Assembly: GCF_900176515.1 (NCBI RefSeq)
Contig: NZ_FWXV01000001.1
Coordinates: 682,001-746,000 of the forward strand
Direction: 5' to 3'
Origin: Kibdelosporangium aridum
GTDB lineage: Bacteria; Actinomycetota; Actinomycetes; Mycobacteriales; Pseudonocardiaceae
Length of the DNA: 64,000 nucleotides
Part shown: piece after piece, positions 1 to 64,000 of the stretch
How positions within the stretch are numbered: position 1 is the first letter of the stretch
How the letters are laid out: every line of letters begins with the position of its first letter
Made by a program: the position numbers and the translations under genes
The notes under the pieces: generated by a model
What the model was told of the DNA's origin: nothing
The model's database searches: none
What the model saw: only the letters and a program-made list of their open reading frames with translations

Positions 1-189
1 GACCTTCTGCGTGCCGATGGTCAGCGCGTACGGCAGTGGCCGCATGACCGGCCGAGGCGACGGGTTCTCCGGCGTCGGCGTGAACTCGCACCGGACGAAC
101 GGCTTCACGGTCGAAGCCTGGGCCGGTGCGGCCGCGAGAACTGACGCCGCCAAGGCGACGACAGTGGTGAATACCCAACGAAGCTTCAT
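1..189 (-). CDS. Secreted protein, N-terminal part only (runs off left edge)
   Basis: Reading leftward from an ATG at 189 gives 63 codons without a stop up to the window edge. The N-terminus is a typical Sec signal peptide: basic start (KLR), a hydrophobic core to about residue 20, and an AQA-type cleavage site near residue 25. The mature part starts with a short Pro-rich stretch containing one Cys (FTPTPENPSPRPV). Some secreted actinobacterial peptidyl-prolyl isomerases begin in a similar way, but the catalytic domain would lie outside the window, so the function is not assigned. It is divergent from the sialidase gene, with at most 61 bp between the likely starts. Confidence 0.65.
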   Translation of the reverse strand, partial: MKLRWVFTTVVALAASVLAAAPAQASTVKPFVRCEFTPTPENPSPRPVMRPLPYALTIGTQKV

Positions 190-201
190 GGGCAGACAAT
201 A

Positions 202-1482
202 ATGCCCAGGTCCAGCGTTTGTACCTGGCTTGTATCCGCGGTGGCCACGATGAGGCCCATGCAGGCTTCGAAGTCCTGGGGACGGCTGCTGCTCGCAGCC
301 ATGATCATGACAACCGCGTTGCCGGGCGTCGCCTCGGCCGCCGCCGAGTCACATTCCGAGAAGATCATCTTCGACGGGGGCGGCGACGACACGCTCAACG
401 GCATCCGATACCACTCATTCCGGATCCCGGCCCTGATCCGCACCAACGACGACACACTGATCGCGTTCGTCGAAGGCCGTGCGGACAACAACGCCGACTA
501 CGGCAACATCAATCTGTTGTACAAGCGCTCGTTCGACAACGGCGCGACCTGGTCCAAGCTGGCCGAGGTGGTCGGCGGCGGACTGGGCGTGTGGGGCAAC
601 CCCACGCCGGTTGTCGACCGGTCGAACGGCAAGATCTGGCTGTTCATGAACCACCAGCCGGAAGGCCACCACCCGGTCGACTCGTGGGACGACCGGCAGG
701 TCTGGCTCTCGTCCAGCACGAACGACGGCGCGACCTGGTCAGCGCCGGTGAACATGTCCGAGAGCCTGAAGCCCCGCGAACTGGCCACGGGCAAGAGCTG
801 GAACTGGGACGCGGTCGGCCCTGGTGTCGGCATCCAGACGACCGTGCGCAACCCGGGCAGGCTGGTGATCCCGGCCCAGCACCGCAACATCTACAGCGAC
901 GACCACGGCCAGACCTGGAAGGTCCAGGTCATGAAGACCACGGCCGGTGCGGCGATGGAACAGACCGGCGAGTCGACCGTGCTCGAACTGGCCGACGGCA
1001 GGCTCTACCGCAACGACCGGCCGACCTCGGGCAATTGGGAGAACGTCAAACGCCGTTGGGTGGCCCGCGGCACGATCGAAGGCGGCTTCACGCCGTTCTC
1101 CGGTGCCGACTGCCTGCTCGACCCGCTGAACGAAGCGTCGACCATGCGGTACAACGCCGACGCGCCCGCGCGGCTGGCGTTCGTGAACTCGGCGAGCACC
1201 ACGACCCGCACCAAGATGCGGATCCGGATGAGCGAGGACGAGGGCAAAACCTGGAGCTACAGCCGTCCGTTCTCCGACGCGCCGCTGCCCCTGGAGGGCG
1301 GCAACTACAAGGAAGGCGGCTACTCGAGCATCGTGAAGACCGCCGACTACCACGTCGGTGCGTTGATCGAGGTCAACGAGAACACTGGCAGCAGTTCGAC
1401 CTCACACCGGTCGATCGCGTTCCGGAAGGTGAACCTGCCGTGGGTTCAGGGCGGCGTGCGCGAACCTACCTGCACTGAGTAA
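202..1482 (+). CDS. Secreted exo-alpha-sialidase (neuraminidase), GH33-like
   Basis: Removes terminal sialic acids from glycoconjugates outside the cell. Family signs (numbered from the ATG at 202): an FRIP motif at residues 73-76 carrying the first arginine of the substrate-binding triad, and four Asp-box/BNR-type repeats, SFDNGATW (110-117), STNDGATW, SDDHGQTW and SEDEGKTW, which mark the six-bladed propeller. A hydrophobic segment at about 28-47 ending in ASAAA is a signal peptide. The 202 start leaves an unusually long n-region and sits 12 bp from the divergent gene, so the in-frame ATG at 250 is a likely true start. No membrane anchor or carbohydrate-binding domain follows the propeller. 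Role: nutrient scavenging from animal or microbial glycans (inference). Confidence 0.88.
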   Translation: MPRSSVCTWLVSAVATMRPMQASKSWGRLLLAAMIMTTALPGVASAAAESHSEKIIFDGGGDDTLNGIRYHSFRIPALIRTNDDTLIAFVEGRADNNADYGNINLLYKRSFDNGATWSKLAEVVGGGLGVWGNPTPVVDRSNGKIWLFMNHQPEGHHPVDSWDDRQVWLSSSTNDGATWSAPVNMSESLKPRELATGKSWNWDAVGPGVGIQTTVRNPGRLVIPAQHRNIYSDDHGQTWKVQVMKTTAGAAMEQTGESTVLELADGRLYRNDRPTSGNWENVKRRWVARGTIEGGFTPFSGADCLLDPLNEASTMRYNADAPARLAFVNSASTTTRTKMRIRMSEDEGKTWSYSRPFSDAPLPLEGGNYKEGGYSSIVKTADYHVGALIEVNENTGSSSTSHRSIAFRKVNLPWVQGGVREPTCTE

Positions 1483-1522
1483 AACGACTGCGCGGCACCA
1501 TCAGGATGGGTAGAAATGCCGC

Positions 1523-1978
1523 ATGACCAGTTCCCATCTTGATGGTGCCATCCAGTTGCCCGACGGGACCTGGATCCGTGGCCGGGGTCTGATGAACTCG
1601 CAGGCCACTGGAGAGAAGCCGGAATACGGCCTGTACCTGGGGTCGGCGCGGATGCGCCGCAAGCGCGACGCCGCGATCGAATGGCCGCACGACTGGGTCG
1701 AATGGCCCGATTTCCTGCTGCCGAAGGACACCGACGCCGCGATCCGGGCGATCCGCAAACTGCACGAGACAGCGAAGTCCGGCAAGCGAGTCGAAGTCGC
1801 GTGCGGCGGAGGCAACGGCCGGACCGGCACGGTGATCTCCTGCCTGGCGATCCTGGCAGGAACCGCACCGGCCGATGCCGTCGCCTGGGTCCGTGAGCAC
1901 TACCGCAGCAAGGCTGTCGAGACGCCGTGGCAGCGCAAATGGGTCCTGCGGTTCAGCGACCGGGCGCAAGTCGGCTGA
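1523..1978 (+). CDS. Protein-tyrosine-phosphatase family protein
   Basis: A 151-residue cytoplasmic protein with the CX5R phosphatase signature: Cys94 to Arg100 in the loop CGGGNGRTGT, as in Cys-dependent tyrosine/dual-specificity phosphatases. The Cys would form the phosphocysteine intermediate and the Arg binds phosphate. The N-terminal half (residues 10-75) is rich in Trp and Arg and would hold the general-acid Asp, which cannot be assigned with certainty. There is no signal peptide. It stands alone after the sialidase and its 3' end overlaps the convergent DoxX-like gene by 26 bp. The substrate is unknown, and the very Gly-rich P-loop is slightly atypical. Confidence 0.78.
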   Translation: MTSSHLDGAIQLPDGTWIRGRGLMNSQATGEKPEYGLYLGSARMRRKRDAAIEWPHDWVEWPDFLLPKDTDAAIRAIRKLHETAKSGKRVEVACGGGNGRTGTVISCLAILAGTAPADAVAWVREHYRSKAVETPWQRKWVLRFSDRAQVG

Positions 1979-2360
1979 AGAACCTGGTGATGTCGCCGCG
2001 CCGGAAGATCGCGACGACCACCGACGCGAGCAACAGGATCAGCGGCAGTGTGGCGTCTCCGTTCTCCAGGATGAAGATCTCGGTGGCGGAGGCGCCCACC
2101 ATCACCAGCGCGAGACCCAGCGCGGCCAGCCCGGACAAGCCCGGGATGAGCAGGCCGATCGCCCCCGCGGTCTCCAGCACTCCGGTCACGTACCGCAACC
2201 ACTGGCCGGAGCCGATGTCGTTGAACTTGTTCACCATGCCGGTCTCGAAGAACAGCATGTATGCGCTGTACAGGAAGTACGCGCCCAGCGCGATCTGCAG
2301 AAGCCACAGCACGATGTTGACAACCAACAACGCACCTTTTGTGCCTGTTCCGTCCGACAT
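1953..2360 (-). CDS. DoxX-like integral membrane protein
   Basis: 135 residues from an ATG at 2360. Four hydrophobic segments (about residues 10-32, 58-76, 80-97 and 104-122) match the DoxX/DoxD-like fold and its usual length. Members are four-helix membrane proteins, some linked to thiol or redox homeostasis, others of unknown role. The gene begins 26 bp after the stop of the glutamate-cysteine-ligase-family gene and on the same strand, so it may be the last gene of that operon, although its ribosome-binding site is weak. Longer in-frame upstream extensions overlap the ligase gene in another frame and were discarded. Confidence 0.8.
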   Translation of the reverse strand: MSDGTGTKGALLVVNIVLWLLQIALGAYFLYSAYMLFFETGMVNKFNDIGSGQWLRYVTGVLETAGAIGLLIPGLSGLAALGLALVMVGASATEIFILENGDATLPLILLLASVVVAIFRRGDITRFFSRLAPGR

Positions 2361-2386
2361 GGCGACAGACTGTACTCGCGAAGGTT

Positions 2387-3865
2387 CTACTCCACCGGCC
2401 AGGTGTGTACCGGCTTGTTGGAGTGCATGTGGGTGATGTACAGGTTCAGCATTCGCTTGAGCGCTGTGTAGCGGTCGGCGTTGTCCCGTTCTTCGATCCG
2501 CGCGACCTCGCTGACCTGCCACGTCGCGCCGTTGCGGCCGGTGAGGCAGCGGTCCTGGATGATTCCGAGCAGCCGGTCTCGCTCGTCGGGGTGGACACCC
2601 CACCGGTCGAGACCCTCGTACGCCATCGGCAGCAGCCGCCGCAGGACGAGCTCGGCCGCCGGCACGAAACCGACGCCCGGCCAGTACAGCTGAGCCTCAA
2701 GTCCTTGCCGTGCACCCAGGTGGAAGTTCTCCTCGGCCGCGCTGAACGACATCTGTGACCAGATCGGGCGTTCGGCCTCGGCCAGCATCCGGACGACGCC
2801 GAAGTAGAACGCCGCGTTGGCCAGCATGTCCGCGACCGTGGGACCTGCCGGCAGGACCCGGTTCTCCACGCGCAGGTGCGGTGTCCCCGATACCACGTCG
2901 TACACCGGGCGGTTCCACCGATAGATCGTTCCGTTGTGCAGCCGCAGCTCGGCCAGTGACGGGATTTTCCCCGCCTCCAACGCCTCGAACGGGTCCTCTT
3001 CGTCCACAATGGGCAGCAGCGCCGGATAGAGCCGGACGTTCTCCTCGAACAGGTCGAACACCGACGTGATCCACCGTTCGCCGAACCACACCCGTGGCCG
3101 CACACCCTGGGCCTTCAACTCGTCCGGCCGGGTGTCGGTTGCCTGCTCGAACAACGGCACCCGGGTCTCCTGCCACAGGTTCTGCCCGAACAGGAACGGC
3201 GAGTTCGCGGCCAGCGCGAGCTGGACACCGGCGATCGCCTGCGCGGCGTTCCAGTACGCCGAGAACTGTGCCGGGCTGACCTGCAGGTGCAGCTGTGAGC
3301 TGGTGCACGCGGACTCGGGCGCGATCGAGTCGCACGTGACTTCGAGGCGTTCGGTTCCCTCGATCGAGATGTGCATGTCCTCGCCGCGCGCGGTGAAGAT
3401 CTGGTCGTTCAGCAAGGCATAGCGCGGGTTCGCGGACAACGTCTCGCGCGTCAGGTCGGTCGCCCGCAACGTCGGCAGGATGCCGACCATCACCATGTGC
3501 GCGCCTTTGGTGCGTGCCTTGGTCTCCGCGGCGTTCAGGCTGGCCCGCACCTGTTCCTCGAACTTCGTGATGCCCCCGCCGGACAGCTCACGCGGCTGGA
3601 CGTTGATCTCGATGTTGAACTGGCCGAGTTCGGTGACGAAGTCCGGATCCGCGATCGCGTTGAGCACTTCCTCGTTGCGCATCGCCGGTTCGGTCTGGTT
3701 GTTCACCAGGTTCAGCTCGATCTCCAGTCCGGTCATCGGCCGCTCGAAGTCGAACCGGGACTCCTGCAGCATCCGGGCGAACGCGTCGAGGCAGCGCCGG
3801 ACCTTGTGGCGGTAGCGGGTTCTGTCGTCGCGGCTGAATTCCCGCTTCTCGACTTCCTGGCCCAT
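2387..3865 (-). CDS. Glutamate-cysteine ligase family (GCS2-type) carboxylate-amine ligase
   Basis: A 492-residue soluble enzyme of the GCS2 fold that would activate a glutamate-like gamma-carboxylate with ATP and join it to an amine. Visible family motifs are TGLEIELN at residues 45-52 (metal-binding Glu48/Glu50), FNIEINVQP at 83-91 (Glu86) and an SSQLHLQVSP stretch near residue 190. The C-terminal 200 residues are longer than the short YbdK-type enzymes. The gene starts one base after the stop of an ATP-grasp ligase and lies downstream of two esterases. Mycothiol producers do not need glutathione, so a standard GshA role is doubtful. More likely it makes a gamma-glutamyl or related amide within a dedicated pathway (inference). 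Start ATG at 3865. Confidence 0.83.
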   Translation of the reverse strand: MGQEVEKREFSRDDRTRYRHKVRRCLDAFARMLQESRFDFERPMTGLEIELNLVNNQTEPAMRNEEVLNAIADPDFVTELGQFNIEINVQPRELSGGGITKFEEQVRASLNAAETKARTKGAHMVMVGILPTLRATDLTRETLSANPRYALLNDQIFTARGEDMHISIEGTERLEVTCDSIAPESACTSSQLHLQVSPAQFSAYWNAAQAIAGVQLALAANSPFLFGQNLWQETRVPLFEQATDTRPDELKAQGVRPRVWFGERWITSVFDLFEENVRLYPALLPIVDEEDPFEALEAGKIPSLAELRLHNGTIYRWNRPVYDVVSGTPHLRVENRVLPAGPTVADMLANAAFYFGVVRMLAEAERPIWSQMSFSAAEENFHLGARQGLEAQLYWPGVGFVPAAELVLRRLLPMAYEGLDRWGVHPDERDRLLGIIQDRCLTGRNGATWQVSEVARIEERDNADRYTALKRMLNLYITHMHSNKPVHTWPVE

Positions 3866-3866
3866 G

Positions 3867-5099
3867 TCAGCCTCCCTTGATCCAGAGTCCGATCAGGCCG
3901 CGGAAGTGCGCGACGAACCGATCATGCTCCGCCGGTGGATAGGTCGTGCGTACCGTGTCGACGAGCAGCGCGTCGAAATCAGGTGAGGAGACCCAGTCCC
4001 GCACCATGTCGTCCACATGGGACAAGGACGTGGCGCAGAACTCGTGGTATCGGGCCGTGTCGAAGTAGTCGTCGGCGAGCTTGAGGTACTCGGCCAGCTT
4101 GGCCGAGTAGTCCATTTCGGAGTCGGCGACCTCGAAGTAGCGCCTGGTGTCCAGATCCAGCTGGGCCTTGCGCTCGGTCACCGCGCAGAACACCGACCAC
4201 TTCAGCAAAGCACCGATCGCCCAGGGGAAGTAGTAGTGCAGCGAGGTGATCGAGATGTCCGGGCACGCGTTGGCGTAGTCGATCGGGTAGACCTCGGATC
4301 CGACGACCAGGCTCTCGCAGGAGTTGAACTCCCACCGGAAGAACGCGTTGATCAGCCGGGAGATCGTGACGACCTCGGTGCCGGCCTCGGGGGAGAGGAA
4401 GCCGTGTTGCACGGCGTAGCGCTCGTGCATCGGTTTTTCCGGCTGGAACCGCATGACCATGGTGTCCGGCCCGATCGTCAACGACCGTGCGAACGAGTCG
4501 TAGCCTTCGATCGAGGCCTGCAGGTGCATCAGCATCTCGCCGGAGGCGTCATAAGCCGCGTGCAGTGTCTGACGATCAGTGATCCGGGAGACGCCACGCC
4601 ACGCGCCACCGTCGTAAGGCTTCATGAACAGCGGATAGCCGACCTGGTCGGCGACGGCGTCCAAATCGAACGGCCGGTTGTACTTCGCCGCGGTGTAAGC
4701 GTATTTGGCGTGGTCGACCGGGTTCTTGTACGGCACGAGCCACGTCGGCGGCACCTTCAACCCCAGCCGCATCATCGCGCAGTACGCCGCGTGCTTCTCC
4801 ATCGACTGGAACGTGAACGGGCTGTTGAGCAGGTACACGTCGTCCATCAACGCGACCTTCTTCAACCACTCCCGCGGCACGTAGTACCAGTACGCGAGCC
4901 GGTCGATGACCAAGTCGTAACGCGGTTCCGCGCGCAGGTCGAACGGTTCGATGGTGATCCGCTCGGTCGCCACTGTGTGGTCGACGCCCGCGCTGTCCCG
5001 TACCGGCCCGAGGCGTTTCACCAAAGTCTCGAACGCGCGCGGCCAGTCCTCCTCGGTGCCCAGCAACAGTCCGAGCAAATGCTCTGTGCGGTCTGGCAT
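3867..5099 (-). CDS. ATP-grasp domain ligase
   Basis: 410 residues. The central ATP-grasp fold is recognised by the phosphate-contacting motif FMKPYDGGAWRGVS around Lys160 and by the metal-binding end of the fold, SEVYPIDYANACPD (Glu269, Asp274, Asn277). ATP-grasp enzymes make acyl-phosphates and form C-N bonds, often peptide bonds. The first 100 residues are a pre-ATP-grasp domain, and the last 100 residues are helical with a conserved-looking Trp/Tyr pattern. The gene is tightly packed between an esterase (12 bp upstream) and the GCS2-type ligase (1 bp downstream), implying co-translation and a shared pathway. Substrates cannot be read from sequence. Start ATG at 5099. Confidence 0.82.
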   Translation of the reverse strand: MPDRTEHLLGLLLGTEEDWPRAFETLVKRLGPVRDSAGVDHTVATERITIEPFDLRAEPRYDLVIDRLAYWYYVPREWLKKVALMDDVYLLNSPFTFQSMEKHAAYCAMMRLGLKVPPTWLVPYKNPVDHAKYAYTAAKYNRPFDLDAVADQVGYPLFMKPYDGGAWRGVSRITDRQTLHAAYDASGEMLMHLQASIEGYDSFARSLTIGPDTMVMRFQPEKPMHERYAVQHGFLSPEAGTEVVTISRLINAFFRWEFNSCESLVVGSEVYPIDYANACPDISITSLHYYFPWAIGALLKWSVFCAVTERKAQLDLDTRRYFEVADSEMDYSAKLAEYLKLADDYFDTARYHEFCATSLSHVDDMVRDWVSSPDFDALLVDTVRTTYPPAEHDRFVAHFRGLIGLWIKGG

Positions 5100-5111
5100 G
5101 CGCGGTCCTCC

Positions 5112-5849
5112 CTATACGAACCTGGGCAGGTGGTGGGCGATCTGGGAGCGCCACGACGGCCAGTCGTGCGGCACGTCATGACCCCATACGTCGAGTTCGC
5201 AGCGCAGACCCTTGGCGCGCAGCAGATCGGCCATGTGCCGGGTGGACGGCAGCGAGCCGGTGGTGTCCTCCCACTGTCCCTGGCCGACCACGAGCAGGAT
5301 CGACAGCCGGGACCGCAACCAGTCCAGATGGGAGCCGTTCAGATTCGGTACGAAGTCGACCGGGTTGGCGAAGTACGTCGCGTCGCCGCGCTCGCCCCAA
5401 CCGTGCCACGAGGACGCGTCGTAGTTTCCGGAGAGGCCTAACGCGAGGGGGAACAGATCGGCGCGGCGCAGTGCGAACAGCACCGAGTGGAACGCGCCGA
5501 GCGAGCATCCCATCGTGGCCACCTCCTGCGGTCCGCCACAATGAGCGTGGATCATCGGCAGCACATGATCAAGGACCCACGCTTCGTAGGTGCCATGGTG
5601 CCTGGCGCGGTCCTCCATCGGGATCGACCGGTTGGACCATGACGCGCCGTCGAACGAGTCGACGCAGTAGAGCTTGACGCGGCCGTCGTCCAGCAACGGG
5701 CGGATCGCGTCGATCATCCCGTTGCTCTCCCAGTCCCACGCCCTGCCCTGCTCGGACGGGAACACCAGGAATGGCCTGCCGTAGTGGCCGTACGCGATGA
5801 CCGTTCCGCCGGCCAGCTCTACTTGATCACGCCTCAAGATCCCTCCCAC
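5112..5849 (-). CDS. Esterase-family alpha/beta hydrolase
   Basis: 245 residues from a GTG at 5849. The nucleophile elbow GCSLGAF places the catalytic Ser at about residue 116. A His in a GHDVPHDW context near the C-terminus fits the end of the triad, with an acidic residue between. The fold resembles the esterase D / antigen-85-like PF00756 group, but there is no signal peptide, so it acts in the cytoplasm. The start overlaps the end of the preceding esterase gene by 16 bp, which suggests translational coupling. It probably hydrolyses an ester or acyl intermediate of the ligase pathway encoded by the next two genes. That link rests on gene order only. Confidence 0.78.
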   Translation of the reverse strand: MGGILRRDQVELAGGTVIAYGHYGRPFLVFPSEQGRAWDWESNGMIDAIRPLLDDGRVKLYCVDSFDGASWSNRSIPMEDRARHHGTYEAWVLDHVLPMIHAHCGGPQEVATMGCSLGAFHSVLFALRRADLFPLALGLSGNYDASSWHGWGERGDATYFANPVDFVPNLNGSHLDWLRSRLSILLVVGQGQWEDTTGSLPSTRHMADLLRAKGLRCELDVWGHDVPHDWPSWRSQIAHHLPRFV

Positions 5850-6865
5850 ACCGTGCGCAGCAGGTCAGCCAGCGCGGGGTCGAACGCGTCCCGCCACCCC
5901 ACATAGTTGTGTGCGTCCGGCACCTCCACCAGTCCTGTCGGATATCCCAGTGCCACCAACGCCGCGGCCATCTGGCGATTGTTGGCCAGGTTCTCCTCGG
6001 CGAGGCCGCACGTGAGCGTCACCGGGACCGGCTTGCCCTTGCTCGTGCCGCGCACGATCCCGCTGACGAACCTGGTGACCCGCCGATACCGGCTGTACCC
6101 CGACTCCTGCGGATCCAACCGCCGGTCGAAGAACGAACCCGACTGCAGCAACAGCCCACCGAACAGGCCTGGCCTGCGGCGTTGCGCGTGCAGCATGGCC
6201 AGCCCGCCGAGACTCGCACCCATCCCGACCACCGGCTTCCGCACTGCGACCAGGCGCTTGATCGCGGGCAGCAGGTCACGGGCGAGCCTGCGGGCGTACT
6301 CGGGGTTGCCGGAATACTCGTCGTCGCGATCACCCGGCTGGAGCAGCGCCACCCGGTGCGGGATCTTGAACCACGCGGAGAACCTGGTCAGGCCGGCCAA
6401 CCGGTCGTACTCCGGGCCGTCGTTGGCCACCAGCAACGGCATCGGTCCTTCGCCGGGCGACCACAGCTGGGCCTTGATGCCCGGGACGTCGAGATCCACG
6501 TACTCGCCGGTCGCCGGGGTGTCCAGCCAGGCTGGTCTGACGTAGTCCGGGAACTCCACCACCGACTTGTCACCGAACGCGCCCGGCGCACGCTTGTCGT
6601 TGCCCGGATCGCAGATCTCCTCGACCCCGCCGTCGCGGTGCCGCAGTTGCAGGCGGTATTCCATCCGCCAGACCGGTGGACGGTTGAGCAGCAACGTCCA
6701 GCACTCGTCGCCGTGCGTGAACTCCAGTTCGGCGTTCGGCAGCGACAACGCGGGCAGCAGCCGGACCCCGGCGAGGACTGGGCCGTTGTCGGGCAGCCGG
6801 AACGTCACCGAGCTGTCGGTGACCAGCGGGCCGCCTTTTGGGGTCGATTCGTCCACGACGATCAC
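5834..6865 (-). CDS. Enterochelin-esterase-like alpha/beta hydrolase
   Basis: About 343 residues from a GTG at 6865 (another GTG at 6856). The N-terminal third is a beta-rich starch-binding/E-set-like domain, as in Fes-type esterases (residues 20-110). The C-terminal domain has the LLVANDGPEYDRLAG strand-loop and the nucleophile elbow GMGASLGGLAM with Ser at about residue 218. A DAHN segment near residue 320 can supply the catalytic His. First gene of the leftward esterase-esterase-ATP-grasp-GCS2 operon, divergent from an SMI1-like gene with 24 bp between starts. Much longer in-frame upstream reading overlaps that divergent gene and has no start evidence. No iron box is visible upstream, so a siderophore role is not supported. 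Confidence 0.78.
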   Translation of the reverse strand: MIVVDESTPKGGPLVTDSSVTFRLPDNGPVLAGVRLLPALSLPNAELEFTHGDECWTLLLNRPPVWRMEYRLQLRHRDGGVEEICDPGNDKRAPGAFGDKSVVEFPDYVRPAWLDTPATGEYVDLDVPGIKAQLWSPGEGPMPLLVANDGPEYDRLAGLTRFSAWFKIPHRVALLQPGDRDDEYSGNPEYARRLARDLLPAIKRLVAVRKPVVGMGASLGGLAMLHAQRRRPGLFGGLLLQSGSFFDRRLDPQESGYSRYRRVTRFVSGIVRGTSKGKPVPVTLTCGLAEENLANNRQMAAALVALGYPTGLVEVPDAHNYVGWRDAFDPALADLLRTVWEGS

Positions 6866-6889
6866 GATCTCATGGCATAGTCCGCCGAC

Positions 6890-7690
6890 GTGAAAACTCG
6901 GTGGGGGCAAGTTCTCGCAGTGGTTGCCGCCGTTGTGGTGATCGGCCTGGTCACGGTCCTGCTCGTGGCCAACACCGAACCCGGTGCCGGGCCGAGGCCG
7001 ACGACGACAACGACGACAACCAGGAAGACCACTACGGCGACCCCGCCGCCACGGCCGACGCTGACGGTCGACTCCGGCTGCCGGACCGCGCAGGGACGGG
7101 AGCGTCTGGTCGACGTGCCGCAACACGTCACCGATCGGGTGAACCGCGCCTGGGAGCGGATCGAGAAGTGGCTGGCGGCGAAGGCCCCGGCGAGCGCGCG
7201 GACCTTGGCCCCACCTGCCACGCGTGAGGCGATCTCGGACATGCAGCGGCAGCTGGGCGTCCCGGTTCCGGCTGAGCTGATCGCCTCGTTGCTCCGGCAC
7301 AACGGCGCGGGCACGACCATGCGGGGCTTCACTTTGCCGCCGTTCTACACCCCGATGTCGACGACCGCCATCGTCGACTACCACAAGATGCTGTGCGACA
7401 TCCTCATCTCCAGCGGGCACAACGAAAGCGTCGGCTCGTGGTGGCACGGCCAGGTCATCCCGTTCGCGCAGGACTTCGCCGGCGGCAATCTCCTGCTCGA
7501 CCAGCGGCCGGGCCGCAAAGGCAAGCTGGGGGACCGGGACGAGGAAACCGAGATGATGTTCGACCGGTGGCCTGCGACGCTGACTGACCTGCTGGAACAG
7601 ACCGCCACCGCGTTGGAGACGAACGGCGTCGTGCGGAACTACCACCCCAAGGTGGTCGAGGACGGCATACTGGACTGGGACATCCGCTGA
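6890..7690 (+). CDS. Membrane-anchored SMI1/KNR4-like protein
   Basis: 266 residues from a GTG at 6890. One transmembrane segment (residues 8-27) is followed by a Thr/Pro-rich linker with a run of threonines (38-60), so the bulk of the protein is outside the membrane. The C-terminal 190 residues resemble the SMI1/KNR4 (SUKH) fold: an LGVPVPAELIASLLRHNGAG segment of the kind that opens these domains and a VIPFAQDFAGGNLLLD segment typical of the core. SUKH proteins are often immunity proteins against contact-dependent toxins. No toxin gene is adjacent, so immunity is only one option. Divergent from the esterase operon, with short spacing that implies overlapping promoters. Confidence 0.75.
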   Translation: MKTRWGQVLAVVAAVVVIGLVTVLLVANTEPGAGPRPTTTTTTTRKTTTATPPPRPTLTVDSGCRTAQGRERLVDVPQHVTDRVNRAWERIEKWLAAKAPASARTLAPPATREAISDMQRQLGVPVPAELIASLLRHNGAGTTMRGFTLPPFYTPMSTTAIVDYHKMLCDILISSGHNESVGSWWHGQVIPFAQDFAGGNLLLDQRPGRKGKLGDRDEETEMMFDRWPATLTDLLEQTATALETNGVVRNYHPKVVEDGILDWDIR

Positions 7691-7736
7691 TCCCCGCTGT
7701 CCACAATGTACTGATGGGTGCGGGTACGGTGGACTT

Positions 7737-8333
7737 GTGCCGCCAAGCGACCGGATCCGCCGCGACGCCGAGACCAATCTGCGCAGGGTCCTGGCCGCGG
7801 CGGCGGAGGTGTTCGCCACCCAAGGCCTCGACGCGACCCTCGCTGACGTGGCCAAACACGCCGGGGTCGGGGTCGGCACGGTTTATCGGCGCTTTGCCAA
7901 CAAGGACGAGCTGATCTACGAGGTCTATCGCGAGCGGATCCGTGCCGCCGAGGACCTGGCCATGCGGGCGAGCGAGGCTGACGACGTCTGGGCCGCGTTC
8001 GAGCAGTTCTTCGAGTCGTCCATCCGGGAGCTCGCCGCCGACCGTGGCCTGTGGCAACTGACCACGAGCGGCTTCACCGACTCGCTCGGCTGGTCCCGTG
8101 GCGCCGAGCCGACCCGGCTCGCCGAACTGCTCGCCGACACCCACAAGATCACCGGCGGCTACCTGGACAAGCTGGTCAGCCGGGCCAAGGCGGCCGGTCA
8201 CCTGCGGGCGGACTTCGAGACCGCGGATATGACGGTGCTGTCCGCGGCGGTCCAGGCCACCATCACATTCGGCGATGACGCCTCCCGGCGCGCCCTCGGA
8301 TTCATCCTGGACGGCCTGCGTCAACGCGCGTGA
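7737..8333 (+). CDS. TetR/AcrR family transcriptional regulator
   Basis: 198 residues from a GTG at 7737. The N-terminal HTH is clear at residues 10-56: a VLAAAAEVFATQGLDATL helix, then VAKHAGVGVGTVYRRFANKDEL with the typical recognition helix. The remaining 140 residues form the variable ligand and dimer domain with no diagnostic motif. The likely target is the NmrA-type reductase gene 47 bp downstream on the same strand, with which it may be co-transcribed. A loose inverted repeat (GTCCAC / GTGGAC arms) lies just upstream of the start at about 7699-7733 and could be an autoregulatory operator, but it is imperfect. Confidence 0.88.
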   Translation: MPPSDRIRRDAETNLRRVLAAAAEVFATQGLDATLADVAKHAGVGVGTVYRRFANKDELIYEVYRERIRAAEDLAMRASEADDVWAAFEQFFESSIRELAADRGLWQLTTSGFTDSLGWSRGAEPTRLAELLADTHKITGGYLDKLVSRAKAAGHLRADFETADMTVLSAAVQATITFGDDASRRALGFILDGLRQRA

Positions 8334-8380
8334 ACGAAACGTGCACGCGACGGTGACGCGGCGGGGGTTGCATCAGTGGC

Positions 8381-9325
8381 ATGACCGAAAAGAAGATCAT
8401 CGCCGTTGTCGGAGCCACTGGTCAGCAGGGTGGCGGTCTCGCCCGCGCGATACTCGACGACCCGTCCGGTGAGTTCGCTGTCCGTGCTCTGACTCGCAAT
8501 GCCGAGTCTGACGTTGCTCGCGAGTTGGCGGCGCGTGGCGCGCAGATCGTCAAGGCCGACCTGGATGACCCGGACTCCGTGCGAGCGGCGTTCCAGGGCG
8601 CATACGGCGCCTTCGTGGTGACCGCGTTCTGGGAGTACGGGTCGGCCGAGCGCGAGCAGGCGCACGTGCGTGCCGCGGTCGACGCCGCCAAGGCGGCCAA
8701 CCTGCAGCACGTTGTCTGGTCGACGCTGCCGGACACGCGGCTGCACGTGCCGATCGAGGACGACCGGATGCCCACGTTGCACGGCAAGTACAAGGTGCCG
8801 CACTTCGACAGCAAGGGCGAGTCCGACAAGCTGTTCACCGAAGCCGGTGTGCCGACCACGTTCCTGAGCACGACCATGTACTTCGAGTCCTTCTTGCACT
8901 TTTTCAAGCCAGTCCGTGACGAGCAGGGCACGTTGTACATCACGCTGCCGATGGCCGGCACCCCGCTGCCAGGCGTGGCCCGTGACGACATCGGCCGCAC
9001 CGCGTTCGGCATCTTCAAGCGCGGCAAGGACCTGATCGGCGAGACCGTGAACCTGTCGGGCGAGAACCTCACCGGCCAGGAATACGCCGCCGAGCTGGGC
9101 AAAGCGCTGGGTGAGACGGTCGAGTACCGGCCGATGACCTTCGACCAGGTGCGGGCGCTGCCGGTGCCCGGCGCCGACGACATCGGCAACATGTTCCAGT
9201 ACTACTCGGAGTTCTCCGACTACTTCGCAGGCGTACGCAGGCCGGAGTACGTCCGGACGATCAACCCCGACCTGCAGGACTTCGCCACCTGGCTGTCCCT
9301 GCACAAGGCGGAGTTCGCGGAATAA
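8381..9325 (+). CDS. NmrA/HSCARG-type NAD(P)-binding protein
   Basis: 314 residues. The dinucleotide-binding loop is VVGATGQQGGGLA at residues 9-21, the atypical-SDR glycine motif of NmrA-like proteins. The motif AVDAAKAANLQHVVWST and the absence of a normal YxxxK active site agree with the NmrA/HSCARG group, which senses NADPH or acts as a reductase. Cytoplasmic. It sits 47 bp after a TetR gene and is followed at 58 bp by a monooxygenase gene, so a small redox-stress or xenobiotic-response unit is plausible. Enzymatic activity cannot be told from a sensor role here. Confidence 0.83.
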   Translation: MTEKKIIAVVGATGQQGGGLARAILDDPSGEFAVRALTRNAESDVARELAARGAQIVKADLDDPDSVRAAFQGAYGAFVVTAFWEYGSAEREQAHVRAAVDAAKAANLQHVVWSTLPDTRLHVPIEDDRMPTLHGKYKVPHFDSKGESDKLFTEAGVPTTFLSTTMYFESFLHFFKPVRDEQGTLYITLPMAGTPLPGVARDDIGRTAFGIFKRGKDLIGETVNLSGENLTGQEYAAELGKALGETVEYRPMTFDQVRALPVPGADDIGNMFQYYSEFSDYFAGVRRPEYVRTINPDLQDFATWLSLHKAEFAE

Positions 9326-9383
9326 CGGCGGCGGCACGCCGGTTGACTTGAACATTCATGTCATGCTTGGGTAGGTGAGGGAC

Positions 9384-10442
9384 ATGCAGTTCGGCATCTT
9401 CGGGGTCGGGGACATCGCGATCGACCCGTGGACGGGCAAGGCGCCGTCCGAACACGAGCGCATCAAGAACATGGTGACGATCGCGGCCAAGGCGGAGGAG
9501 ATCGGACTGGATGTCGTCGCGGTCGGCGAACACCACAACCCGCCGTTCGTGACGTCGTCGCCGACCACGATCCTCGGCTACATCGCCGCGCGGACCAGCA
9601 GGATCATCCTGTCCACATCGGTCACGCTGATCACCACGAACGATCCGGTGAAAATCGCCGAGGACTACGCCACCTTGCAGCACCTCGCGGACGGCAGGGT
9701 GGACCTGATGCTCGGCCGCGGCAACACCGGACCGGTGTATCCGTGGTTCGGCAAGGACATCCGCGACGGCCTCAGCCTCGCGGTGGAGAACTACGCGCTG
9801 CTGCGGCAGTTGTGGCGGGAGGACGTGGTGGACTGGGAGGGCAAGCACCGCACTGCGTTGCAGTCCTTCACGTCCACGCCACGGCCGCTCGACGGTGTGC
9901 CGCCGTTCGTCTGGCACGGCTCCATCCGCAGCCCGGAGATCGCGGTCCAGGCCGGGTTCTACGGCGACGGGTTCTTCCACAACAACATCTTCTGGCCCAA
10001 GGAGCACACCAGGCGGATGATCGACCTGTACCGCGGTCAGTTCGAGCACTACGGGCACGGGCCAGCCGACCAGGCGATCGTGGGACTCGGCGGGCAGACG
10101 TTCATGCGGCGCAACTCGCAGGACGCGATCAAGGAGTTCCGGCCGTACTTCGACAACTCCCCGGTGTACGGCGGTGGGCCGTCGCTGGAGCAGACCATGC
10201 GGGAAACACCGATCTCGGTCGGCAGTCCCCAGGAGGTCATCGACCGGACGCTGCGGTTCCGCGAGGACTTCGGTGACTACCAGCGTCAACTGTTCAATGT
10301 GGACGGTATGGGACTTCCGCGGAAGGTCGTCCTCGAACAGCTGGACATCATCGGCGAGGAAGTCCTTCCCGTGCTGCGCAAGGAGTTCGAGTCGATGAAG
10401 CCGAAGGCGCCGACACACGAGACGCTGAAGGTGGCATCATGA
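9384..10442 (+). CDS. LLM-class flavin-dependent oxidoreductase
   Basis: 352 residues from an ATG at 9384, chosen because GGTGAGG sits just upstream; an in-frame GTG at 9375 lacks such a site. It has the luciferase-like TIM-barrel signs: an N-terminal FGIFGVGDIAI strand, VVAVGEHHNPPF, the RVDLMLGRG segment, and a C-terminal SVGSPQEVIDR motif that marks the family. Such enzymes use reduced FMN (or F420) and O2 to oxidise substrates. The next gene, overlapping by 4 bp, encodes an NADPH:FMN reductase of the type that pairs with LLM enzymes, so FMNH2 use is likely. Substrate unknown. Confidence 0.9.
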   Translation: MQFGIFGVGDIAIDPWTGKAPSEHERIKNMVTIAAKAEEIGLDVVAVGEHHNPPFVTSSPTTILGYIAARTSRIILSTSVTLITTNDPVKIAEDYATLQHLADGRVDLMLGRGNTGPVYPWFGKDIRDGLSLAVENYALLRQLWREDVVDWEGKHRTALQSFTSTPRPLDGVPPFVWHGSIRSPEIAVQAGFYGDGFFHNNIFWPKEHTRRMIDLYRGQFEHYGHGPADQAIVGLGGQTFMRRNSQDAIKEFRPYFDNSPVYGGGPSLEQTMRETPISVGSPQEVIDRTLRFREDFGDYQRQLFNVDGMGLPRKVVLEQLDIIGEEVLPVLRKEFESMKPKAPTHETLKVAS

Positions 10443-11029
10443 CACGCACACTCGCTGTGGTGTCCGCGGGCCTGAGCCAGCCGTCGTCGAGCCGCCTGCT
10501 CGCTGACCGGCTGGCCGCGGCCACGGTTCGGGCGGTGCCCGACGAAGTGGACGTGCGGACGATCGAACTCCGCGGTCATGCGCACAGCCTCGTCGATGCG
10601 ATGTTGTCGGGCTTCCCGCCGCAGGACTTCAAACCCGTGCTGGACACCGTGGCCGATGCGGACGGCCTGATCGTGGTCACGCCAACGTATGCCGCGTCCT
10701 ACAGTGGGCTGTTCAAGTCCTTTGTGGATGTGCTTGGCCAGGGTGTGGTCGCCGGAAAGCCGGTGCTGATCGGCGCGACAGGTGGTACGGAACGGCATTC
10801 GCTGGTACTCGACTACGCGATGCGGCCGTTGTTCACGTACCTGAAGGCGATTGTCGTGCCGACAGGGGTCTACGCGGCCTCAGAGGACTGGGCCGGGAAC
10901 ACACTGTCCGCCCGGATCGACCGCGCGGCGGGCGAACTGGCGCACGAGTTGGCGGTGCGGGAGCGAACGGTCATGACGGACCCGTTCGCGAGTCCGACGC
11001 CGTTCGAACATCTCCTGTCCGGAAGCTGA
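10439..11029 (+). CDS. NAD(P)H-dependent FMN reductase partner of the LLM enzyme
   Basis: 196 residues. Flavodoxin-like fold with VSAGLSQPSSSRLLA at the N-terminus (the phosphate-binding loop) and VVTPTYAASYSGLFKSF at about residues 78-95, typical of the NADPH-dependent FMN reductase family. It would provide reduced flavin to the monooxygenase encoded immediately upstream. The ATGA overlap with that gene shows translational coupling. The CE1759-type FMN reductases of actinobacteria occur in this same gene pair. Soluble and cytoplasmic. Confidence 0.88.
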   Translation: MTRTLAVVSAGLSQPSSSRLLADRLAAATVRAVPDEVDVRTIELRGHAHSLVDAMLSGFPPQDFKPVLDTVADADGLIVVTPTYAASYSGLFKSFVDVLGQGVVAGKPVLIGATGGTERHSLVLDYAMRPLFTYLKAIVVPTGVYAASEDWAGNTLSARIDRAAGELAHELAVRERTVMTDPFASPTPFEHLLSGS

Positions 11030-11047
11030 CCAGGTGAGGAGTCAAGG

Positions 11048-12823
11048 GTGGAGCTGCGGTTCGAGGTGCTGGGCCCGGTCCGCGCGTGGCGCGGCGACAC
11101 CGAGGTGGAGCTCGGGTCGCCACAGCAACGCGCGATCCTGGCGATCCTGCTGTTGCACAACGGGACCGCGGCGTCGCCGGACCAGCTGATCAGAGCGACG
11201 TGGGGCGGCGAAGCCCCACGCGCCGCGATCGGCATGGTCCGGTCGTATGTGTCACGGTTGCGCAGTGCGCTCGGCCCGGTGATCGAGTCTGTGGCGCATG
11301 GGTACGCGCTGCCCAAGCCTTCCCTTGACCTGACTGACTTCCAGCGGCACATCAGCGCGGCCAGGGCTGGTGACCTCGCCACCCGTGCTGCGGAGCTGCG
11401 CGCGGCTTTGGCGCTGTGGAAGGGAACTCCGCTCGGAGGTGTGCGCGGTGAATACGCCGAGGCGGAACGCGTACGCCTGGAGAACGTGCAGCTCACCGTG
11501 ATTGAAGACCTGACCGCGGCCGACATCGAGCTCGGCAGGCACGCTGAGGCCGTCGCCGACTTGATGGCGTTGGTCGATCGGCATCCGTTCCGCGAACGGC
11601 CGCGGGAACTGCTGATGCTGGCGCTGTACCGGTCGGGGCGCCAGGCCGAAGCGCTGGCGTTGTTCGACGAGACCCGCCGCGTGCTCAGCGCGGAACTCGG
11701 CATCGCGCCAGGTCCGGAGCTGCGTGAGATGCACCAGCGAATCCTGGTCGCCGACCCCGCGTTGACGCCGGCCGAGACGGTTGCGCCAATGCCGGCGCAA
11801 CTGCCCGCGGACACGCCGTTCTTCGTGGGCCGCCACCAGTTGTTGCCGCAGATCACGGCCGCCTTGCGGGACGGCATTCCGGTCGGGATCGAAGGCTTGT
11901 CCGGTGTGGGCAAGACCGCGCTGGCGGTCCATGTCGGACACCGGATGGCGTCGGAGTTCCCCGATGGCACGTTGTTCGTCGACCTGAACGAATCACCCGA
12001 TCCACTGGCCGAGTTGTTGCACGCTGTCGGTGTCGTCGAACTGCCTCGGACACAGTGGGAACGTCAGACGTTGTGGCGCACGTTGACCAGCGTGAAGCGG
12101 ATGCTGATCGTGATCGACAACGTGCGCGACTCCGTTTCCGCGCTGCTGCCCAGTTCAGGCGGTGTGCTCATGACCGCACGGCAACGGTTGTACGACCCGC
12201 CGCACGCCCGGTGGATCGCCATGGGCGGCCTCGACGAGGACGAGTCGGTCATGCTGCTCGAGCACATGATCGGGGAAGCGAGGGTGCGGGCCGAGCCGAT
12301 CGCGTCCCGGCGGCTGGCCGGCATCACCATGGGCATCCCGCACTTGCTGCAGGCGATGGGAAACCGGATCGCGTCGAGACCGAAGTGGACGATCGCGTCG
12401 GTCACCGAACGAGCCGAACGGCGCACACCGGGCGCGCCTGCCCAACCACCGGAGTGCGCGATGATCGAGCGGCCGTTCAAGCAGATGCTGGCCGACCTCG
12501 ACCAGGAACAAACGCGGACGTTGCTGCTGGTATCGCTGATCGACTCGCCGGATATCGGGGTACGGGCGGCGGCCGCGTTGCTCGACCGGCCTCCCACACT
12601 GACCGAAGACCTGCTTGAGTCCTTGGTGGACAGGCACATGCTGGAGAGCACGGTCCAAGACCGGTACCGATTCCTGACCCCAGTCAAGAAATTCGCCCGT
12701 GCGCGGGCGGTGAGCGACTTCGGCCGGGTGGAGTGTGAGGCCGCGCTCGGCAGGCTGGACGCGTACCACGAAAGCCAGTTCGCCGAAGCGTCACACGGCC
12801 TGAGGCAAGTGACGAGTGTGTGA
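11048..12823 (+). CDS. SARP/AfsR-type regulator with BTAD and NB-ARC domains
   Basis: 591 residues from a GTG at 11048, with GAGGAG upstream. Domains in order: OmpR-like winged-helix DNA-binding domain (about 1-90, FEVLGPVRAW start), bacterial transcriptional activation domain with TPR-like helices (95-240, ending LGIAPGPELREMHQRIL), and an NB-ARC-type P-loop ATPase (Walker A GLSGVGKT at about 283-290, Walker B MLIVIDNV). The usual C-terminal TPR repeats of full AfsR proteins are missing, so it is shorter than AfsR. SARPs activate secondary-metabolite and stress genes. It follows the FMN reductase by 18 bp and may be co-transcribed. No biosynthetic core gene is nearby, so its targets may be elsewhere. 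Confidence 0.88.
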   Translation: MELRFEVLGPVRAWRGDTEVELGSPQQRAILAILLLHNGTAASPDQLIRATWGGEAPRAAIGMVRSYVSRLRSALGPVIESVAHGYALPKPSLDLTDFQRHISAARAGDLATRAAELRAALALWKGTPLGGVRGEYAEAERVRLENVQLTVIEDLTAADIELGRHAEAVADLMALVDRHPFRERPRELLMLALYRSGRQAEALALFDETRRVLSAELGIAPGPELREMHQRILVADPALTPAETVAPMPAQLPADTPFFVGRHQLLPQITAALRDGIPVGIEGLSGVGKTALAVHVGHRMASEFPDGTLFVDLNESPDPLAELLHAVGVVELPRTQWERQTLWRTLTSVKRMLIVIDNVRDSVSALLPSSGGVLMTARQRLYDPPHARWIAMGGLDEDESVMLLEHMIGEARVRAEPIASRRLAGITMGIPHLLQAMGNRIASRPKWTIASVTERAERRTPGAPAQPPECAMIERPFKQMLADLDQEQTRTLLLVSLIDSPDIGVRAAAALLDRPPTLTEDLLESLVDRHMLESTVQDRYRFLTPVKKFARARAVSDFGRVECEAALGRLDAYHESQFAEASHGLRQVTSV

Positions 12824-12847
12824 CGGGGCGCGTCATAGCGTCCGCAC

Positions 12848-13885
12848 ATGAACAGCATCACCGCACGGTTCGCACTGGTCCTGGCCGCCGTGGGCTGGGG
12901 CGGTGCGACCACAGCGACGAAATACGCACTGGACGGGTTCGGGCCGTCCACACTGTTGTTGGTCAAGCTGGCCGCCGCAGCCCTTGTGTTGTGGGCGGTT
13001 CTGGCCGTACGAGGCGCGCCGCGACTCACGCGCAGGGGCCGACTCGCCTGGCTGGGCCTGTTCGAACCCACGCTCGCGTATGGCGCGTTGACGCTCGGCC
13101 TTGCCTATACAACCGCAACCAACGCGGCACTACTCGGCGCGAGCGAGGCGTGTTTCGTCGTCGCGCTGGCCGCGGTGTTCCTCAAGGAACGGATCGGTGC
13201 TCGGTCGCTGATCGGCCTGTTGCTGGCGTTCGTCGGCGTGCTGCTGATCGAGGAAGCCTTCGCGGTCTCGCCGTCGTTCACCTTCGGCGACATGATCATC
13301 CTGGCGGGCAACCTGGCCGCGGCGATCTACGTGATCCTGGCCGCCAAGGTCGCGCCGACCGTCGACACGCTGTCGATGACCGCGTATCAGTTCCTGTGGG
13401 GCGCGGCGATGTCGGTGCCGTTCGCGGTGTTCCAGTGGTCGACCGGTCGGGAAGCGCTCCCGGTCGACGTCCCGTGGCAGTTCTGGGCGGTCGCGGTGAC
13501 GATCGGCGGACTCGGGTTCGCGGGCAGTTTCCTCCTCTACAACCACGTCATCAGGTTCATCCCCGCCGGGCTGGCCGGGGTCACGCTGAACCTCGTGCCG
13601 CTGTTCGGCGTGCTCACCGCGATCGTGTTCCTGGGCGAGGACCTGACTGTCTGGACGTTCACCGGTGGTGTCGCGGTCATCGCCGGGATCATGATGTTCC
13701 CGTCAGACGCTGGCGACCACGGCGTGCTGCGGCAGCCGGGCGTCGATGGCGCGCATTCCCCAGGCAGCGAGGCAAGCACACGCGAAGACGACCGCCCACG
13801 GCAGCCAGATCGCGACCTCGAACAGAGCGACGACACCAGGCGCCGCGACACCCGCGACGGCGAACGAGTATTGGAAGGCCGCTAG
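12848..13885 (+). CDS. EamA/DMT-family transporter with a hydrophilic C-terminal tail
   Basis: 345 residues with about ten transmembrane helices in two EamA repeats (residues 5-135 and 150-280). The conserved start WGGATTATKYALDGFGPSTLL and the second-repeat region FLLYNHVIRFIPAGLAGVTLNL are family-typical. DMT exporters move amino acids or small metabolites. After about residue 284 the sequence turns strongly charged and non-hydrophobic, and the last 61 codons lie opposite the 3' end of the convergent MFS gene, a 183-bp overlap. Family members are normally 280-310 residues, so this tail looks like read-through after loss of the original stop. Start ATG at 12848. Confidence 0.85.
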   Translation: MNSITARFALVLAAVGWGGATTATKYALDGFGPSTLLLVKLAAAALVLWAVLAVRGAPRLTRRGRLAWLGLFEPTLAYGALTLGLAYTTATNAALLGASEACFVVALAAVFLKERIGARSLIGLLLAFVGVLLIEEAFAVSPSFTFGDMIILAGNLAAAIYVILAAKVAPTVDTLSMTAYQFLWGAAMSVPFAVFQWSTGREALPVDVPWQFWAVAVTIGGLGFAGSFLLYNHVIRFIPAGLAGVTLNLVPLFGVLTAIVFLGEDLTVWTFTGGVAVIAGIMMFPSDAGDHGVLRQPGVDGAHSPGSEASTREDDRPRQPDRDLEQSDDTRRRDTRDGERVLEGR

Positions 13886-14887
13886 ATACCGGCCACGGAC
13901 AGCGGGCGGCGCAGCGGCCTCCGCCAGCGCGTTGACCCGTGAGTGGAACACCAACCCAGCTGCGGCTACGACCAAAGTGGTCGCCAACAGGTAAGGAATG
14001 CGCCAACCCGGCGGCAGCGCCACAGCGGCGACGCTGACAAGGCACCACAACGCGAAGAGTCCCGCGCTCAGCGCGATGGCGGTGGTGCGCTTGTACACGC
14101 GGGTCGCGTGCACGGCCAGAGTGCCGCAGGTCGCGTTGATCGCGGTGAACAAGGCCAGGATGACGCCAGGAACCCAGGCGGGCATGTGCAGCTGGTCGAT
14201 CGCGAACACGGGGACACCGATCAGGAAGAAATCGGTGGCCAGACCGACGAGGAACGTCAACGCGATCAGCGTGAGGTAGGGGCGATCACGCAACGGCCCG
14301 TGAGCCTTGAGTTTCTCCGTCACCGCATGCACTTCCGGATGTACCCGGAACCACAACAGCAGGGCGCACAACAGGAAACTCACACCGTCCACCGCGATCG
14401 CGACCGTGTACCCAGTGGGACCGGTCGTTGTCAGCAGCAGACCGGCGGCCAGGCTTCCGGCGCCGAACGAGGCGTTGCGCACCATGCCCGCCACCGCGAA
14501 CGCCTTGTCCTTCGGGCCGGAACCGGCCACGTCGGCGATCAGCGCGAACAGGGAGCCGTAGAACATTTGTTGGCCAGCGGCCAACAAGACGGCTGCGAGC
14601 ACGGTCAGCACGAACCCGTCCGCGAGGAGATAGGTAAACGCGCCCGCTGCCTGCACGACCTGTGCGAGAACCACGACGTTGCGCGGGCCGGCGCGATCCA
14701 CCAACCGGCCGGTCACTGGCAGAATCCCGAGGCCGACCAAGGTTCCGATCATCACGGCCGTGCCCGCCTGTCCCAGCGGCAGACCCACCACGTCGACCAC
14801 GTAGACCAGCGCCAACGGCAGGAACAGCCCGGAACCGAAGTTGTCCACGGCCAGGGCGATGAGCAGGGCGATCCGACTGTTCCCCAT
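13703..14887 (-). CDS. MFS transporter
   Basis: 394 residues, twelve predicted helices, major facilitator superfamily of the drug-efflux type. The A-motif-like loop after helix 2 is GRLVDRAGPRNVVV (about residues 57-70) and helix 1 has the ALAVDNFGSGLFLPLALVY pattern. Start: ATG at 14887; a GTG at 14896 would add three residues. The last 183 bp overlap the convergent DMT transporter gene. It is divergent from the small BTAD regulator at 14974, which is the natural candidate for its control. Substrate unknown; export of a toxic compound or metabolite is likely. Confidence 0.87.
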   Translation of the reverse strand: MGNSRIALLIALAVDNFGSGLFLPLALVYVVDVVGLPLGQAGTAVMIGTLVGLGILPVTGRLVDRAGPRNVVVLAQVVQAAGAFTYLLADGFVLTVLAAVLLAAGQQMFYGSLFALIADVAGSGPKDKAFAVAGMVRNASFGAGSLAAGLLLTTTGPTGYTVAIAVDGVSFLLCALLLWFRVHPEVHAVTEKLKAHGPLRDRPYLTLIALTFLVGLATDFFLIGVPVFAIDQLHMPAWVPGVILALFTAINATCGTLAVHATRVYKRTTAIALSAGLFALWCLVSVAAVALPPGWRIPYLLATTLVVAAAGLVFHSRVNALAEAAAPPAVRGRYLAAFQYSFAVAGVAAPGVVALFEVAIWLPWAVVFACACLAAWGMRAIDARLPQHAVVASV

Positions 14888-14973
14888 CCAGCACACCGTA
14901 GCGGCAAAGGATCATGTAACGCCCGGAGGGCCACCAGGCACTGTGCAGGACCAGACGAAATTGGGAGGGCACA

Positions 14974-15672
14974 GTGGAGCTGAACCTGCTTGGCGAGTTC
15001 CAGTTGCTGGTGAACGGAGAGTTGGCGCAGATCAGTCAGACCGGGCAACGGCTACTGGCGGTTGTCGCGTGTCGTTCCGCACCCGTGACACGAAGCCAGG
15101 TCGCACACGTCTTGTGGCCGGACACGACCAGTGCACGGGCACACGCGAACCTCAGGACTGCGATCTATCGGCTGGAACGCAGCCGTCCTGGCGTTTTGCT
15201 GGTCTCCGGTTCGTATTTGCGGTTGGCTGACGGGATCTGCGTGGACGTGGACCGGGCTCGACGACTGACCACCCGGATCCTGGCTGGTGTGGTGCGTCCC
15301 GAGGACGCACTGGACGCGGCTTTGTACGAGGATTTGCTCCCGGACTGGGACGAGGACTGGCTTGTCGAGCACCAGAGCCGGCATCGGCAGCTCCGACTGT
15401 CCTGTTTGGAAACTCTGGCAACCGGTCTGGCCGAACACGGGCACCACGGCGCCGCGGTGCATGCGGCACTGGCCGCGGTGCAGGCCGATTCCTTGCGGGA
15501 CAGTGCGCACGAGACGCTGATCAGGGCCTGCCTGTCGCAGGGCAACCGGCACCAGGCGCAGACGTATCTGGCTTCGTACCGCCGGATATTCCGCGCCGAA
15601 CTCGGGATTGAGCCATCGGTCCGCTCGCTGGCCGATTTCGGGATAGTCTCACGCCATGGGGTTCCCGCCTGA
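14974..15672 (+). CDS. Small BTAD-domain transcriptional regulator
   Basis: 232 residues from a GTG at 14974 with GGGAGGG upstream. The N-terminal winged-helix domain (1-90) contains the GQRLLAVVACRSAPVTRSQVAHVLWPD segment split by a turn, and the AHANLRTAIYRLER recognition region. The BTAD helical region (95-225) ends with the diagnostic AELGIEPSVRSL. There is no ATPase domain, so it is a stand-alone SARP-like protein, close to the minimal SARP length. Its 3' end overlaps the start of the sigma-factor gene by 17 bp. Regulator, sigma and anti-sigma are therefore translated as one unit. Confidence 0.85.
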   Translation: MELNLLGEFQLLVNGELAQISQTGQRLLAVVACRSAPVTRSQVAHVLWPDTTSARAHANLRTAIYRLERSRPGVLLVSGSYLRLADGICVDVDRARRLTTRILAGVVRPEDALDAALYEDLLPDWDEDWLVEHQSRHRQLRLSCLETLATGLAEHGHHGAAVHAALAAVQADSLRDSAHETLIRACLSQGNRHQAQTYLASYRRIFRAELGIEPSVRSLADFGIVSRHGVPA

Positions 15673-16300
15673 CAGCGAACTCGTGGCCCGCCTGCGCTCG
15701 CGGGACGAGGACGCCTTCGCGCTGATGGTGGGCTCCTGGTCGGGCGGAATGCTGCGACTGGCGCGGAACTTCGTGTCCACCAACGACTCGGCCGCCGAGG
15801 TCCTCCAGGACACATGGCTGGCGGTGATCAACGGGCTGGAGTCGTTCGAAGGGCGTTCGTCGCTGAAGACCTGGGTCTGCCGGATCCTGGTCAATACGGC
15901 GAAACGCCGTGGCGTCAAGGAAGGCCGGACAATTCCGTGGAGCAGCGTGCACGACCAAGGGCCGACGGTGGATCCCGCGCAGTTCCTGGGCCCGGAGTCC
16001 GAAGACCCCGGCGACTGGCGCGTTTTCCCGAAACCATGGCCGATGCCCTCACCAGAGCAGGAAGCGGTGACCAAGGAAATCCGTGGCGTGGTCGAGGAAG
16101 CGTTGACCCAATTGCCCGAACGCCAACGGATCGTGATCACGCTCCGGGACATCGACGAGTACGACGCCGACGAGGTGTGCTCCATCTTGGACCTCAGCCA
16201 AGCCAACCAACGGGTTCTGCTGCACCGCGCGCGGGCGTTCGTACGTGGGAAACTGGAGGAGTACTTCTCCACTGCCAAGGCGGTCGACCATGAAGGATGA
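15656..16300 (+). CDS. ECF-type RNA polymerase sigma factor
   Basis: 214 residues. Sigma region 2 is at about residues 10-85 (FALMVGSWSGGMLRLARNFV, AAEVLQDTWLAVINGL, LKTWVCRILVN) and region 4 at about 145-200 (LPERQRIVITLRDIDEY, then ILDLSQANQRVLLHRARAFVR). The ATG at 15656 lies inside the end of the BTAD gene, and the 3' end overlaps the anti-sigma gene by 11 bp. Such overlap with a zinc-finger anti-sigma gene is the standard arrangement for redox- or envelope-stress sigma factors. A linker of about 60 residues between regions 2 and 4 is longer than average. The inducing signal is unknown. Confidence 0.92.
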   Translation: MGFPPDSELVARLRSRDEDAFALMVGSWSGGMLRLARNFVSTNDSAAEVLQDTWLAVINGLESFEGRSSLKTWVCRILVNTAKRRGVKEGRTIPWSSVHDQGPTVDPAQFLGPESEDPGDWRVFPKPWPMPSPEQEAVTKEIRGVVEEALTQLPERQRIVITLRDIDEYDADEVCSILDLSQANQRVLLHRARAFVRGKLEEYFSTAKAVDHEG

Positions 16301-16535
16301 GCTGACCTGCGCCGAACTGGTCGAACTGGTCACCGACTACCTCGAGGGTGCGCTGGACCCCGAGACGACCGAACGGTTCTACAGCCATCTCGCGATCTGT
16401 GCAGGATGCGGGCCGTACCTGGACCAAATGCGGATGACCGTCCGGACGCTCGGCGAATTGCCCCAGGAGGCCGTGCCCGCCGAGGTACGCGACGCGTTGC
16501 TCGCCGCGTTCCGTGAAGGCGGTCAGACGACCTGA
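16290..16535 (+). CDS. Zinc-finger anti-sigma factor (ZAS-type)
   Basis: 81 residues from the ATG at 16290, overlapping the sigma gene. The N-terminal zinc-binding helix has the HxxxCxxC signature in HLAICAGC (His33, Cys37, Cys40) preceded by the conserved LVTDYLEGALD helix, as in RsrA-like anti-sigma domains. There is no transmembrane segment, so it is soluble, which favours intracellular redox or metal sensing over envelope sensing. It would hold the cognate ECF sigma inactive until zinc loss or disulfide formation. Confidence 0.88.
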   Translation: MKDELTCAELVELVTDYLEGALDPETTERFYSHLAICAGCGPYLDQMRMTVRTLGELPQEAVPAEVRDALLAAFREGGQTT

Positions 16536-16545
16536 CGCCAGTCCG

Positions 16546-17049
16546 TCACTTGCCGAGCAGGCCTCGGACAAAGGCCGCTTGGCCAACGTGCTGCAGGTCG
16601 TCGGAGATCACGCTGACCAGCCGCACACCCAACGTCACCGGCGGATCCCACCCCTCGTCGACGATCCGCCCGAGATCCTTGTCCTTCAATGCCTGCACGT
16701 ACTCGATCGTCTGCTCGTGGGTCGCGTCGTAGTAGCCGATCAGCAGGTCAGTGCTTGCCTTGACCTTGGCAACCTGCGCGGCGCTGTGGCCGTAGCCGAT
16801 GTCGGCTTTGCGCAATGACAGGCCGAATCGGTCGAACCAGCCCTGCTCGGTCCACACCTGCGGGACGTCCGCGGCGCCGGCGAGGTGGTCGTCCTGGACC
16901 CGGGTGAGGTGCCAGACGAGCCACGCGATGGTGTTCGCACTGTCGTTGACCCGGAAGGTCAGGTCGTCGATGCTCAGGTCGTCCACCACCGCGTGGACTT
17001 CCTCCCGCACTCGGCCGAACGCGTCGACGAGCAACTCTGCGCTAGTCAC
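16546..17049 (-). CDS. DinB-family / mycothiol-transferase-like protein
   Basis: 167 residues, four-helix DinB fold. Metal-ligand histidines of the family are visible: His47 in AWLVWHLTRVQDDHL with a second His at 54, and a later His in DDLQHVGQAAFVRG near residue 153. The W..HL..VQ signature and the length match the DUF664/mycothiol-dependent enzyme group common in actinobacteria, which use mycothiol as thiol cofactor or detoxify electrophiles. Cytoplasmic and monocistronic. It is separated by 10 bp from the convergent anti-sigma gene, the only tail-to-tail pair in the window that does not overlap. Start ATG at 17049. Confidence 0.85.
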   Translation of the reverse strand: MTSAELLVDAFGRVREEVHAVVDDLSIDDLTFRVNDSANTIAWLVWHLTRVQDDHLAGAADVPQVWTEQGWFDRFGLSLRKADIGYGHSAAQVAKVKASTDLLIGYYDATHEQTIEYVQALKDKDLGRIVDEGWDPPVTLGVRLVSVISDDLQHVGQAAFVRGLLGK

Positions 17050-17059
17050 TCCACTGACA

Positions 17060-17350
17060 CTACCTGCTCAGCACCTCACGCAACGGCGTCTGGTCCGGAT
17101 CCCGTGGGAACACACAGGTCTCGACCTCGACGCGGCCCGCGATGTTCAGGTCGCACACCCATGGCAGCTGCCCGTACCTGCGCTTCGCTTCCACGCGTGC
17201 GTCGCCGATTGTCGGTTCTGGCGGCAAACTCAAGGTGTCCATTGGCTTGCACAGCATTATTTGCGTCACCGAGTCACAGATGGCCAACGCGGTCGGCGCG
17301 GCACTGACCGGTGCCACGGCTAGGACACCAGCCATGATCAAGTTCAGCAT
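17060..17350 (-). CDS. Small secreted protein of unknown function
   Basis: 96 residues from an ATG at 17350; a longer frame exists upstream but would place charged residues before the signal peptide. The first 20-22 residues (MLNLIMAGVLAVAPVSAAPT) form a Sec signal peptide with an SAA-type cleavage site. The mature part is about 75 residues with four Cys (two pairs likely as disulfides) and a predicted mixed fold. No family is recognised. It lies 10 bp from the start of the DinB gene on the same strand, so the two may share a transcript. Confidence 0.55.
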   Translation of the reverse strand: MLNLIMAGVLAVAPVSAAPTALAICDSVTQIMLCKPMDTLSLPPEPTIGDARVEAKRRYGQLPWVCDLNIAGRVEVETCVFPRDPDQTPLREVLSR

Positions 17351-17485
17351 GACCCACCTACCCCTGTCGTCGTAGTTTCGGCACAACAGGAATCGGCGTG
17401 TCCACTATGGAACAAACCGCACCGTCAGGTGGTTTGCCGTCGTCTTCGACGGGTAGTCCACTGTGTCTGGATCACGCAGAACACT

Positions 17486-18022
17486 TCAGGCCTTGATGCC
17501 CTCGACCAGCAGAGTCAGAAACCGGTCGATGCTGTCGGGGCTGTGCTCGTTGGCCCAGGACAGCGACGCCACCAGAAGCAGGAGCTCGCCGGCCTTGAGG
17601 TCCGCCCGCACCTCGCCGGCCTCTTGGGCTTTGGCGAGCAGGCGCGCCCCCGCGTCGCTCATCGCGTGGCACGACGCGTAGAGCTGGGATTTCTCGTTGT
17701 TCAGCGTCGCCACAACGGACGCGGGCAGGCCCTCGTACCGGTTCGAAGACCGCGCGAACTCGCTGAGCCAGTTGATCAAGGCGACCCGGGGTTCCGACGA
17801 CTCAAGCAACTCCGTGCTGAGGTCGCCCAACGCGACGAACCGGTCGTGCAGCAGCGCTTCGAGCAGGGCGTCACGCGTGGGGAAGTGCCGGTAGAGCGTG
17901 CCGATGCCTACTCCGGCGCTGCGGGCGATGTCTTCGAGCGACGCGTCGGTCCCGCGTTCCCGGAACGCCACGTCGGCTTCCTTGAGCAGCCGCTCGTAGT
18001 TGCGGCGCGCGTCGGCTCGCAT
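17486..18022 (-). CDS. TetR/AcrR family regulator of the divergent oxidoreductase
   Basis: 178 residues from the ATG at 18022, preceded by AAGGAG at good spacing. The HTH lies at residues 10-50 with the family signature IARSAGVGIGTLYRHFPTRDALLEALL. The C-terminal domain resembles the group with a LINWLSEF helix and a WANEH motif near the end. It is divergent from an F420/LLM-type oxidoreductase at 18102, and the 79-bp gap holds two palindromic half-operators. Autoregulation and repression of the oxidoreductase are the straightforward reading. Confidence 0.9.
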   Translation of the reverse strand: MRADARRNYERLLKEADVAFRERGTDASLEDIARSAGVGIGTLYRHFPTRDALLEALLHDRFVALGDLSTELLESSEPRVALINWLSEFARSSNRYEGLPASVVATLNNEKSQLYASCHAMSDAGARLLAKAQEAGEVRADLKAGELLLLVASLSWANEHSPDSIDRFLTLLVEGIKA

Positions 18023-18041
18023 GCCAATCTCCTTTGCCAAC

Positions 18042-18084
18042 CGGAGGCTGCCTCCGTATGCTCGGTTGAAACGGAGGCAACCTC
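18042..18084. promoter_or_regulatory. Twin TetR operator between regulator and oxidoreductase
   Basis: CGGAGGCTGCCTCCG at 18042-18056 is a perfect 7-bp inverted repeat around one base. A degraded copy, CGGAGGCAACCTC, follows at 18072-18084. The two start 30 bp apart, about three helical turns, and fill the gap between the two divergent start codons (18022 and 18102). This position fits an operator for the TetR protein encoded to the left. Confidence 0.7.
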
Positions 18085-18101
18085 ACTTTACTGGAGACGA
18101 C

Positions 18102-18983
18102 ATGCAGCACGACCTGGGCAGGCTTGGTATCTGGACCTTCGGGTTCGACCCGCACCCTGCCGGGAAAGTCCGCGAGACCGCCGCGGAACTGGACGAACTG
18201 GGCTTCGGTGCGGTCTGGTTCGGGGAGGCGTTCGGCCGGGACGCGGTGTCTCAGGCCGCCCTGTTGCTGAACGCGACCAAACGCATGGTCGTGGCGACCG
18301 GGATCGCGAACATCTACCTGCGCCACCCGATGACCATGGCAGCGGCGGAACGTTCGTTAGGGGAGCAGCACCCTGGCAGGTTCGTGCTCGGGCTTGGTGG
18401 GCACCGTGTTCCGGACGTGCAGCTCGACTGGGAGGGCTACCGTATTCCCTTCAGCGGCAGGCCGGTGTCCGGAATGCGTGACTACCTCGTGGACCTGGAC
18501 AAAGTCCCGTTGAACGCGGCGTCGGCGGCGCGGCCCCGAAGGCTTCTCGCCGCGCTCGGGCCCAAGATGCTCGATCTGGCGGCCGAACTGACCTGGGGTG
18601 CGCACCCGTACTTCGTGCCCGTGGAACACACGGCGATGGCCCGTGAACGCATGGGGCCGTCGGCCTATCTTGCGGTTGAACAGGCCGTTGTGCTTGATCC
18701 GGATCCGGAGATCAAGCGTGGCCATGTCGCCGCTTACGTGACGGCGGCCCCGCATCACCGCGCCAACCTGATGCGTCTGGGCTTCGACGAAAGCGACTTC
18801 GCCGACGGCTGCAGCGATCGGTTGGTCGACGCGCTCGTGCCCGGACGGTCTCTCGAAGCCATCGCTGAACGGGTACGCGAGCACGTCGACGCCGGGGCGA
18901 ACCACGTCTGCCTGCAGGTTCTGACGTCCACGCCGGAGCAGCTGCCGGTGCGTGAGTGGCGTGAGCTCGCGGCTTTGCTCTAG
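18102..18983 (+). CDS. F420-dependent LLM-class oxidoreductase
   Basis: 293 residues from an ATG at 18102 with GGAG upstream. LLM TIM-barrel features are LGIWTFGFDPHPAGKVRETAAELDELGFGAVWFGEAFGRD split over the first two strands, VATGIANIYLRHPMTMA, and GRFVLGLGGHRV. The pattern resembles the MSMEG_4141-like group of probable F420-dependent enzymes (TIGR03620), known widely in mycobacteria and relatives. It would use reduced or oxidised F420 for hydride transfer to an unknown substrate. Controlled by the divergent TetR through the twin palindrome. Confidence 0.87.
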   Translation: MQHDLGRLGIWTFGFDPHPAGKVRETAAELDELGFGAVWFGEAFGRDAVSQAALLLNATKRMVVATGIANIYLRHPMTMAAAERSLGEQHPGRFVLGLGGHRVPDVQLDWEGYRIPFSGRPVSGMRDYLVDLDKVPLNAASAARPRRLLAALGPKMLDLAAELTWGAHPYFVPVEHTAMARERMGPSAYLAVEQAVVLDPDPEIKRGHVAAYVTAAPHHRANLMRLGFDESDFADGCSDRLVDALVPGRSLEAIAERVREHVDAGANHVCLQVLTSTPEQLPVREWRELAALL

Positions 18984-19036
18984 AGCTCTTGCTGACAATC
19001 TGTCTATCATGACATCTGGTCTCACTGTGGAGGGTC

Positions 19037-19885
19037 GTGATGGAGCCGGAGAAGCTGGCGCTCAGGCCGAGGGACGTGCGGTTCAACTGGTCGGCACTGC
19101 CCGCGCACTGGATCCCTGGTGAGCCGTTCGCGACCCACGTCCTCAACGTGATGCACCTGCTTCTGCCCGAAGGCGAGCGGTGGTTCGTCGAGGTCTTCAA
19201 GGAGGCCTTGCCGCTGATCACCGACGAGCGGCTGCGGGAGGAGGTCGTCGGCTTCATCGGCCAGGAGGCGATGCACGCGTCGGCCCATCAAGGCGCGCAG
19301 GACCACCTGGTCAACCACGGCATCGATCCCGGACCGTACGTGCGTCAGCTCGAATGGTTCTTCAGGGTCCGGCTCAACCGGCCGGACGGCGGCAGGCGAT
19401 GGCTGGTGTCCAGGCTCGCGGTGATCGCGGCCGTCGAGCACATGACCGCGTTCCTCAGCCAGTGGGTGCTCGATTCACCCAAGCTCGACGAGGCCAAAGC
19501 GGACCCGACGATGTTGGATCTGCTGCGGTGGCACGGTGCCGAAGAGGTCGAACACCGTTCCGTGGCGTTCGACCTCTTCATGCACATCGACGGCCGGTTC
19601 GCCAACCGTGCCGCTGCGATGGCGGTGGCAGTGCCGTTCCTCGTCTGGCAATGGAGCCGGGGCGTGCGATACCTCATGGCCAGCGATCCGCGGACCACGC
19701 AGAAGGCGCGCTGGCGGGACATCGTCAAAGCGGGCAGGCGCGGATTGGTCCCCAGTACGCCGCATCTGGCGCGGTCCACGCTGCGGTACTTCAAGCGCAG
19801 TTATCACCCGTCACAAGAAGGTTCGACGAGCCAGGCCGTGGCGTACCTGGCGAGTTCGCCAGCGGCATTGGCGGCTGGGCAATGA
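19037..19885 (+). CDS. Predicted metal-dependent hydrolase (PF10118-like)
   Basis: 282 residues from GTG 19037 or ATG 19040, after GTGGAGGG. An all-helical ferritin-like protein with a repeated ExxH pattern: FIGQEAMHASAHQ near residue 80, AAVEHMTAFL near 137 and HGAEEVEHRSVAFD near 175. Those Glu/His pairs form a di-metal site as in the metal-dependent hydrolase family PF10118 often found beside fatty-acid or steroid redox genes. The stop overlaps the start of a ferredoxin-type reductase by 4 bp, so the two probably act together, with the reductase supplying electrons to this putative di-iron enzyme (inference). First gene of a three-gene operon ending with a TetR. Confidence 0.82.
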   Translation: MMEPEKLALRPRDVRFNWSALPAHWIPGEPFATHVLNVMHLLLPEGERWFVEVFKEALPLITDERLREEVVGFIGQEAMHASAHQGAQDHLVNHGIDPGPYVRQLEWFFRVRLNRPDGGRRWLVSRLAVIAAVEHMTAFLSQWVLDSPKLDEAKADPTMLDLLRWHGAEEVEHRSVAFDLFMHIDGRFANRAAAMAVAVPFLVWQWSRGVRYLMASDPRTTQKARWRDIVKAGRRGLVPSTPHLARSTLRYFKRSYHPSQEGSTSQAVAYLASSPAALAAGQ

Positions 19886-20868
19886 GCGCACCACCCGATC
19901 TGTACGGCAGACGCCCGACGGACCGGATGTGGAAGTTCGCCGCGCGTGCCATCAGTGCGTACGAGGTGGCGACGCGCTTCATGCGCAGCGAACCGCCGGT
20001 CCGGCCGGTCAAGGGCCTGAGCATGAAGCTGGTGGTGCGCAAGACCAAAGCCGAGGCCGAGGACGTCGTCAGCCTGACGATGTCCAAAGAGGACTGGAGT
20101 CCGCTGCCGACGTGGCAGCCCGGCTGTCACATCGATCTGCGCCTGCCGTCGGGCATCGAACGGCAGTACTCGCTGTGCGGCGACCCTGAAGACCGTTGGA
20201 CGTACCGGATCGCGGTGCGCAAGCTCGGCGCGGGTTCGCGAGAAGTGCATGCCCTGCGGGAAGGTGACACGGTCACCGTCCGAGGCCCGCGCAACGCGTT
20301 CCCGTTCATCGACGTCCCCCGGTACCTGTTCATCGCAGGCGGTATCGGCATCACGCCGATCCTGCCGATGGTCAAAGCGGCACAGGACAAGGACTGGCAC
20401 CTTGTCTACTGTGGACGAAGTCGTGCCTCGATGCCGTTCCTTGACGAGATCGCCGAGCTGGATCCGGCCAGGGTGTGGATCCGGCCGGACACCGAGTTCG
20501 GCGTTCCCGTCAGCGGCAAGGAGTTGCTCACGTGGGCACTGCCGAACACGCATGTGTACTGCTGCGGTCCGGCACCGATGATCGCGGGCGTCCGTGTCGA
20601 CCGGGCGACCGGCCTGCACTACGAGAGGTTCTCGCCGCCGCCGATCGTCGACGGCCGCCCGTTCGAGGTCGAACTGCGCCGCGCCGGAATCGTCCTGCGA
20701 GTCCCGGCCGATCGGACGGCACTGGACGTCATCCGCGATGCCGTGCCGGCGGTGCCGTACTCGTGCAGGCAGGGCTTCTGCGGGACGTGCAGCACGAAGG
20801 TGGTCGGCGGTGACGAGATGAGGATCTGCGTCTCCCGGGGCCACGGCCGGATCGTCTTGGACATGTGA
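19882..20868 (+). CDS. PDR/VanB-type oxidoreductase: FAD, NAD and 2Fe-2S domains
   Basis: 328 residues from the ATG at 19882. Domain order is flavin-binding barrel (about 45-145, with RQYSLCGDP for flavin), NAD-binding domain (150-240, with IAGGIGITPILPM), and a C-terminal plant-type 2Fe-2S ferredoxin (250-328) with CRQGFCGTC giving three ligands and a fourth Cys in MRICVSRG. This is the phthalate-dioxygenase-reductase arrangement, a single chain passing electrons from NAD(P)H to an oxygenase. The partner is probably the di-metal protein encoded just upstream, with which it overlaps by 4 bp. Confidence 0.9.
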   Translation: MSAPPDLYGRRPTDRMWKFAARAISAYEVATRFMRSEPPVRPVKGLSMKLVVRKTKAEAEDVVSLTMSKEDWSPLPTWQPGCHIDLRLPSGIERQYSLCGDPEDRWTYRIAVRKLGAGSREVHALREGDTVTVRGPRNAFPFIDVPRYLFIAGGIGITPILPMVKAAQDKDWHLVYCGRSRASMPFLDEIAELDPARVWIRPDTEFGVPVSGKELLTWALPNTHVYCCGPAPMIAGVRVDRATGLHYERFSPPPIVDGRPFEVELRRAGIVLRVPADRTALDVIRDAVPAVPYSCRQGFCGTCSTKVVGGDEMRICVSRGHGRIVLDM

Positions 20869-20875
20869 TGCCAGA

Positions 20876-21511
20876 ATGAGCCTGGTGAGGACACCGCGGC
20901 GGATGGCGCCGGAGCAGCGGCGCATGCAGTTGCTCCAGGCCGCGATCGAGCTGTACGGCACCCGGCCGTACGAGCAGGTCTCGATCGACGACATAGCCGC
21001 GGCCGCGGACGTGTCCCGTGCGTTGTTCTACCGGTACTTCTCCAGTCCCAGCGAGATCTACGTGGCCGCCCTCCGGTTCGCCGCCGACGGACTGATCGCC
21101 CGGTTCGCCGCACCGGCGGAAGGCCCGCTGCTTGACCAACTGCGGTCGCTGATCGGTGAGTTCATCGCGTTCGCGGAGTCACACGCGGCCGCGTTCGTCG
21201 CCTTGTTGCGCGGCGGATCCGTTGTGGCGACTGCGGAAACCGGCGCGGTCGTCGACGATGTCCGCAGGCACGCGGTCGCGGAGATCCTCGCGCGCGCAGG
21301 GGTGAAAGAACCGTCGCCCTTGGCTTTGCTGACGTTGAACTGCTGGACCGCGGTGGTCGAGGGAACGACGCTGACCTGGCTGCAGGAGCGCAACCTGCCC
21401 AGGCAGGACCTGGAGAACTGGCTTGTCGACCAGCTTCTCGCGATGGTCTCGGCGACCGCGGCCTACGACGCCGGGACAGCGAAAGTCATCGGTACGGTCG
21501 CACGTCCATAG
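20876..21511 (+). CDS. TetR family regulator
   Basis: 211 residues. The HTH is at residues 12-58 with the signature IDDIAAAADVSRALFYRYFSSPSEIYVAAL. It starts 7 bp after the ferredoxin-reductase gene without a clear ribosome-binding site; a GTG at 20885 is an alternative start. It is the third gene of the hydrolase-reductase operon and is a likely autoregulator of it. A short TGTC-N6-GACA dyad sits upstream of the operon near 19000. The 3' end overlaps the convergent HAD gene by 26 bp. Confidence 0.88.
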   Translation: MSLVRTPRRMAPEQRRMQLLQAAIELYGTRPYEQVSIDDIAAAADVSRALFYRYFSSPSEIYVAALRFAADGLIARFAAPAEGPLLDQLRSLIGEFIAFAESHAAAFVALLRGGSVVATAETGAVVDDVRRHAVAEILARAGVKEPSPLALLTLNCWTAVVEGTTLTWLQERNLPRQDLENWLVDQLLAMVSATAAYDAGTAKVIGTVARP

Positions 21512-22085
21512 CGGACATCCCGGCGCGGCTGGCAGCGTCCAGCCCGACCTGCGTGTCCTCAAGAACCACACACCGCGCGGGCGGCACGTCGAGCAGCTCG
21601 GCCGCACGCAGGAAAAGATCCGGCGCCGGTTTGCCGTTGGCCACCTGGTCCCTGGTCACCACCACGTCGAACAACCTGCGCAACCCGGTTGCCGCCAGCA
21701 AGGGATCGACGATCGCCAGCGAACTGCCGGTCGCGATCGCCAGCGGAAACCGGCGTTCAGCCCATCGGGCGAATTCGGCGACGGCTTCGATCGGCCGAAC
21801 CTCCCGGATCGTGCGCAGCGTCTCTTTCTCACAGATCTCCTGCAACGCGGGCACTGAGACGTCCGGGGAGAGCAGGCCTTCGGCCACGAGCAGGGCGCAC
21901 CAGTCGACGAAACCCGTTCCCTCAGGGGCGGAAGGCATGTCTTCGGCGCGCACCCCTTGCGTCGCGAACGTGGCGAACAGAGCACGGCGGTTGTTGGCCT
22001 TCGTGTCGACGAGGGTGCCGTCCAAGTCGAAGATCAACGCCCGCGGATCGGGGAAGTGCTCGATCCGTTCGGCGAGTGACTGCAC
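21486..22085 (-). CDS. HAD-superfamily phosphatase, beta-phosphoglucomutase-like
   Basis: 199 residues from a GTG at 22085. Motif I is IFDLDGTLVDT (nucleophile Asp20, acid/base Asp22), motif II the IATGSS strand, motif III the Lys in VANGKPAPDLF and motif IV the acidic pair in CVVLEDTQVGLDAA. The cap inserted after motif I is helical (subclass I). These features match beta-PGM-like or phosphoglycolate-phosphatase-like enzymes. The exact sugar-phosphate substrate is not predictable. Monocistronic, cytoplasmic. Confidence 0.88.
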   Translation of the reverse strand: MQSLAERIEHFPDPRALIFDLDGTLVDTKANNRRALFATFATQGVRAEDMPSAPEGTGFVDWCALLVAEGLLSPDVSVPALQEICEKETLRTIREVRPIEAVAEFARWAERRFPLAIATGSSLAIVDPLLAATGLRRLFDVVVTRDQVANGKPAPDLFLRAAELLDVPPARCVVLEDTQVGLDAASRAGMSAMDVRPYR

Positions 22086-22232
22086 CAGCCCACTCTAGAG
22101 TCACGAGGTACTGGAATGGTGGCCACGCCGGTGGACCGTAAGATGATCGCCGGTTGAACCGTCAGCCACCCGAGAACTACCCGAGTCCGACCGGTAATGG
22201 CCTGCCGGGCGGCCACACCCCAGGGGAGCCGT

Positions 22233-23422
22233 GTGGACGTTCTGGACGCACCACCAGGGGTGGGGAAACCGCTGCGCGTACTGCTTGTCGAGGACGACGA
22301 CGGCGACGCCTTCCTCGTGTCCGAGCTGCTGGCGGACGTGGCTGAGCACGTGGTGATGCACAGAGTCGACACGCTGGCCAGTGCGTTGAGCGCACGGCTG
22401 CAGGTCGACTGTGTACTGCTTGATCTTCAATTGCCCGACGCCATGGGGCTCACCGCGCTGACAAAGGTGAGGCAGCACGCGCCGGGGACGGCCGTGGTTG
22501 TGCTGACAGGCCACCGTGATGAGGCCGTCGGTGTGGCGGCTGTCGCGGCCGGTGCCCAGGATTACCTGGTCAAGGACCAGGTGGACGGTCTGCTGCTGAT
22601 CAAGGCCCTGCGATTCGCGTGGGAGCGAAAGCGGGCCGAGGAAGCCGAGCGGCAGCTGTTGGAGCAGCGGCTGGTGGCCGACGAGAACCGGCGGCTGGAG
22701 CGCGGCTTGTTGCCCGCGCCGCTGCTCACCGACCCGAGCCTGAACCTGGTCGCGCGTTACCGGCCGGGACGGGGTGGATCGCTGCTCGGCGGCGATTTCT
22801 ACGACGCCGTCGAATTGCCGGACGGCACACTGCACGTGATCATCGGTGACGTCAGCGGGCACGGACCGGACGAGGCCGCGTTGGGAGTGGCGCTGCGGAT
22901 CGCTTGGCGTTCCTTGGTTTTGGCGGGTCTGCCGACCGGCGAGGTGTTGCGCACGATCGAAGTCGTGCTGCGGCACGAACGGATCAAGCACTCGTTCGCG
23001 ACGTTGTGCGCCATCAGCGTCGCGGCGGACAGGCGATCGTTGCGGATGCGTCTGGCCGGCCATCCGCCGCCGTTGCTGATCGAAGGAACCACCGGGCGGT
23101 TGCTGCCTTCGGAGCACCTGGGTGTCCCACTTGGTCTACTGCCGGACGCCACGTGGGCGCCGGTTGATGTGCAGCTGAGCCCTGACTGGGCACTGCTGAT
23201 GTACACCGACGGCGTGTTCGAAGGAAAGGTGAAGGGTATGCCCGAGCGGCTCGGCCACGAGAACATGGCGGAGTTGGTGCTGGGTGACCTGCGTGCCCAT
23301 CCGGACTGGCGGTCGCGGCCGCTGGATGTGCTGGACCGGTTGATCGCCACCGTGGTGGACCTCAACCAGGGCCCACTGGACGACGACGTGGCGCTGGCCC
23401 TGCTGAGCCACCGCGAGTCCCG

Positions 23423-23426
<4 letters not shown>
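22233..23426 (+). CDS. Response regulator with PP2C (SpoIIE/RsbU) phosphatase output
   Basis: 397 residues from a GTG at 22233 preceded by AGGGGAG. Receiver domain at 15-130: acidic pocket EDDDGD at 20-25, phosphoacceptor Asp64 in LLDLQLP, and LVKDQ as the conserved Lys. A short coiled linker (135-165) leads to a PP2C/SpoIIE phosphatase domain, with metal-binding motifs GGDFYDAV and GDVSGHGPDEAAL and a C-terminal Asp in LDDDVALALL. It would dephosphorylate an anti-sigma antagonist when phosphorylated, linking a two-component signal to a partner-switching module. Coupled by ATGA overlap to the histidine kinase gene. Confidence 0.92.
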
Positions 23427-24858
<1,432 letters not shown>

Positions 24859-24862
<4 letters not shown>

Positions 24863-25296
24863 CCGAAGCGCTGCGGCCGATCGACATCCTGCTCGTCGAG
24901 GACGATCCGGGCGACGTGCTGATGACCAAGGAAGCCTTGGCTGACAACAAGGTCCGCAACAAGTTGCACGTGGTCAGCGACGGCGTCGAAGCCATGCAGT
25001 TCGTGCGCGGCGAGGCGCCGTACGAAGACGCGCCACGACCCGGTCTGATCCTGCTGGACCTCAACCTGCCCCGCAAGAACGGCCAGGAAGTGTTGGCAGA
25101 GCTGAAGAGCGACGAGGATCTGCGGACCATTCCGGTCGTGATCCTCACGACGTCCGAGGCCGACGAGGACATCATGCGCAGCTATCAGCTGCACGCCAAC
25201 GCGTACGTGACAAAACCCGTCGACTTCGACCAGTTCGTCGAAGCGGTCCGGCAGATCGACGATTTCTTCCTCACGGTGGTCAAACTGCCCCAGTGA
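24859..25296 (+). CDS. Single-domain response regulator (Rcp1-like)
   Basis: 145 residues, receiver domain only. The acidic pocket is VEDDPGD at 13-19, the phosphoacceptor Asp67 is in LILLDLNLP, the Thr is in [10 protein letters not shown] and the Lys119 in [10 protein letters not shown]. The long beta4-alpha4 region and C-terminal helix resemble cyanobacterial Rcp1-type receivers. It has no output domain, so it may act as a phosphate shuttle or sink for the PP2C response regulator of the same operon. The start overlaps the kinase gene by 4 bp. Confidence 0.92.
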
Positions 25297-25339
25297 AGGA
25301 GTAGCGTGGGACTCCTAGTCGAACTGGGGAGTTTGAGAC

Positions 25340-26635
25340 ATGTGCTTGTCCCATGTTGTTCCCGTGCCGAAAATCAGCCGTCGCAGCGTGCTCGCCGCAG
25401 GTGTGGCTGTGCCGGGTGCGCTGGCATTCGGTGTGACCGAAGCGGCGGCCGCGCCCGCGACGTTCGTCATCGCCAACGTCCGGATCTTCGACGGTAGACG
25501 GGTCATCGACCGAGGTCACGTCGTCGTCTCGGGCGGCCGGATCGTGTCGGTGCTCGAGCGGGGCGGCGTGCCTGAGTCGGTGCACGTGGTCGACGGCCGT
25601 GGCAAGACGTTGCTGCCAGGGATGATCGATGGACACGTGCACCACACCGGTGCTGTGCGCACGGACGCGCCGCGCTTCGGCGTGACCACTGAGCTGGACA
25701 TGGTCAGCGACCCGACCGTGCACGGCCCGTTCAAACAGCAGCGTCAGTCCTACGCGCCCACGGCGAACTCGGACCTATGGACGGCGGGCTGGTGGGCGAC
25801 CGTTCCCGGCGGCCACGGCACCGACTCCGGCCTGAAGATCCCGCTGGTCGAGCCGGACACGGTGCCGGCTGAGTTTGTCGCCGCCCGCCGTGCTGAAGGC
25901 TCCGACCACCTGAAACTGGCGTTGGAAGACCGCAATCTGGTGACCACGAAGCCGATCCCGGTGCTGTCGGTCGACCAGACGAACAAACTGGTCGCGGCGG
26001 CCAAGAAACTGGGCATGCCCGCGGTCGCGCACGCCACCAGCCAAAGGCTCGCGCGCGTCGGTCTGCAGGCCGGGGTGAACGGTCTGGTGCACATCTTCTT
26101 CGACGAGGTCGCGTCCGCCGACACGGTCGCGCTGGCAAAGCGTACGGGCGCGTTCGTCAACCCGACGCTGACCGTGTGGAGTTCATGGGAGTCCGCGGCG
26201 AACCCGGCTTCCAACGCGGTGGTCAACGATCCGAGGGTGGCGCCGTACATTTCCGCCACCCAGCGCGCTTTCCTCGACACACCTTGGGGTTTCGAGCGTC
26301 CGGTGCTGCAGCCGGCGATGCGTAACGTGAAGATCCTGCATGACGCGGGTGTGCCGATCACCGTGGGCACGGACTCCGGTATTCCCGGTGTCGCATACGG
26401 TGTCAGCCTTCTGGTCGAGCTGGAGTTGCTGGTCCGTGCCGGTTTGACGCCGCGTGAGGCGTTGACGGCGGCCACCGCGACACCCGCGGGCATCTATGGG
26501 TTCGCTGACCGTGGCCGCATCCGGCGGGGCCTGCGCGCCGACCTCGTGCTGGTCGACGGCGACCCGACCAGGGACATCACCGCGATGCGGAGTATCTCGG
26601 CCGTCTGGCGCAACGGCGCGCCGATCACTCGCTGA
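25340..26635 (+). CDS. Tat-exported amidohydrolase-family protein
   Basis: 431 residues from an ATG at 25340 with GGGGAGT upstream. The twin-arginine signal SRRSVLAAG is at 14-22 followed by a hydrophobic stretch ending AEAAAA-like near 36, so the enzyme is exported folded, probably with its metals. The TIM-barrel amidohydrolase signs are GMIDGHVHHTG (HxH metal ligands) near 95-105, a VAHATSQRL His near 225, and a TVGTDSGIPGVAYG Asp near 340. It resembles imidazolonepropionase/prolidase-like cyclic amidohydrolases. The substrate is not identifiable. The 3' end overlaps the convergent P1 peptidase by 11 bp. Confidence 0.87.
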   Translation: MCLSHVVPVPKISRRSVLAAGVAVPGALAFGVTEAAAAPATFVIANVRIFDGRRVIDRGHVVVSGGRIVSVLERGGVPESVHVVDGRGKTLLPGMIDGHVHHTGAVRTDAPRFGVTTELDMVSDPTVHGPFKQQRQSYAPTANSDLWTAGWWATVPGGHGTDSGLKIPLVEPDTVPAEFVAARRAEGSDHLKLALEDRNLVTTKPIPVLSVDQTNKLVAAAKKLGMPAVAHATSQRLARVGLQAGVNGLVHIFFDEVASADTVALAKRTGAFVNPTLTVWSSWESAANPASNAVVNDPRVAPYISATQRAFLDTPWGFERPVLQPAMRNVKILHDAGVPITVGTDSGIPGVAYGVSLLVELELLVRAGLTPREALTAATATPAGIYGFADRGRIRRGLRADLVLVDGDPTRDITAMRSISAVWRNGAPITR

Positions 26636-27731
26636 ACAGGCCGACCAGGCGTTCCCGAGGGATCGCGGGGGAGCGGTGGCCATCGCGGCCGATCATCGTC
26701 TCGCTGACCACGATCGCGTTGATCGCCGCTTCCTCCACGGCGTACGCGGTTGCCTCCAGGAAGGGATCGATCCCGTGCCACGGTACGAATTCCAGGCGTG
26801 ACAAGGCTTCCCGCTGCGCTGCGGGAGGGTTGCTCAGCGCCCCGGGATTCCCGGTGGAGAACGCCAGGAAAATGTCGCCTGAGCTGTGGTTGCCGGTCGT
26901 CCCGGTCCGACCGAGCCCGATCGTGGCCCGGCGGGCGAGCGCCGCGCACTGCTGGGGGAGCAGTGGCGCGTCGGTGGCGACGACGACAATCGCCGACCCA
27001 GCGCCGGGAGGCAGGAACCAATTGGTCTCGGCCATGGGGTTGTCGTCCGCGAAGACCTTGCCCAACGAGCGTCCGGCGATGGTCAGCTGGCGGCGGGAGC
27101 CGAAGTTGGCCTGGATGAACGCTCCGACCGTGTAGTCCGTTCCGGCGTACCGGACTTTGCGGGACGCGGTTGCGCTACCGGCTTTGAACCCGTAGGAGTT
27201 CATGCCGGTCCCTCCGCCGACCGAGCCTTCCTCGATGGGGCCCGTCCTGGCGTTGTCGATGGCGTTCACCGCGTGTTGAGCCGTGATGGTCGAGCGGTTG
27301 ATGTCGTTGAGGTAGCCGTCGTAGGTCTCACCGACAACAGGGAAGTCCCAGGGTGTCTGGTTGGGCTGTTCACGGACGACCCAGTCGATGACACCGCGGT
27401 GCACCGGTCCGACGGCGTACGTGTTGGTGATCATCACCGGCCAGCCGAGCAGACCGGTTTCGGCAAGCCAATGTGATCCGGTCAGCTCGCCGTTGCCGTT
27501 GAACGAATGGAAACCGGACGCGCAGCTCACCCCGACACCTTGCTTGCCACGCGGCAGAATCGCCGTGACACCAGTACGGACGTCGTCGCCCTCGATGAGC
27601 GTCTCGTAGCCGACCTCGACGCCGGGGACGTCGGTGATCGAGTTGAGCGCGGCGGGCTGACCGGGAAAAGGAATGGTCAGCGCACGTGCCCGCGGACGGT
27701 CTGAAGGTGTGTAGTGCCAAGCGTCGGTCAT
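26625..27731 (-). CDS. P1-family (DmpA-like) N-terminal nucleophile aminopeptidase
   Basis: 368 residues. DmpA-family proteins self-cleave before a Ser to expose an N-terminal nucleophile. Signs here are LNSITDVPGVEVGYETL at 30-46, SGFHSFNGNGELTGSHWL, GSVGGGTGMNSYGFKAG at about 168-184, and the nucleophile region GNHSSGDIFLAFST near 290-303. The residue before the presumed nucleophile is Ser instead of the Gly of DmpA itself. No signal peptide, so cytoplasmic. It may release N-terminal residues from short or D-residue peptides. Divergent from the agmatinase-like gene, with only 18 bp between start codons. Confidence 0.88.
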   Translation of the reverse strand: MTDAWHYTPSDRPRARALTIPFPGQPAALNSITDVPGVEVGYETLIEGDDVRTGVTAILPRGKQGVGVSCASGFHSFNGNGELTGSHWLAETGLLGWPVMITNTYAVGPVHRGVIDWVVREQPNQTPWDFPVVGETYDGYLNDINRSTITAQHAVNAIDNARTGPIEEGSVGGGTGMNSYGFKAGSATASRKVRYAGTDYTVGAFIQANFGSRRQLTIAGRSLGKVFADDNPMAETNWFLPPGAGSAIVVVATDAPLLPQQCAALARRATIGLGRTGTTGNHSSGDIFLAFSTGNPGALSNPPAAQREALSRLEFVPWHGIDPFLEATAYAVEEAAINAIVVSETMIGRDGHRSPAIPRERLVGLFSE

Positions 27732-27749
27732 AAGGCCACAATAGAGACC

Positions 27750-28739
27750 ATGGCGATGTATGGCCCGGATGTGACGTTTCTTGGCGTTCCACGCTGCGAC
27801 CTGGACGATCCATCGTCCTATGCGGACGCCGACGTGGTGGTCGTCGGCGCGCCCTTCGACGGCGGCACATCACACCGGCCGGGGACCCGCTTCGGGCCCA
27901 AGGCCATTCGGACGACTGACTACCTTGGACAGCACGGATCCCGGCCAAGTCTGGCGTTGCGGACCGACGGGTTGCGTGACCTTCGCGTGCTCGACGCCGG
28001 TGACGTCGAGATGTTCTCCGGTGATGCGGAGCGCTCGTTGACGACATTGCGTGGCGAGGTCGCGAAGGTGGTGCGGGCCGGCGCCATCCCGTTGATTCTG
28101 GGCGGTGACCATTCGATTGCCTTCCCCGACGCAGGCGGTGTGGCCGATGTGCTTGGCCACGGCCGGGTCTCGATGATCCACTTCGACGCGCACGCCGACA
28201 CCGGCGACATCGAGTTCGGCTCACTGTGGGGCCACGGTCAACCGATGCGACGGCTGATCGAGTCCGGTGCGCTGCGCGGGGACCGTTTCCTGCAGATCGG
28301 CCTGCGCGGTTACTGGCCGGGGTCCGATGTGCTGAAGTGGATGGCGGAGCAGCGGATGCGCTCGTACGAGATGTCCGAGATCGTGGCGCGTGGCCTTTCT
28401 TCCTGTCTGACCGAAGCCTTCGAAATCGCGACGGACGACTGCGACGGGGTCTTCCTCTCGGTGGACATCGACGTCTGCGACCCAGGGCACGCCCCAGGAA
28501 CCGGCACACCGGAGCCCGGTGGCTTGTCCGCGCGCGAACTGCTGGACTCCGTGCGTCGCATCTGCCTGGAGTTGCCCGTCGTCGGCATCGATGTCGTCGA
28601 GGTCAGCCCGCCGTATGACCACGCGGACATCACCGCGGCCTTGGCCAATCGCGTGGTGCTCGAAGCGCTTTCCGCGATCGCACATCGCCGCACAGGCGAG
28701 GCTTGGGATCCGTTGCGGCCTTTGCTGGATGGCCGTTAA
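27750..28739 (+). CDS. Ureohydrolase (agmatinase/arginase family)
   Basis: 329 residues from the ATG at 27750. Binuclear manganese ligands are all present: GGDHSIAF, HFDAHADTGD and SVDIDVCDPGHAPGTGTPEPGG, the three family signatures. The overall layout fits agmatinase or guanidinobutyrase. These cannot be separated from sequence alone. Product would be urea plus an amine. Start spacing of 18 bp from the divergent peptidase implies a leaderless or very short leader transcript for at least one of them. No polyamine genes are adjacent. Confidence 0.9.
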   Translation: MAMYGPDVTFLGVPRCDLDDPSSYADADVVVVGAPFDGGTSHRPGTRFGPKAIRTTDYLGQHGSRPSLALRTDGLRDLRVLDAGDVEMFSGDAERSLTTLRGEVAKVVRAGAIPLILGGDHSIAFPDAGGVADVLGHGRVSMIHFDAHADTGDIEFGSLWGHGQPMRRLIESGALRGDRFLQIGLRGYWPGSDVLKWMAEQRMRSYEMSEIVARGLSSCLTEAFEIATDDCDGVFLSVDIDVCDPGHAPGTGTPEPGGLSARELLDSVRRICLELPVVGIDVVEVSPPYDHADITAALANRVVLEALSAIAHRRTGEAWDPLRPLLDGR

Positions 28740-29548
28740 CGGAACTTGTCGGCGTTCTCCTCGGCCCATTGCCGGAAGGACCTCGGCTTTTGCCCAGTGA
28801 TGTCTTCGACGGTCGTCGTCACGGTGTAGGCGGCAGGCGGCGGGTTGGACTGCCACGCGACGAGAATCTCGATCATCTCGTCGGCGTGCCCGGCTTTCTG
28901 CCAGTTGCGGCGCGCTTGGGCCTCGGTGAGCTCCACGAACTCAAGGGGCTTGCCGATGGCGTCGCTGATGAGGTCCAGCTTATGCCGTGGTGTCAACGGT
29001 TCCGGCCCAGTTATCGAGTAACGCTTGCCCGCGTGCCCATCCTCGACGAGGACGGTAGCCGCCACCGCGCCGACATCGGCCGGGTGCACGGCAGCGTTGA
29101 GGCTGTCGGCAAAGGGTTCTTCGACCTTGCCTGTGGTCCGGATGGTTTGGGCCCAGTGCAAGGAGTTGCTCATGAAGTCGGTGGGCTCGATGTGTGTCCA
29201 CTCCAGACTGCCGGCTTCGACGGCCGTTTCGACCGGACCAGGCTGTCCGTTCCACAACGTGACAATCTTGCGTACGCCCTGTTTTTCAGCCAGCGCAACG
29301 ATGTCGGGACCGGTATTGAGCGTGGCGTAGTCGTCGCCACCGATAGTCAGCAGATGAATACCCGTGATACCACGGAAGTCCAGCGTCGACGGATCCATCA
29401 AGTCGCCGGCGACGACCTCGACTTCGTCGGGGAAGTCCGCCTTCTCGGGATGCCTGGTCAATGCCCGCACCCGTTGTCCCTTGCGCAGCAGGTGCTCGAC
29501 CACCTGCCGTCCGGCGTTCCCGGTCGCTCCCGTCACCAAATACGTCAT
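28736..29548 (-). CDS. NmrA-like NAD(P)H-binding reductase
   Basis: 270 residues from ATG 29548; a few upstream in-frame codons are possible. The nucleotide-binding loop VTGATGNAGRQVVEHLL starts at residue 4. Similar small NmrA-type proteins include NAD(P)H:quinone oxidoreductase type 2 and azoreductase-like proteins. A second motif, TPRHKLDLISDAIGKPLEFVELT split over a helix, is typical of the C-terminal substrate lobe. It overlaps the convergent ureohydrolase by 4 bp (shared TTAA). Cytoplasmic; substrate unknown. Confidence 0.87.
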   Translation of the reverse strand: MTYLVTGATGNAGRQVVEHLLRKGQRVRALTRHPEKADFPDEVEVVAGDLMDPSTLDFRGITGIHLLTIGGDDYATLNTGPDIVALAEKQGVRKIVTLWNGQPGPVETAVEAGSLEWTHIEPTDFMSNSLHWAQTIRTTGKVEEPFADSLNAAVHPADVGAVAATVLVEDGHAGKRYSITGPEPLTPRHKLDLISDAIGKPLEFVELTEAQARRNWQKAGHADEMIEILVAWQSNPPPAAYTVTTTVEDITGQKPRSFRQWAEENADKFR

Positions 29549-29673
29549 GTGCCGAACGTAAAAGTTCAAGTTCACTGGAAGTCAAGCACTCTCTAGGATG
29601 ACCCGGGTGACCTCGAAACCGCCCCGCGTGTTGTCGATACGAAGCATCGTTTTGTTCAGTGGCGAGCCAGTGA

Positions 29674-29859
29674 GTTAGGTGGGCCGAGTTTCATGGCGAC
29701 TGGTACTTCGAGAAAGGCGCGCTGTCTGAGCGCACTGGCTTCGAAAGTGCCTTCTCCATGGTGAACAACTCCCCGCCATCGGGATGGGAGCTGGGGCGAG
29801 CGGATGAACATGGCAGACACCCATTTGTTCGTTCCGCACGGGAGGCTGCCACGCCTTGA
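29674..29859 (+). pseudogene. Possible 3' remnant of a protein-coding gene
   Basis: This frame runs for 61 codons with no usable start codon near its 5' end and stops inside the loop of the terminator at 29844-29876. Its translation looks protein-like (WAEFHGDWYFEKG, then a GWELGRADEHGRHPFVRS segment), with balanced composition and aromatic residues. An in-frame stop lies immediately upstream, and the frame before it (from an ATG near 29598) is a different one. A frameshifted, decayed gene is one reading; chance coding in GC-rich DNA is another. No family recognised. Confidence 0.3.
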
Positions 29860-29876
29860 TCCCCGGCGTGGCAGCC
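29844..29876. terminator. Strong hairpin downstream of the heme-locus secreted protein
   Basis: GGCTGCCACGCC (29844-29855) and GGCGTGGCAGCC (29865-29876) form a perfect 12-bp stem with a 9-nt loop. There is no long U-tract, as often in actinomycetes; a short CCTTCTTC follows on the + strand. It lies 15 bp beyond the stop of the leftward gene at 29891 and probably terminates it. It may also serve rightward transcription. Confidence 0.8.
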
Positions 29877-29890
29877 CCTTCTTCAGCTAC

Positions 29891-30388
29891 TCAACTCCAG
29901 CTCACCGGGATGAACACGTCAAAGCTGCGATCCCCCAGCCCCATGTGGTCCCGCTTGCTCACGACCGCGCACGTCACCACGCTGCAATCCAGGTTCGTGC
30001 CGCTCTGCGTGATCCGGATCTGCGTGGTGAAGCTGCCGTCCGCCGCGATCGGCGTCGTTGGGTTGCCGCCGATCGGCGTATTGGTCACCCACGCCGATGC
30101 GCCGACTCCGCTTCCTCCTTGCCCGTTGCCTCCCAGGCACGGCGTCGGATTCTCGCCGTAGTGGTAGTCGTCAGGTACTTGACAGAGCGCGACGTAGTAG
30201 CCCTTGCTCGGGTCGTATCCCGTGCCGGACACGGTGATCGTCTCGCCCGCCGGGTTGAGGCCGGTGGCGTTCGACGCCGACAACGTTCTTCCGTTGTTGG
30301 AGCCGGAACCTGGGGCGGCCGATGCCGGGGTGGCCAGCGCGAGCACGGCGAACGCCGCGAGGCCGAGTGTCACTGACTTGCGAACCAT
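29891..30388 (-). CDS. Secreted Ig/neocarzinostatin-fold-like protein of the heme locus
   Basis: 165 residues. The signal peptide is residues 1-24 (VRKSVTLGLAAFAVLAL, cleavage at ASAAP). The mature part is one beta-rich module that opens with LNPAGETITVSGTGYDP, has a Cys pair spaced CX4C (DCSVVTCAVV) and closes with a GDRSFDVFIPVSW strand. This pattern recalls the neocarzinostatin-like fold, but chromophore-binding specifics are absent, and it is better compared with the N-terminal modules of the two surface proteins encoded at 33234 and 34087. The start is 48 bp from a near-consensus iron box, so it is probably induced with the divergent heme transporter and may bind or relay heme outside the cell (inference). 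No anchor, so released or periplasm-like. Confidence 0.78.
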   Translation of the reverse strand: MVRKSVTLGLAAFAVLALATPASAAPGSGSNNGRTLSASNATGLNPAGETITVSGTGYDPSKGYYVALCQVPDDYHYGENPTPCLGGNGQGGSGVGASAWVTNTPIGGNPTTPIAADGSFTTQIRITQSGTNLDCSVVTCAVVSKRDHMGLGDRSFDVFIPVSWS

Positions 30389-30435
30389 GAACAGCCCTTC
30401 TTGTGACGGACCGTGGTGGGAGTCGGACTAGATTA

Positions 30436-30454
30436 TTAGGTAAGGCTAAGCTAA
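30436..30454. promoter_or_regulatory. DtxR/IdeR iron box in a divergent promoter
   Basis: TTAGGTAAGGCTAAGCTAA matches the 19-bp DtxR/IdeR consensus (TTAGGTTAGGCTAACCTAA) at 17 of 19 positions and is an imperfect palindrome. It sits between the divergent starts at 30388 and 30465, where iron-loaded IdeR would block both promoters. Local AT-richness is clearly above the surroundings. Confidence 0.88.
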
Positions 30455-30464
30455 TGTCGAGCCC

Positions 30465-31463
30465 GTGTTGAGACGGGTTTTGGTCGCAGGACTTCTGCTG
30501 GCGGGCTGTTCTGCGCCCGAGGCGAGCACTTCCACCGTTGCACCCACTGGACCAATCACCGCGGTTGTCGCACGGCCGGACATCGTGCCGATCACCCCCG
30601 CGCCGCAACCGAAACTGCCGGTCACGGTCACCGACAACCAGGGCACGAAGGTGACCGTGACCAGCGTGGATCGCGTCCTGGCATTCGACACGTACGGCAC
30701 GCTCGCCGCCACCGTCTTCGGTCTGGGGCTTGGTGACAAGGTCGTCGGCCGGGACACCTCGACGGGTTTTCCCGCTGCCAAGAACCTGCCTGTCATCACG
30801 GCGAACGGGCATCAGCTCAACGCCGAGGCGATCATGACCCTGCGGCCGAGCGTCGTGATCACGGACACAACCCTCGGCCCGTGGGATGTCGTGCTGCAGC
30901 TTCGCGACTCCGGAATTCCTGTCGTGGTAACGGATTCCAAGCGCACGATCGACAACGTCAACGAGATCGTCGGGCAAGTCGCCAACGCGCTGGGCGTGCC
31001 CGAGGCCGGTGCGCAACTCGTCGAGCGCACGACGAAGGAGATCGCTGAGGCCAAGGCCACCGTTGCGAAGACGCAAAACCAGAAACCGCGGATCGTCTTT
31101 CTCTACCTGCGTGGGCAAGCCGGCGTGTACTACATGTTCGGCAGAGGCAGCGGCGTCGATTCGTTGATCGAGGCTGTCGGCGGTGTCGACGTGGCGACCG
31201 AAGCGGGCATGGACGGCATGAGGCCGATCAACCCCGAAGCACTCGTCAAGGCCAGGCCGGACGTCATCCTGTTGATGACAAAGGGACTTCAGTCGGTCGG
31301 TGGTGTCGACGGCGTCCTGCAACTGCCCGGCGTCGCGCAAACGCCTGCGGGGCAGAACAGGCGCATCATCGACATGGACGACCACCAGATCCTCGGGTTC
31401 GGCCCGCTCACCGCGAGCGTCTTGGACGCGTTGGCCAAGGCGCTGTACGGGACCGCCAAGTGA
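30465..31463 (+). CDS. hmuT: Heme/iron-complex ABC transporter substrate-binding lipoprotein
   Basis: 332 residues from a GTG at 30465. A short signal peptide with lipobox LLAGC puts the lipidated Cys at residue 15. The rest is a class III (BtuF/FhuD/HmuT) binding protein: a VTVTDNQGTKVTVTSVDRVLA N-lobe entry split by a turn, GKDTST-like VVGRDTSTGFP, MTLRPSVVITDTTLGPW, and a C-lobe with GVYYMFGRGSGVDSLIEAVGG. Length and order of genes match HmuT of Corynebacterium. It is translated into hmuU with a 4-bp overlap. Iron box just upstream. Heme specificity comes from context (HtaA-domain gene in the same operon), not from a visible ligand residue. Confidence 0.88.
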   Translation: MLRRVLVAGLLLAGCSAPEASTSTVAPTGPITAVVARPDIVPITPAPQPKLPVTVTDNQGTKVTVTSVDRVLAFDTYGTLAATVFGLGLGDKVVGRDTSTGFPAAKNLPVITANGHQLNAEAIMTLRPSVVITDTTLGPWDVVLQLRDSGIPVVVTDSKRTIDNVNEIVGQVANALGVPEAGAQLVERTTKEIAEAKATVAKTQNQKPRIVFLYLRGQAGVYYMFGRGSGVDSLIEAVGGVDVATEAGMDGMRPINPEALVKARPDVILLMTKGLQSVGGVDGVLQLPGVAQTPAGQNRRIIDMDDHQILGFGPLTASVLDALAKALYGTAK

Positions 31464-32473
31464 AGCTTCGAGTCGTCGCTTTGTTCGCGACGCTCATTGT
31501 CGGCGTGGTCGTGATGGCATTGGTCTCCGCGTCCATCGGCCAGTTCCCGATCCCGCTTGCTGACATCGTCACGTCGGTCTTCGGCGGCAAAGCCGGTGAT
31601 CCGGCCGCCGAAGCGACGCTGTGGAACATCCGCTTCCCTCGGGTGATCATGTCTCTGCTGGTCGGCGGGGTTCTCGGGGTTACCGGCGCGCTGATGCAAG
31701 GGATCTTCGGCAACCCGCTCGCTGAGCCTGGCGTGGTCGGGGTTTCGCTTGGCGCCGCGGTCGGTGCGTGCCTGACGATCGTGTTCCAGTGGAGCTTCCT
31801 TGGCCAGTTCACCACGCCCATCTTCGCGTTCACCTTCGGGCTGGCCACGACCATGGCGGTGTATGTCATGTCCCGATCCCGGGGCAAGACCGAGGTCGTC
31901 ACGTTGCTGCTGACCGGCATCGCGGTGAACGCCGTTGCCGGGGCTGCGATCGCGTTCCTGACGTTCCTCGGTGATCAGCAGGCGCGTGAGCAGATCGTGT
32001 TCTGGCAACTGGGCAGCATCGCGGGCGCACGATGGCCGTACGTGTGGACGGTGATCCCGCTCGCGGCGGTCGGCCTCGTGTTGGCGATGACGTTGGCGCG
32101 CCGGATGGATCTGTTGTCGCTGGGGGAGCGTTCGGCCAGGCATCTCGGCGTGAACGTCGAGGCATTGCGTATGGGCGCGATTGTGCTTGTGGCGCTGATG
32201 GTTTCGGCCGCAGTGTCGTTCACGGGAGTGATCGCGTTCGTCGGCCTCGTTGTGCCGCACGCGATTCGGATGGTTGTCGGACCTGGACACCGTGTCTTGC
32301 TTCCGGCCAGCGCCTTGGGTGGAGCCTTGCTGCTGGTGTCGGCGGATCTTGGCGCGCGCGGGCTGATCACGTTCGTCGACCTGCCGATCGGCATGCTCAC
32401 CGCGTTGGTCGGTGGCCCGTTGTTCTTCTGGTTGCTGCGCCGGACAAGGCGTCGGGCTGGTGGTTGGGCATGA
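31460..32473 (+). CDS. hmuU: Heme/iron-complex ABC transporter permease (FecCD family)
   Basis: 337 residues with about ten transmembrane helices. FecCD-family motifs are RFPRVIMSLLVGGVLGVTGALMQGIF broken over helix 2, NPLAEPGVVGVSLGAAVGA in helix 3, GEHSARHLGV-like GERSARHLGVNVEAL for coupling to the ATPase, and FVGLVVPHAIRMVVG near residue 255-270. It forms the membrane channel with HmuV below and HmuT outside. ATGA-type overlap at both ends indicates a tightly coupled operon. Confidence 0.92.
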   Translation: MKLRVVALFATLIVGVVVMALVSASIGQFPIPLADIVTSVFGGKAGDPAAEATLWNIRFPRVIMSLLVGGVLGVTGALMQGIFGNPLAEPGVVGVSLGAAVGACLTIVFQWSFLGQFTTPIFAFTFGLATTMAVYVMSRSRGKTEVVTLLLTGIAVNAVAGAAIAFLTFLGDQQAREQIVFWQLGSIAGARWPYVWTVIPLAAVGLVLAMTLARRMDLLSLGERSARHLGVNVEALRMGAIVLVALMVSAAVSFTGVIAFVGLVVPHAIRMVVGPGHRVLLPASALGGALLLVSADLGARGLITFVDLPIGMLTALVGGPLFFWLLRRTRRRAGGWA

Positions 32474-33234
32474 CGGAGGTGTTGCGGGCCGACGGCGTCA
32501 GCGTGCGGCTGGGTGGCCAACCGGTGCTTCGGGACGTGTCCTTGCGGCTGCACGCTGGTGAGGTACTGGCGCTGGTTGGGCCGAACGGTTCGGGAAAGTC
32601 CACTTTGCTCAGTGTGCTCGCCGGTGACCTGACGCCAGAGTCGGGCGAGGTCCAGCTGGGCGAGCGGTCCTTGGCCAAGTGGTCCACAAAGGAGCTGGCG
32701 CGGCGTAGGGCGGTGTTGCCCCAACGGATCACATTGTCGTTTCCGTTCACTGTGGACGAGGTCGTCCGAATGGGTCGCGCGCCGTGGGACTCCGGAGACG
32801 ATGATGAGGTGGTCGCCGAAGTCATGGCGCTGACCGACACGACGGCTTTCGCCGGACGGAACTTCAACTCGTTGTCCGGCGGGGAACAGGCACGTGCGGC
32901 ACTGGCTCGGGTTTTGGCTCAGCAGACCGGAATTCTCCTGCTTGACGAGCCCACGGCCGCGCTCGACCTGAAGCACGCCGAGTCAGTTCTGGAGATCGCA
33001 GGGAAACGCGCTTCGGCAGGCGACGCGGTTCTGGTCGTTCTGCACGACCTAGGTTTCGCGGCCGCGCACGCAGACCGGATAGCGGTGCTATCCACTGGCC
33101 GAGTCGTCGCGGACGGCTCGCCCGCCGAGGTGCTGACCGAGGCGTTGCTCAGCGAGGTCTATCAACACCGCGTCGAGGTGTTCGCGCATCCGCGTACTGG
33201 CCGACCAGTCGTCATGCCGTATCGGGAGGGGTAA
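32470..33234 (+). CDS. hmuV: Heme ABC transporter ATP-binding protein
   Basis: 254 residues. Walker A GPNGSGKST at about 38-46, Q-loop region LPQRI, signature LSGGEQARAALARVL near 138-152, Walker B ILLLDEPTAALD near 157-168 and the switch His in VVLHDLGFAA. Typical HmuV/FepC-type ATPase of the iron-complex importers. It overlaps hmuU by 4 bp and shares one base (TAATG) with the following surface-protein gene, so the whole locus from 30465 to 35847 reads as a single operon. Confidence 0.93.
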   Translation: MTEVLRADGVSVRLGGQPVLRDVSLRLHAGEVLALVGPNGSGKSTLLSVLAGDLTPESGEVQLGERSLAKWSTKELARRRAVLPQRITLSFPFTVDEVVRMGRAPWDSGDDDEVVAEVMALTDTTAFAGRNFNSLSGGEQARAALARVLAQQTGILLLDEPTAALDLKHAESVLEIAGKRASAGDAVLVVLHDLGFAAAHADRIAVLSTGRVVADGSPAEVLTEALLSEVYQHRVEVFAHPRTGRPVVMPYREG

Positions 33235-34094
33235 TGAGAGCACGTGTTCTGGGCTTGGCCGCCGTTCTGGGGCTGGCTGTGGCGACTCCGGCATACGCGC
33301 AGGGCGCGACCGTGTCGGTGTCGCCCGCGACCGCAGACCCGCAGTACGCCACAACATTGACCTTGCAGGGCAAGGGTTTTCAGTCCGTGAAGAACGGTCA
33401 TGGCGGAATTTACGTGTTCTTCGGCTGGGTCTCCGACCCGGATGGCGGTTCATGGCGGCCAAGCAAGGGCGGTGCCAGCGGGGCGACGTTCAAGTACGTC
33501 CAGGACCGTGAAACCAAGGACAACAACGGTTATCAGCGTTTTGTGGCGTTCCCAGGCAGTGATACGGCCGCGTCGGCCAATGGCGGTGTTGTTGCCGAGA
33601 ACGGTACGTGGAGCACCAGGCTGAACATCCCCGGCCCTCGCTTCAAAGCCGCCGACCGATCAGGCGGCGTGTCCGAAGTAGACTGCCTGAAGTCGCGTTG
33701 CGGTGTGATCACGGTCGGCGCGCACGGCGTGGTGAACGCCAACAACGAGACCTTCACCCCGATCAGTTTCGCTGTTCCCGACCAGCAGCCCGCACCACCA
33801 CCTCAACCGAAGGCGACGACGACCACGCCTCCGGCGGCGACCACCACTTCACTTCCTCCGACGACGACCACCTCGACTTCCGTCACCACCACATCGGTGG
33901 AGACGACGAGCGAGGCGCGAACTCCGGAGCCAGCGGCGCAGGCGCAGCCACTCCCACGGGACACTGGGCCGAACCTCTGGCTGCTGATCGGTATTCCGGT
34001 CCTCGTCCTGGTGGCTGTGGGTGGTCTGGTGCTGTCTCGTCGACGCCTTGGTGCCCACAAGGGATCAGCGCAGAAAGAGACAAGCGATGAGTAA
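33234..34094 (+). CDS. Surface protein with Ig/neocarzinostatin-like module and C-terminal anchor
   Basis: 286 residues. Signal peptide 1-22 (ending AYAQG). Module at 23-180 with TLTLQGKGF, a DCLKSRCGVI Cys pair (CX4C, as in the 29891 protein) and a closing FTPISF strand. Then a Pro/Thr-rich stalk (about 185-235) and a C-terminal LPRDTG (240-245), a hydrophobic stretch (about 248-268) and a basic tail. LPRDTG resembles a sortase motif with one extra residue, and the 17-residue tail is long for a sorting signal, so a plain membrane anchor is equally possible. Located between hmuV and the HtaA gene. Probably a heme-receiving surface component similar in role to HtaB (inference). Confidence 0.8.
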   Translation: MRARVLGLAAVLGLAVATPAYAQGATVSVSPATADPQYATTLTLQGKGFQSVKNGHGGIYVFFGWVSDPDGGSWRPSKGGASGATFKYVQDRETKDNNGYQRFVAFPGSDTAASANGGVVAENGTWSTRLNIPGPRFKAADRSGGVSEVDCLKSRCGVITVGAHGVVNANNETFTPISFAVPDQQPAPPPQPKATTTTPPAATTTSLPPTTTTSTSVTTTSVETTSEARTPEPAAQAQPLPRDTGPNLWLLIGIPVLVLVAVGGLVLSRRRLGAHKGSAQKETSDE

Positions 34095-35847
34095 GGTCAG
34101 ACGGTTAGGCGTGGTGGCGCTGGGGGCGTTGCTGCTGGTCGCGGCGCCCGCGCCAGCGTCGGCACAACAGGCGAAGCCGAGCGTGTCGTTGTCCAGCGCC
34201 AGCGATTTGGACCCGGCCGGGCAGAAGATCACCATCAAGGGCACCGCCTTCGACCCGAAGTTCGGTGACGGCAAGGGCTACGGTGTCCGCATCGGTCCAC
34301 AGCGGACAGGCTGGCGGGACAAGGCGACCACGACCTTCACCCAGTACAGCAAGCTGCTGAAGGAGAACTGGCAGTTCGGCATCGACCTGAAGCCGGACGG
34401 CACATGGCAGACCGAGGTGACGGTCAAGGCAAGCTACACCGCGGGCGGCGAGACGATCAGCGCGGCGAACGAGCAGTTCTACGTGATGATCTTCCCGTGG
34501 GACAACCCTGACACGTCGAAGGACATCGTCATCCCGCTGAAGTTCAAGGCGGCCGGCAACCCACTCGACGGCGCGCTGAACTGGGGGATCAAGGCCTCCT
34601 GGCGTGGCTACATCGCGCGCGGCGGCACGATCACACCGTCCCAAGGCGCCGCTTTCGACAACGCAGGCACACCACCGTTGCCTTATGTGTGGCCGTTCAA
34701 GTCGGCATCTTTCGACCCGCGCGCGGGCAAGGGCGAGGTGCAGTTCTCCGGCAAGGTCATTTTCGCCTACGAGGCGCACACGATCTGGGACTACGGCCTG
34801 GCCAACCCGAAGATCGTGATCAACCCCGACGGCAAGGGCGTGCTGCAGGCGACGGTCAACACGGCGTTCTACGGGACCAAGGCGCAGCCGGAGAAAGTGT
34901 TCGGGCCCAAGGAGATCGCGTACGCCGACTTGGTGTTCGACGGCAAGCCGGTGGTGTCCGGGCGTAGCGTCACCGTGAAGATCAAGTCGGCGGCGTTGAC
35001 CGAGGACGGCGCGGCTGCGTTCGCCGGGTTCTATCCCAAGGGCACGGAGGTCGACGCAGGCACCGTGACCTTCACCGCGGACGTCCCGGCCGAGTGTGAG
35101 GCAAGCACCCAGTTCGACAAGGGCGACCTGGTGTGGGGCTTCAAACGCAGCTTCCGGCAGTACGTGGGCAACGGCAGCGGCAACAGCATCAAGGCCTCCG
35201 GCGGAGCCGCGATCACGGACATCGACGTCGTGCCCAATCAGAACGGTGTGGCAACCGGTGCGCACCGGTATCCGTTCAAGTCGGCGAGGTACACATCGGA
35301 CACCAAGTTCGAGGTCGTGTTCGGCGGGATGATCAGCTTCGACTACCCGGCGCACCTCTTCACTGTGCACCTCGGCAATCCGCGAGTGGTTGTCGACGGC
35401 AAGACGGGATCGTTGTTCGCGGACGTCGAGTTGACGGCGAAAGAGGGCGCGCCGGGTAAGCCGGCCAAGCTGACCGGCGTCGAACTGGCGAAGCTGAATC
35501 TGGACGCGGCGAAGGCGACGAATGCCGACGGAGTGGTGACGATCGCCGGCGTTGCCGCGACTCTGGCGAGTTCTGAGGCGTTCGCCGGGTTCTACGCCGC
35601 TGGTGACAAGCTCGACACCATGACCATCACGCTCGGTGCCGCGTGTTCTTCACTGCCGCCACCGGCTTCGACGCCGCCAGCCGGTGCGACCGAGGCTGCG
35701 GAGGATCTGGTGCCGCCGTTGAACTTCCGGCCGGCCGAACTGGCCAACACCGGCGTCAACCCGGTCGGGCTGTTGACGCTCGGTGCGCTGTTGCTGATGT
35801 CCGGCGCCGGAATGGTCTACTTCGGACGAAGGGTCAAGCGGACTTGA
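34087..35847 (+). CDS. htaA-like: HtaA-domain heme-binding surface protein with LAXTG sorting signal
   Basis: 586 residues from ATG 34087. Signal peptide 1-26 (APASAQ). Then an N-terminal module like those of the two other secreted proteins (DLDPAGQKITIKGTAFDP, to about 165), two HtaA domains (about 168-325, starting LNWGIKASWRGYIA, and about 365-520, starting LVWGFKRSFRQYV), and a C-terminal sorting signal: LANTG at 552-556, a hydrophobic run, and RRVKRT at the end. HtaA domains bind hemin through a conserved Tyr in Corynebacterium. LAXTG is the motif preferred by class E sortases of high-GC actinomycetes, so the protein is likely wall-linked. It would capture heme and hand it to HmuT. Confidence 0.88.
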   Translation: MSKVRRLGVVALGALLLVAAPAPASAQQAKPSVSLSSASDLDPAGQKITIKGTAFDPKFGDGKGYGVRIGPQRTGWRDKATTTFTQYSKLLKENWQFGIDLKPDGTWQTEVTVKASYTAGGETISAANEQFYVMIFPWDNPDTSKDIVIPLKFKAAGNPLDGALNWGIKASWRGYIARGGTITPSQGAAFDNAGTPPLPYVWPFKSASFDPRAGKGEVQFSGKVIFAYEAHTIWDYGLANPKIVINPDGKGVLQATVNTAFYGTKAQPEKVFGPKEIAYADLVFDGKPVVSGRSVTVKIKSAALTEDGAAAFAGFYPKGTEVDAGTVTFTADVPAECEASTQFDKGDLVWGFKRSFRQYVGNGSGNSIKASGGAAITDIDVVPNQNGVATGAHRYPFKSARYTSDTKFEVVFGGMISFDYPAHLFTVHLGNPRVVVDGKTGSLFADVELTAKEGAPGKPAKLTGVELAKLNLDAAKATNADGVVTIAGVAATLASSEAFAGFYAAGDKLDTMTITLGAACSSLPPPASTPPAGATEAAEDLVPPLNFRPAELANTGVNPVGLLTLGALLLMSGAGMVYFGRRVKRT

Positions 35848-36625
35848 TCATGCCGCCGTCGATCAGGTAATCGGATCCGGTGATGTTGTTGGGGGACGCG
35901 GCGAACACGATCAGCCGGGCGACCTCTTCCGGCGTGGAGATACGACCTGTGTAGGCGCCCAGCTGGTCGAGCAGCGTCTCCTTGAACTGCTCGCGCGTGA
36001 TCCCCTGCGCGCGAGCGACCTTGCCGATGAACCCGTCCTCGTCGGTCCACACACCGGTGCTGACCGGGCCGGGGGAGACCGTGATCGCACGAACGCCTTC
36101 GCCGCCGAACTGCTCGGCCGTGATTTTGGTCAGTGCGTTCAGGGCAACCTTGGAAACGTTGTAGTTGACCGGGCCGCCGCCGACGAGCCGCGCTCCGGTC
36201 GACGAAACGTTGACCACAACGCCCTTGCGTTCGATGAGGCTCGGCAAAGCGGCCCTCGTCGCGCGCAGGGCACTGTAGAAGTGCAGGTCGAAGGCGCTTT
36301 CCCAGGCGCTGTCCGGCAATGTGAGCAGATTCTTGGTCGCACCTTCGACAAGGCTCTCGCTGTCACCGACACCCACGTTGTTGATCAGGATGTCAATGCC
36401 GCCAAGATGCGCGAGGGCCTCGTCAATCAACCGTTGCGGCCCATCCGATGTGGACAGGTCAACGGTGACCGGGTAGGCGCCGGTTTCCTTGAGTGCCGGC
36501 GTTATCGAGCGAGAACCACTGACAACCTTGACGCCCTCCTGCTGAAGCAGGCGAACGGTCTCCAAACCGATCCCCTTGCTGCCGCCAGTGACGACAGCGG
36601 TCTTCCCCGCCAGTTGCAGATCCAC
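35834..36625 (-). CDS. SDR-family oxidoreductase
   Basis: 263 residues from the GTG at 36625, with GGAGGG eight bases upstream. Classical short-chain dehydrogenase: TGGSKGIGLET at 15-25, NNVGVGDSES, the active-site Ser-Tyr-Lys with YNVSKVALNALTK, and PGPVSTGVWTDE. It would reduce or oxidise an unknown carbonyl/alcohol with NAD(P). Its promoter region holds two tandem palindromes suited to a TetR repressor. The divergent TetR gene at 36991 is the obvious candidate. It overlaps the heme operon's last gene by 14 bp at the 3' ends. Confidence 0.9.
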   Translation of the reverse strand: MDLQLAGKTAVVTGGSKGIGLETVRLLQQEGVKVVSGSRSITPALKETGAYPVTVDLSTSDGPQRLIDEALAHLGGIDILINNVGVGDSESLVEGATKNLLTLPDSAWESAFDLHFYSALRATRAALPSLIERKGVVVNVSSTGARLVGGGPVNYNVSKVALNALTKITAEQFGGEGVRAITVSPGPVSTGVWTDEDGFIGKVARAQGITREQFKETLLDQLGAYTGRISTPEEVARLIVFAASPNNITGSDYLIDGGMIKSA

Positions 36626-36645
36626 TGCGAGCCCTCCAGTGTTAC

Positions 36646-36674
36646 GGACCGATCGGTCCCGGACTGATCGGTCC
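36646..36674. promoter_or_regulatory. Tandem TetR-type operators before the SDR gene
   Basis: GGACCGATCGGTCC (36646-36659) is a perfect 14-bp palindrome. GGACTGATCGGTCC follows at 36661-36674 with a single mismatch, so the copies are 15 bp apart. They lie 21-49 bp upstream of the SDR start on the minus strand, where binding would block transcription. ACCGATCGGT-like cores are common targets of TetR regulators. Confidence 0.75.
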
Positions 36675-36720
36675 CCATCGTGGCGGAGATGGCAAGGTTG
36701 TGTCAACCCACCCTTCGTCA

Positions 36721-36933
36721 TCGTGTCCACCGTTCCGGCTCACCGTGTCCCTCATTGCGGCACTACGAAATTCCCCTTCCGGTCCGTTGAGGGAATTCAA
36801 GGTGCCGGAACGTTGGACACGGTGTGCCGCAACGTGCGACTCACGGTGCTGGAACGTGCGACACGGTGTGCTTGAACGTGCAATTCACGGTGCTGGAAGG
36901 GTGGACACGGTGTGCTGGAACGGTGGACACGGG
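36721..36933. repeat. Degenerate palindromic/tandem repeat element (copy 1)
   Basis: The left arm has two copies of a GTGTCCACC/CACCGTGTCC-like motif and the motif CGGCACTACGAAATTCCCC (36759-36777). After a short centre, the right arm starts GGAATTCAAGGTGCCGGAACG and then gives six degenerate 20-24 bp tandem units (36802-36933) of the form GTG(TG)CTGGAACGTGGACACG, some with TGCGAC in place of TGGAC. Left and right arms are inverted relative to one another, so RNA could fold into a long hairpin. The same architecture recurs at 58757-58882. Confidence 0.7.
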
Positions 36934-36990
36934 GGGTGGGGCGTGGTCGTGGACTGGGCGGTCCGGAATTGGTCGGGTATCGTTTCCGCC

Positions 36991-37596
36991 ATGCCTCGTA
37001 AGCCTGATCCGGGGGCGAGGGATCGGATTCTCACTGCTGCTTGTCAGCTGTTCAACGCCCACGGTGTGCACGCTGTCGGGATGCAGCAGATCATCGATGT
37101 GGTCGGCTGCGGCAAGAATCTGCTCTACCGCGAGTTCCCGACCAAGGATGACCTTGTCGCCGCTTACATCGAGCGGACCAAGGAGGGGTGGTGCTTGGAT
37201 CTGCGGGCGGTTGCCGAGCAGGTTTCGGCGCCCGCCGATCAGTTGCTGGCGATTGTCGCCCGGATCGCCGAGAACGCCACCGCTCCTGGGTTTCGGGGAT
37301 GCGTCATCTACAACACGCACGCCGAGTTCCCGCAGGCTGATCACCCCGTCAACCGGGCGACCACCGCGAACTTCGAGTTCATCCGGGAGAGCCTGTTCGA
37401 CCTCGCCAAGCGCGCGGGTGCAGCCGATCCGCGCACGCTCGCGGACCGGCTGTTGCTGATCATCGACGGGTTGAAGGTCAACGGTGCCGCGATGGGACGC
37501 TCGGGCGCCGCGTCGGCTGCTGTCGCGTTCGCCGAGGAGACCATTCGCAACGCCCTGCGGCCGATTCAGGCTCCTGAGCCCGCTGGGTCCTCCTGA
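36991..37596 (+). CDS. TetR family regulator
   Basis: 201 residues from ATG 36991. The HTH is at residues 8-52 (RILTAACQLFNAHGVHAVGMQQII, then VGCGKNLLYREFPTKDDL, with an unusual CGKNLLYREF recognition helix). The ligand domain includes CVIYNTHAEFPQADHPV near 105-120, a motif typical of the TetR subgroup with a conserved F(R)GC(P/V)xxN signature. Upstream lies repeat element copy 1. It is the likely repressor of the divergent SDR gene through the palindromes at 36646-36674. The frame also runs upstream through the repeat but those codons are not credible. Confidence 0.88.
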   Translation: MPRKPDPGARDRILTAACQLFNAHGVHAVGMQQIIDVVGCGKNLLYREFPTKDDLVAAYIERTKEGWCLDLRAVAEQVSAPADQLLAIVARIAENATAPGFRGCVIYNTHAEFPQADHPVNRATTANFEFIRESLFDLAKRAGAADPRTLADRLLLIIDGLKVNGAAMGRSGAASAAVAFAEETIRNALRPIQAPEPAGSS

Positions 37597-37955
37597 ACGC
37601 CGTAGACCAGGCAGAACGTGTGGCCCGCCGGGTCGCGGAACACCCGGAAGTGGTCCTCGTGGTGCTCCTCGGTCACGCGGGTGGCGCCCAATGCCAAGGC
37701 CTGGCGTTCGGCCTCGTCCGGGTCGTCGACCTTGATGTCCAGGTGCACCTGCTGGGAGCCCGCGGTGTCGGGGAACTTCGGCGGCTGGTGGTCAGGCGCC
37801 ACCTGGAACGCCAGCCGCTGGCCAGCTGGGTCCGTCACCACCACCCAATCCGGGTCGTCGTTGGTGACGGTTCCGCCGATCAACTGCGCGTAGAAATCCC
37901 CCAGTTTGGCCGGATCCTTGCAGTCAAACACCACGCTTCGTAGTTGTCCGATCAT
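37566..37955 (-). CDS. VOC-family (glyoxalase-like) protein
   Basis: 129 residues. VOC fold with paired beta-alpha-beta modules: LRSVVFDCKDPAKLGDFYAQLIG at the N-terminus, VHLDIKVDDPDEAERQALALG in the middle and FRVFRDPAGHTFCLVYG at the end. The metal ligand in the second module is probably the Glu/His set of this family; the first strand has Asp instead of His, as in many actinobacterial glyoxalase-like proteins. The function may be antibiotic or electrophile binding. It overlaps the TetR gene by 31 bp at the 3' ends. Confidence 0.87.
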   Translation of the reverse strand: MIGQLRSVVFDCKDPAKLGDFYAQLIGGTVTNDDPDWVVVTDPAGQRLAFQVAPDHQPPKFPDTAGSQQVHLDIKVDDPDEAERQALALGATRVTEEHHEDHFRVFRDPAGHTFCLVYGVQEDPAGSGA

Positions 37956-37991
37956 GCATCCAGTGTTGCCCAGTCCGGCAAGACGGAAACC

Positions 37992-38819
37992 TCACGGTGT
38001 GCGCCAGCGGTCGTCGTGCAGCAGTTGACTCGCCTGCGGGCCCATCAGCAGCATGCCACCGTCGACCACATAGGACGCACCGGTGACGTACCCGGCCGCT
38101 GGTGTGGCGAGGAAGGCCACAACGGCGGCGACTTCCTGGGCGTGGCCTGGCCTGCCGAGCGGAACTCCCGGCCGGGGCTGGGATTTCGGGTCGATGTCCT
38201 CCTGGCCGGTCATCGGCGTGGAGATTTCGCCGGGCGCGACCGAGTTCACCGTGATCGCGTGTTCGGCCAGCTCCAGCGCGAGCACTTTGGTCAGTGCGCC
38301 GAGGCCTGCTTTCGCCGCGCAGTACGGCGCCGCGCCGATTCTGGGCGCGTGCTCGTGGACGCTGGTGATGTTGATGATCCTGCCGCCCTTGCCTGCTTCG
38401 ATCATGTGCCGCGCGGCGCGTTGGGAGCACAGGAACGCCCCGTCGAGGTCGACGGAGATCACGTCGCGCCACGTGTCGTAGTCCATGTCCATGACAAGCT
38501 GGCTTGTGCCTGTGCCCGCGCAGTTGACCAGCACGTCGAGGCCGCCGAGTTCTTCGGCGAGGGCGTCGATGGCGCCGGTCGAGGTTGGCAGGTCGGTCAG
38601 GTCGAGGTGGCGGATAGCGGCTCGCACGCCGCGTTCACGTACGAGTTTCGCCGTCTCTTCAGCGCCGTCCGCGTCCCGGTTGTAGGTGATTCCGACGTCG
38701 ACGCCACCTCCGGCGAGAGCGACAGCGACAGCTTTGCCGATGCCCGAGTCAGCACCGGTGACGACCGCGTACATCGGTGCTCCGGCACGGTCCCAGGGGA
38801 GTGGTGCGACGGTGCTCAT
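37992..38819 (-). CDS. SDR-family oxidoreductase
   Basis: 275 residues. TGADSGIGKAVAVAL at about 19-33 is the cofactor loop. NCAGTGTSQL is the structural loop, with catalytic Ser and YCAAKAGLGALTKVLA for Tyr and Lys, then SVAPGEISTPM. It resembles glucose-1-dehydrogenase or ketoreductase-type SDRs. The gene starts inside the end of the Ku gene (4-bp overlap), so it is translated together with it, although a functional link to end-joining is not obvious. Confidence 0.9.
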   Translation of the reverse strand: MSTVAPLPWDRAGAPMYAVVTGADSGIGKAVAVALAGGGVDVGITYNRDADGAEETAKLVRERGVRAAIRHLDLTDLPTSTGAIDALAEELGGLDVLVNCAGTGTSQLVMDMDYDTWRDVISVDLDGAFLCSQRAARHMIEAGKGGRIINITSVHEHAPRIGAAPYCAAKAGLGALTKVLALELAEHAITVNSVAPGEISTPMTGQEDIDPKSQPRPGVPLGRPGHAQEVAAVVAFLATPAAGYVTGASYVVDGGMLLMGPQASQLLHDDRWRTP

Positions 38820-39742
38820 GATGCCTTCGCCACGGCTTTCTCCAATTGGGCCCGGTTCATCTTCGACCGGCCCTTGATCTCCAGGTCACGGGCGCGTTCG
38901 TCGAGTTCGGCCTTGCTGAGGTCGGACAGGTTGGAAGGCGGCTTCTTCTGCTGCTTGGTGCGGCCCTTCGTCGACTCGACGCTGCGGCGCAGGGCCTCCA
39001 TCAGGTCGGTGACCTCGGTGGCCTCCGGCGGCTCGGCCTCGACGACGATCTCGTTGCCCTGTGCCTTGTCCTCGATCAGCTTGTTCACCTTGTCGGTGTA
39101 GGTGTCCCGGTAGTTCTCCGGTTTCCACGCCTCGCTGAGCGACTCGATCAGCGACGTGGCCATCTTGAGTTCCTTGCCCTGCGGGGCTTTCGCGCCTTTG
39201 ACGGTCTCCTTGACCTCCGCCGGATCCCTGATCTCGTCGGCGAAGTACATCGTCTCCAGCGCCATGATCCCGTCACGGGCGCGCACCGCGGTCAGATACT
39301 GCTTGCCGCGCATGACGAACGTGGCGATGCCGGCCCGGTTGCTCTCGGTCATCGCCTTGGCCAGCAAGGCATACGGCCTCGCATACTCCTTTTTGGCCGG
39401 TGCCAGCCAATAGGTCTTCTGGTAGAAGATCGGGTCGATCTCGTCGAGGTCCACAAAGGCGTCGATGTCGATCGTTCTTGACCTGCCGGGCGCGATGTCG
39501 GCCAGCTCGTCCGGCTCGACCAGGACGAACTGGCCGTCACCGACCTCACGGCCCTTGACGATGTCGCTGTAGTCCACTTCCTTGCCGGTCCGCTCGTTCA
39601 CCCGTTTGTAGCGGATCCGGTCGGACGTCCCGCGCTGGAACTGGTTGAAGTGGACAGTGTGGTCGCTGGTGGCGCTGTAGAGCTCCACCGGGATGGCGAC
39701 CAGCCCGAAGCTGATCGCCCCGCTCCAAATCGCACGCGCCAT
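38816..39742 (-). CDS. ku: Ku protein for non-homologous end joining
   Basis: 308 residues. It begins ARAIWSGAISFGLVAIPVELYSAT, the conserved start of bacterial Ku. The DNA-encircling core runs to about residue 250 and the C-terminus has a basic, Lys-rich stretch then a SAP/Rho-N-like helix pair (LSKAELDERARDLEIKGRSK) that can contact DNA. Ku dimers bind double-strand ends and recruit LigD, which is not in this window. It is followed by a coupled SDR gene and preceded by the CsbD-like and Ppx/GppA genes on the same strand. Confidence 0.95.
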   Translation of the reverse strand: MARAIWSGAISFGLVAIPVELYSATSDHTVHFNQFQRGTSDRIRYKRVNERTGKEVDYSDIVKGREVGDGQFVLVEPDELADIAPGRSRTIDIDAFVDLDEIDPIFYQKTYWLAPAKKEYARPYALLAKAMTESNRAGIATFVMRGKQYLTAVRARDGIMALETMYFADEIRDPAEVKETVKGAKAPQGKELKMATSLIESLSEAWKPENYRDTYTDKVNKLIEDKAQGNEIVVEAEPPEATEVTDLMEALRRSVESTKGRTKQQKKPPSNLSDLSKAELDERARDLEIKGRSKMNRAQLEKAVAKAS

Positions 39743-39771
39743 GACTCGTGGCTACCCCCAAACCCGGCGGA

Positions 39772-39924
39772 TCATTCTTCGTCCCGTTTGAGGTCTTCTT
39801 TCGCCTGCTCGAGCTCCGCTTCGCCCTCCACCCGCAACGCCTCGTTGCCGGTGTACTCGCCCCACTCCTCCTTGATCTTGCCGACGATCTCCTCGACCAC
39901 GTGTTTCGGCTTGTCAGTGGACAT
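39772..39924 (-). CDS. CsbD-like small stress protein
   Basis: 50 residues from ATG 39924, with GGGAGGT upstream. The sequence KIKEEWGEYTGNEALRVEGEAE matches the start of the CsbD family in separate segments (KIKEEWGEYTGN then RVEGEAELEQ), and the composition is highly charged and helical. CsbD proteins are general-stress-induced and of unknown biochemical role. It sits 29 bp upstream of the Ku gene on the same strand, which makes co-expression with the DNA-end-joining protein likely. Confidence 0.75.
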   Translation of the reverse strand: MSTDKPKHVVEEIVGKIKEEWGEYTGNEALRVEGEAELEQAKEDLKRDEE

Positions 39925-39964
39925 GAGTACCTGTACCTCCCTGGTTAAAGGTCGTAGTACCCAG

Positions 39965-40963
39965 TCAGGCGTGGTCTCGCAACTCGATCACGCGACCGTT
40001 TCGGGTCAGCGGCTGCAACGGCAGCGAGACGCTGTCGCCGACCATCCCGGCCAGGTGCTGCAGCATGATCCCTTCGCGCAGGGCCCACGGGCAGATCTCC
40101 ACCGACGAGATGTCCAGCGCCACCATCGCGTCGTGGGCGATCATCGCTCCGGCGAGAATCTGTCTTGACCGGGACTTCGAAACGCCACGCATCCGTCCTC
40201 GTTCGGCAGCTGTCTTGGCCGCCAGCTTGGGAATCGACCGCGCCAGTGCCGTGACCGACAGCGTGCGCCGGACGAAGGGGCCTTTGCGTTGCGGCGCCGC
40301 CCCGTTGAGCCGGGCCAGTTGCTTGAACGTTTTGGACGTCGCGACCACGCGCCTCGGATCGCCTTCCCACCGGAGCCGATCGACGACTTCACTCAGGGTG
40401 TCGCGGATGTACCTGCGTGCCACCTTGACCTGTTTGCGGGTCGGCGGATCGTTCGGCAGGAACCTGCGGGTCACCCGGCCTGCGCCAAGCGGCAGCGAGA
40501 CCGCCAGGTCCGGCTGGGCGTCGCGGCCGAGCACGATCTCCATCGAGCCGCCGCCGATGTCCAGGACCATCAGCCGGCCCGCTGACCAGCCGTACCACCG
40601 GTGCGCCGCGAGATACGTCAGCCGCGCCTCCTGCTCACCCGAGAGGTACTGAGGCATGATCGAGGCCGCTTGGTGGATCTTGTCCAGCACCTTCTCGCGG
40701 TTCGTCGCGTCCCTGATCGCCGAGGTGACGAACGGGTACAGCTGGTCGACCGAATACCGGAAGGCGAAATCCACCGCGCGGGAAACCGCGTCGGCGACCC
40801 GTTGCACCCCATCGTCGTCGATGGCTCCGTCCTTGTTGATGGACTCGGCCAGCAACGTGGGTTCCTTGACGCAGTGCGCCGGCAGTGGCGGCGCTCCGGG
40901 ACGCGCGTCGATCACTTGCAACTGCGCGGAGTTGGAGCCGATGTCGAGCACTCCGATTCTCAT
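39965..40963 (-). CDS. Ppx/GppA-family phosphatase
   Basis: 332 residues from ATG 40963. ASKHA-type ATPase fold with two nucleotide/phosphate loops: VLDIGSNSAQLQV at 5-17 and VLDIGGGSMEIVLG at about 150-163, plus catalytic Glu in SGEQEARLTY near residue 130. The length fits the short actinobacterial exopolyphosphatase/pppGpp hydrolase type (Ppx1-like) with no C-terminal HD domain. It may hydrolyse polyphosphate or guanosine pentaphosphate. Located 40 bp upstream of the CsbD-like gene on the same strand, so possibly one stress-related transcript with Ku. Confidence 0.9.
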   Translation of the reverse strand: MRIGVLDIGSNSAQLQVIDARPGAPPLPAHCVKEPTLLAESINKDGAIDDDGVQRVADAVSRAVDFAFRYSVDQLYPFVTSAIRDATNREKVLDKIHQAASIMPQYLSGEQEARLTYLAAHRWYGWSAGRLMVLDIGGGSMEIVLGRDAQPDLAVSLPLGAGRVTRRFLPNDPPTRKQVKVARRYIRDTLSEVVDRLRWEGDPRRVVATSKTFKQLARLNGAAPQRKGPFVRRTLSVTALARSIPKLAAKTAAERGRMRGVSKSRSRQILAGAMIAHDAMVALDISSVEICPWALREGIMLQHLAGMVGDSVSLPLQPLTRNGRVIELRDHA

Positions 40964-41071
40964 GCAGTCGTGTACCCGCGTGATCGCCCGGCCAATCTGG
41001 GCCGATCGGGCTAACCGGACCAGACCCGATGTCAGTACGTTGGCTTTTGTCCAACATACTGGGAGGCGTCC

Positions 41072-42292
41072 ATGCGGATTCTTGTTGGCACACTCGCCGC
41101 GGCACTGGCATTCGGCCTCGTCAATCCGGCTTTCGCGGCGGCTCAGCCGCAAGTCCAGGCCAGACCGTGCAGCGACGAACCGCGGGAACTGCCGATCCAC
41201 GAGTTCACCGACTACCGCGAACTCCAGGTGGAACTGGGCAGGTTGCAGCGTGTCAGCAACGGCAGGGTCAAAGTCGAGACGGCGGGCCTGTCGACCCGTG
41301 GCCGCACGATCCACCGGGTGACCGTCGGTACCGGCCCCAAAGTGATGATCGTCAGCAGCGAGATCCACGGCAACGAGAAGACCGGCACCGACGCGTTGTT
41401 GCGCATCCTCGACTTCCTCGGCACGTCGGAATCCGCGCACGCCAAGCGGTTGCGTGCGGCGATCACCTTCGTCGCGGTGCCGAAGCTCAACCCGGACGGA
41501 GCCGAACTGGACCGCCGCGGCAACGATCTGTCCTGGGCCGAGGTGCAGCAGACGTTCCCGCAGCTGGCCGGGCGTCCACCGGCGTGGAACTACATTTCCG
41601 GCCAGCAGCAAGGAGATGACTACCGCACGCGGCCCGGGTTCGACGTCAACCGCGACTTCCACCCCGAACTGGACTACGTGCCGCAGGCCGCGGACGTACC
41701 CGGCTCGTCCGACCGTCCCGGCTGGTTCATCACGCCGGAGGCCAGGGCGTTGCGCAAGGTGTACCTGGACCTGAAGGCCGAGCGCGGCAAGGTGCCCGAT
41801 GTGTACGTCGACCTGCACCACCAAGGCGCGTGCGTCCGGCAGGAAGGCAGCAACAAGTTCCTCGACGTCGCCGTGGACTACCCGCCGCTGCCCGACCGCT
41901 TCTTCGAGGACGGCCAGAAGTACGCGAAGTACCGTGACGTGTACACAAAGGATGAATCACGGCAGCTGGCGATCAGTGCCTACAACGGGATGACCGAAGG
42001 CGGCTACATCGGCGCCCGATACCCGCACGCGGCCGACCGTGACCTGCCTGGCCAGGCACGGTGCTCCTTTGCCTTGAACGGCACCGGAACCGTGCTGTTC
42101 GAGGTTCGCGGCCAGACGCAAACCCTTGGCCAGCAACACCGCGAGCGGTTCACGCGCGCGGTCGTCGCCGGGTTGAACCGGATGATCGCCGACGTCAGCA
42201 CGGGTGCTGTCGACCGGATCGACCCGGAGAAGTTCGACACCATCCCCGGCACCGCGGGTGCCGAGGCGGCCGACTTGAGCTTGGTGGACTAG
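41072..42292 (+). CDS. Secreted M14 zinc carboxypeptidase
   Basis: 406 residues. Signal peptide 1-24 (ALAFGLVNPAFAAAQ). M14 zinc site: HxxE in SEIHGNEKTG (His99, Glu102), the third ligand His in DLHHQGAC near 248, and the catalytic Glu in LFEVRGQ near 343. Also the PKLNPDGAELDRRGN stretch of the family. It would trim peptides outside the cell. Upstream GGGAGG and a TTGTCC...GGACAA-like palindrome near 41040-41060 mark the promoter. The 3' end shares a CTAG with the convergent hydrolase (4-bp overlap). Confidence 0.9.
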   Translation: MRILVGTLAAALAFGLVNPAFAAAQPQVQARPCSDEPRELPIHEFTDYRELQVELGRLQRVSNGRVKVETAGLSTRGRTIHRVTVGTGPKVMIVSSEIHGNEKTGTDALLRILDFLGTSESAHAKRLRAAITFVAVPKLNPDGAELDRRGNDLSWAEVQQTFPQLAGRPPAWNYISGQQQGDDYRTRPGFDVNRDFHPELDYVPQAADVPGSSDRPGWFITPEARALRKVYLDLKAERGKVPDVYVDLHHQGACVRQEGSNKFLDVAVDYPPLPDRFFEDGQKYAKYRDVYTKDESRQLAISAYNGMTEGGYIGARYPHAADRDLPGQARCSFALNGTGTVLFEVRGQTQTLGQQHRERFTRAVVAGLNRMIADVSTGAVDRIDPEKFDTIPGTAGAEAADLSLVD

Positions 42293-43149
42293 CCGAAGAA
42301 CTTCAGCAGGTGCTCGACGACCGCTTCGGGCTGTTCCTCGGCGATGTAGTGGCCGGTGCCCGCGATGTAGTGGATCTGGAAGTCGGCGCTGTGCTTGCGT
42401 AGCGCGACTTCCAGAAACGCGTTGCCCTCGGCCGCGAGGCCCAGGACCGGCATCGACACCGGTTCGTACGTTTTCGCGTCCTGGATGTCCTGGACGAACG
42501 TCTGGTACCAGCCGTTCGATGCCCGGATCGCGTCGGGGGAGTCGTACGCCTCGGCGTAGATCTGCCGATCAGCGTCGGTGATCGCCGCCTGGTTGACCAA
42601 CGCTCCCTCGCAGAGGTGGTCGATCAGTGCCCGGTACCGGCCGTTCAGCAGCACTTGCGGCAGTTCGGTCAGCTGGTTGAACGCGAACCACCACAGGTGC
42701 GGAACGGGTGGCTGCGGCAGCATGGTGAATCCGAACCAGCTCTCGTCCGGATGCGGCACTTCGAGCAGGGCGAGTTTGCTGACGACCGCGGGGTGGTTGG
42801 CCGCGAGGCTGTACGCGACCATGGCTCCGATGTCGTGCCCGGCGATGTTCGCCTGGTCGAACCCGAGGGCTTTGATCAGCTCGGCGATGTCGCGCGCCAT
42901 GGTCTTCTTGTCGTAGCCGCTTTCCGGCTTGTCCGACCCACCCATACCGCGGAGGTCCACGGCGATCACCCGGTGGTTGCGCGCCAGCGGCGGCAGGATC
43001 TTGCGGAATTCCCACCACGTGTGCGGCCAGCCGCTGAGCAGCACGAGCGGGCTGCCCTCGCCGCCGGTCACGTAGTGCAGCCGTGTTCCGTTGACGTCGG
43101 CGTACTCACTGGTGAAACCCAGCGACTTGGCGAGCTCGGCGTTGTTCAT
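42289..43149 (-). CDS. Alpha/beta hydrolase of the epoxide-hydrolase/dehalogenase type
   Basis: 286 residues. Nucleophile elbow AGHDIGAM gives Asp106 as the nucleophile, unlike ordinary Ser hydrolases; this matches epoxide hydrolases and haloacetate/haloalkane dehalogenases. Oxyanion-type motif SGWPHTWWEFRK at 39-50 and a GTGHYIAEEQPE catalytic His near the end complete the picture. It is the probable detoxifying enzyme of a small TetR-controlled unit: its upstream operator at 43161-43180 is nearly identical to the one before the TetR gene at 43773. Confidence 0.88.
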   Translation of the reverse strand: MNNAELAKSLGFTSEYADVNGTRLHYVTGGEGSPLVLLSGWPHTWWEFRKILPPLARNHRVIAVDLRGMGGSDKPESGYDKKTMARDIAELIKALGFDQANIAGHDIGAMVAYSLAANHPAVVSKLALLEVPHPDESWFGFTMLPQPPVPHLWWFAFNQLTELPQVLLNGRYRALIDHLCEGALVNQAAITDADRQIYAEAYDSPDAIRASNGWYQTFVQDIQDAKTYEPVSMPVLGLAAEGNAFLEVALRKHSADFQIHYIAGTGHYIAEEQPEAVVEHLLKFFG

Positions 43150-43160
43150 CGTCGGTCCAT

Positions 43161-43180
43161 TCTAGATCGAGCGTTCCAAT
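43161..43180 (-). promoter_or_regulatory. TetR operator before the alpha/beta hydrolase
   Basis: On the minus strand the site reads ATTGGAACGCTCGATCTAGA, 12-31 bp upstream of the hydrolase start codon. It matches the site upstream of the TetR gene (43792-43811) at 18 of 20 positions and has an imperfect dyad around CGATCG-like sequence. Shared sites in the two promoters indicate one regulator. Confidence 0.75.
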
Positions 43181-43194
43181 ATAAGGGCGTGAAA

Positions 43195-43773
43195 CTAGTC
43201 GAGGAGGGACAGCGCGTGCTCGACGGCGTCGGTGATCCGACGCCGTTCGGGCCGCTTGGCGACCACGCGAAGACCTTGTGCGAAGGTGGTCAGGAACCTG
43301 GCGAGCGAGTACGGATCCTTGTCGGCGCTGAGCTCACCTTGGTCTTGGGCGCGCACCAATGCTCCGGCGATGGCGGATTCGAGACCGCCGATGCCGACGT
43401 CGACTCCGCGAGCGGCCTTTTCGTCGTGCGGCAGCAACTCGACAGCGGTGTTGGTGACGAAGCAGCCCTTGCGATCCGGGTCTGTCAGTGAGTCCTCGGC
43501 GAAATCCCTGATCAGCTGCTTCACCGCGGCGAGGGCGTTGCCTTGTGGGAACAGGGTCGACCCGGCGTCGCCGTTGACCTGCTCGGTGTAGAGGTCCAAC
43601 GCGCGCAGGTACAGGTCGTGCTTGGTGCCGAAGGTGGCGTACAGGCTGGCCCGGCCGATGCCGAGGTGGTCGACCAGGTCCTGGATCGAGGTCGCCTCGT
43701 AACCCTTGCGCCAGAACAGGTCCAGCGCCGCACGTAGCGCGGCGTCCGGGTCGAACTCCTTCGTCCTGGCCAT
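43195..43773 (-). CDS. TetR family regulator of the alpha/beta hydrolase
   Basis: 192 residues from ATG 43773. The HTH at 8-52 has ALRAALDLFWRKGYEATSIQDLVDHLGIGRASLYATFGTKHDLY divided over the first three helices, typical of the AcrR subgroup with an ASLYATFG recognition helix. The C-terminal region contains GCFVTNTAVELLPHD near residue 105. Twin operators upstream of itself and of the downstream hydrolase indicate autorepression plus control of that gene. A longer in-frame upstream region has no ribosome-binding site and overlaps the operator. Confidence 0.9.
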   Translation of the reverse strand: MARTKEFDPDAALRAALDLFWRKGYEATSIQDLVDHLGIGRASLYATFGTKHDLYLRALDLYTEQVNGDAGSTLFPQGNALAAVKQLIRDFAEDSLTDPDRKGCFVTNTAVELLPHDEKAARGVDVGIGGLESAIAGALVRAQDQGELSADKDPYSLARFLTTFAQGLRVVAKRPERRRITDAVEHALSLLD

Positions 43774-43791
43774 GCTCACCACGTTAGCGGA

Positions 43792-43811
43792 ATTGGAACG
43801 ATCGATCAAGA
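43792..43811 (-). promoter_or_regulatory. TetR autoregulatory operator
   Basis: The site ATTGGAACGATCGATCAAGA (as written on the plus strand) lies 19-38 bp upstream of the TetR start. Around its CGATCG centre six of eight flanking positions are symmetric. It is the partner of the site at 43161-43180. Confidence 0.75.
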
Positions 43812-44002
43812 AAGTGTGGCCGGATGCGCTCGGCCAGAACTCGCCATCGTCGGCGCTGGCCGAGGCCGCGCACAGCTGGCTCGAACCTGCGCCTATCTCG
43901 GCAAACCGGCCGCTGTGCGGCTGTTTCAGGCACGGTCGAAAGTGTTGACCGCCCATGGTCATCTCGATATACACGCCTGGGGATCTACTGGGAGGGGCAT
44001 TC

Positions 44003-45907
44003 TTGCGTAGAGGTTTGGTTGTCGCCGCCGTGGCCACGATGGTCTCGGCCGCAGGAGTGGCAGTGGCGGACCCGGTGTCCGCTCAGGATGTGGCCGCCGC
44101 CAAGGCGCGCCAATTGGCTGCGGGCGTGCAGATCGTGCCGAAGGGCTCGCAATCCTCGGGAATCGACCCGATGCTGGCGTACCTGCCCGACTTGTCCAAT
44201 GTGGACATCGCGGGTGTGCGGCGTGCTCGTGCGGCCGAACAAGCCGCGCTGCGCAACAGGTCGGGCGAAGCAAAGCCGTACACCGAGAGGGAACCGGTCG
44301 GCGTCCGTGGTCGCAACGACACCGATGCGACCGCGGAGTTCCTGTTCGGTTTCGGCACCGGTTTCGGCGCCGCGTCGAAATTCTCGTTGACCGGGAATCT
44401 CGCTCCGGACCCCGAGACGAAGACGTTGCCACCGTTCGCTGAGGACAACGGGTCGATCCCGCTTGCGCCCGCGGTCGGTGAGGGCCGGCGGATCCGGACC
44501 AGCGGCGTGATCGGCGACGGCCCGCACGGCAGCAGCGGCGACAAGAAGGGGGATTACGACTTCTACAAGGTCTCGGGCTTCAGCTCGGTCACGATCGACG
44601 TCGACACGCCCGCCAGCGACCTCGACTCCGTCGTCGCGGTCTACAACGCGGCAGGCGAGCAGATCGCGGTCAATGACGACCAAGGCCCGGACAACACCGA
44701 CAGCCTGGTGACCGTGCCGCTGCCGACCCCGGGCGACTACTACGTCCTGGTCAGCGGATTCGGCGAGAACGGCACGACGTTCCCGCAGAACCCCTCGGAC
44801 TCGGGCAGCGGGCTCGGCACGGGCTCGGAAGGCGCCTACACCGTGACCCTGTCCGGCCAGGAGACCTATGACAAGGACGTGTACTCCTTCTTCCTGCGCG
44901 CGGGCGACGTGATCGGTGCCGCGGTCACGGGCGGTTCGACTCGGCTTGAGGTGCACGACTCCACCGGGCGCGAGGTGTTCGGCTCGTCGCAGGACTTCAC
45001 GTCGCTGTACCCGGCGTCGTCTCCGCTGCCGCGGGGCGGCAACGCGGTGGTCGACTTCCTCGCGCCGACGACCGGCAAATACACCCTGCACGTGCGTAAC
45101 GGTGAAGGTCAGTATCAGGTCGCGCTCGAGGCATACCGGCCAGGAACCGAGACCAAGCCGCGCGGCACCGTGCAGACCATCTTCCTCGACTTCGACGGTG
45201 CCCAGATCGACGTCGGGATCTTCAACGCCGGGGCGACCGGTGTGCGGACCTTGTCCCCGTTCTCGACGTTCCTCGCGGGCTGGGGTCTTGGCCCGGCTGA
45301 CGAGAACGTGCTGATCGACCGCATCATCGACGTGGTCAAGGAGAACGTCGAGAAGGATCTCGCGCAGAAGTCGACCAACCGGAACTTCGCCGTCAAGATC
45401 CTCAACAGCCGGGACCACGCGGACCCGTTCGGCCAGGGAGGCGTGAGCAGGCTGATCATCGGCGGTTCGATCGCGGAGTCGGGCATCCCGACCGTGGGCA
45501 TCGCCCAGTCGATCGACCCGGGCAACTTCGGCACCGAGGAATCGGCGCTGCTGCTGCTCGACGTGCTGAGCGGGCCGACCGGCCGCACCTCGCTGAACAC
45601 GTACATCACCCCGGCGACCGACAAGATCCGGTTCATCAGCCAGGGCGTCGGCAACATCGCCGCCCATGAACTCGGGCACTTCATCGGCAGCTGGCACGTC
45701 GACCAGTTCAACGAGGTGGCCAGCCTGATGGACCAGGGCGGCAACCCGACCCTGATGTTCGGCGTCGGCCCGGACAAGATCGGTGGCACGGCCGACGACG
45801 TCGACGTCGACTTCGTCGAGGACGTGCTGAACCCGAACGAAGGCTTCAGCGGTCACGAGGACACCCTCAACCGCACTGGCTGGGGCTTCAGCCGCGGCCG
45901 CGGCTAG
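44003..45907 (+). CDS. Secreted metzincin protease with pre-peptidase C-terminal domains
   Basis: 634 residues from a TTG at 44003, preferred because GGGAGGGG lies 5 bp upstream. Signal peptide about 1-27. Two beta-rich PPC-like domains (about 155-285, with DYDFYKVSGFSSVTIDVDTP split by a turn, and 285-395) precede a metalloprotease domain. Zinc site HELGHFIGSWH at 555-565 is the metzincin HExxHxxGxxH, followed by the Met-turn in ASLMDQGG. The C-terminus continues for 60 residues with an Asp-rich DDVDVDFVEDVL stretch that may bind calcium. The PPC domains sit before the catalytic domain, the reverse of the usual order. A strong terminator follows 11 bp after the stop. Confidence 0.87.
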   Translation: MRRGLVVAAVATMVSAAGVAVADPVSAQDVAAAKARQLAAGVQIVPKGSQSSGIDPMLAYLPDLSNVDIAGVRRARAAEQAALRNRSGEAKPYTEREPVGVRGRNDTDATAEFLFGFGTGFGAASKFSLTGNLAPDPETKTLPPFAEDNGSIPLAPAVGEGRRIRTSGVIGDGPHGSSGDKKGDYDFYKVSGFSSVTIDVDTPASDLDSVVAVYNAAGEQIAVNDDQGPDNTDSLVTVPLPTPGDYYVLVSGFGENGTTFPQNPSDSGSGLGTGSEGAYTVTLSGQETYDKDVYSFFLRAGDVIGAAVTGGSTRLEVHDSTGREVFGSSQDFTSLYPASSPLPRGGNAVVDFLAPTTGKYTLHVRNGEGQYQVALEAYRPGTETKPRGTVQTIFLDFDGAQIDVGIFNAGATGVRTLSPFSTFLAGWGLGPADENVLIDRIIDVVKENVEKDLAQKSTNRNFAVKILNSRDHADPFGQGGVSRLIIGGSIAESGIPTVGIAQSIDPGNFGTEESALLLLDVLSGPTGRTSLNTYITPATDKIRFISQGVGNIAAHELGHFIGSWHVDQFNEVASLMDQGGNPTLMFGVGPDKIGGTADDVDVDFVEDVLNPNEGFSGHEDTLNRTGWGFSRGRG

Positions 45908-45918
45908 GCGATCACTCC

Positions 45919-45954
45919 AGGCGGGGCCCCGGACGGATGGTCCGGGCCCCGCCT
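45919..45954 (+). terminator. Strong GC-rich terminator after the metzincin
   Basis: AGGCGGGGCCCCGGAC (45919-45934) pairs with GTCCGGGCCCCGCCT (45940-45954), 15 bp with one bulged C and a 5-nt loop. There is no U-tract but CTCTGCGTTTG follows. It is the clearest intrinsic terminator in the window. Confidence 0.85.
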
Positions 45955-46530
45955 CTGCGTTTGCTGGGCCGTGTTCGCAGCACAGCGCGGCGTGGATTCC
46001 GGGTGCGTTTATCCGATCCGTGCAGTTCTTGACAGGCCACTCGGAATGGAACGAGTCGTCATGACAAGTTCGTGGCCGCACGGATGACTTGTGCACCATT
46101 TATCACTGCTCCATCCGTGTTCCGATGCTGCTCGATCGGGCGGGACCGCACGCTGTGGCGTCAATTCGCCCGGACAACGGTGTTTCTGTCGGTCTTAAGG
46201 GTGAACACGACCGGGCTATGTGATGGCTTTTCGGTTGGTATTTGTAGATCCTCAGCAATGTGGCCCGCAGATCAGTCGGGCAGAAACCAACTGCCGCTCG
46301 TCGCGTGAAAATGACCGTTGATCGTCGGCATGGGCACTCTGGATAGGTGTCCTTGCGACGTGGAATCTTGACCTGCTTCAATTTGGACATGCGCTGACAT
46401 GCGGAGTCGCTCGTAATTGGGGGGCCACATCGAAGCGCATACAGGGGCGGCTCGCTGCTGACACAGCGAGCCGCATCGCCCTGGATCCCTGTCGGTCGGT
46501 ACTAGAACACCAAGAAAGGGAACCTAGGAC
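45955..46530. other. 576-bp gene-poor intergenic region
   Basis: Six-frame reading shows only short frames with no ribosome-binding site and no recognisable protein; GC content is lower than the neighbours. The region holds a TTGACA-like -35 box at 46029-46034 without a matching -10, and a strong hairpin at 46447-46474. It may contain a long 5' untranslated leader or a small RNA for the downstream small membrane protein and GntR gene. No known riboswitch class was recognised. Confidence 0.45.
46447..46474. ncRNA. Perfect 11-bp hairpin in the leader of the small membrane protein
   Basis: GCGGCTCGCTG (46447-46457) and CAGCGAGCCGC (46464-46474) enclose a 6-nt loop. No U-tract follows on either strand. 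It lies 57 bp before the start at 46531, so it could be an attenuator, a small-RNA 3' end or a protein-binding element. Confidence 0.4.
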
Positions 46531-46836
46531 ATGTTCATTATAGGTCCAGGTCAGCTATCGAATCCAGGTGAATCCGTCCCTCGTTGGGCGGATTTCGGTC
46601 AGCGCGGCGGATTTTATGATTCGCGCAGGTCACGCCGTCGGACCGGGACTCGCGGGCGCCCGATGCGCCCGATCTGGCTGATCGATCGAGCACTGCACGC
46701 GCCCACATGGGGGCCGATCGTCCGGATGGCGGTACTCACAGTGGTTGTTTGCTGTGCCGCCATTCTCATGTGCCAGTCCGTCGGCGTGGTTTCCGCATGG
46801 ACTTCGGCGGCGAGGCTGAAGCGCGACGCCCGATAA
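46531..46836 (+). CDS. Small membrane protein of unknown function
   Basis: 101 residues, start ATG with AAAGGGAA upstream. The N-terminal 50 residues are basic and unstructured (RRSRRRTGTRGRP), then one transmembrane helix at about 66-88 (VRMAVLTVVVCCAAILM) with three Cys in or near it. Codon usage is less biased than in the neighbours, so it may be young or spurious. Located 86 bp before the GntR gene on the same strand. No family recognised. Confidence 0.5.
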   Translation: MFIIGPGQLSNPGESVPRWADFGQRGGFYDSRRSRRRTGTRGRPMRPIWLIDRALHAPTWGPIVRMAVLTVVVCCAAILMCQSVGVVSAWTSAARLKRDAR

Positions 46837-46922
46837 CACACGCCGGTTGAAAAGAATACATGGTTGAGGCGTCGCGGCTGTTTTTCGTGGCGTCTCGCCG
46901 CATATTTCAGGCAGGAGAGGTA

Positions 46923-47699
46923 ATGTCCAACGGGGGCAAGCTGGCGAAGAAGAAGGATGCGATCGCCAGCGTCATCCGGGACGAGATCATGGCGGGCCGC
47001 TATCCATCCGGCAGTATGCTGCCCAGCGAAAGCCAGCTGATCGAACGGTTCACCGTCTCGCGTACGCCGGTTCGCGACGCGATCGCCATACTCAAGGCCG
47101 AAGGCCTGGTCACGGTGCACCACGGCAAAGGCGCCGTTGTCCGCATGCGGCCGGAGTGGGTCGTGCGGTCACATCCACGCAAAATCATCGACGACGCCCC
47201 GCCGGGCAGTGGATCGTCCGACTATTTCGACCCCGATCTGGAGGGCTATCAATGGGATGTCGTCGGTGAACCCACAACCGAGTGGGTGCGGGCGAACGCC
47301 GGCCTGGCTCTGGTGATGGGAATCCGGGAAGGCGCTGATGTCTACCGGCACGACCAATTGCTGGATGACGGCCAGGGGCGACGGATGTTCCACCGCATGT
47401 ACCTGCCGAGCGACACCATCCGTGACCCTCGGAAACTGGGCGACCGGCCGTACCGGAGCCCGACCCAGCTGTACAACATCCTTTCGGCTGCCGGGCACAC
47501 ATTGACCTGGCGGGAACATGTCCGCGCCGTGATGCCGCCTCCCGAGGACGCCGACCGGCTGCACATACCGTGCGCCACGCCGATGCTCGTCATCCAGCGA
47601 ATCGTGGCGGCGCCCGAAGGCCATACGTTCGCGATGGAGGAAACCCGGATCAACGCGGAGAGCGCCAAGCTCGTCTACGACCTCGCGTGTGAGGCTTAG
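46923..47699 (+). CDS. GntR family regulator (HutC-type, UTRA domain)
   Basis: 258 residues from ATG 46923, with CAGGAGAGG upstream. The winged helix is at residues 8-75 (IASVIRDEIMAGRYPSGSMLP, ESQLIERFTVSRTPVRDAI, LKAEGLVTVHHGKGAVV). The C-terminal UTRA ligand domain spans about 95-250 with GADVYRHDQLLDDGQG and AMEETRINAES near the end. HutC-type GntR proteins often respond to amino acids or sugars. Upstream small membrane protein and long leader may be part of its unit. 3' end shares TTAG with the convergent Lrp gene (4-bp overlap). Confidence 0.9.
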   Translation: MSNGGKLAKKKDAIASVIRDEIMAGRYPSGSMLPSESQLIERFTVSRTPVRDAIAILKAEGLVTVHHGKGAVVRMRPEWVVRSHPRKIIDDAPPGSGSSDYFDPDLEGYQWDVVGEPTTEWVRANAGLALVMGIREGADVYRHDQLLDDGQGRRMFHRMYLPSDTIRDPRKLGDRPYRSPTQLYNILSAAGHTLTWREHVRAVMPPPEDADRLHIPCATPMLVIQRIVAAPEGHTFAMEETRINAESAKLVYDLACEA

Positions 47700-48157
47700 C
47701 GGCTGGGCCAGTTCTGCTGGTCACGCGACCAGGCGTCGAGCACGATCAGCGTCTTGGTCCCGGTGACCCGGTGGCTCCGGCGGATCTCGTCGATCCGCTC
47801 CTGCAGATGGGCCAGGTCCCGGACGCGCAGCCAGATCAGCGCGTCCGGGTCGCCCGCGATGGTGAACACCGCCTGGGTCTCCGGCATCGCCGTCGTCGTC
47901 TGCACGATCTCCGCCACGTTCGTGGTGCCCGCGAACCGCAGTTCGGTGAAGGCCTCGATTCCCCAGCCGAGCTTGGCATGATCAACTTGTACGGTGTACC
48001 CGAGGATCACGCCCGATTCCTGCAGCCGGTCGATCCGGCGCTTGACCGCCGCGATGGACAGCGAGACCCGCCCGGCGATGTCCGACAGCGTCCGGCGGGC
48101 GTCCTGCCGGAGCAATGCCAAGATCTCGTGGTCGGTGGGGTCAAGTTCGACATCCAT
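47696..48157 (-). CDS. Lrp/AsnC family transcriptional regulator
   Basis: 153 residues from ATG 48157. N-terminal HTH (LDPTDHEILALLRQDARRTLSDIAGRVSLSIAAVKRRIDRL, in helices over 4-45) and C-terminal RAM ligand domain with VVCTT-like beta strands, ending SHRVTGTKTLIVLD. It is divergent from the large 2-oxoacid:ferredoxin oxidoreductase gene with a 156-bp gap, the common arrangement for an Lrp that controls amino-acid catabolism. The ligand is probably an amino acid. Confidence 0.92.
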   Translation of the reverse strand: MDVELDPTDHEILALLRQDARRTLSDIAGRVSLSIAAVKRRIDRLQESGVILGYTVQVDHAKLGWGIEAFTELRFAGTTNVAEIVQTTTAMPETQAVFTIAGDPDALIWLRVRDLAHLQERIDEIRRSHRVTGTKTLIVLDAWSRDQQNWPSR

Positions 48158-48313
48158 GAGCGGTGACTGTACGCGGCGCGCAAAAAGTGTGCGCGGTTCC
48201 GCCAGGTGGGCGCGGGTTTTTTGCGTCTTTGTGGCGCTCAGGTGCCAGGGTTGTTGCGTCGCGCACGCGGGCGTTGTGTGGTGTGCGCAACACGCGTGCC
48301 AGGGAGGCCAGTC

Positions 48314-51300
48314 ATGACCTTCACTCTCGAAGACCGCTATGTCCGTGAATCCGGGTCTGCCTATCTGACCGGGATCCAGGCGCTGGTGCGGGTTCTGCTC
48401 GACCGGATCCGGCACGACCGTGCCGCAGGCCGGACGACCGCCGCCTTCGTCTCGGGGTACTCGGGATCGCCGCTTGGCGGGTTCGACCTGGAACTGGGGC
48501 GCCGCAAGAAGCTGCTCAACGCGTACGACATCGTGCACCGGCCCGGTCTGAACGAGGAACTGGGCGCGACGGCCGTGATGGGCAGCCAGTTGGCGGCGGG
48601 CACGGGCACACAGCGGCCCGACGGCATCGTGGGCATGTGGTACGGCAAGGCACCCGGCCTGGACCGGGCCACCGATGCGTTGCGCCACGCCAACCTCGCG
48701 GGCACGGACCCGAGCGGTGGAGCCGTCGCGTTAGTCGGTGACGACCCGAACGCGAAGTCCTCGACCGTGCCGAACGCTTCCGAGCTTGCCCTGGCCGACC
48801 TGGAGATCCCGGTCTTCTTCCCGTCCGACTCGCAAGACCTGCTCGTGCACGGCCTGCACGCGGTCGAAATGTCGCGAGCGAGCGGTTTGTGGACATCGAT
48901 GAAGATTGTCGCGAATGTCGCCGACGCCGCGGGAACCGTTGTCCTGCCGCACGACTGGACCGCTCCCGAACTGCCTGCCAACGCGTACAAGCACGTTCCG
49001 TCCGCGCATCTGCTCGGCCAGCAACAGGCTGCCTTGGAACGCAGCTTCTTCGACACGCGTGTCCCGTTGGCCATGGAGTACGTCCGTGCCAGCGGCGTGA
49101 ACCAGATCGTCGAGCGCGGCACGACCGACATCGGCGTGATCACCGCCGGTAAGTCCTATCTGGACGTCCAGCAGGCCTTGCGCGCGCTGGGCATGTCCGG
49201 CCGGGTACGCGTGCTCAAACTGGGCGTGATCCATCCGGTCGAACCGCAGATCGTGCGTGAGTTCGCCAAGGGGCTCTCCGAGATCGTCGTGGTGGAGGAA
49301 AAGCGGGCGTTCGTCGAGACGGCCGTGAAGAACATCCTGTACGGCATGCCGGATGCGCCTCGAGTGCACGGCAAGCATGATCCCGACGGCAGGACTTTGC
49401 TGGCGCAGTCCGGTGAGTTGAGCCCGGAACAGATCGCGGGCGCGTTCGCCAAGCGGCTGCAGGGTTTCGAGCCGGTCCGTGCGTGGCAACAGCGGCGCAA
49501 GCGCGAACGGATCGCGGTGCCGTTGCTGGCCAGGACTCCGTACTTCTGCTCGGGCTGTCCGCACAACTCGTCGACGAAGGTGCCGGAGGGCACGCTCGTG
49601 GGTGCCGGGATCGGGTGCCACACCATGGCTTTGTTCATGGAGCCCGAGCAGGTCGGCAACGTCCTCGGCGTCACGCAGATGGGTGGCGAGGGCGTCATGT
49701 GGATCGGCATGAGCCCGTTCGTCGACTCGACCCACCTCGTGCAGAACATCGGTGACGGCACGTTCATGCACTCCGGCAGCCTCGCCGTGCGCGCAGCCGT
49801 AGCCGCGGGCGCGAACATCACCTTCAAACTGCTGCACAACTCCACGGTCGCGATGACCGGCGGCCAGCAGGCGGTCGGCGCGTTGCCGATCGAGAAGATC
49901 GCGTCGATGATGCTCGTCGAAGGCGTTCGCAAGATCATCATCACCAGTGACGAGCCCGATCGGGTCCGCAAACTGCCGCTGCCGCGTGGCGTCGAGGTCC
50001 GCCACCGCGACGACATGTTGCGCAGCCAAGAGGAACTGGCCGCCATCGGCGGCGTGACCATGCTCATCCACGACCAGGAGTGCGCGGCCGAGAAGCGCCG
50101 CAAGCGCCGCCGCGGCAAGGTTCCCACGCCCGCGGCCAAGGTCATGATCAACGAGCGGGTCTGCGAAGGATGCGGCGACTGCGGCGCGAAGTCCAACTGC
50201 CTGTCGGTGCAGCCGGTCGCCACCGAATTCGGCCGCAAGACCCGGATCCACCAGTCGTCGTGCAACGTCGACTACTCGTGCCTGTCCGGTGACTGCCCGT
50301 CCTTCCTCACCGTCATTCCCGGCAAGCGGCCGCAACACCGGGAGATTCCCGACATCGCCGCCTCCGACTTGCCCATGCCTGTGCAGGACGGCGAAGACTT
50401 CACAGTCCGGATCACCGGCATCGGCGGAACCGGTGTGGTGACCGTGTCCCAGATCCTTGGCACCGCGGCGGCGATCGACGGCAAGCACGTCCGGACCCTC
50501 GACCAGATCGGGCTCGCGCAGAAGGGCGGCGCGGTCGTATCCGACGTCAAGGTCACGGCCTCACGCGTTGAGCAGGCCGCGAAACTGGCGTCGGGTGAAG
50601 CGGACCTCTACCTGTCCTGCGACGCCTTGGTCGGCGCCGACCCGACGCACCTGGCCGCGGCGGACTCCGACCGGACGACCGCCGTCGTCTCAACAACGGA
50701 AGTGCCGACGGCCAGCATGGTCGTGGACACCGGTGTGTCCTATCCGGACGCCCACGATGTCCGGTCGGTGATCGACTCGGCGACTCGCCGGACGGTCTAC
50801 CTCGACGCGCGAGGCCTGGCCGAGGCGCTGTTCGACGACGACCAGTACGCCAACATCCTCCAGGTCGGCGCGGCATTCCAGACCGGTGCGATCGCGTTGT
50901 CCGCCGACGCCGTCGAACAGGCGATCCGGCTCAACGGCACGGCGGTCGACCGTAACCTCCAAGCGTTCCGGCGTGGCCGCCAAGCTGTCGCCGACCCGGA
51001 GGCCCTTGCGGCGCTGCTGGTCGCGCCCGAGGTTGAAGCACCGATGCACCGGGCGACCGATCGGATCGCCGGAATCGTCGACGCGCCAGCGGACTCGGAG
51101 CTGGCCAGGCTGGTCCGGCTGCGTGTCTCGGACCTCATCGGCTACCAGGACGAGCGCTACGCCACCGAGTACGCGACCTTCGTCGAGCAGATCCGTGCCT
51201 CCGACACGGTCGAGGTCGCCGAGGCCGTCGCCCGCAACCTGTACAAGCTGATGGCGTACAAGGACGAATACGAGGTCGCCCGGTTGTCGCTTGACCTGTC

Positions 51301-51694
51301 CGGCGTCGAGGAGCAGTTCGGCGAGGGCGCCAAGGTCTCCTACCGGTTGCACCCGCCGGTCCTGCGCGCCATGGGGATGAAGCGCAAGCTCAGCCTCGGC
51401 CGCTGGTTCCGCCTGGTGTTCCGGCTGCTGGTCGGGATGCGCAGGCTGCGCGGCACCAAGCTCGATGTGTTCGGCTATGCGCACGTCCGCAAGGTGGAGC
51501 GCGAGCTGATCGGCGAGTACCGCGACGCTGTGCGCCAAGCAGACCCGGCCGTGCGGCTGGAGCTGGCCGAGTTGCCGGACATGATCCGCGGCTACGAGCA
51601 GATCAAACTCGACAACGTCACCGCCTACCGGGAACGCATGGCCGAGTTGCTCACGCCGGTGCGGACGCAGAGCCCGGTCGGATCGGCCGCTTAG
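48314..51694 (+). CDS. Single-chain 2-oxoacid (indolepyruvate-type) ferredoxin oxidoreductase
   Basis: 1126 residues from ATG 48314 with GGGAGG upstream. N-terminal pyrimidine/TPP-type region (YSGSPLGGFDLELG, LNEELGATAVMGSQ, about 20-400), Cys-rich linker with FCSGCPHNSST near 412, the TPP-binding half (GVMWIGMSPFVD, about 430-600), a 4Fe-4S-like cluster CEGCGDCGAKSNC near 616, and the C-terminal gamma domain (GIGGTGVVTVSQILG, LDQIGLAQKGGAVVSDVKV from about 700). It would oxidatively decarboxylate a 2-oxoacid from aromatic or branched amino acids to acyl-CoA, reducing ferredoxin. Aerobic actinomycetes use it in phenylalanine/tryptophan breakdown. The family is usually 1150-1190 residues. Confidence 0.93.
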   Translation: MTFTLEDRYVRESGSAYLTGIQALVRVLLDRIRHDRAAGRTTAAFVSGYSGSPLGGFDLELGRRKKLLNAYDIVHRPGLNEELGATAVMGSQLAAGTGTQRPDGIVGMWYGKAPGLDRATDALRHANLAGTDPSGGAVALVGDDPNAKSSTVPNASELALADLEIPVFFPSDSQDLLVHGLHAVEMSRASGLWTSMKIVANVADAAGTVVLPHDWTAPELPANAYKHVPSAHLLGQQQAALERSFFDTRVPLAMEYVRASGVNQIVERGTTDIGVITAGKSYLDVQQALRALGMSGRVRVLKLGVIHPVEPQIVREFAKGLSEIVVVEEKRAFVETAVKNILYGMPDAPRVHGKHDPDGRTLLAQSGELSPEQIAGAFAKRLQGFEPVRAWQQRRKRERIAVPLLARTPYFCSGCPHNSSTKVPEGTLVGAGIGCHTMALFMEPEQVGNVLGVTQMGGEGVMWIGMSPFVDSTHLVQNIGDGTFMHSGSLAVRAAVAAGANITFKLLHNSTVAMTGGQQAVGALPIEKIASMMLVEGVRKIIITSDEPDRVRKLPLPRGVEVRHRDDMLRSQEELAAIGGVTMLIHDQECAAEKRRKRRRGKVPTPAAKVMINERVCEGCGDCGAKSNCLSVQPVATEFGRKTRIHQSSCNVDYSCLSGDCPSFLTVIPGKRPQHREIPDIAASDLPMPVQDGEDFTVRITGIGGTGVVTVSQILGTAAAIDGKHVRTLDQIGLAQKGGAVVSDVKVTASRVEQAAKLASGEADLYLSCDALVGADPTHLAAADSDRTTAVVSTTEVPTASMVVDTGVSYPDAHDVRSVIDSATRRTVYLDARGLAEALFDDDQYANILQVGAAFQTGAIALSADAVEQAIRLNGTAVDRNLQAFRRGRQAVADPEALAALLVAPEVEAPMHRATDRIAGIVDAPADSELARLVRLRVSDLIGYQDERYATEYATFVEQIRASDTVEVAEAVARNLYKLMAYKDEYEVARLSLDLSGVEEQFGEGAKVSYRLHPPVLRAMGMKRKLSLGRWFRLVFRLLVGMRRLRGTKLDVFGYAHVRKVERELIGEYRDAVRQADPAVRLELAELPDMIRGYEQIKLDNVTAYRERMAELLTPVRTQSPVGSAA

Positions 51695-51802
51695 TGTCAC
51701 TTCAACGGCGATCGGCGCGATTTCCACGAACAACTTGGACCACGATGTCGAGAACGCCTCGCCAGGTTCTACGTCTCGGGTGACAACCCCGAGGAGGACA
51801 CG

Positions 51803-52333
51803 ATGAACAAGCAGGTCAAGCGCACTTCCGTGGACGCCGTCCGGACCGCGACCGGGCGTGACTGGGACGAGTGGAACGCCGAACTGGACGCCTGGGGAGC
51901 GACCGGACACAGCCACAAGGAGATCGTCGCCTGGCTGATGGACGAACGCGGCGTCGGCAGCTGGTGGGCACAGTCGATCACGGTCGCCTACGAGCAGGCG
52001 CGCGGGTTGCGATCGCCGGGCAGCGGACGGGACGGCCTGTTCACCATCAGCGTGAGCAAGACAGTGGACGTGCCGGTCGACGAGTTGTTCAAGGCGTTCA
52101 TGCAGACGGCGGGTGAGGCGCTGCGGGAACGGACTTCCCAGCCTGGGCGGTCCGCCCGGTTCGACTGGGAGGACGGCCGGACGCGGGTCAACGTGGGCTT
52201 CGACGCGAAGGGACCGGGCAAGAGCGTTGTGGCCGTGGCGCACGAGCGGCTGGAAAGCCCGGAGGAAGCTGAGCGGATGAAGGCGATGTGGCGGGAGCGG
52301 CTCGCTACCCTCAAGGCCCACATAGCGCCGTAA
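51803..52333 (+). CDS. DUF4287 plus SRPBCC-domain protein
   Basis: 176 residues from ATG 51803. N-terminal DUF4287-like helices (RTATGRDWDEWNAELDAWGA, then HKEIVAWLMDERGVGSWWAQSI) to about residue 70, then an AHSA1/SRPBCC-type domain (about 75-176) with TISVSKTVDVPVDELFKAF and a C-terminal helix. SRPBCC domains bind hydrophobic ligands or mediate protein contact. The role is unknown, but this two-domain arrangement is widespread in actinobacteria. Ribosome-binding site GAGGAGG upstream. Confidence 0.85.
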   Translation: MNKQVKRTSVDAVRTATGRDWDEWNAELDAWGATGHSHKEIVAWLMDERGVGSWWAQSITVAYEQARGLRSPGSGRDGLFTISVSKTVDVPVDELFKAFMQTAGEALRERTSQPGRSARFDWEDGRTRVNVGFDAKGPGKSVVAVAHERLESPEEAERMKAMWRERLATLKAHIAP

Positions 52334-52374
52334 CCGGTTTACACTCCGTCCGCTCGATTCGAGAGGGGGAGCGC

Positions 52375-53061
52375 GTGACCTTTCCACCGCCACCGCCGCA
52401 GCAGCCTGGTGATCCGAACCAGCAGCAGCCGTACCAGCAGTTCCCGCAGACACCGCCGTACCCGCAGCAGGGTTACTACCAGCAGCCTGGCTACCAGTAC
52501 GGATACCCCGGCCAGCAGCACATCGGTCCGCAGTTCCTGCCGCCGGAGGCGGGCACGCAGTACGCCCGCTTCGATCCGGTGCAGCCGGTCCGTGTGCTGG
52601 CCAACCCTGGGCGCAGGCTGGTCGCCAGACTGATCGACGGACTGATCCTCGGCGCGGTCATCGGTGGCCTGGCCGCCGCCATCGCCGGTATCACCAACGG
52701 CTTCGGCACTCGCCGGCCGGACGAAGCGGCGAACGTGATCGGGATCGTGCTGCTGGTCATCGTGGGTCTGGCATGGCTGCTCTACGAGCCGTTGTTCAAC
52801 ACGTTGAAAGGCGGCACGCCGGGCAAGCTCGCCATGGGCATCCGGGTGGTGCGTGTGGCGAACGCGGAATACCCGGGTTTCGGTGCGGCGCTGGGCCGTT
52901 TCCTCATTGCTCCCGTGTTCGCCATCGTGCCGCTCGGTGGTTTGCTGAACGTGTTGTGGTGCCTATGGGACCGTCCGCTGTACCAGTGCTTGCACGACAA
53001 GGTTGCCAGCACTGTGGTGGTGCACAAGGAAGGGGAAGCCTCGCACTACGGCAACGTGTAG
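52375..53061 (+). CDS. RDD-family membrane protein with Gln/Pro-rich N-terminus
   Basis: 228 residues from GTG 52375 with AGAGGGGG upstream. The first 60 residues are a Gln/Pro/Tyr-rich disordered tail (QQPGDPNQQQPYQQFPQ). Then the RDD domain: RLVARLIDGLILGAVIGG as TM1 with the name-giving Arg and Asp, TM2 at LLVIVGLAWLLYEP, the GGTPGKLAMGIRVV segment, and a last TM. RDD proteins are putative transporters or membrane scaffolds of unknown substrate. It overlaps the convergent subtilase by 16 bp. Confidence 0.88.
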   Translation: MTFPPPPPQQPGDPNQQQPYQQFPQTPPYPQQGYYQQPGYQYGYPGQQHIGPQFLPPEAGTQYARFDPVQPVRVLANPGRRLVARLIDGLILGAVIGGLAAAIAGITNGFGTRRPDEAANVIGIVLLVIVGLAWLLYEPLFNTLKGGTPGKLAMGIRVVRVANAEYPGFGAALGRFLIAPVFAIVPLGGLLNVLWCLWDRPLYQCLHDKVASTVVVHKEGEASHYGNV

Positions 53062-54158
53062 AGCAAGCGGTTGGCGGTGTTCGGCCGCAGTCCGCAGAGC
53101 TTGTCCTTGGTGGAGTGGGCGATCAGTGCGGCTTCCACTTGAGCCGGTGTGGCGGTGGGGTGCGTTGCCAGGTACAGGCCCGCCCCGCCGACCGCGTGCG
53201 GCGTCGAGAACGATGTCCCGGTCAGCGTGTTCGTTGCCGTGTCCGAGGAGTTCCAGATCCCGGTGATGTTCACGCCGGGAGCGTGCAAGTCGATCAATGG
53301 GCCGTAGTTCGACGCGGTGTGCACGCAGTCGTTGATGTTCGTCGCCGCAGTGGTGATCGCTTCCTTCACTCTGGCCGGTGAGAAGTTGCCCGCGTCGCTG
53401 GCGGAACTCCCCGCCGCCACGCCATAGGTCACGCCGGACGCGATCGATCGGCGAACGGCGTCGTCCAACGCCTGGTTGGCGGCACCGCCGAGGCTAATGT
53501 TGGCCACCGCGGGCTTCTTGGCGTTGCGGGTGATCCAGTCAAGACCGGCGATGACCGTCGACATGCTGCCCGAGCCGTTCGCGCTGAGCACCTTCACCGG
53601 CACGAGGGTGATCTTCTTGGCCACGCCGTATTTCGTACCGCCGATGATCCCGGCGATGAACGTGCCGTGTCCGTTGTCGTCGTTGGGATTCCCGTCGTTC
53701 TCAACGAGGTCCACACCCGGCGCCACTCGGCCAAGCAGATCCGAGTGCGTGCGCCGGATACCGGTGTCGAGGACGTACGCGTGCACGTTGGCCGCCTCGG
53801 TCACCCACCTGTATTTGCCGTCGTAGGGCAAGTCTCGTTGGTCGATACGGTCGAGGTTCCACGGCGGGTTGAGTTGTTCGCCGTACGCGTGGACCTCGGC
53901 ATCCGGCACCACATAGGACACTGACTTGTCCCCTGCCAGCCTGCGCAGCTGGGATTGGGTCAGCGAAGCCGAAAAGCCGTTCAGAACGGTGTGATACGTG
54001 TGCTCAGCCCGTACGTCCAACCGGTTGGTCAGCGTGTCGATCCCGGCAGTCCCGTCGAGCACTACGATGTAGCGGTGCGCCGGTTCGGCATTCGCCTGAA
54101 CCGGCGCGACCAAGGCGAGTGACAGCGCGGCGATGGCAGTTCGCTTACCGAATCCCAT
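53046..54158 (-). CDS. Secreted S8 subtilisin-like protease with Ser at the oxyanion position
   Basis: 370 residues from ATG 54158. Signal peptide 1-25, I9 inhibitor-like propeptide (about 28-95, HRYIVVLDGTAGIDTLT), catalytic domain with Asp in AYVLDTGIRRTHSDL (about 137), His in NGHGTFIAGII (about 171) and Ser in TGTSFSTPHAVG (about 318). The oxyanion-hole Asn normally in AAGN is replaced: the sequence reads VAAGSSASDAGNF. That should lower or alter turnover but keeps the triad. Proteinase-K-like branch. 5' repeats TAGTCGAC-GTG-TAGTCGAC sit before the start. Confidence 0.88.
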   Translation of the reverse strand: MGFGKRTAIAALSLALVAPVQANAEPAHRYIVVLDGTAGIDTLTNRLDVRAEHTYHTVLNGFSASLTQSQLRRLAGDKSVSYVVPDAEVHAYGEQLNPPWNLDRIDQRDLPYDGKYRWVTEAANVHAYVLDTGIRRTHSDLLGRVAPGVDLVENDGNPNDDNGHGTFIAGIIGGTKYGVAKKITLVPVKVLSANGSGSMSTVIAGLDWITRNAKKPAVANISLGGAANQALDDAVRRSIASGVTYGVAAGSSASDAGNFSPARVKEAITTAATNINDCVHTASNYGPLIDLHAPGVNITGIWNSSDTATNTLTGTSFSTPHAVGGAGLYLATHPTATPAQVEAALIAHSTKDKLCGLRPNTANRLLYTLP

Positions 54159-54209
54159 AGTCGACGTGTAGTCGACCCGATCGGGATGGGCAAGGTTCAC
54201 CAATTGCCA

Positions 54210-55373
54210 CTAGTTCACCGTTACAAAGGTACGGCTGCGTTCCAAAGCGAACAGGCCGAGTACGCAGATGCCGCCGATGGCAAGCAATCCGAGCCAGCCG
54301 GTGCTGGGGGACAGATCGAAAACCGTGCCGGCGAACAGGTTCCCGAGCATGATTCCGACACCCACAATGGTGTTATAGAACCCGTAGTGCGTGGCGACCA
54401 GACGGTTGCCGGACAACCGGACGATCGTGTCCATCTCGAACGGGAACACCACGGCTGTCCCCAAGGCGAGCAGCGCGGACGAGATCAGCAAAGCGGCGTC
54501 GCCCGGCACGGCCAATGGCGGCAGGAACGCGGACGTCAGCACGGCCGCACCGATCACGATCGACCGGCCGGGACCCCAGCGATCCCGGAACCACGCCGTG
54601 ATCCGCAGCTGCCCTGCGATCGCGACCACGGCCGACACCACGAACAACGCCATCACCAAGGTCTGGGAACTGGCCTGCAACGGTAGCGCCAGATACACCT
54701 GGAACGACAGCACATTCGAGCCGACCATGACCAACGCGAACAGCATGAACGGCCGGTTGGCCATGACCGTCCGCCAATCGCCCAGCATGGTGCGTTTCCC
54801 AGTTTCGGCGGCATGACTGGGCAACGCGCGCAGTTGCAAAACAGTCAACATCGCGAAGACCGCCGCGGCGGTCAGACACGTCAGCCGGAAGTCCACAGTG
54901 GTCAATGCCAGTCCGACGAGCGGGCCGAGCAGGATCCCGCCTTGGTAGAAGACATTGAACAACGCGAACGCCTCCACCCGGCGCTCGCCCGCGTCCGCCG
55001 CGAGGTACGCGCGGACTGCCGGGTTGAACAACGCCCCGGCAAAGCCCGTCGCCGCCGAGGCGATGATCAACGCGGGCAACGAGTTCACCACGCCGAGCAA
55101 CGTGAACCCGGCCGTCCTGAGTAGACACCCGGCGACGATCAACGGCTTGTACCCGAACCGGTCCGCGAGCGTCCCACCCAGCAGGAACATTCCCTGCTGG
55201 GAGAAGTTGCGCACGCCGAGGACCAGCCCGATCGCCCAGCCCGCCAGCGCGGGCGGCCCGGCGAGATAGCCGGCCAGGTAGGGCATCAGCATGTAGAAGC
55301 CGACGTTGATGGCGAACTGGTTGACCATCAACAGCTTGCTCGGCCGGTCGAACGACCGGAACTGCCGGATCAC
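54210..55373 (-). CDS. MFS transporter adjacent to cysK2 (Rv0849-like)
   Basis: 387 residues from GTG 55373, with GTGA overlap to the upstream PLP-enzyme gene. Twelve helices, motif A in loop 2-3 [12 protein letters not shown], and the N-terminus [22 protein letters not shown]. The neighbour order lpqS-cysK2-MFS matches M. tuberculosis Rv0847-Rv0848-Rv0849, and the MFS there is a putative drug efflux pump. Probably exports a cysteine-synthase product or related metabolite (inference). Confidence 0.88.
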
Positions 55374-56470
55374 CGGGCACCGGCCAGTGGATCGCTGACG
55401 GCGGTGCACCTGGTCCACCGTTCGACGACTCGGTCCTGCGGGCTGTCGATGGTGTCCGGCTCGGTCGGCTTGGTGTCCAGCAGGCCGTGCTGCCTGCAGA
55501 ACTCGTCGTTGTAGACCGTGTCGAAGTAGCGGTGCGGGCCGTCGGGGAAGATCGCCGCGATCCGGGTCTCCGGCGAGCTTGTCCTTGCCAGCCAACCGGA
55601 AACGAGTGCGACCGCGCCGACACTCCAGCCGCCGCTGGCGTGATGCGTGGACGCGAGCTTGCGGCACGTCCACACGGCTTCGGCCGGTGCGACCCAGTGC
55701 ACTTCGTCGAAGGCCGCGTAGTCGACGTTGCTGGGGTAGATGCTGGAGCCCAGGCCTCGCATCAGCCGGGTGCTCGCGGGCTGGCCGAAGATCGTCGAGC
55801 CGATCGTGTCGACGCCGACCAAACGCATGTGCGGGCAGAACTCTCGCAGAACGCGGGCGATCCCGGCGGAGTGACCGCCAGTGCCGACCGAGCACACGAG
55901 CACGTCCACCCGCCCGAGCTGGGCGACGAGCTCCATGGCCAACGAGGCGTACGCGGCCACGTTGTCCGGGTTGTTGTACTGGTCCGGGCACCAAGACCCA
56001 GGGTTCGCGCGCATGACTTTCTCGACGCGGTCGCGGCGGGCTTGCTGCCAGCCGCCGGTCGGGTGCGGCTCCTCGACCAGTTCGACGCGTGCGCCGTACG
56101 CCGTCAGCAACCGGCGCACGATCGGCTCCATACCAGGGTCGGTGACCAGGGTGACCGGATGCCGGTACACGGTCGCGGCCAGCGCGAGGCCGAGACCGAG
56201 GGTGCCGCTGGTGGACTCCACGATCATGGCTCCCGGCTTGAGATCGCCGCGCTGGATGGCCTTGTCGACCATGTGCAACGCGGGCCGGTCCTTCATGCCG
56301 CCGGGGTTGTGGCCCTCGAGCTTCGCCCAGTAGCCACGGCCGTCCTCGTTGACCCACAGCACCGGCGTGTTGCCGACGGCGGTGGCGGGGGAGTGGCAGT
56401 TCGCGGCGGTGGTCAGCAGCTGGGCAGGGGTGGGCGCGGAAAGCCCGGTGTTGGTCAAAACAGCGTTCAT
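55370..56470 (-). CDS. cysK2: PLP-dependent cysteine synthase family protein (CysK2-like)
   Basis: 366 residues from ATG 56470; an earlier ATG at 56524 is possible. PLP Lys60 in [13 protein letters not shown], substrate loop [11 protein letters not shown] near 86-95 and the phosphate-binding [10 protein letters not shown] loop near 195. Fold-type II. CysK2 of M. tuberculosis makes S-sulfocysteine from O-phosphoserine and thiosulfate; the same gene order and the divergent-length C-terminus support the same group, but substrate specificity is inferred. A C-terminal extension of about 20 residues is not conserved in the core family. Coupled to the MFS gene. Confidence 0.82.
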
Positions 56471-56586
56471 CAGACCTGTCTCACAACGCTCAGTGGGGTA
56501 GGGGCGCGTAGCGGCCGAAGGCATGCGACATCACCACAGAGAGTCGTCTGTGGACTGCGCAGAGTTCCGGCCGGTTTCGCGGTCCC

Positions 56587-56910
56587 TCAGGTCCGCGCGA
56601 TGGACAGATCAATGAGGACAGTGCGGCCGGTCCTGCTGCGCGGTTGGTCAACGCGTGCGGGGCCAGCGCCCGTCTCCTGCGGCTGGGTCTCGGCCGTCGC
56701 CGGTGTGGTGACCGGGATGGGAGCTGCAGTCGTTGGAACAGCGGCGAAATAGTCGTGTGAGTGCGGTTCTGTCTCATGATGACAGTGACCGTCGTGAGTG
56801 GACACAACGCCGTGCGACTCGGGATGGTCCTCCGTGTGCGGTGCGCACGAAGCGATCACGAGCCACAGGAACGGCAGCAGTAGGAGAATGGCCACCCGTC
56901 GTGTCCTCAT
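56587..56910 (-). CDS. LpqS-like His-rich lipoprotein
   Basis: 107 residues from ATG 56910. Signal peptide with lipobox-type IASC (Cys22) after a long hydrophobic core. The mature N-terminus is metal-ligand rich: nine His and one further Cys between residues 25 and 52 (HCHHETEPHSH at 42-52), then a Pro/Thr-rich stalk and a C-terminal LIDLSIART like the LpqS end. In M. tuberculosis lpqS belongs to the RicR copper regulon and precedes cysK2. A metal (copper) sequestration role is therefore proposed. No RicR-like operator could be found upstream. Confidence 0.72.
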   Translation of the reverse strand: MRTRRVAILLLLPFLWLVIASCAPHTEDHPESHGVVSTHDGHCHHETEPHSHDYFAAVPTTAAPIPVTTPATAETQPQETGAGPARVDQPRSRTGRTVLIDLSIART

Positions 56911-56953
56911 CGTGATCTACGGTACCAGTCCGCAGCTGATCAGTCACACACGG

Positions 56954-57559
56954 TCAAAGCCATCCGTGCTCGCGTGCGATCCGGATCGCCTCGGCCCTGG
57001 TGGAGACGCCGAGCTTGTTGATCACCGCGGCGATGTAGTTGCGGACCGTCCCGTTGGACAGGTGGGTTTGTTTGGCGATCACGGCCACCGGTGTGTCGAA
57101 CTCGGCGAGCCGGAGAACCTCCAGCTCACGCGGTGTCAGCGGGCACTCGGGCGCGGTCAGGGCGTCCGCGGCGAGCGACGGGTCGACGTAGCGATCGCCG
57201 CCGTGGACGCGCCTGATGACGTCGGCCAACGTGCCACCAGGTGATCCTTTGCGCACGAACCCCTTGGCACCGGCGGAAAGCGCTTGTTTCAGGTGCTGCG
57301 GCCTGCCGTGCCCGGTCAGGATGACCACCGCGCACTCCGGCGCGACCTTGATCAGCTCGGTGGTGACTTCGAGGCCGTCGAGCGCTGGCATCTCCAGGTC
57401 GACCACGGCCACGTCCGGCTTGTGCGCCAGCGCGGCCTCGACAGCTTTGCGGCCGTCGGACGCGTGGCCGACGACTTCGAGGTCCGGCTCCAGGTTCAGC
57501 AACGCGGCCAACGCGGTGCGGATCAGGTCCTCGTCGTCGGCGAGCAGTACTCGGATCAC
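56954..57559 (-). CDS. NarL/LuxR-type response regulator
   Basis: 201 residues from GTG 57559, overlapping the kinase gene by 4 bp. Receiver domain with acidic pocket LADDEDLIR at 5-13, phosphoacceptor Asp in VAVVDLEMPALDG near 53 and Lys in FVRKGSPGG near 103. The LuxR-type HTH at about 135-195 is LTPRELEVLRLAEFDTPV and LSNGTVRNYIAAVINKLG. With the adjacent DesK-type kinase it forms a complete two-component system of the membrane-fluidity/cell-envelope class. Confidence 0.93.
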   Translation of the reverse strand: MIRVLLADDEDLIRTALAALLNLEPDLEVVGHASDGRKAVEAALAHKPDVAVVDLEMPALDGLEVTTELIKVAPECAVVILTGHGRPQHLKQALSAGAKGFVRKGSPGGTLADVIRRVHGGDRYVDPSLAADALTAPECPLTPRELEVLRLAEFDTPVAVIAKQTHLSNGTVRNYIAAVINKLGVSTRAEAIRIAREHGWL

Positions 57560-58686
57560 GGTTTTATCGAGGCTTCCAGTGTGAAGACGCCGTTCTCCTG
57601 ACGGGTGCGCAGCCGTCCACCGGCCTCGGCCAGCCGGTCGGCGAGCCCGGCGAGCCCCGAACTGTGCCGATCGGCCGCACTGTTCCCGGCGCCGTCGTTG
57701 GCCACGGTCATCCGCACCTCCTCGCCCGCGTGTGTCACGTCGATCGTGCACCACTTGGCTTGGCTGTGCCGCAGCACGTTGGTGCTCGCCTCCCGCAGCA
57801 CCGCCGCGAGCCGCGTGGCGATCGCCTGCGGCAGTTCGTTGTCCGGCCGCGTGATCGTGCAGCGTACCCCGGAGGACTGCAGCACGTCGGCGATCGCATC
57901 GAGCTGTTCGTTGAGGTTGACGGCGCGGTAGCCGTGGACGGCCTCGCGCATGTTCGTCAGCGCTTGGGTCGCCAGTTGTTGCACCTCGGACGCCTCTCTC
58001 GCCGACGCTTCGGCGTCGACCGGTGCGAGCTTCGAGGCGAGTTCAGCCTTGAGAGTGATCAGGGACAAGTCGTGGCCGAGCACATCGTGCACGTCGCGGG
58101 CGAACCGCAGCCGCTCCTCGGTCGCCGCGAGCTGCGCCTGAGCTTCGCGGCCTTTGCGGGCCTGTAGCAGCATGTCCCAGAGCCACAGGTGCGCGACGCT
58201 CATCGCGATCACGGCCGCGGCGATGCTGGCCACGATCACCAGCGCCGCGACCGGCCGGTCAGCCAGGATCCCAGCGGCTACGAAGACCGCCAACGTTATG
58301 GCTGTCGTCGGGACTCGCCCGACCTTGAGCATAGGAAGCGACCCGATGATCGAGCCGCCGATCCATGCCCACGTCTCCCACTGGCTTCCGCCAACCGGAG
58401 CTGTGAGGGGGAGTGTCAGGACTGAGGCGAGCCCGAAGGCGATCAGCAACCGTCGCCTGGCCTGCTCGCTGAGCCACGGCGTCACTGTGGCGTAGAGCGC
58501 GCCCGCTTGCGTCGCCGCGAAGGCAAGCACACCGATGGCCCCGAGCACGATCCATAGCGGACGTTGGTCACGCAAGATCCCGATCCCAGGCATGATCAGG
58601 CTGGTCAGCACGGTGACCGCCAGCGAGCCCAGCGTGACCGCCCTGGCCCGGCGCAACATCGGTTCCACCGGCAAGATGCTATTCAT
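57556..58686 (-). CDS. DesK-type sensor histidine kinase (HisKA_3)
   Basis: 376 residues. Five to six transmembrane helices in the first 165 residues, a coiled-coil linker, then HisKA_3 with the phospho-His in RFARDVHDVLGHDLS near residue 200 and an ATPase domain with AAVLREASTNVLRHSQA (N-box) near 300 and GLAGLADRLAEAGG near 350. The small many-TM sensor and DVHDVLGHDL motif place it in the DesK/LiaS-like family. Coupled to the response regulator by GTGA overlap. Ligand not identifiable. Confidence 0.93.
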   Translation of the reverse strand: MNSILPVEPMLRRARAVTLGSLAVTVLTSLIMPGIGILRDQRPLWIVLGAIGVLAFAATQAGALYATVTPWLSEQARRRLLIAFGLASVLTLPLTAPVGGSQWETWAWIGGSIIGSLPMLKVGRVPTTAITLAVFVAAGILADRPVAALVIVASIAAAVIAMSVAHLWLWDMLLQARKGREAQAQLAATEERLRFARDVHDVLGHDLSLITLKAELASKLAPVDAEASAREASEVQQLATQALTNMREAVHGYRAVNLNEQLDAIADVLQSSGVRCTITRPDNELPQAIATRLAAVLREASTNVLRHSQAKWCTIDVTHAGEEVRMTVANDGAGNSAADRHSSGLAGLADRLAEAGGRLRTRQENGVFTLEASIKP

Positions 58687-58756
58687 ACCTTCAGCGTGGC
58701 GAGGCCCATGCGCAAATCCGATGTGCGGATGTCATCACTCGACCATGCACGAACCG

Positions 58757-58882
58757 CCGTGTCCACCTTTGCAGCACCCCGTGTCCACCATTCCGGCACC
58801 ATGAAATTCCCCCGCCAGTGCCGGGATGTGCGTCTCGGTGTGCCGGAGTGTGTATTTCGGTGTGTTGGAGTGGTGGACACGG
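58757..58882. repeat. Degenerate palindromic/tandem repeat element (copy 2)
   Basis: Same family as the element at 36721-36933. The left arm is CGTGTCCACC then CCCGTGTCCACCATTCCGG and the motif CGGCACCATGAAATTCCCC (58795-58813), which differs from copy 1 by two bases in 19. The right arm repeats GTGTGCCGGAGTGTG, GTGTGTTGGAGTGG and ends TGGACACGG. Arms are inverted, so the transcript could fold on itself. It fills much of the gap between the kinase gene and the acetyltransferase leader. Confidence 0.68.
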
Positions 58883-58927
58883 AGTAGGGTGGCGGCAGCC
58901 CTCGAGTGGATCAAGGAGGTGGGAACG

Positions 58928-58984
58928 ATGATCACTGTGTCGATCATGCGCTCCCGCCTGGCTGTGAGGGCTTCGGGGATCTGA
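58928..58984 (+). CDS. Candidate leader peptide before the acetyltransferase
   Basis: An 18-codon frame, MITVSIMRSRLAVRASGI, with a perfect Shine-Dalgarno AAGGAGGT (58913-58920) 7 bases before its ATG, the best site in the window. It ends 34 bp before the GNAT gene. The next ribosome-binding site (GAAGG) lies in a CTTC-TGCA-GAAG mini-hairpin at 59000-59011, so ribosome position on the leader could control exposure of it. Coding status is inferred from the site, not from conservation. Confidence 0.5.
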   Translation: MITVSIMRSRLAVRASGI

Positions 58985-59018
58985 CTGGGAGCGCGCACGC
59001 TTCTGCAGAAGGAATCCC

Positions 59019-59906
59019 ATGTCTTTGACAATCCGGGCGTTGCTGCCCGGTGAAGAACACCTTTTCGACTCGCTGCCCGACCCCGGCCTTGTCGGGTTCG
59101 CCGCGTTCGGCGAGACCTACGCGGCCGGTGAGTACCGTCCGGAGTGGACCTGGATTGCCGAACGGGACGGCGTTGTCGTCGCGCGTGCCGCCTGGTGGGG
59201 TGGGCCGGAGGACACCGAGCCCAAAACACTCGACTGGTTCGACTTCACCGACGCGGACGCCGCGGTCCAGTTGTTGAAAGAGGCTCCGCTCCACGCGGAG
59301 TACTGGTTGCGGTTGCCGCCGAACTGGCGGGAGGACAAGGACATCCACGAAGCCGCGCTGACTCGGCTGTCCGCTGCCGAAGCGGCAGGGTTCAAGCGGC
59401 TTGTCGAGCGCTACCGCTATCGATGGACGCCGGACTGCGGCCTGCCAGAGCGGCCTGGCCGGCTTGACTTCCAGCCGGTCGAGGACGACCAGCAGATCTT
59501 CGAGGCGTTCCGGCAGATCAACCAGGGCAGTCTGGACGCGCACGTCCGCAAGACCGTCGAACAGTCCGGTCTGGATGCCTCCGCCCAGGAAGAACTGGAC
59601 ATCCTGCGCTGGCTGCCCAGCCCACGGGACTGGTGGCGGCTGGCGTACACGCCGTCAGGTGAGCTGGCCGGAATCTCAATCCCGGCACGCAACTACAAGA
59701 ACCCGATCATCGGCTACATCGGTGTCCTGCCCGCGCACCGCGGCAACGGATACGCCTACGACCTGCTGGTCGAGGCCACGCACATTCTCGTCGAAAACGG
59801 TGCCGACCGGGTCATCGCCGCCACCGACCAGCCCAACTTCCCGATGGCCAGGGCGTTCGCCAAGGCGGGCTACCCGGTCAGCGAACACCGGATCGACCTG
59901 GCATAG
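59019..59906 (+). CDS. GNAT-family acetyltransferase
   Basis: 295 residues. The C-terminal GNAT domain has IGYIGVLPAHRGNGYAYDLLVEATHIL near 230-255, the acetyl-CoA motif A (R/Q-G-x-G form: HRGNGYA), then ADRVIAATDQPNFPMARAFAKAGY as motif B. The N-terminal 150 residues are a degenerate second GNAT-like half. Substrate unknown. Strong leader peptide upstream. Overlaps the convergent LysR gene by 29 bp. Confidence 0.87.
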   Translation: MSLTIRALLPGEEHLFDSLPDPGLVGFAAFGETYAAGEYRPEWTWIAERDGVVVARAAWWGGPEDTEPKTLDWFDFTDADAAVQLLKEAPLHAEYWLRLPPNWREDKDIHEAALTRLSAAEAAGFKRLVERYRYRWTPDCGLPERPGRLDFQPVEDDQQIFEAFRQINQGSLDAHVRKTVEQSGLDASAQEELDILRWLPSPRDWWRLAYTPSGELAGISIPARNYKNPIIGYIGVLPAHRGNGYAYDLLVEATHILVENGADRVIAATDQPNFPMARAFAKAGYPVSEHRIDLA

Positions 59907-60681
59907 ACAGCAGTTCGACGCGGTGTACCAGGCGCGTGATGGGCACCGCAGGCACGCCGTCGACCATGTGCTGTGGCAACAGAGCCAGGCCATGGCCGGC
60001 GGCTGCCATCTCCAGCAGCCCAGGGACGTGCGTTCCTTCGTAGCGCAGAGCGGCACGGAAACCGTCCGTGCCGCTCGCGCTACGCAGCTGTGCCAACGGG
60101 ATCGCTGACTCCGGTGCGTCGATCCATTGCGCGTCACTCAGATCCACGAGGTTGATCCGTTTGCGCCGGGCCAGTGGGTGATCGGCGGGAAAGACCACGA
60201 CCAGTGGGCGTTCCGCGACGCCCACTGTGGCCAGTGGCGCGACATCCGGCAGGTTCAACGGATCGCTGGCCGTAGCCACCCCGTCGACCAGGCCAAGGTC
60301 GAGGGTTCCTTGTGCGACACCGGTCACCACGTCGGCGCGTGGCAGGACCCGCACGTGGTTGGCCGCGACGATGTCGGGCATGAATGCCAGCGGGGACAAG
60401 CCGACGACGAGCCGGTCCGGCGGTGCCTCGACCATCTTGGTGATCTCCGCCCGGGCAGCGTCCAGTCGCACCAGGATCGGTCCGGCGTGCTCCAGCAGAC
60501 GCTGGCCTTCCGGCGTGGGCGCGACGGGACGCCGGTGCAGCAGTGCCGTGCCCAGGTCACTCTCCAGGGCGGCGATGTGTTGTGACACAGCGGACTGCGT
60601 GTACCCGAGTTCGTCGGCGGCACGGGAGAAGGAGCCGCAGCGGGTGACGGCCACGAACGTCCTCAACAGATGCGGATCCAT
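59878..60681 (-). CDS. LysR-family transcriptional regulator
   Basis: 267 residues from ATG 60681 (alternative ATG at 60687). N-terminal HTH at 1-60 with LRTFVAVTRCGSFSRAADELGYTQSAVSQHI in adjacent helices. The C-terminal ligand domain runs from about 90 to the end. It is short for LysR (normally about 300), but complete. Divergent from the amidotransferase gene, with a palindromic operator between at 60699-60711. Confidence 0.9.
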   Translation of the reverse strand: MDPHLLRTFVAVTRCGSFSRAADELGYTQSAVSQHIAALESDLGTALLHRRPVAPTPEGQRLLEHAGPILVRLDAARAEITKMVEAPPDRLVVGLSPLAFMPDIVAANHVRVLPRADVVTGVAQGTLDLGLVDGVATASDPLNLPDVAPLATVGVAERPLVVVFPADHPLARRKRINLVDLSDAQWIDAPESAIPLAQLRSASGTDGFRAALRYEGTHVPGLLEMAAAGHGLALLPQHMVDGVPAVPITRLVHRVELLSMPGRSGVR

Positions 60682-60698
60682 GTGCATAAGTATCTCTA

Positions 60699-60711
60699 AT
60701 GCAAAGTGCAT
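60699..60711. promoter_or_regulatory. LysR-type palindrome between regulator and amidotransferase
   Basis: ATGCAAAGTGCAT is an inverted repeat with ATGCA/TGCAT arms around three bases. It lies 18-30 bp from the LysR start and 47-59 bp from the amidotransferase start, the usual position for a LysR operator. Confidence 0.6.
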
Positions 60712-60757
60712 GAATCATCGTTGGTGCTGAACTCGGTCGCCGGGTGAGGATTGCGGC

Positions 60758-61432
60758 ATGACAGCACGACTCGCGTTGGTGGGGGACCGGTCAGCGGCGG
60801 TCAGATCCCACACCAGGATCCCCCTGCTGCTGCAAGGCCTGGACCTGGACGCCTACTGGATCCCGACCGAGGACGTCGACGAGGAACTGGCCGGGTTCGA
60901 CGCCATCTGGCTGGTGCCCGGCAGCCCGTACCGGAGCGAAGCCGGTGCGGTGCAGGCCGTGCGAATCGCGCGTGAGCGGCGGATCCCGTTTCTCGGCACG
61001 TGCGGCGGCCTGCAACACGCCCTGCTGGAGTTCGCCCGCAACGTGTGCGGGTTGGACGTACACCACGGAGAAACCACCCCGGATGCCGACGATCTGTTGA
61101 TTGTGCCCTTGACATGTTCGTTGGTCGGCCATGAGGGCACGATCGTGACAACCCCGGATTCGTTGGCGCACAGGATTCTCGGTGCCGTCCGGACCGTCGA
61201 GCGCTACCACTGCGCGTACGGCCTGAGCGAGAAGTACTTGCAGCCCTTGCAATTGCACGGCTTGCGCGTGACAGGCACCGACGAGGAAGGACAGCTCAGG
61301 ATCGTCGAGCTCGACGACCACCCGTTTTTCCTGGCCACGCTCTTCCAGCCGGAATTGGCCGAAACCCAACCGCACCCGATCGTGAAGATGCTTGCCATAG
61401 CGGCACAGGAGCATGCCACTGTAGTCAGGTGA
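60758..61432 (+). CDS. CTP-synthase-like class I glutamine amidotransferase
   Basis: 224 residues, a stand-alone glutaminase-type domain similar to the C-terminal half of CTP synthase. Nucleophile elbow GTCGGLQHALLEF puts the catalytic Cys near 80; the His and Glu are in HPFFLATLFQPEL near 190. It also contains GLPGS-like VPGSPYRS. The partner synthetase domain is missing, so it may use another amide donor role or serve as a hydrolase for a gamma-glutamyl compound. Coupled by GTGA overlap to an MFS gene, and controlled by the divergent LysR. Confidence 0.85.
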   Translation: MTARLALVGDRSAAVRSHTRIPLLLQGLDLDAYWIPTEDVDEELAGFDAIWLVPGSPYRSEAGAVQAVRIARERRIPFLGTCGGLQHALLEFARNVCGLDVHHGETTPDADDLLIVPLTCSLVGHEGTIVTTPDSLAHRILGAVRTVERYHCAYGLSEKYLQPLQLHGLRVTGTDEEGQLRIVELDDHPFFLATLFQPELAETQPHPIVKMLAIAAQEHATVVR

Positions 61433-62634
61433 CGACCCTTCCGGCGAAGCGTTCTGTCCTGCGTGACACCAGGTTCCTCCGGCTATGGCTGGCCGCCACC
61501 GCATCCACCGTCGCGACCTGGGCACTGCCGTTCATCCTCGGGCTTGCGGTGCTCGAACGGACGTTGACCGCGAGTGGTCTCGGCGTCGTCCTCGCGGCGC
61601 GCATAGCCGGATTCCTGGTGGCAGTGCCGATCGGTGGCGTGCTCGCCGATCGGTACTCGCGGCGGGCCATCGTGTTCTGGGCTGGTGTTCTGTCGCTTGT
61701 GAGCACGCCGCTGGTGGCGTTCGGCGGACTGCCCGTAATGGTCATTGCTTCGGTGCTGCTCGGCGCCGGGCAGGGTGCGTGCCGTCCGGCGTTCCAGGCG
61801 CTCACGGCCGAGGTCGTGGACGGTTCCCAGCGGCAGCAGGCGAACGCGGCGATGACGTTCGCCGTGCGGGTCTCGACCCTCGTCGCGCCTGGGGTGACCG
61901 CTCTGCTGGCGAACGTGGTGAGCACATCGGCGATATTGCTGGGAACCTGCGCGCTGTGGCTGATCGTCGCGCTCGTCCCGCCACGGGGAGCAAGCCAAAC
62001 GCCGCGTGAGCGCGGCAAACTCCACCAGGAATTCCTTGATGGACTGCGGGAAGCGCGCAGGCACCCGTGGTTCCTTGCCGGACTCGGCGCGTTGGCCCTC
62101 ACAGCCGCCGTGGGGCAGACCGCGATCGCCGTCGCGTTGCCGCTGGTCAGCCGGGACCGATACGGCACGGAATTCGTTCTGGCCGCGGGAACGACCGCGT
62201 ATTCGGTCGGTGCCCTGGCCGGCGCGTTGATCATTGCGCGGTGGCGGCCACGCAACCAGGGCTGGGCGGCGTTCGGCGGCCTCGCCCTGTTCGGGTTCGC
62301 GCCGCTGAGCATGCTGTTTCCAGTGCACCCGGTCGTGATCGTGGCCGCCTTCGTCGCGGTCGGGATCGGCATCGAACTGTTCAACGTGCCGTGGTTCACC
62401 GCGATGCAACGGGAAGTCGAGCCGGACAAGCTGGCCCGCGTGTCCTCATTGGACTTCCTGATCTCCTACGGACTGGCCCCCGTCGGGCTCGCCCTGATCG
62501 TGCCGGCGATCGACGGGTACGGCTTGAGCGCGGTGCTCGCCGTGTGTGCCGCGATGTGTTTCCTCGCACCGGCAGCGGCCGCGTTGGTACCGAGTTCACG
62601 GCACCTGTCGGTCAAGACTCCGCGATCCGCTTGA
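61429..62634 (+). CDS. MFS transporter
   Basis: 401 residues from GTG 61429. Twelve helices with motif A GGVLADRYSRRAIV near 65-78 and an MFS enterobactin-exporter-like layout (FILGLAVLERTLTASGLGVVL early). The loop between the two halves is Arg-rich. It is coupled by 4-bp overlap to the amidotransferase gene, so it may export a compound that the amidotransferase modifies. 3' end overlaps the ArsR gene by 23 bp. Confidence 0.88.
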   Translation: MTTLPAKRSVLRDTRFLRLWLAATASTVATWALPFILGLAVLERTLTASGLGVVLAARIAGFLVAVPIGGVLADRYSRRAIVFWAGVLSLVSTPLVAFGGLPVMVIASVLLGAGQGACRPAFQALTAEVVDGSQRQQANAAMTFAVRVSTLVAPGVTALLANVVSTSAILLGTCALWLIVALVPPRGASQTPRERGKLHQEFLDGLREARRHPWFLAGLGALALTAAVGQTAIAVALPLVSRDRYGTEFVLAAGTTAYSVGALAGALIIARWRPRNQGWAAFGGLALFGFAPLSMLFPVHPVVIVAAFVAVGIGIELFNVPWFTAMQREVEPDKLARVSSLDFLISYGLAPVGLALIVPAIDGYGLSAVLAVCAAMCFLAPAAAALVPSSRHLSVKTPRSA

Positions 62635-62929
62635 TGGTCCGCAGTCGACGGTCCCATTCGTCGGCGAGGCCCGCCATCCAGGTCGCGGTCGAGGCCAACC
62701 GATCGGATTTGACCGAATAGCGCACCTCACGGCCGTGCCGCCCGCCGTCGACCAGGCCTGCCTGCTGCAGCACGGACAGGTGTTTGACGATCGCTTGCCT
62801 GGTCACCGGGACGTCGGTGGCCAGTGTGGTCGCAGTGGCCTCGCCGCGGGTGGCGAGGGCGTCCAGCAGGCGTCGACGGGTCGGATCCGCTAGCGCCGCC
62901 AGCACCTCGTCGACACCGTTGGTCATCAT
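62612..62929 (-). CDS. ArsR-family (winged-helix) regulator
   Basis: 105 residues. HTH DPTRRRLLDALATRGEATATTLATDVPVTRQAIVKHLSVLQQAGLV across residues 15-60, typical of ArsR, without the Cys metal site of metal sensors. Then a C-terminal helix with a Trp-rich end. It follows the SRPBCC gene by 9 bp, a frequent ArsR-AHSA1 pair in actinobacteria where the ArsR controls the pair. Confidence 0.92.
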   Translation of the reverse strand: MMTNGVDEVLAALADPTRRRLLDALATRGEATATTLATDVPVTRQAIVKHLSVLQQAGLVDGGRHGREVRYSVKSDRLASTATWMAGLADEWDRRLRTIKRIAES

Positions 62930-62938
62930 CCGCTCCCG

Positions 62939-63364
62939 TCAGGCCTCGACGTACGCCCGCAGTTCGTCGAGTTCACGGTGCCATCCTTCCGTGTTCTCCT
63001 TGACCGCCAGTTCCTGATCCCCGCTAAGCGCGGTGAAGCCGCTCTCGATGACCCGCAGGCGCGTTCCGTCGCCGTCCTCGGACAGGGTGAACTCGACCAG
63101 CGTCTGGTTGCCCGGTGCGGGATCGGTGTCGGCAGGACGAGCCCACCAGTAGGAGAACCGATGCGGCGGCTCGACGGCTGCCACCTTGCCGTGGAACCGT
63201 CCGTGCGGCGCCCAGCCGAAGACGATCGCGCCACCTGGCCGCAGGTCGACTTCGGCCTCATCGCCGAACCACTCCTTGATGTGCTTTTCCTCGGTCAACG
63301 CGGCCCACACCTTGTCGATGGACGCGGAGATGGTGATGTCGCGCTGAATGGTGTCGGAAACCAT
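62939..63364 (-). CDS. SRPBCC/AHSA1-domain protein
   Basis: 141 residues from ATG 63364 with GAGGAGGG upstream. It opens with ITISASIDKVWAALTEEKHIKEWFG and contains VDLRPGGAIVFGWAP and RFSYWWA, the AHSA1 start-domain pattern. Ligand or client unknown. First gene of the ArsR pair. Twin operators lie upstream at 63384-63435. Confidence 0.9.
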   Translation of the reverse strand: MVSDTIQRDITISASIDKVWAALTEEKHIKEWFGDEAEVDLRPGGAIVFGWAPHGRFHGKVAAVEPPHRFSYWWARPADTDPAPGNQTLVEFTLSEDGDGTRLRVIESGFTALSGDQELAVKENTEGWHRELDELRAYVEA

Positions 63365-63383
63365 GAACCCTCCTCGGTTGATA

Positions 63384-63435
63384 TGCAACCCAATAGTTGC
63401 ACATCGCACCGCTATGTGCAACCGGTGAGTTGCAC
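63384..63435. promoter_or_regulatory. Twin operators upstream of the SRPBCC-ArsR pair
   Basis: TGCAAC-CCAATA-GTTGCA at 63384-63401 and GTGCAAC-CGGTGA-GTTGCAC at 63416-63435, both perfect inverted repeats (6 and 7 bp arms) with 6-bp spacers, about 32 bp apart centre to centre. They lie between the SRPBCC start (63364) and the TetR start (63472), so either the ArsR or the truncated TetR may bind. ArsR-SRPBCC autoregulation is the simplest reading. Confidence 0.75.
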
Positions 63436-63471
63436 GTCGGAAAGTGCGTGCACGCAAGATATGCTGCGGAA

Positions 63472-64000
63472 ATGAGCGGACTGCGTGAACGCAAGAAGAT
63501 CGCTACCCGGGAGGCCCTCAGCGCTGCGGCGCTGCGGCTGGCGCTGGAGCGTGGTCCGGAGAACGTCCGCGTCGACGATATCGCCGAGGCCGCGGGCGTG
63601 TCGCCCAGGACGTACAACAACTACTTCTCCAGCCGTGAGCAGGCCATCGTCGCGGCGATTGGTGCCGAGCGTGCCCACGGGATCGCGGATGCGCTGCTCG
63701 CGCGCCCGGCCGAAGAGTCCCTGGCCGAGGCGGTCGTGGCGGCCATCGCTGAGCAGTACACCAGTGAGCCGGCGGGTGACGCGCTCACGTTGATCACCAC
63801 CGCGCCCGCGTTGCGGGAGGAGTACGTCAAGACGGTCCTGTCGATCGAATCGCCCCTCGCATCCGCCATCGCGGCCCGGACCGGCGTCGACGACGAACTG
63901 GCCACAGCGGTGCTCGCCGCGGCGATCTCGGCGGCGGCCAGGGTCGCGGTTGAGCGATGGATTACTCGTACGGAGTCAGGTCTTGTTGTCGTGCCCGCGA
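63472..64000 (+). CDS. TetR family regulator, truncated by right edge
   Basis: 176 codons visible from ATG 63472 without a stop. The HTH at about residues 7-50 shows KKIATREALSAAALRLALERG, VDDIAEAAGVSPRTYNNYF (the NNYF recognition helix of a well-known TetR subgroup). The C-terminal ligand region is cut off by the window end, so its ligand and length are unknown. Confidence 0.87.
   Translation, partial: MSGLRERKKIATREALSAAALRLALERGPENVRVDDIAEAAGVSPRTYNNYFSSREQAIVAAIGAERAHGIADALLARPAEESLAEAVVAAIAEQYTSEPAGDALTLITTAPALREEYVKTVLSIESPLASAIAARTGVDDELATAVLAAAISAAARVAVERWITRTESGLVVVPA

Follow-up and report, generated by a model that had tools for sequence, protein, structure and literature searches.

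The window analysed here is a stretch of 64,000 nt from Kibdelosporangium aridum (GCF_900176515.1, contig NZ_FWXV01000001.1, positions 682,001-746,000 of the forward strand), and positions 29891-35847 of it carry a heme-uptake locus (Table 1). The locus is composed of a minus-strand gene encoding a 165-residue protein of the neocarzinostatin family (NCS165) and, diverging from it, hmuT, hmuU, hmuV, the gene for a 286-residue protein (S286), and htaA. The plus-strand frames from hmuT to htaA lie end to end or overlap, which is the pattern expected of one operon. The starts of NCS165 and hmuT are separated by a gap of 76 bp containing an iron box, TTAGGTAAGGCTAAGCTAA, which agrees at 17 of 19 positions with what we take to be the 19-bp DtxR/IdeR consensus and thus resembles the operator-like promoter sites of that regulon. 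It was the sole site with three or fewer mismatches in a scan of the whole window, with 0 expected from shuffles. Elsewhere, an iron-box-like site was present upstream of hmuT in 56 of 76 cases.

Table 1. Features of the heme-uptake locus, in positions of the window.
Feature	Position	Strand	Basis
NCS165 (165 residues), predicted free secreted protein, neocarzinostatin family	29891..30388	-	PF00960, NF040680 scores, hydropathy
DtxR/IdeR-like iron box, divergent promoter	30436..30454	+	2 mismatches to the assumed consensus
hmuT, heme-binding lipoprotein of the importer	30465..31463	+	PF01497, 5az3 match, ligands, lipobox
hmuU, FecCD-type permease	31460..32473	+	PF01032, 303.5 bits
hmuV, heme importer ATPase	32473..33234	+	NF010068, 326.8 bits (cut-off 261)
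S286 (286 residues): signal peptide, module, Thr-rich linker, C-terminal hydrophobic helix	33234..34094	+	Hydropathy, synteny
S286 module, predicted neocarzinostatin fold, invariant Tyr60 and His164	33297..33794	+	
htaA: N-terminal module, two HtaA/CR domains, LANTG-type wall-sorting C-terminus	34087..35847	+	PF04213, TIGR01167
HtaA N-terminal module (HtaA-N), predicted neocarzinostatin fold, no cysteines, no Tyr/His pair	34174..34551	+	
HtaA CR1, Ser-x3-Tyr, helper His and Tyr	34567..35067	+	PF04213, 101.1 bits; motif positions
HtaA CR2, Ser-x3-Tyr, helper His and Tyr	35122..35631	+	PF04213, 110.4 bits; motif positions

All parts of an HmuTUV importer were identified. HmuT matched 5az3 (E 1.2e-73), kept the heme ligands His and Tyr-x-Arg, and showed a lipobox; it is accompanied by the FecCD permease and the HmuV ATPase. 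HtaA has the make-up of a hemophore, with two PF04213 domains that each bear Ser-x3-Tyr, a helper His/Tyr, and a propionate Tyr (residues 171, 229, and 314 in CR1 and 355, 421, and 501 in CR2, matched by motif); the roles of these residues are those given in the available part of PMC12494546. Regarding cell location, the earlier note had described one free and two anchored proteins, and the predictions agree: hydropathy gave NCS165 a signal peptide and no anchor, HtaA passed the LPXTG-anchor model TIGR01167 (16.6 bits, cut-off 15.9), and S286, which scored 13.0 bits and therefore fell below that cut-off, appears anchored by the strong hydrophobic stretch at its C-terminus.

The same note had read a shared, neocarzinostatin-like beta-rich module in the three secreted proteins, and every string that it quoted is present in the translations of the three frames. 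Profile-profile comparison placed the similarity above chance. The S286 and NCS165 families matched with a probability of 98.3% (E 1.3e-14), and with 95.6% (E 1.2e-8) when module-only profiles were used; the N-terminus of HtaA matched the NCS165 family with 97.3% (E 1.7e-11) in an alignment that includes signal peptides, and with 95.7% (E 8.8e-9) for the module only. Compared directly, the HtaA-N and S286 modules matched weakly (30%, E 5.5e-4), and the full-length comparison of the S286 and HtaA families aligned repeats, not the N-terminal module. Since the HMMs built for the three modules drifted into one another on iteration, the homology claims rest on hhalign and the predicted models, and the module-type labels given to loci are approximate. 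The ligand-free predicted models of S286 and HtaA-N both matched one solved family, the enediyne chromoproteins, so that the guess of a neocarzinostatin-like fold was right for these two; for NCS165 it is borne out by Pfam and profile comparison. Foldseek alone returned generic beta-sandwiches for the HtaA-N model, none at E <=0.001, and PDB sequence searches with S286 found no relative.

By profile test, only NCS165 is a member of PF00960 (a marginal pass at 25.5 bits, cut-off 25), because S286 and HtaA had no match to it at E 1; S286 matched no Pfam family. The NF040680 model "enediyne antibiotic chromoprotein" was matched by all three proteins far under its equivalog cut-off of 86 bits (NCS165 38.2, S286 24.2, and HtaA 21.8 bits), with the best stretches in S286 (residues 8-51) and HtaA (residues 10-57) lying partly in the signal peptide. 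These comparisons support homology of the three modules, with a common predicted fold. A search for S286 homologues found 648. A phylum-wide scan with the full-length S286 alignment picked up chiefly the Ig/TIG-like C-terminal region of other members; a module-only alignment, searched within the class, took its place.

Conserved residues distinguish the modules from one another. Tyr65, His148, and four cysteines are invariant among the 32 NCS165 relatives, a diverse set in which Tyr, Trp, Asp-His, Arg, and Asp are all invariant. The CX4C pair that had been noticed in two proteins extends to DC-X4-C-X7-H in both NCS165 and S286, and the invariant Tyr and His are common to both families. Judged from sequence, disulfides could form from the four cysteines of NCS165 and the one pair of S286, while HtaA-N has no cysteine and neither Tyr nor His; most HtaA-fused modules keep the Tyr and lack the His and cysteines. 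The candidate iron ligands would be the invariant Tyr, on one strand, and the invariant His, which 7 intervening residues separate from the second CX4C cysteine. The proposal of a dedicated heme-handling family was upheld in part: modules do occur in heme-uptake loci well beyond this genome, but a uniform role is disfavoured, and "heme-handling" is better founded for NCS165 and S286 than for HtaA-N, because the latter lacks the cysteines and the Tyr/His pair. By its residues, the HtaA-N module is likelier a scaffold than a heme binder.

The tie to HmuTUV and HtaA was observed across other actinobacteria. Of 80 loci, with module types labelled approximately, 75 have hmuV before the S286-family gene and 76 have an HtaA-domain gene after it; the S286-family frames touch or overlap the flanking genes. 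HtaA-fused modules occur in 43 of the 80 loci (approximate labels) and throughout the class sample. In a sample of 296 genomes, 55 of the 67 with HtaA carry a module, and the 12 without a module match indicate that modules are not essential to HtaA uptake. The NCS165 type adjoins an HmuTUV-like importer in 12 of the 15 loci examined (approximate labels), no importer being seen in the other 3, and in 10 of the 11 loci from genomes without Pfam-detected HtaA. The HmuV proteins beside NCS165 in small genomes scored 150.6, 188.3, and 215.7 bits, below the NCBIfam heme-transporter cut-off of 261. HemB and ferrochelatase are both absent from 21 of the 32 module-bearing genomes examined, which are therefore predicted heme auxotrophs; the NCS165 search gave no match in 24 of 46 ferrochelatase-lacking genomes, several of which are incomplete. 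As several genomes without the two heme-synthesis genes keep a relative beside a predicted heme importer, the module likely captures or hands over heme.

On the best reading, the modules belong to a class of heme-handling proteins with the chromoprotein fold that has not been described before, heme binding being inferred. Specifically, we lean towards a locus in which the free and membrane-anchored proteins bind heme in a cleft of the chromophore type and pass it along between HtaA and HmuT. Iron starvation would vacate the DtxR/IdeR-like box and raise both divergent transcripts; NCS165 would then serve as a free hemophore, S286 would keep its module membrane-bound and close to HmuT, the position that HtaB takes in corynebacteria, and HtaA-N would be a scaffold or docking piece.

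Alternatively, the modules could be Ig-like docking or spacer domains that bind no heme and instead join HtaA to HmuT, hold the cell wall, or grip surrounding hemoproteins. Ig-like folds often act as adaptors, modules recur as repeats in long HtaA frames (approximate labels), and the absence of His from most HtaA-fused modules and of both His and Tyr from HtaA-N fits such a role. We nevertheless consider it unlikely, since NCS165 is a small single-domain protein that persists next to HmuTUV-like importers even where HtaA was not found, the predicted fold is the one seen in ligand carriers and not a generic Ig fold, and the 32 diverse NCS165 sequences share the invariant residues listed above. 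Still less probable is that the modules carry something other than heme, such as a different tetrapyrrole, a siderophore, or a small hydrophobic molecule, with an importer not solely for heme: FecCD importers take several ligands (NCBIfam B12, siderophore, and heme members scored above or below cut-off) and PDB titles list varied small ligands for chromoprotein-fold proteins, but both heme axial ligands are kept in 16 of 16 aligned neighbouring HmuT proteins, HtaA is the common partner of the modules, and the predicted auxotrophs carry them. That NCS165 serves as the apoprotein of an enediyne, or in self-protection, and adjoins heme genes by chance is very improbable, as its PF00960 match at cut-off is set against its low equivalog score, the recurrence of its family beside hmuT in other genomes, and the lack of any large polyketide synthase in the 64-kb window, where no frame above 1162 residues is listed (edge-crossing frames excluded).

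The enediyne carriers may be an offshoot of the module family. A broader scheme, which we advance tentatively and hold with somewhat less than even confidence, is that these are hemophores of a new class, the chromoprotein-fold proteins being an old actinobacterial heme-capture family with free, membrane-anchored, and HtaA-fused forms, that this family is the main extracellular heme receptor in small-genome heme auxotrophs lacking HtaA, that enediyne carriers such as neocarzinostatin arose by a ligand swap, and that in the respiratory supercomplex the module is present as ThiX. If true, heme uptake in actinobacteria would gain a class of extracellular component not described so far, and small-genome auxotrophs a concrete candidate for heme acquisition; it would also give a plausible original job to a long-studied antibiotic-carrier fold and hint at what the unexplained subunit ThiX does.

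When compared to known systems, the models of S286 and HtaA-N have the fold of the enediyne chromoproteins (neocarzinostatin, macromomycin, C-1027, actinoxanthin, and kedarcidin), which are small secreted ligand carriers, and NCS165 resembles them by its family match and four cysteines. Unlike those carriers, the modules lie in a heme locus and score below the equivalog cut-off; NCS165 also has the invariant Asp-His near its C-terminus, and PDB alignments to macromomycin and kedarcidin end before that His. In one open library, no paper combined HtaA with neocarzinostatin, the matches listed gave no description of these modules, and among those listed for neocarzinostatin and heme, no title pointed to heme uptake by bacteria. 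In C. glutamicum, the bcc-aa3 supercomplex subunit ThiX, in the available part of PMC8795186 a respiratory-complex lipoprotein with an unresolved soluble part, matched the NCS165 family profile (E 9.1e-14) and shares its CX4C pair as well as the Tyr and His. Since ThiX is not known to handle heme, its His counts against the heme reading. In the corynebacterial HtaA/HtaB-HmuTUV system, the ligand residues of HmuT and of the HtaA CR domains are those seen here (PMC12494546, PMC4926363, available parts); the locus adds to it chromoprotein-fold modules in free, anchored, and HtaA-fused form, undescribed in those parts of the two papers. At an E-value limit of 1, the Pfam hits listed for the three proteins included no NEAT domain; the closest solved fold is that of the chromoproteins. 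In their proposed role, the modules would work like the NEAT-domain hemophores of Isd systems, which likewise handle heme outside the cell through small Ig-like modules that are either free or anchored.

The modules of NCS165, the predicted free secreted protein, of S286 and of HtaA-N, the N-terminal part of HtaA with a predicted neocarzinostatin fold, are homologous as judged by profile-profile comparison, and the similarity that the earlier note had claimed for the three proteins was thereby borne out. In single comparisons of shallow alignments, S286 matched NCS165 at 98.3% (E 1.3e-14; module only, 95.6%, E 1.2e-8) and NCS165 matched HtaA-N at 97.3% (E 1.7e-11; module only, 95.7%, E 8.8e-9), while modules fused to HtaA elsewhere matched both S286 (98.65%, E 5e-16) and HtaA-N (96.8%, E 2e-10); the direct match of HtaA-N to S286 was weak (30%).

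Genes and modules of the heme-uptake locus in the window
Feature	Position	Strand	Description
NCS165 gene	29891..30388	-	165-residue predicted free secreted protein, neocarzinostatin family
hmuT, hmuU, hmuV		+	heme importer
S286 gene	33234..34094	+	286 residues: signal peptide, module, Thr-rich linker, C-terminal hydrophobic helix
htaA	34087..35847	+	HtaA, with the N-terminal module HtaA-N

On the forward strand, hmuT, hmuU, hmuV, the S286 gene and htaA follow one another with gene ends touching or overlapping, and the NCS165 gene diverges from hmuT across a gap of 76 bp. This gap contains TTAGGTAAGGCTAAGCTAA, which differs by two mismatches from what we take to be the DtxR/IdeR consensus, and the window has no other such site; the whole assembly (12.3 Mb, 40 contigs) holds four distinct sites at two mismatches or fewer, this one included. 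Upstream of hmuT, an iron-box score of at least 14/19 was reached in 56 of 76 scorable loci (75 from other genomes and the window), compared with 2 of 760 mononucleotide shuffles and none of 76 stretches within the operon.

S286 belongs to heme uptake. It had 648 homologues at E 0.001, the best 120 of which all showed at least 60% identity in the best local alignment, and 187 loci were confirmed in named genomes. Its neighborhood was surveyed in the best 80 of these, several of them interrupted by contig ends. Among the frames found by profiles, HmuV lay directly before S286 in 75 of the 80 loci and an HtaA-domain frame directly after it in 76; the same loci contained any HtaA in 78 cases, HmuT in 75, HmuU in 76, and HmuV in 79. 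The HtaA open frame began at most 39 bases from the S286 stop in 76/76, and the stop codons of HmuV and S286 were no more than 1800 bases apart in 74/75, so the three genes are neighbors. With frames taken from stop to stop and iterated profiles, an HtaA-domain frame also matched a module in 43 of the 80 loci, some matches being weak, and a divergent NCS165 was present in seven. The 80 include L001, a near-identical relative of the window locus with 95% identity over S286. Its record carries the name Rhodococcus rhodnii NRRL B-16535, a label that looks doubtful: the close relatives otherwise belong to the Pseudonocardiales.

When every profile was applied at E 0.001 to the same 296 genomes of the class, HtaA was detected in 67, the S286 type in 28, the HtaA-fused type in 43, and the NCS165 type in 63. 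Modules of any type occurred in 90 genomes, of which 55 also had HtaA, and 12 of the 67 HtaA genomes had none (Fisher 3e-24, relatedness ignored). At E <1e-15, a module was present in 82 genomes, including 29 without Pfam-detected HtaA. Ferrochelatase was missing from 20 of these 29; in three of the remaining nine (G472, G497, G579), S286 adjoined HmuTUV in the retrieved loci, two of which (L117, L119) carried an HtaA-like frame missed by Pfam. Seven HtaA genomes were chosen for having no strong S286 match, and six of them had modules in the locus; the seventh, the HtaA-HmuTUV locus L111, had no module by any profile used.

The window HmuT matched the solved chain 5az3, presumably C. glutamicum HmuT, at E 1.2e-73. 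It retains the His and the Tyr-x-Arg, which PMC4926363 describes as heme ligands with their partner residue, and these His, Tyr, and Arg residues were kept in 16/16 aligned HmuT sequences (12 adjoining NCS165 and four others). HtaA contains two PF04213 (CR) domains within one frame, the sole PF04213 matches in the assembly; each carries the Ser-x3-Tyr along with a His and a Tyr, in motif positions that fit the CR-domain ligand sites described in PMC12494546. Among five close relatives of HtaA, three (rows P0151-P0153 of the HtaA alignment A3) have a degenerate first CR domain with a TIG-like domain next to it, and a 2556-residue HtaA frame (L112:6931-14598) has four CR-domain matches and several module matches.

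NCS165 also occurs where Pfam detects no HtaA. Fifteen loci were retrieved on strong NCS165 matches, 11 of them from genomes without Pfam-detected HtaA. An HmuTUV-like importer adjoined NCS165 in 12 of the 15 (10 of those 11), with NCS165 divergent from hmuT in nine of the 12, and no importer was seen in L147, L150, and L157. HemB and ferrochelatase were sought in G471, in six genomes with HtaA, and in 25 that had NCS165 at E <1e-25 but not HtaA. Of these 32 genomes, 21 had no HemB, and the same 21 had no ferrochelatase, at sizes of 1.3 to 3.1 Mb and 96-100% completeness. Loci from eight of the 21 were inspected, and the NCS165-type gene adjoined an HmuTUV-like importer in seven (L143, L145, L146, L151-L154); in L143 another frame, 329 residues long, comes after it and carries a related module. 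The size and class of these small genomes suggest Nanopelagicales and the like, for which PMC12381374 and PMC10202952 report heme auxotrophy. Across the 296 genomes, NCS165 was found in 22 of the 46 that lack ferrochelatase versus 41 of the 250 that have it (Fisher 9e-6, relatedness ignored), and the 24 ferrochelatase-lacking genomes with no NCS165 match include several incomplete ones.

In the mechanism that we propose, wall-located HtaA takes heme via its CR domains, and free NCS165 would additionally capture heme at a distance, or serve as receptor where HtaA is absent. From its place at the membrane next to HmuT, S286 would hand heme to it, and HtaA-N would act as a scaffold. Some artificial metalloenzymes built on the neocarzinostatin scaffold held metalloporphyrins. 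Because artificial metalloenzymes exist on this scaffold (titles cited in PMC6288486 and PMC7411666), a porphyrin is plausible as the module ligand, an analogy that proves nothing. In the titles and excerpts covered by our literature search, no paper tied the neocarzinostatin fold to bacterial heme uptake. On a bolder reading, the modules may represent hemophores whose family gave rise to the enediyne carriers.

Sixteen positions are invariant across 32 NCS165-type sequences, among them Tyr65, Trp100, Asp147, His148, Arg154, Asp157, and four cysteines (window numbering). The S286 counterparts, Tyr60 and DC-X4-C-X7-H with His164, are invariant in 46/46 aligned sequences. The Tyr and His of this candidate ligand site may be close in space, since the Tyr strand pairs with the His-ending strand in an Ig-like sandwich. 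HtaA-N has neither residue; the Tyr is kept and the His is not in 30 aligned HtaA-fused modules, and a small number of further modules, including one in L120, have Asp-His.

Tyr and His also form the ligand pair of HmuT (PMC4926363) and the ligand-helper pair in most CR domains (PMC12494546). A lead to a possible further relative of the modules is SCO2269, which a 2025 paper (PMC12161575) notes as a gene without an assigned role in the S. coelicolor heme/iron cluster. ThiX (PDB 7qhm chain M) matches the NCS165 profile and aligns with both the Tyr and the DC-X4-C-X7-H motif with its His. According to PMC8795186, ThiX belongs to the C. glutamicum bcc-aa3 supercomplex as an accessory lipoprotein with an unresolved soluble part; a heme-related role for it, if true, would be new.
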